Positions 1 to 9,341 of a DNA stretch of 9,341 nucleotides are shown here, piece after piece. The position numbers and the translations under genes are program-made. The DNA is from Planctomycetota bacterium (lineage in GTDB: Bacteria; Planctomycetota; UBA8108; UBA1146; JAJFFE01), in assembly GCA_020425835.1 (NCBI GenBank), contig JAGQRC010000087.1:1-9341 (forward strand), written 5' to 3'. Numbering within the stretch: position 1 is the stretch's first letter; each line of letters begins with the position of its first letter. The notes beneath the pieces are model-generated. The model searched no databases. It was not told the DNA's origin and saw only the letters and a program-made list of their open reading frames with translations.

Positions 1-2
1 CG

Positions 3-140
3 CAGGCCTCCGTGTTGGAGATCGCCCGAACGTTGGGCCTCGACCGCCAGAACCTGCGTCGCTCGTCGAGCTTCTTCCGACGCGTTCGATCGTTGTTCTC
101 CGGACCGCCCGCGCCCGGTGCGCGAGCCCGGAAGGAGTGA
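3..140 (+). CDS. 3' end of an unidentified gene (partial); possibly FlhG/MinD-like
   Basis: An open frame runs in from the left edge and stops at TGA 138-140, giving 45 visible residues. It includes a segment VLEIARTLGLDRQNLRR followed by a basic, aromatic stretch (SSSFFRRVRSLF) and a Pro/Gly/Ala/Arg-rich tail. The stop lies three bases before the ATG of the next gene, and the Shine-Dalgarno of that gene sits inside this coding end, so the two are almost certainly cotranscribed. I do not recognise the family from the tail alone. Its position upstream of a motility sigma factor would fit FlhG (FleN/MinD-like ATPase), which often precedes fliA, but that is inference from gene order only. Confidence 0.55.
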   Translation, partial: QASVLEIARTLGLDRQNLRRSSSFFRRVRSLFSGPPAPGARARKE

Positions 141-143
141 TCC

Positions 144-536
144 ATGGGACGCTATGTCTCGACGTTCGCCCTCATCGGTTTCCTGGGCACGATCCTGTTC
201 GCCTTCTTCGGCGAGGCCTCGCTGTCGGCCGTCCTTTCCCGTGCACTTTTCTGGACCTTCGTCGGCGGGACGTTCGGCGTCGTCGTCGGCGTGGCGGCCC
301 GACGGTTGGTGGCGGAGATCCAGTTGCCCAGTGTCGAGGAGGAGATGCTCCGCGAAAGACACGAAGCGGAGCTGCGCGCCTATCGCACGCGCATGCGCGA
401 GCTCGCCGAGCGATTCCCGCGTGCCGCGCGAATCGAAGCAGTTTCCGAAGAAAACTCAGGGAGATCCCCTGCCACGGCCGATAAAGGCCGGAAGGGGACC
501 GGTACGCCCAAGAAGGGTGTGTCCTTGACTCCCTGA
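144..536 (+). CDS. Small two-helix membrane protein upstream of fliA
   Basis: This encodes 130 residues. The ATG at 144 has a good Shine-Dalgarno (AAGGAG, 132-137). Residues about 6-22 (ALIGFLGTILFAFFG) and 32-52 (SRALFWTFVGGTFGVVVGVAA) look like two transmembrane helices. They are followed by a charged, probably helical cytoplasmic segment (about 53-95, rich in Glu, Arg and Ala, with the pattern EEEMLRERHEAELRAYRTRMRELAERF) and a disordered Lys/Gly/Thr/Pro-rich tail. I do not recognise a named family. Tight coupling to the gene before it and the sigma factor 70 bases after it suggest a flagellar or motility accessory membrane protein. The reading frame is more convincing than the two overlapping frames in the same place, because it has an RBS, clean hydrophobic segments and no arginine/serine-rich shadow composition. 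Confidence 0.75.
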   Translation: MGRYVSTFALIGFLGTILFAFFGEASLSAVLSRALFWTFVGGTFGVVVGVAARRLVAEIQLPSVEEEMLRERHEAELRAYRTRMRELAERFPRAARIEAVSEENSGRSPATADKGRKGTGTPKKGVSLTP

Positions 537-606
537 TCCGAACGGCCCGCCGCCTTGATCAGACTGCCCTGAACTCGTCCTGAAATGTGGAGAGAGCGGA
601 GGACAA

Positions 607-1464
607 GTGGCGACAACCCGGACCAAGCCGAAGACCCGAACGAAGCGGGCGACGAAGTTCAATCCCCGCAAGCATCGTTTGGTCGGGAAGACGCGGATCG
701 ATGATCCAGAGCTCGAGCTCGCGTGGATCGAATACAAAGAGACCGGGAAGCAGGACCTCCGCAATCACCTGATGGAGCAGTACCTCTCCCTGGTGAAGTA
801 CATCGCCGAGCGGATCCTGGTGAAGCTGCCGCAGAACGTCGAGCTCGACGATCTCTACAGCGCTGGGATCTTCGGACTCATGGACGCCATCGACGGCTTC
901 GATCTCGAGCGCGGCGTCAAGTTCGAGACCTACTGCACGACGAGGATCCGCGGATCGATCCTCGATGCCCTGCGCGCCCTCGACTGGGTGCCGCGCATCG
1001 TCCGCAACAAGGCGCATCGGCTGGACGACGTCTACCAGGAGCTCGAGAACGAGCTCGGCCGGACCCCGACCGCGCCCGAGCTCGCCGATCGTCTCGAGCT
1101 CTCCCCGGAGGACTTCGAGGCGATGCTGCGCGAGGCGAGTGCGGTCACCATGGTCTCCCTGACCGACCAGTCCAACGACGAGGGGGAGTCCAAGACGCTG
1201 CGCAAGATCGACATCCTCGAGGACAAGCGTGGAGTCGATCCGGAGAGCGAGGCGCTCAAGCGAGAGGTCACGGAGTTCATCACGAAGTTCCTCTCCCGTA
1301 AGGAACGCCTGATCGTCCTTCTCTACTACTTCGAGGACCTGACCATGCGGGAGATCGGAGCGACCCTCGGTCTCTCGGAATCGCGGGTCTGTCAGCTCCA
1401 CTCGAGGATCGTTCTGCGGCTGCGGAACCAGCTCAAGAAATACCAGCGCGACCTCGTTCGGTAG
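607..1464 (+). CDS. fliA: RNA polymerase sigma factor, FliA/WhiG (sigma-28) family
   Basis: This is a 285-residue sigma-70-superfamily protein of the FliA/WhiG type, which directs RNA polymerase to late flagellar and chemotaxis promoters in motile bacteria. Region 2 spans about residues 38-127, with the core motif DDLYSAGIFGLMDAIDGFD and the following FETYCTTRIRGSILDALR that binds core enzyme and melts the -10. Region 3 is about 128-200, including the GRTPTAPELADRL helix-turn-helix. Region 4 is about 220-283, with the -35-binding helix-turn-helix LTMREIGATLGLSESRVCQL. The start is GTG 607, with GGAGG at 598-602 only four bases upstream. No better start exists, and it gives a basic N-terminal extension of about 30 residues ahead of the usual family start. 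An anti-sigma partner (FlgM) is not in the window. A GC-rich hairpin follows the stop. Confidence 0.93.
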   Translation: MATTRTKPKTRTKRATKFNPRKHRLVGKTRIDDPELELAWIEYKETGKQDLRNHLMEQYLSLVKYIAERILVKLPQNVELDDLYSAGIFGLMDAIDGFDLERGVKFETYCTTRIRGSILDALRALDWVPRIVRNKAHRLDDVYQELENELGRTPTAPELADRLELSPEDFEAMLREASAVTMVSLTDQSNDEGESKTLRKIDILEDKRGVDPESEALKREVTEFITKFLSRKERLIVLLYYFEDLTMREIGATLGLSESRVCQLHSRIVLRLRNQLKKYQRDLVR

Positions 1465-1510
1465 CCGGCCGGCGGCCCGACCGAAGGACGCGAACCGAGA
1501 ACAGGGCAGA

Positions 1511-1543
1511 GACCGGGCCGGACTCCACATTCCGGGCCCGGTC
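1511..1543 (+). terminator. GC-rich hairpin after fliA, likely terminator
   Basis: A 9-bp perfect stem (GACCGGGCC at 1511-1519 with GGCCCGGTC at 1535-1543) is extended inward by GGA/TCC around an 8-base loop, with a single bulged G. It lies 47 bases after the sigma-factor stop and is followed by GCTTCATT, which is a weak T-tract. Strong stem plus poor U-run suggests intrinsic termination of the motility operon, possibly assisted by Rho. Confidence 0.6.
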
Positions 1544-1645
1544 GCTTCATTACGTCTCCTCGATCGCCTCGGCTCCCACTATGATCGGCGTCGACGAGAG
1601 CGCGCGGCCCTCCCGCAGCGCTCCGCGAGCCGGAGGGGATCGTCG

Positions 1646-2902
1646 GTGGATCATTTCGAATACGTCGATGGTGAGCTCCACTGCGACGGGGTGTCCGCGC
1701 AGGCGCTGGCCGATCGTTGGGGCACACCGCTCTACGTCTACTGCTCGCGCACGATCGAGCACCACTATCGGGTCCTGACCGATGCGTTTGCTGCCGCGGA
1801 GTCTCCGCCGCTGATCTGCTACTCGGTCAAGGCGAACTCGAACCTCCACCTGCTGCGACAGATCGCAACGCTCGGCGGGGGCTTCGACGTGGTCTCCGGT
1901 GGAGAGCTCGCCCGCGTCCGAGAGATCGGAGGCGACCCCGCCCGGGTCGTCTACGCCGGAGTGGGGAAGACCTCTGCCGAGATCCGAGCCGCGGTGGATG
2001 CCGGGATCCTGCTCTTCAATGTCGAGGCCGAGTCGGAGCTGCGCCGCATCGCCGCTTGTGCTCGCGAGACCGGCCGGACGGTCGGCGTCGCCATTCGGGT
2101 CAATCCGGACGTGGACCCCAAGACCCATCGCTACATCACCACCGGCAAGAGAGAGAACAAGTTCGGCGTCGATCTCGTGGGCGCCACGCGCACGCTGAGC
2201 GCGGCGGCAGAGCTCGACGGGGTGGAGTGTCGAGGGCTGCACATCCACCTCGGCTCCCAGATCACCGATACCGCTCCCTACGTCGAAGGGGTGCGCAAGG
2301 TCATCGAGTTCCTCCGGACCGAGACGGAGCTGACGAGCACCGTTCGGTACCTCGACATCGGGGGCGGGTTCGGAGTGCACTACCGAGGTGAAGAGGCGCT
2401 CCCGGCCTCCGACTTCGCCCGCGCGATCCTTCCGGAGCTGAAGGGCACCGGACTCCGGGTGATCCTGGAGCCGGGTCGGTTCATCGTCGCGAACGCCGGG
2501 ATCCTGATCACGCGGGTGGTGACGACGAAGAAGACCGGGGGCCGCCGGTTCGTGATCTGCGACGCCGGGATGAACGACCTCGTTCGCCCCTCGCTCTACC
2601 AAGCGTTCCACCGGATCGAGCCGGTGTCGAAGAAGCCCGAGACCTCGACCTCGTTGACCGACGTCGTCGGTCCGATCTGTGAGACCGGCGACTTCCTCGG
2701 GCTCGATCGCGAGCTCGGGGAGATCGACGAGGGGGATCTCCTGGCGGTCTTCACGGCTGGTGCCTACGGCATGACGATGGCGAGCAACTACAACACTCGT
2801 CCCCGGCCTGCAGAGGTGATGGTCGAGCGGGGCAGCGACCGGTTGATCCGTCGACGCGAGACGTTCGACGACTTGGTCCGAGCCGAGCGAGAGATCGGAT
2901 GA
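1646..2902 (+). CDS. lysA: Diaminopimelate decarboxylase
   Basis: This 418-residue, PLP-dependent, fold-type III (alanine-racemase-like) decarboxylase converts meso-2,6-diaminopimelate to L-lysine, the last step of the DAP pathway, in the cytoplasm. The PLP lysine is K62 in CYSVKANSN. Other family motifs follow in order: GLHIHLGSQ, the glycine-rich phosphate-binding DIGGGFGVHY, LEPGRFIVANAG (the usual EPGR), DAGMNDLVRPSLY, the active-site CETGDFLG (cysteine from the partner subunit), and GAYGMTMASNYNTRPRPAEV near the C-terminus. Length is normal. The start is GTG 1646 with Shine-Dalgarno GGAGGGG at 1632-1638. A TATGAT hexamer at 1580-1585 could be a -10 box, but no convincing -35 accompanies it. 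The stop overlaps the next start as ATGA, so the following gene is translationally coupled. Confidence 0.96.
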   Translation: MDHFEYVDGELHCDGVSAQALADRWGTPLYVYCSRTIEHHYRVLTDAFAAAESPPLICYSVKANSNLHLLRQIATLGGGFDVVSGGELARVREIGGDPARVVYAGVGKTSAEIRAAVDAGILLFNVEAESELRRIAACARETGRTVGVAIRVNPDVDPKTHRYITTGKRENKFGVDLVGATRTLSAAAELDGVECRGLHIHLGSQITDTAPYVEGVRKVIEFLRTETELTSTVRYLDIGGGFGVHYRGEEALPASDFARAILPELKGTGLRVILEPGRFIVANAGILITRVVTTKKTGGRRFVICDAGMNDLVRPSLYQAFHRIEPVSKKPETSTSLTDVVGPICETGDFLGLDRELGEIDEGDLLAVFTAGAYGMTMASNYNTRPRPAEVMVERGSDRLIRRRETFDDLVRAEREIG

Positions 2903-4641
2903 GCGATGCCCGATGGGGCGCCGGGCCCCGCTGGGTGCATCGGTGGATACCCCCCGCGTTGTTCGTCGTGGCCTTCGGCTTGTTCGCCACATACTCGATC
3001 CCGCAGCTCACCTTCCCGTACGAGCTCAAGTATGCGGAGGGGATCGTTCTCGATCAGGCGAGGCGGGTGCACGAGCCGCCCGGACTCTACCCACCGTTCG
3101 ACGAGCCGCCCTACCTGATCAGCAACTACCCACCGGTCTACCCGATGGTCGTCAGCCTCTTCCCCAAGACCCCCGAGGCGCCCTTCCTGGTCGGACGCCT
3201 GATCTCCACGCTCTCCGTCATCGCGAGCGCCTTCCTCATTCTGATGGTCGTGCGGCGCGAGACGAACGACGCGGGTGGGCTCGTCGCCGGCGCCGTGTTC
3301 CTCCTTCTGCCGGAGGTCGACGACTTCGGGCCGCTGATGCGGGTCGACTCGTTCGCGTTGGCCCTTGGGCTGCTCGGTTTCTACTGGACGACCACTCGCT
3401 CCGCGCGTCCGGTCCGCTCGGCGCTCGGGATCGTCGCGTTCTTCTTCAGCATCTATTCGCGTCACTCGATGCTCGGTCTGCCGATCGCCGCATTCGCCCT
3501 GCGTTTCGCCCGAGAGTCCGCGCGGCGGGAGCGATGGACCGGCGGACTCGTGACGCTGGGTTGGCCGTTGGCGCTCCTCGCCCTCGGCGCAACTGCGTTC
3601 TTGGTGGCGAACATCATCTACGACGGCGAGCCCTTCAACCATCTGATCTATCTCAACCGCCTTCCGCTGACGTGGAATCGTGTGGAGATGACGTGGTTCG
3701 CCTCGATGAGTCCTTGGCGCTACCCGATCGCGATCGCCGCGTCGCTGGCGTTGGTGCCCCCGGCGGTCTTCGGCCAGGAGCGGAGTCTGCTCGCCCGCTG
3801 GGGCTTCGCCGCGGTGGTGGCCATGTTGGTGGGCGTCTTCGCGTACTTGGCGTTCTCGAGGCTGTTCAGTGAGACGGGTCTCGCTCCGACCGGCGCTCTG
3901 TTGGTGACCCGTCTCTTCCACGCGGGATGGGCGGTCTTGGTCTTCGGGAGCCTGGTGGGGTGGAGCGGGATACCCGAACGCGACGCTCCGAGTCGGACGA
4001 TCGGGCTGTTGCTGGCGTGTGGCACAGCCACGGCGGCGATGATCGGACGCGTCGGCTCGGACGTGAACTACCTGTTCGAGTACTACACGTTCATCGCGAT
4101 GGCCGTCGGACTCGCGTGGGCGCGGGCCGAGGGTTGGGTGCGCCTCCTGCTCTGGGTGATGCTGGGGACGTTCGTCGTCGCCAACCTCGCCACCTACCCC
4201 TCATCGAGGAACTCGCGACCGGAGAGGCTCCAGGGGATCGCCCGTCGCGCGTCACTGCTCGCCGAGCTCGAGCTCCTCGACGACCCGATCCTGTCCCAGG
4301 ACCCCGGGCTCCTCGCCATACTCGGACGACCGATCTACTACCAGCCGTTCATCTATCGCCAGCTGGCCGATGCTGGGATCTGGGATCCCAGCGAGCTGGC
4401 TCAGAGGGTCCGAGATCAGGAGTTCCCGGCGATCCTCGTGGTCCTCAACCGGCCGTACGCGTTCCTGGAGAACGGCGAGCCTCAGTTCGGTCCGGTCGTC
4501 GAGAACGCGCACACCGGGTTCCCGAAGGAGATCGTCGAGGCCTACCGGGAGCACTACGAACCGGATCCCGAGCACGTCGTCAGCGAGACGTTGAACCAGT
4601 GGTTCATCGAGGTGCGCTACCTCCTCCGACCCAAGAAGTAG
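2899..4641 (+). CDS. Multi-pass membrane glycosyltransferase, GT-C (GT39/GT83/ArnT-like) type
   Basis: This encodes 580 residues with a hydrophobic N-terminal three-quarters of roughly 11-12 transmembrane segments, then a soluble domain of about 150 residues. The first predicted periplasmic loop has the acidic signature of GT-C enzymes (YELKYAEGIVLD, with E42, E47 and D52), which use a lipid-phosphate-linked sugar donor. Conserved-looking loop motifs include ISNYPPVYP, MRVDSFALALG and, around residues 386-396, GSDVNYLFEYY, a pattern common in GT39-like integral membrane proteins. Family membership is judged from this architecture. Donor and acceptor cannot be read from the sequence, and transfer of a sugar onto a glycolipid, LPS or protein are all possible. 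It starts at ATG 2899 inside the lysA stop (ATGA overlap). The kinase-like genes that converge on it may act in the same envelope pathway, but that is speculative. Confidence 0.82.
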   Translation: MSDARWGAGPRWVHRWIPPALFVVAFGLFATYSIPQLTFPYELKYAEGIVLDQARRVHEPPGLYPPFDEPPYLISNYPPVYPMVVSLFPKTPEAPFLVGRLISTLSVIASAFLILMVVRRETNDAGGLVAGAVFLLLPEVDDFGPLMRVDSFALALGLLGFYWTTTRSARPVRSALGIVAFFFSIYSRHSMLGLPIAAFALRFARESARRERWTGGLVTLGWPLALLALGATAFLVANIIYDGEPFNHLIYLNRLPLTWNRVEMTWFASMSPWRYPIAIAASLALVPPAVFGQERSLLARWGFAAVVAMLVGVFAYLAFSRLFSETGLAPTGALLVTRLFHAGWAVLVFGSLVGWSGIPERDAPSRTIGLLLACGTATAAMIGRVGSDVNYLFEYYTFIAMAVGLAWARAEGWVRLLLWVMLGTFVVANLATYPSSRNSRPERLQGIARRASLLAELELLDDPILSQDPGLLAILGRPIYYQPFIYRQLADAGIWDPSELAQRVRDQEFPAILVVLNRPYAFLENGEPQFGPVVENAHTGFPKEIVEAYREHYEPDPEHVVSETLNQWFIEVRYLLRPKK

Positions 4642-4672
4642 CGGGCGGCCGAGGCCAGCGGGAGGGACGATT

Positions 4673-5605
4673 TCAGCGTCGGAGGTCGGGGTCGACCACC
4701 GCGGGGCGCGGGAGGCGGTCGTTCTCGCCGAGGCGTCGCGGATCGCGACCGAGCGCCGTGTCGACCGCCGCGGATGCGGAGCGCTGCAGTCTCGAGAGAA
4801 TCGCGTCGAACATGCCGGTCTTGGAATAATGATCGCGACGACGGCCGTCCTGCCACCGTTTGAACGTTCGATAGGTACCCCGGCCCGTCGAGCCGTGCTC
4901 GGCGATGAGCGCGAGCTGCGCGGAGTTCGAGTAGCTCTGGACGAAGGTGTCGACGAGACCTTCGAACTCCGCTTCCGCCTTTCGCGCGACCGAGCGTAGC
5001 GTGCCCGAGACCTCCTGGCACGCGGCCTCGAGCACCGGGAGCCCCGGACGAAAGCCACCTTCGAGGTCGATCTGGACGAGTCGATCTCCGAACACGATCA
5101 CGTGCTTGATCGACGCGTGCTCGGGGATCAACAGCGCCTCACCCAGTTCCAGAGCGAGCTCGTGTCGTCGAGACATGCGCTCGGAGACGCTGCTCAGCAA
5201 CTCGTGACGTCGGGCGGGCTCGGTCGTCGGCTCCTCGAACACATCGGCGACGGAAGGCCCCGGGCAGTACTCGAGCCACAGCGTGGGAAACCGCGAGAAC
5301 TCCGGTGGGGGAGGATCGTGCGAGAGGACGGGGACATCGAATCCGTGGCGGCGCCAGATCTCGAGACCCAAGCGCTCGGTCTCCCGCCGCGCGGTCGCCG
5401 ACACCCCGCGCTTGCGCTCGAAGAAACGATGGGACAGGCCCTTGATCCACTCGCCCACCAGCCCGCCACGTCGGCGGTAGACCTTGAGCAACCGGTCCAC
5501 TCCACCGACCCGATAGACGTACAGCTGGTTTCCCCCGCCGTGGCTGCCTCCGTCTTGGATCAATGCCACGCGAGTCGGAGTCTCGGAGCCTCCCCCACCG
5601 CTCAC
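4673..5605 (-). CDS. WaaP/Kdo-kinase-like protein with degenerate catalytic loop
   Basis: This encodes 310 residues from GTG 5605-5603. The N-lobe has a Gly-rich start (GGSHGGGNQLYVYRV) and a plausible ATP-binding lysine K41 (DRLLKVYRR), then an ETERLGLEIWRRHGFDVP helix. The C-lobe shows SRRHELAL, the catalytic-loop equivalent HASIKHVIVF (about 163-172) and the metal-binding position as QIDLEGG (D180). The layout is that of small bacterial lipopolysaccharide kinases (WaaP/KdkA), but His replaces the usual catalytic Asp and His168 replaces the usual Asn. It is clearly related to the neighbouring gene (shared RRHE, KHV and D-x-E pattern). I prefer GTG 5605 over the ATG at 5704 because it overlaps the upstream stop as GTGA with GGAGG just before it; the ATG would create a 103-base overlap. 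Function is unproven, and it may be a pseudokinase. Confidence 0.72.
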   Translation of the reverse strand: MSGGGGSETPTRVALIQDGGSHGGGNQLYVYRVGGVDRLLKVYRRRGGLVGEWIKGLSHRFFERKRGVSATARRETERLGLEIWRRHGFDVPVLSHDPPPPEFSRFPTLWLEYCPGPSVADVFEEPTTEPARRHELLSSVSERMSRRHELALELGEALLIPEHASIKHVIVFGDRLVQIDLEGGFRPGLPVLEAACQEVSGTLRSVARKAEAEFEGLVDTFVQSYSNSAQLALIAEHGSTGRGTYRTFKRWQDGRRRDHYSKTGMFDAILSRLQRSASAAVDTALGRDPRRLGENDRLPRPAVVDPDLRR

Positions 5606-6423
5606 CGCACCTCCAGCTTCTCCTGGAGCCGGCGCGCGACGTTGTACTTCGAGGTGGGCTTTCTCGCCCGAGACCGCAGGTTCTGGTCGAGCTGACGACC
5701 CCACCGATGGAGGAGCCGAGGATGGTCGAGGAAGAAGCCGGGTGCCGCGGCGAGGCGATCGCGCGACGGATAGTGCTCGATCGTCTCTTCGAGGAGACGC
5801 TCGCGGAGCTCCTCCGGGATGTTCTTCGAGATGTTCCAGAGGTACTGAACGATCTCGTGGCCGATCTGTTCGTCCACGCGTCGACGCGAGCGCCAGATCA
5901 TCTCGAAGTCGAACCAGAGCAACTCTTCATCGAAGATGAGGACGTGCTTGCCATCCCCGTTCTCGTGGACCAGTCGCGGATCTTGCTCGCGGATCGCGAT
6001 CTCGTGACGGCGACCCCACTCGTCGAGGAAACGACGATAGGCCGAGAACCTCTGCTCCAGATCGATCGTGCTGTCGGCCAAGTACTGGTTCAGCTTCGGC
6101 CCCGTCTTGTACTCGAACAGCATGTACCCGCCCGGGGGACAGTTGGGCGCGACGACCTCGACCTCGGGGTAAATGTCGTAGACGCGGAAGCCGTGCTTGC
6201 GCCAGGTCTCGAGGCACTCTCGCTCGATGCGGAGACGAGTCTTCGGCATGTAGGAGGTCTGCCCCGCGAACACGACGTTCTCGAAGCTCTTGTAGAGGTT
6301 GCCGACCGTGCCGCGACTCCCGTAGTAGACCTTCAGCACCGCCCAGTCATCGCGAAACGGGACCTTGTAGAGGTAGTTCCCGTTCTTGAGGAGAAGGTAG
6401 GGGGACAAGTCGTCGAACTGCAA
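5602..6423 (-). CDS. WaaP/Kdo-kinase-like protein, 5' end disrupted by an assembly artefact
   Basis: About 273 residues are readable from a possible TTG start at 6423-6421; the true start cannot be placed because an Illumina oligonucleotide sits immediately upstream. The N-lobe is short (YLLLKNGNYLYKV), with the ATP lysine in AVLKVYYGSRG and a helix ECLETWRKHGFRVYD. A hinge-like VAPNCPPGGYMLFEYKTGP follows. The C-lobe has EWGRRHEIAI, the loop LVHENGDGKHVLIF and the metal site LWFDFE. As in its neighbour, the canonical catalytic Asp and Asn positions are changed (Asn and His here). The stop overlaps the GTG of the next gene by four bases (GTGA), so the pair is translated together. The reading frame runs further upstream through the adapter as far as 6987, but that extension is artefact plus non-coding shadow. 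Substrate unknown; an envelope sugar or lipid kinase is the family-based guess. Confidence 0.7.
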   Translation of the reverse strand: MQFDDLSPYLLLKNGNYLYKVPFRDDWAVLKVYYGSRGTVGNLYKSFENVVFAGQTSYMPKTRLRIERECLETWRKHGFRVYDIYPEVEVVAPNCPPGGYMLFEYKTGPKLNQYLADSTIDLEQRFSAYRRFLDEWGRRHEIAIREQDPRLVHENGDGKHVLIFDEELLWFDFEMIWRSRRRVDEQIGHEIVQYLWNISKNIPEELRERLLEETIEHYPSRDRLAAAPGFFLDHPRLLHRWGRQLDQNLRSRARKPTSKYNVARRLQEKLEVR

Positions 6424-6425
6424 TG

Positions 6426-6457
6426 TCTCGGTGGTCGCCGTATCATTAAAAAAAAAA
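6426..6457 (-). other. Illumina P5 oligonucleotide with T10 spacer (sequencing/assembly contaminant)
   Basis: Read on the minus strand, 6457-6448 is exactly ten T. Positions 6447-6426 then match the first 22 bases of the Illumina P5 sequence (starting AATGATACGGCGACC and ending CCGAGA). Genomic-looking sequence resumes where P5 would continue TCTACAC. From memory, the surface-grafted P5 oligo is a T10 spacer plus this sequence with a cleavable U directly after the final GA, so the match covers the oligo precisely up to that point. Its translation in the kinase frame gives FFFNDTATTE, a peptide familiar from contaminated database proteins. This segment is synthetic and marks a suspect join. 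Confidence 0.95.
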
Positions 6458-6535
6458 CCGTCAGTGGACCTCGAATGGCATCCGTGGAAAGCGCGGGAGA
6501 CTACCACACTCGCCACGACGTTGCCACGTGCCGGC

Positions 6536-6564
6536 TTGCGGACGCTGTCCCAACCCCGTAGTGT
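6536..6564 (+). promoter_or_regulatory. Possible promoter of tRNA-Sec
   Basis: TTGCGG (6536-6541) and TAGTGT (6559-6564) are separated by 17 bases and lie 17 bases before the first tRNA nucleotide, placing a start site near 6571. Each hexamer matches the sigma-70 consensus at only three positions, so spacing and location are the main support. Confidence 0.3.
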
Positions 6565-6581
6565 ATCCCGGTCTATGCGAT

Positions 6582-6676
6582 GGGGGTGAATGGGTTCCTG
6601 GTGGACCTCCTGGGCTTCAAACCCACGGTGCGGCGCGAACAACGTCGCAGGTCGGTTCGATTCCGATGCACCCCCG
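6582..6676 (+). tRNA. selC: tRNA-Sec (selenocysteine, anticodon TCA)
   Basis: This 95-nt tRNA reads UGA codons as selenocysteine together with SelB. The acceptor GGGGGTG pairs with CACCCCC (6669-6675). The position that would form the eighth acceptor pair of bacterial tRNA-Sec is A6589 opposite G6668. The D stem is 6 bp (GGGTTC 6592-6597 with GGACCT 6603-6608, two wobbles) around a short loop, as expected for tRNA-Sec. The anticodon loop is CTTCAAA, with TCA at 6617-6619. The anticodon stem has TGGG/CCCA plus a C-C mismatch at its outer pair. The long variable arm is a 7-bp stem (TGCGGCG with CGTCGCA). The T arm is GTCGG-TTCGATT-CCGAT, and the discriminator is G6676. CCA is not encoded. The adjacent selD and selA genes support the identity. 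Confidence 0.94.
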
Positions 6677-6681
6677 TTCTT

Positions 6682-6781
6682 CCCGCTCGCCGCTCGGGCT
6701 GCGCCGTGGGGATGGGTGTGCTTGTTGGGGATGCTTGGGGCGTATGCGGACGTGGCCCCATGAGGTTGGGGGCCTGCTCTG
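6682..6781 (+). repeat. Degenerate tandem repeat, copy 1
   Basis: This is the first copy of an imperfect direct repeat in the non-coding G/T-rich stretch between selC and selD. It starts CCCGCTCGCCGCTCGG and ends TGAGGTTGGGGGCCTGCTCTG-like at 6761-6781. Just before that end it can form a hairpin, TGGGGC (6736-6741) with GCCCCA (6755-6760). No plausible reading frame occupies this stretch. It could be a small RNA, a decayed element or chance duplication. Confidence 0.45.
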
Positions 6782-6799
6782 TTGGTGGCTGTGGAGTGG

Positions 6800-6883
6800 C
6801 CCGACTCGCTGGTCGCTCGGTTGGGATGCCGCGGTGGGCGTCTTCGAGTTGTGCGGTCGCCCGTGAGGTTGTGGCCTGCTCTG
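6800..6883 (+). repeat. Degenerate tandem repeat, copy 2
   Basis: This second, shorter copy is offset by about 100-118 bases. It starts CCCGACTCGCTGGTCGCTCGG and ends TGAGGTTGTGGCCTGCTCTG (6864-6883), differing from copy 1 by one substitution and one deletion in the last 20 bases. A GGGCG/CGCCC pairing occupies the place of the copy-1 hairpin. Similarity in the middle is weak and needs gaps. Confidence 0.45.
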
Positions 6884-6910
6884 CGAGTACCCCGCCCGGT
6901 TTGGAGTTTT

Positions 6911-6929
6911 CGTGCGAACTTGCCGCACG
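6911..6929 (-). terminator. Small hairpin just after selD, possible terminator
   Basis: CGTGCG (6911-6916) and CGCACG (6924-6929) form a perfect 6-bp stem with a 7-base loop, 5 bases beyond the selD stop. On the selD strand it is followed by GAAAAC instead of a T-run, so intrinsic termination is doubtful; it may instead protect the transcript 3' end or work with Rho. Confidence 0.3.
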
Positions 6930-6934
6930 GACTG

Positions 6935-7984
6935 CTAGCGCAGTCGGACCCAGGTGGTGGGGTCTTCCTTTTCGACCCGGCCCACAATGGCGCGAGCGGG
7001 GGTCTGCTCGCGCTCGAGTTGTCGAATGAGGGTGTCGACGTCTTTCTCGGCGACGGCGATCAAGAGTCCTCCCGAGGTTTCGGCGTCGAAGGCGAGAGAG
7101 GCGAGTTCCGGTGGCACGGATGGCTCGATGCCGGCGCGAGGGCCGAGGTAGTGCCGACTTCGCGCGGCGCCGCCGGAGAGGCAACCCTTCATGGCGAGCT
7201 CGCGGCTGCCGAGGGTGAGTGGAAGCGACTCTGCATCGAAGACGAGGGTCACCCGCGACGCACGGGCGACCTCGGAACCGTGGCCGAGGAGTCCGAAGCC
7301 CGTGATGTCGGTGACCGCCGAGACGTCGAGCCCCTCCGTCGCGCGCGCGGCTCCGTCGTTCAGGGTGGCCATGCTCTCGACGGCGAGGCGAACCTGCTCC
7401 TCGTCTTCCTTGCCCTTCTGGATCGAGGTCGTGACCGCGCCCATACCGAGGGGCTTGGTCAGGACGAGGATGTCTCCGGGTCGCGCGTCGCCGTTGGCTC
7501 GGACGTGGTCGGGATGAATGAGCCCGGTGACGGCGAGGCCGTACTTGATCTCCTCGTCCTCCACGGAGTGTCCACCGAGGAGCGCCGCGCCGGCCTTCGC
7601 GATCATCGCGGAGCCCCCGGCGAGGATGTCCCCGAGAATCGACATGTCGAGCTTCCGACGCGGGAAGCCGACGACGTTCATCACCGAGAGCGGCGTGCCA
7701 CCCATCGCGTAGACATCGGAGAGCGCGTTGGCCGCTGCGATCCGACCGTAGTCGTAGGGGTCGTCGACGATCGGTGGGAAGAAGTCGATCGTCTGGACCA
7801 GCGCGCGGTCCGCATCGAGACGAACGACTCCCGCATCATCCAGGTTCTCCGGACCGAGGATGACGTCGTCCCGCGTCGGGATCGTGAGCTTGGAGAGGAC
7901 CTGTCCCAGGTCCTCGGGCGACAGCTTGGAAGCTCAGCCGGCGCAGCTCGCGTATTTCGTCAGTCGGAGTTTCTTCTTGAACAC
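6935..7984 (-). CDS. selD: Selenide, water dikinase (selenophosphate synthetase), selenocysteine-containing
   Basis: SelD makes selenophosphate from selenide and ATP, the selenium donor for SelA. The full product is 349 residues, normal for the family, if TGA 7936-7934 is read as selenocysteine. The N-terminus then reads LRLTKYASCAGUASKLSPEDL, with Sec17 at the place of catalytic Cys17 of E. coli SelD and K20 also conserved. Downstream signatures are NLDDAGVV, TIDFFPPIVDDPYDYGRIAAANALSDVYAMGG, GDILVLTKPLGMGA, TDITGFGLLGHGSE and AETSGGLL. The only in-frame start between an upstream stop (8014-8012) and the TGA is GTG 7984-7982, giving a 25-base overlap with the end of selA and a weak GGTGGGA about 10 bases upstream. 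Cotranscription with selA is expected. Starting instead at the ATG of 7705 would remove the active site and ATP-binding N-terminus. Confidence 0.94.
7885..7936 (-). promoter_or_regulatory. Bacterial SECIS element in selD mRNA
   Basis: This is the selenocysteine-insertion signal bound by SelB, lying inside the coding sequence as in bacteria. Eighteen bases after the UGA, GAGGACCTG (7915-7907) pairs perfectly with CAGGTCCTC (7903-7895) around a GGA loop. A lower stem of 7 bp pairs TGAGCTT, which contains the UGA itself (7936-7930), with AAGCTCA (7891-7885). The two stems are separated by an asymmetric internal loop (14 and 3 nt). A UGA at the stem base and a guanine-containing apical loop at this distance match the general design of the E. 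coli fdhF SECIS. Confidence 0.85.
7934..7936 (-). other. Selenocysteine codon (TGA) of selD
   Basis: This in-frame TGA sits between CAG and ASKLSP at codon 17, the catalytic cysteine position of SelD. Conservation continues on both sides in the same frame, a SECIS-like hairpin follows, and selC and selA are adjacent. Recoding is therefore far more likely than a nonsense mutation. Confidence 0.93.
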
Positions 7985-9341
7985 GATTCGTCGTTCCCAC
8001 CAGAGAGTCCGTCACGACAGGTCACCGCGACCTCGGACAGCCGACGAGCCAACTCGTCGAACTCATCATCGTCGAGCGTTCGTACGTCGAAGAACAGCGC
8101 ATCATCGCGAACGCGCGGCAGGACGGCAGGATCGCCCGTGCGCAGCGCCCGTCCCCAGTCTGCGAGGGCCGTAGGAGGACGGACTTCGACGCCCCAGGTC
8201 GGAAGGTAGCGTGCCGGAAGCGAACCACTTCCCGCCATGGATCGATCGGGAGATGCCTGGACCTCACCGAGACCATCGATGCTCGACAGCCTCGCGGCGA
8301 GTCGCTCCGCTCGGGTGCGCAACTCGGATCCGTCCGTGAGCAGACGGCGAAGCGCCGGGACCTCGCGGATGGCCGCGTCGGTACCTTCGCGGTAGATCCG
8401 CAGCACCGACTCCAAGGCCATGTAGGTCAAACGGCAAGGCCGCACGGCTCGGTAGAGCGGGTGCTTGCGGCAGCGTTCGACTGCGTCCTTCCGCCCGAGG
8501 ATCAACCCCGACTGGGGTCCCCCGAGGAGCTTGTCCCCGGAGAAGCACACGAGATCGGCGCCGGCCCTCAACGAGGTCGACACGTGAGGTTCACCCGGGA
8601 TCCCGTGTCGCTCCAGGTCGATCAGGCAGCCGGAGCCGAGATCGTGAACGACCGGAATGGCATGTTCCCGACCGAGCGCCACGAGCTCGTCGATCGAGAC
8701 CTCTTTGGTGAACCCCTCGATCCGGTAGTTGCTCGTGTGCACCTTCAGGATCAAGCCGGTCTCCTCATCGATCGCCTGCCGATAGTCGCGGAGGTGGGTT
8801 CGATTGGTGGTGCCGACCTCGACCAGCCGCGCGCCACTCTCCTCCATGACGTCGGGGATGCGGTAGGATCCACCGATCTCGACGAGTTCACCCCGGGAGA
8901 TGACGACTCGCTTGCCGCGAGCGAGTGCTCCGAGAATCAGCATGGTCGCGGCGGCGTTGTTGTTCACGACCGTCGCGCGCTCGGCTCCCGTCAGCTCACA
9001 CAGAAGCTCCGCGCAGCCGAGGTCGCGACCTCCACGCTCACCGGACTCCAGATCGAGCTCCACGCGAAGTGGCGCGCCACTCCGCTCGTTCAGGGTCCTG
9101 ACGGCGCGCTCGGGAAGTGGCGCTCGGCCGAGCCCAGTGTGGAGAATGACGCCCGTGCCGTTGATCACTCGGCGGTAGTACGGACGAGCCGCGAGCTCGA
9201 GGGCGTGGCGCAACCGTCGACGGACCGCGTCGAGAGCGAGCTCGGTCTCCTCCAGTTCGCCACGCAAGCCGCGTTCTCGCAGACCGTCCAGGTCGGATCG
9301 CAGATGACGTGTCACGACCGACAGGGAGTGCTCCGCGACCT
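7960..9341 (-). CDS. selA: L-seryl-tRNA(Sec) selenium transferase (5' end beyond window)
   Basis: SelA is the PLP-dependent enzyme that converts Ser-tRNA-Sec to Sec-tRNA-Sec with selenophosphate. The visible part has 459 complete codons and shows the family motifs: RRVINGTGVILHTGLGRAPL, VNNNAAATMLIL, RGELVEIGGSYRIPDVM, EVGTTNRTHLRDYRQAI, KVHTSNYRIEGFTKEV, VHDLGSGCLIDL and FSGDKLLGGPQSG, whose lysine (codon 8532-8530) should carry PLP. The C-terminus contains MAGSGSLPARYLPT and DALFFDVRTLDDDE. The frame is open to the window edge. A GTG at 9315 could be used, but the residues before it (VAEHSLSVVTRHL) resemble the normal SelA N-terminal helix, so the true start is probably outside. The stop lies 25 bases inside selD. 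Confidence 0.95.
   Translation of the reverse strand, partial: VAEHSLSVVTRHLRSDLDGLRERGLRGELEETELALDAVRRRLRHALELAARPYYRRVINGTGVILHTGLGRAPLPERAVRTLNERSGAPLRVELDLESGERGGRDLGCAELLCELTGAERATVVNNNAAATMLILGALARGKRVVISRGELVEIGGSYRIPDVMEESGARLVEVGTTNRTHLRDYRQAIDEETGLILKVHTSNYRIEGFTKEVSIDELVALGREHAIPVVHDLGSGCLIDLERHGIPGEPHVSTSLRAGADLVCFSGDKLLGGPQSGLILGRKDAVERCRKHPLYRAVRPCRLTYMALESVLRIYREGTDAAIREVPALRRLLTDGSELRTRAERLAARLSSIDGLGEVQASPDRSMAGSGSLPARYLPTWGVEVRPPTALADWGRALRTGDPAVLPRVRDDALFFDVRTLDDDEFDELARRLSEVAVTCRDGLSGGNDESCSRRNSD

What the first reader, a model, noticed from the sequence alone, without database searches (positions are those of the whole stretch)
6426..6457. Illumina P5 flow-cell oligonucleotide embedded in the contig
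The minus strand reads exactly T10 followed by the first 22 bases of P5, ending where, as I recall, the grafted oligo has its cleavable U. A 32-base match to a synthetic oligo is not chance. It is a contaminant that survived trimming and was assembled into an otherwise natural sequence.
Basis: partly seen in the sequence, partly recalled or inferred. Interest (0 to 1): 0.75.

Follow-up and report, generated by a model that had tools for sequence, protein, structure and literature searches.

The report
Sequencing-oligo artefact overwriting a gene start
A 32-base stretch in this bacterial contig is the synthetic P5 oligo of the Illumina flow cell, not natural DNA, and similar cases suggest that such stretches silently replace an equal length of real sequence instead of being added to it.

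Summary
Confirmed artefact. Bases 6426-6457 (minus strand) are exactly T10 plus the first 22 bases of Illumina P5. The same 32-mer lies in 72 IMG/VR stretches, 69 of which continue with the next seven P5 bases. It is absent from the 51 loci of relatives examined (40 distinct). It covers the start of a conserved gene and gives the database copy of its protein a false N-terminus.

New detail: the block's last bases, GAGA, encode Glu and begin Thr where relatives have Glu (113 of 119) and Thr (54 of 119), so the oligo probably primed on a native GAGA. In 5 of 5 comparable interior blocks that could be tested, the block replaces its own length of native sequence. Best model, inferred: a surface P5 oligo misprimes inside a cluster; its short strands dominate the base calls, run out after T10, and the read returns to native strands. 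Equal-length replacement could not be tested in the window itself. The end at the cleavable U is suggestive but ambiguous because of the shared GAGA.

The parts
6426..6457 (-). Illumina flow-cell oligo block: T10 (6448-6457) plus P5 bases 1-22 (6426-6447)
   Evidence: exact match, once in the window; composition and homopolymer outlier; same 32-mer in 72 IMG/VR stretches
6426..6429 (-). GAGA, the 3' end of the block, probably identical to the native bases (codon Glu plus first base of Thr): presumed priming microhomology
   Evidence: 113 of 119 relatives have Glu and 54 of 119 Thr at these positions; GAG 126 against GAA 15 in five of the window's genes
5602..6425 (-). native body of the kinase-like gene (kinase is a guess from its look; no Pfam family) whose start the block covers
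   Evidence: 463 homologues at E <= 0.001; no Pfam family
6458..6581 (.). native flank on the T10 side, between the block and tRNA-Sec
   Evidence: tRNA-Sec at 6582-6676; tRNA-Sec is also the neighbour upstream of this gene in L142, in the other orientation

Best explanation
The block is Illumina flow-cell oligo sequence, not genome. Most likely a surface-bound P5 oligo, perhaps the stub left after cleavage at its U, annealed by its 3' end to a native GAGA in a library strand of the same cluster and was extended, giving short strands T10-P5-insert. In the read that runs towards P5 these strands outvote the intact ones over the 32 columns of the block; they then run out of template after the T10, and the signal of the intact strands takes the read back to native sequence. 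One read thus carries native, P5 block, native, in register; it holds no library adapter, escapes trimming, and enters the contig. Shown: exact oligo, recurrence, absence in relatives, the Glu/Thr coincidence here, equal-length replacement in other contigs. Inferred: equal-length replacement here, the mixed cluster, the cleaved stub.
For: Exact match; 72 IMG/VR stretches with the same 32-mer; the 22-mer in 2 of 392 genomes of the phylum of G002, both contaminants. Absent from 51 loci of relatives, 40 distinct. GAGA falls in frame on a conserved Glu and on the first base of Thr. Equal-length replacement: L019 (1 of 1 relative), L029 (6 of 6), L020 (35 of 35 relatives whose matches reach the block on both sides); L016 and L141 align to solved proteins without a gap at the block, and L141 to its DNA relative with no net length change. 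L020's native site matches the last nine bases of full-length P5. P5 3'-phosphate removal and extension of surface P5 at the paired-end turnaround are described in PMC10963267 (passages); mixed clusters and selective cleavage of flow-cell oligos in PMC3163567 (passages).
Against: No reads and no close DNA relative of this locus were available, so replacement here is by analogy. The inferred microhomology is only 4 bases (about 1 in 256 by chance). The block's end at P5 base 22 has no clear second example: L019 is ambiguous, one search gave one hit and it is an adapter with an error, and 8 of the 10 bare blocks show TCTACAC in full. In 18 of 58 L020 relatives with both flanks matched the length difference is not zero, all among matches that stop short of the block. 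L029 carries an index and part of a Nextera primer, which a bare grafted oligo does not explain; L141 has 6 T where 10 are expected; L015 and L028 (adapter, with 14 kb on the T10 side) were not explained.
Confidence: 0.65

Rival explanations
1. Plain contamination: a read that ran into the surface oligo was joined by the assembler to the next native piece, so the 32 bases are inserted between native flanks.
For: 59 of 62 adapter-bearing blocks lie within 300 bases of the end of the held stretch on the T10 side, as read-through predicts. Insertion cannot be excluded for the window itself.
Against: The window's block is bare and interior. The tested interior blocks, 5 of 5, replace their own length. 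Read-through gives no sequence beyond T10 with which to make the join.
Confidence: 0.2
2. Mispriming by a P5 primer during library PCR, or PCR recombination, with T10 added later on the flow cell. A shorter P5 amplification primer or one trimmed by a proofreading polymerase would explain the end of the block without the U.
For: The shared GAGA allows an end at P5 bases 18-22. L029 keeps part of an index primer and then returns to native bases before the primer's own 3' end.
Against: Such a molecule lacks the Read 1 primer site, so its own cluster should give no Read 1 (established knowledge, not tested). It does not explain the return to native sequence in register after T10.
Confidence: 0.13
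3. Genuine genomic sequence of the organism that happens to equal the oligo.
For: Only its interior place in an otherwise coherent contig.
Against: About 1.5e-17 expected hits; not in the 51 loci of relatives; both matches of the 22-mer among 392 genomes are contaminants; it covers a conserved gene's start.
Confidence: 0.01

Closest known systems
Illumina adapter and flow-cell oligo read-through left in assemblies
   Same: Same oligo with its T10 spacer; left in contigs after trimming
   Different: Read-through blocks are mostly at the tip with adapter following (59 of 72); this one is interior, bare and over a gene start
Index swapping on patterned flow cells (PMC5941783, passages)
   Same: Spurious extension of adapter oligos during clustering
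   Different: Swapping uses the proper adapter sites and alters the index; here an internal native site would be primed and insert sequence rewritten
Mixed clusters (PMC3163567, passages)
   Same: Two strand populations in one cluster blend in the base calls
   Different: There two neighbouring library molecules merge; here the second population would be a misprimed shorter copy of the same insert

Membership tests
Illumina P5 flow-cell oligo contamination | Exact P5 sequence with its T10 spacer | tested here: met
   T10 plus 22 bases printed in PMC11123353
Illumina P5 flow-cell oligo contamination | Recurs in unrelated contigs | tested here: met
   72 IMG/VR stretches; 26 phage records match a query that holds the P5 block of L011, and the 8 rows shown match at that block
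Illumina P5 flow-cell oligo contamination | Absent from relatives of the locus | tested here: met
   0 of 51 loci (40 distinct)
Illumina P5 flow-cell oligo contamination | Read support limited to one orientation or mate, or low depth | not testable with these tools
   no reads available
Adapter read-through | Remaining P5 and library adapter follow the block | tested here: not met
   0 of the 7 next P5 bases; no TruSeq, Nextera or P7 string that I looked for
Adapter read-through | Block at the contig tip | tested here: not met
   2884 and 6425 bases on the two sides
In-register overwrite by a misprimed surface oligo (proposed) | Block replaces its own length of native sequence | not testable with these tools
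   no close DNA relative of this locus was found; met in 5 of 5 other blocks that could be tested
In-register overwrite by a misprimed surface oligo (proposed) | 3' end of the oligo matches the native site | tested here: inconclusive
   GAGA inferred from protein conservation; 4 bases only
USER-cleaved P5 stub as primer | Oligo-derived part ends exactly before the U | tested here: inconclusive
   the visible match ends there, but GAGA is probably native too; no clear second example; the U position is recalled

The most novel reading that the evidence does not exclude
Public assemblies hold a little-recognised class of error in which the flow-cell P5 oligo misprimes inside an amplified cluster and silently overwrites about 30 to 46 native bases in exact register. 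Reading frames and contig lengths stay intact, so neither adapter trimming nor frameshift checks reveal it. The window would be a case primed by the stub left after cleavage at the oligo's U, which would date the event to the paired-end turnaround.
Probability: 0.45. Interest if true: 0.5.

Novelty: not a real feature. Interest (0 to 1): 0.3.

Why it matters
The block is not biology, but it misleads: it hides a gene's start and yields a database protein with 31 residues before its conserved core, 29 of them from the intergenic DNA and the oligo. If such blocks overwrite and do not insert, cutting them out would create false deletions; masking would be the safe treatment. Because some stay in frame they can enter protein databases as plausible residues (NDTATTE on one strand, GGRRIIKKK on the other).

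Tried and rejected
Real genomic sequence: rejected on chance and on absence in relatives. Join of distant loci: not favoured, because SelA, SelD, the two kinase-like genes, tRNA-Sec and LysA also lie together in L142; a contig length shared by kinase, LysA and SelA hits (71,223 bases) points the same way but is only a proxy. DNA of the 83% relative (P0003, on a 29,447-base contig): not found in 7 + 377 + 79 + 10 + 294 + 29 + 29 searched genomes (overlapping sets). P5 in E. coli genomes: no match. Phage records: none with the 32-mer alone, yet 26 records match a query that holds the P5 block of L011, so one search was probably a false negative of BLAST's low-complexity filter. Clean relatives of L016, L052 and L011 by 24-base scans: none beyond themselves. 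Frame test: L011, L016, L019, L020 and L141 share an open frame across the block at 150 bases; L029 is open on one side only; L052 and L070 could not be assigned. L015 and L028 were not pursued. Literature (ten searches, of which 30 and 62 failed and are not counted): I saw no title or passage that describes in-register overwriting by a surface oligo. This is weak evidence of absence: only open-licence PMC text was searched, and I saw only passages of six papers.

Full report
What is there. Bases 6426-6457, read on the minus strand, are T10 followed by the first 22 bases of Illumina P5: an exact match, once in the window and in none of 200 shuffles. The A10 run is the window's longest homopolymer, and the block has 37.5% G+C against 65-66% on either side. 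T10 plus the same 22 bases is printed as an immobilised primer in PMC11123353 (one passage).

Where it recurs. The 32-mer is in 72 stretches of IMG/VR contigs; 69 of the 72 continue with all seven bases TCTACAC, the exceptions being L004, L010 and L019. By a string test, 62 of 72 have library adapter after the block and 10 are bare. Of the 62, 59 have the T10 within 300 bases of the end of the held stretch, against 4 of the 10 bare ones (Fisher p about 1e-4; the stretches are not independent). The window's block is bare and interior, with 2884 bases on the T10 side. The P5 22-mer is in 2 of 392 genomes drawn from the phylum of G002: in L140 near a tip with Nextera adapter, in L141 inside an ornithine carbamoyltransferase gene. 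Among 50,697 phage records, 26 match a query holding the P5 block of L011; the 8 rows shown match at that block.

What it covers. The block overlies the beginning of a kinase-like gene (5602-6425, minus; the name is a guess from its look) with 463 homologues at E <= 0.001 (best 120 listed) and no Pfam family. The database protein from this contig (P0002, 304 aa) has 31 residues before the conserved core, of which FFFNDTATT comes from the block. Of 119 listed relatives, 94 start 4 to 8 residues before that core, so the true start most likely lies within the block. None of 51 loci of relatives holds the oligo; 40 of these are distinct. Named hits to LysA, SelA and this protein are often Planctomycetota, with some Myxococcota, Verrucomicrobiota and Acidobacteriota, so the host is probably, not certainly, a planctomycete relative.

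The junction. Read through the junction, the block's last bases give Glu and, with the native CA, Thr. At these positions 113 of 119 listed relatives have Glu and 54 of 119 Thr. At DNA level 30 of 40 distinct loci have a Glu codon there; the exceptions are mostly distant relatives. Five of the window's genes use GAG 126 times and GAA 15 times. So GAGA was probably native, and the oligo's 3' end matched the genome there. A 4-base match has a chance of about 1 in 256: moderate evidence for priming. It also means that the visible end at base 22, just before the recalled U, does not fix where the oligo really ended.

Insertion or overwrite. I scanned IMG/VR for clean relatives of six interior blocks (L011, L016, L019, L020, L029, L052); three had some. 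In L019 (1 of 1 relative) and L029 (6 of 6) the native stretch is exactly as long as the block: 32 bases, and 46 in L029, where part of a Nextera index primer follows P5. In L020, of 59 relatives one lacks a flank match; of the other 58, 40 show no length difference and 18 do (-9 to +3). Among the 35 whose matches reach within 10 and 20 bases of the block, 35 show none. L020's native site matches the last nine bases of full-length P5. Two more interior blocks were tested by protein: L016 against glucose-1-phosphate thymidylyltransferases and L141 against ornithine carbamoyltransferases; the two printed alignments of each have no gap at the block. L141 against its DNA relative L216 has no net length change, though that stretch aligns poorly. 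L011 keeps its frame. L052 and L070 could not be judged; L015 and L028 were not pursued. So 5 of 5 testable interior blocks replace their own length, out of 10 interior blocks known (9 and L141).

How it most likely works. A misprimed strand T10-P5-insert has no Read 1 primer site, so it should be seen only in a cluster that also holds intact strands (reasoning from established chemistry, not tested). In the read towards P5 the misprimed strands supply the calls over the block; after T10 they have no more template and the intact strands supply native bases again. This explains register, T10 boundary, lack of adapter and interior position together. Known pieces: flow-cell oligos are selectively cleaved and mixed clusters occur (PMC3163567, passages); at the paired-end turnaround the P5 3'-phosphate is removed and surface P5 is extended on cluster strands (PMC10963267, passages). 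If the window's primer was the cleaved stub, the event belongs to that step, and blocks with TCTACAC to amplification before cleavage. That last step is inference; a scan for more stub-type ends gave one hit, an adapter with an error.

What speaks against it. No reads and no close DNA for this locus; a short microhomology; only L019 as a possible and ambiguous second stub-type case; and L029 (index primer), L141 (six T), L015 and L028, which do not fit neatly.

Verdict. The interest lies in the likely in-register overwriting, which would make this error hard to see and wrong to repair by excision.

Noticed in passing
6938-7990 (minus): SelD reads on through an in-frame TGA (motif CAGUASK) as a probable selenoprotein; the ORF listing gives only the part after it. 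No Rfam match around the TGA.
   Followed up: partly
6582-6676 (+) and 7960-9339 (minus): tRNA-Sec and SelA lie beside SelD: a selenocysteine gene group; in L142 the same genes lie near LysA and the two kinase-like genes in another arrangement.
   Followed up: partly
4673-5704 and 5602-6425 (minus): Two neighbouring kinase-like genes without a Pfam family; pairs of them recur side by side in several relatives.
   Followed up: no
CP058799.1, about 15471-15506 (L098): A plasmid record labelled complete (Klebsiella pneumoniae) holds P5 with Nextera adapter, at 2 places in the record. Described only.
   Followed up: no
L015 14298-14329, L028 14532-14563: P5 with adapter but 14 kb of sequence on the T10 side and only 152 and 65 bases on the other: not what read-through predicts.
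   Followed up: no
L029 4473-4504 and following: P5 plus index plus part of a Nextera primer, in register, returning to native bases before the primer's own 3' end, as if the primer had been trimmed.
   Followed up: partly
phages collection: 26 phage records match a query with the P5 block although the bare 32-mer search found none: short adapter queries can be lost to the low-complexity filter.
   Followed up: no
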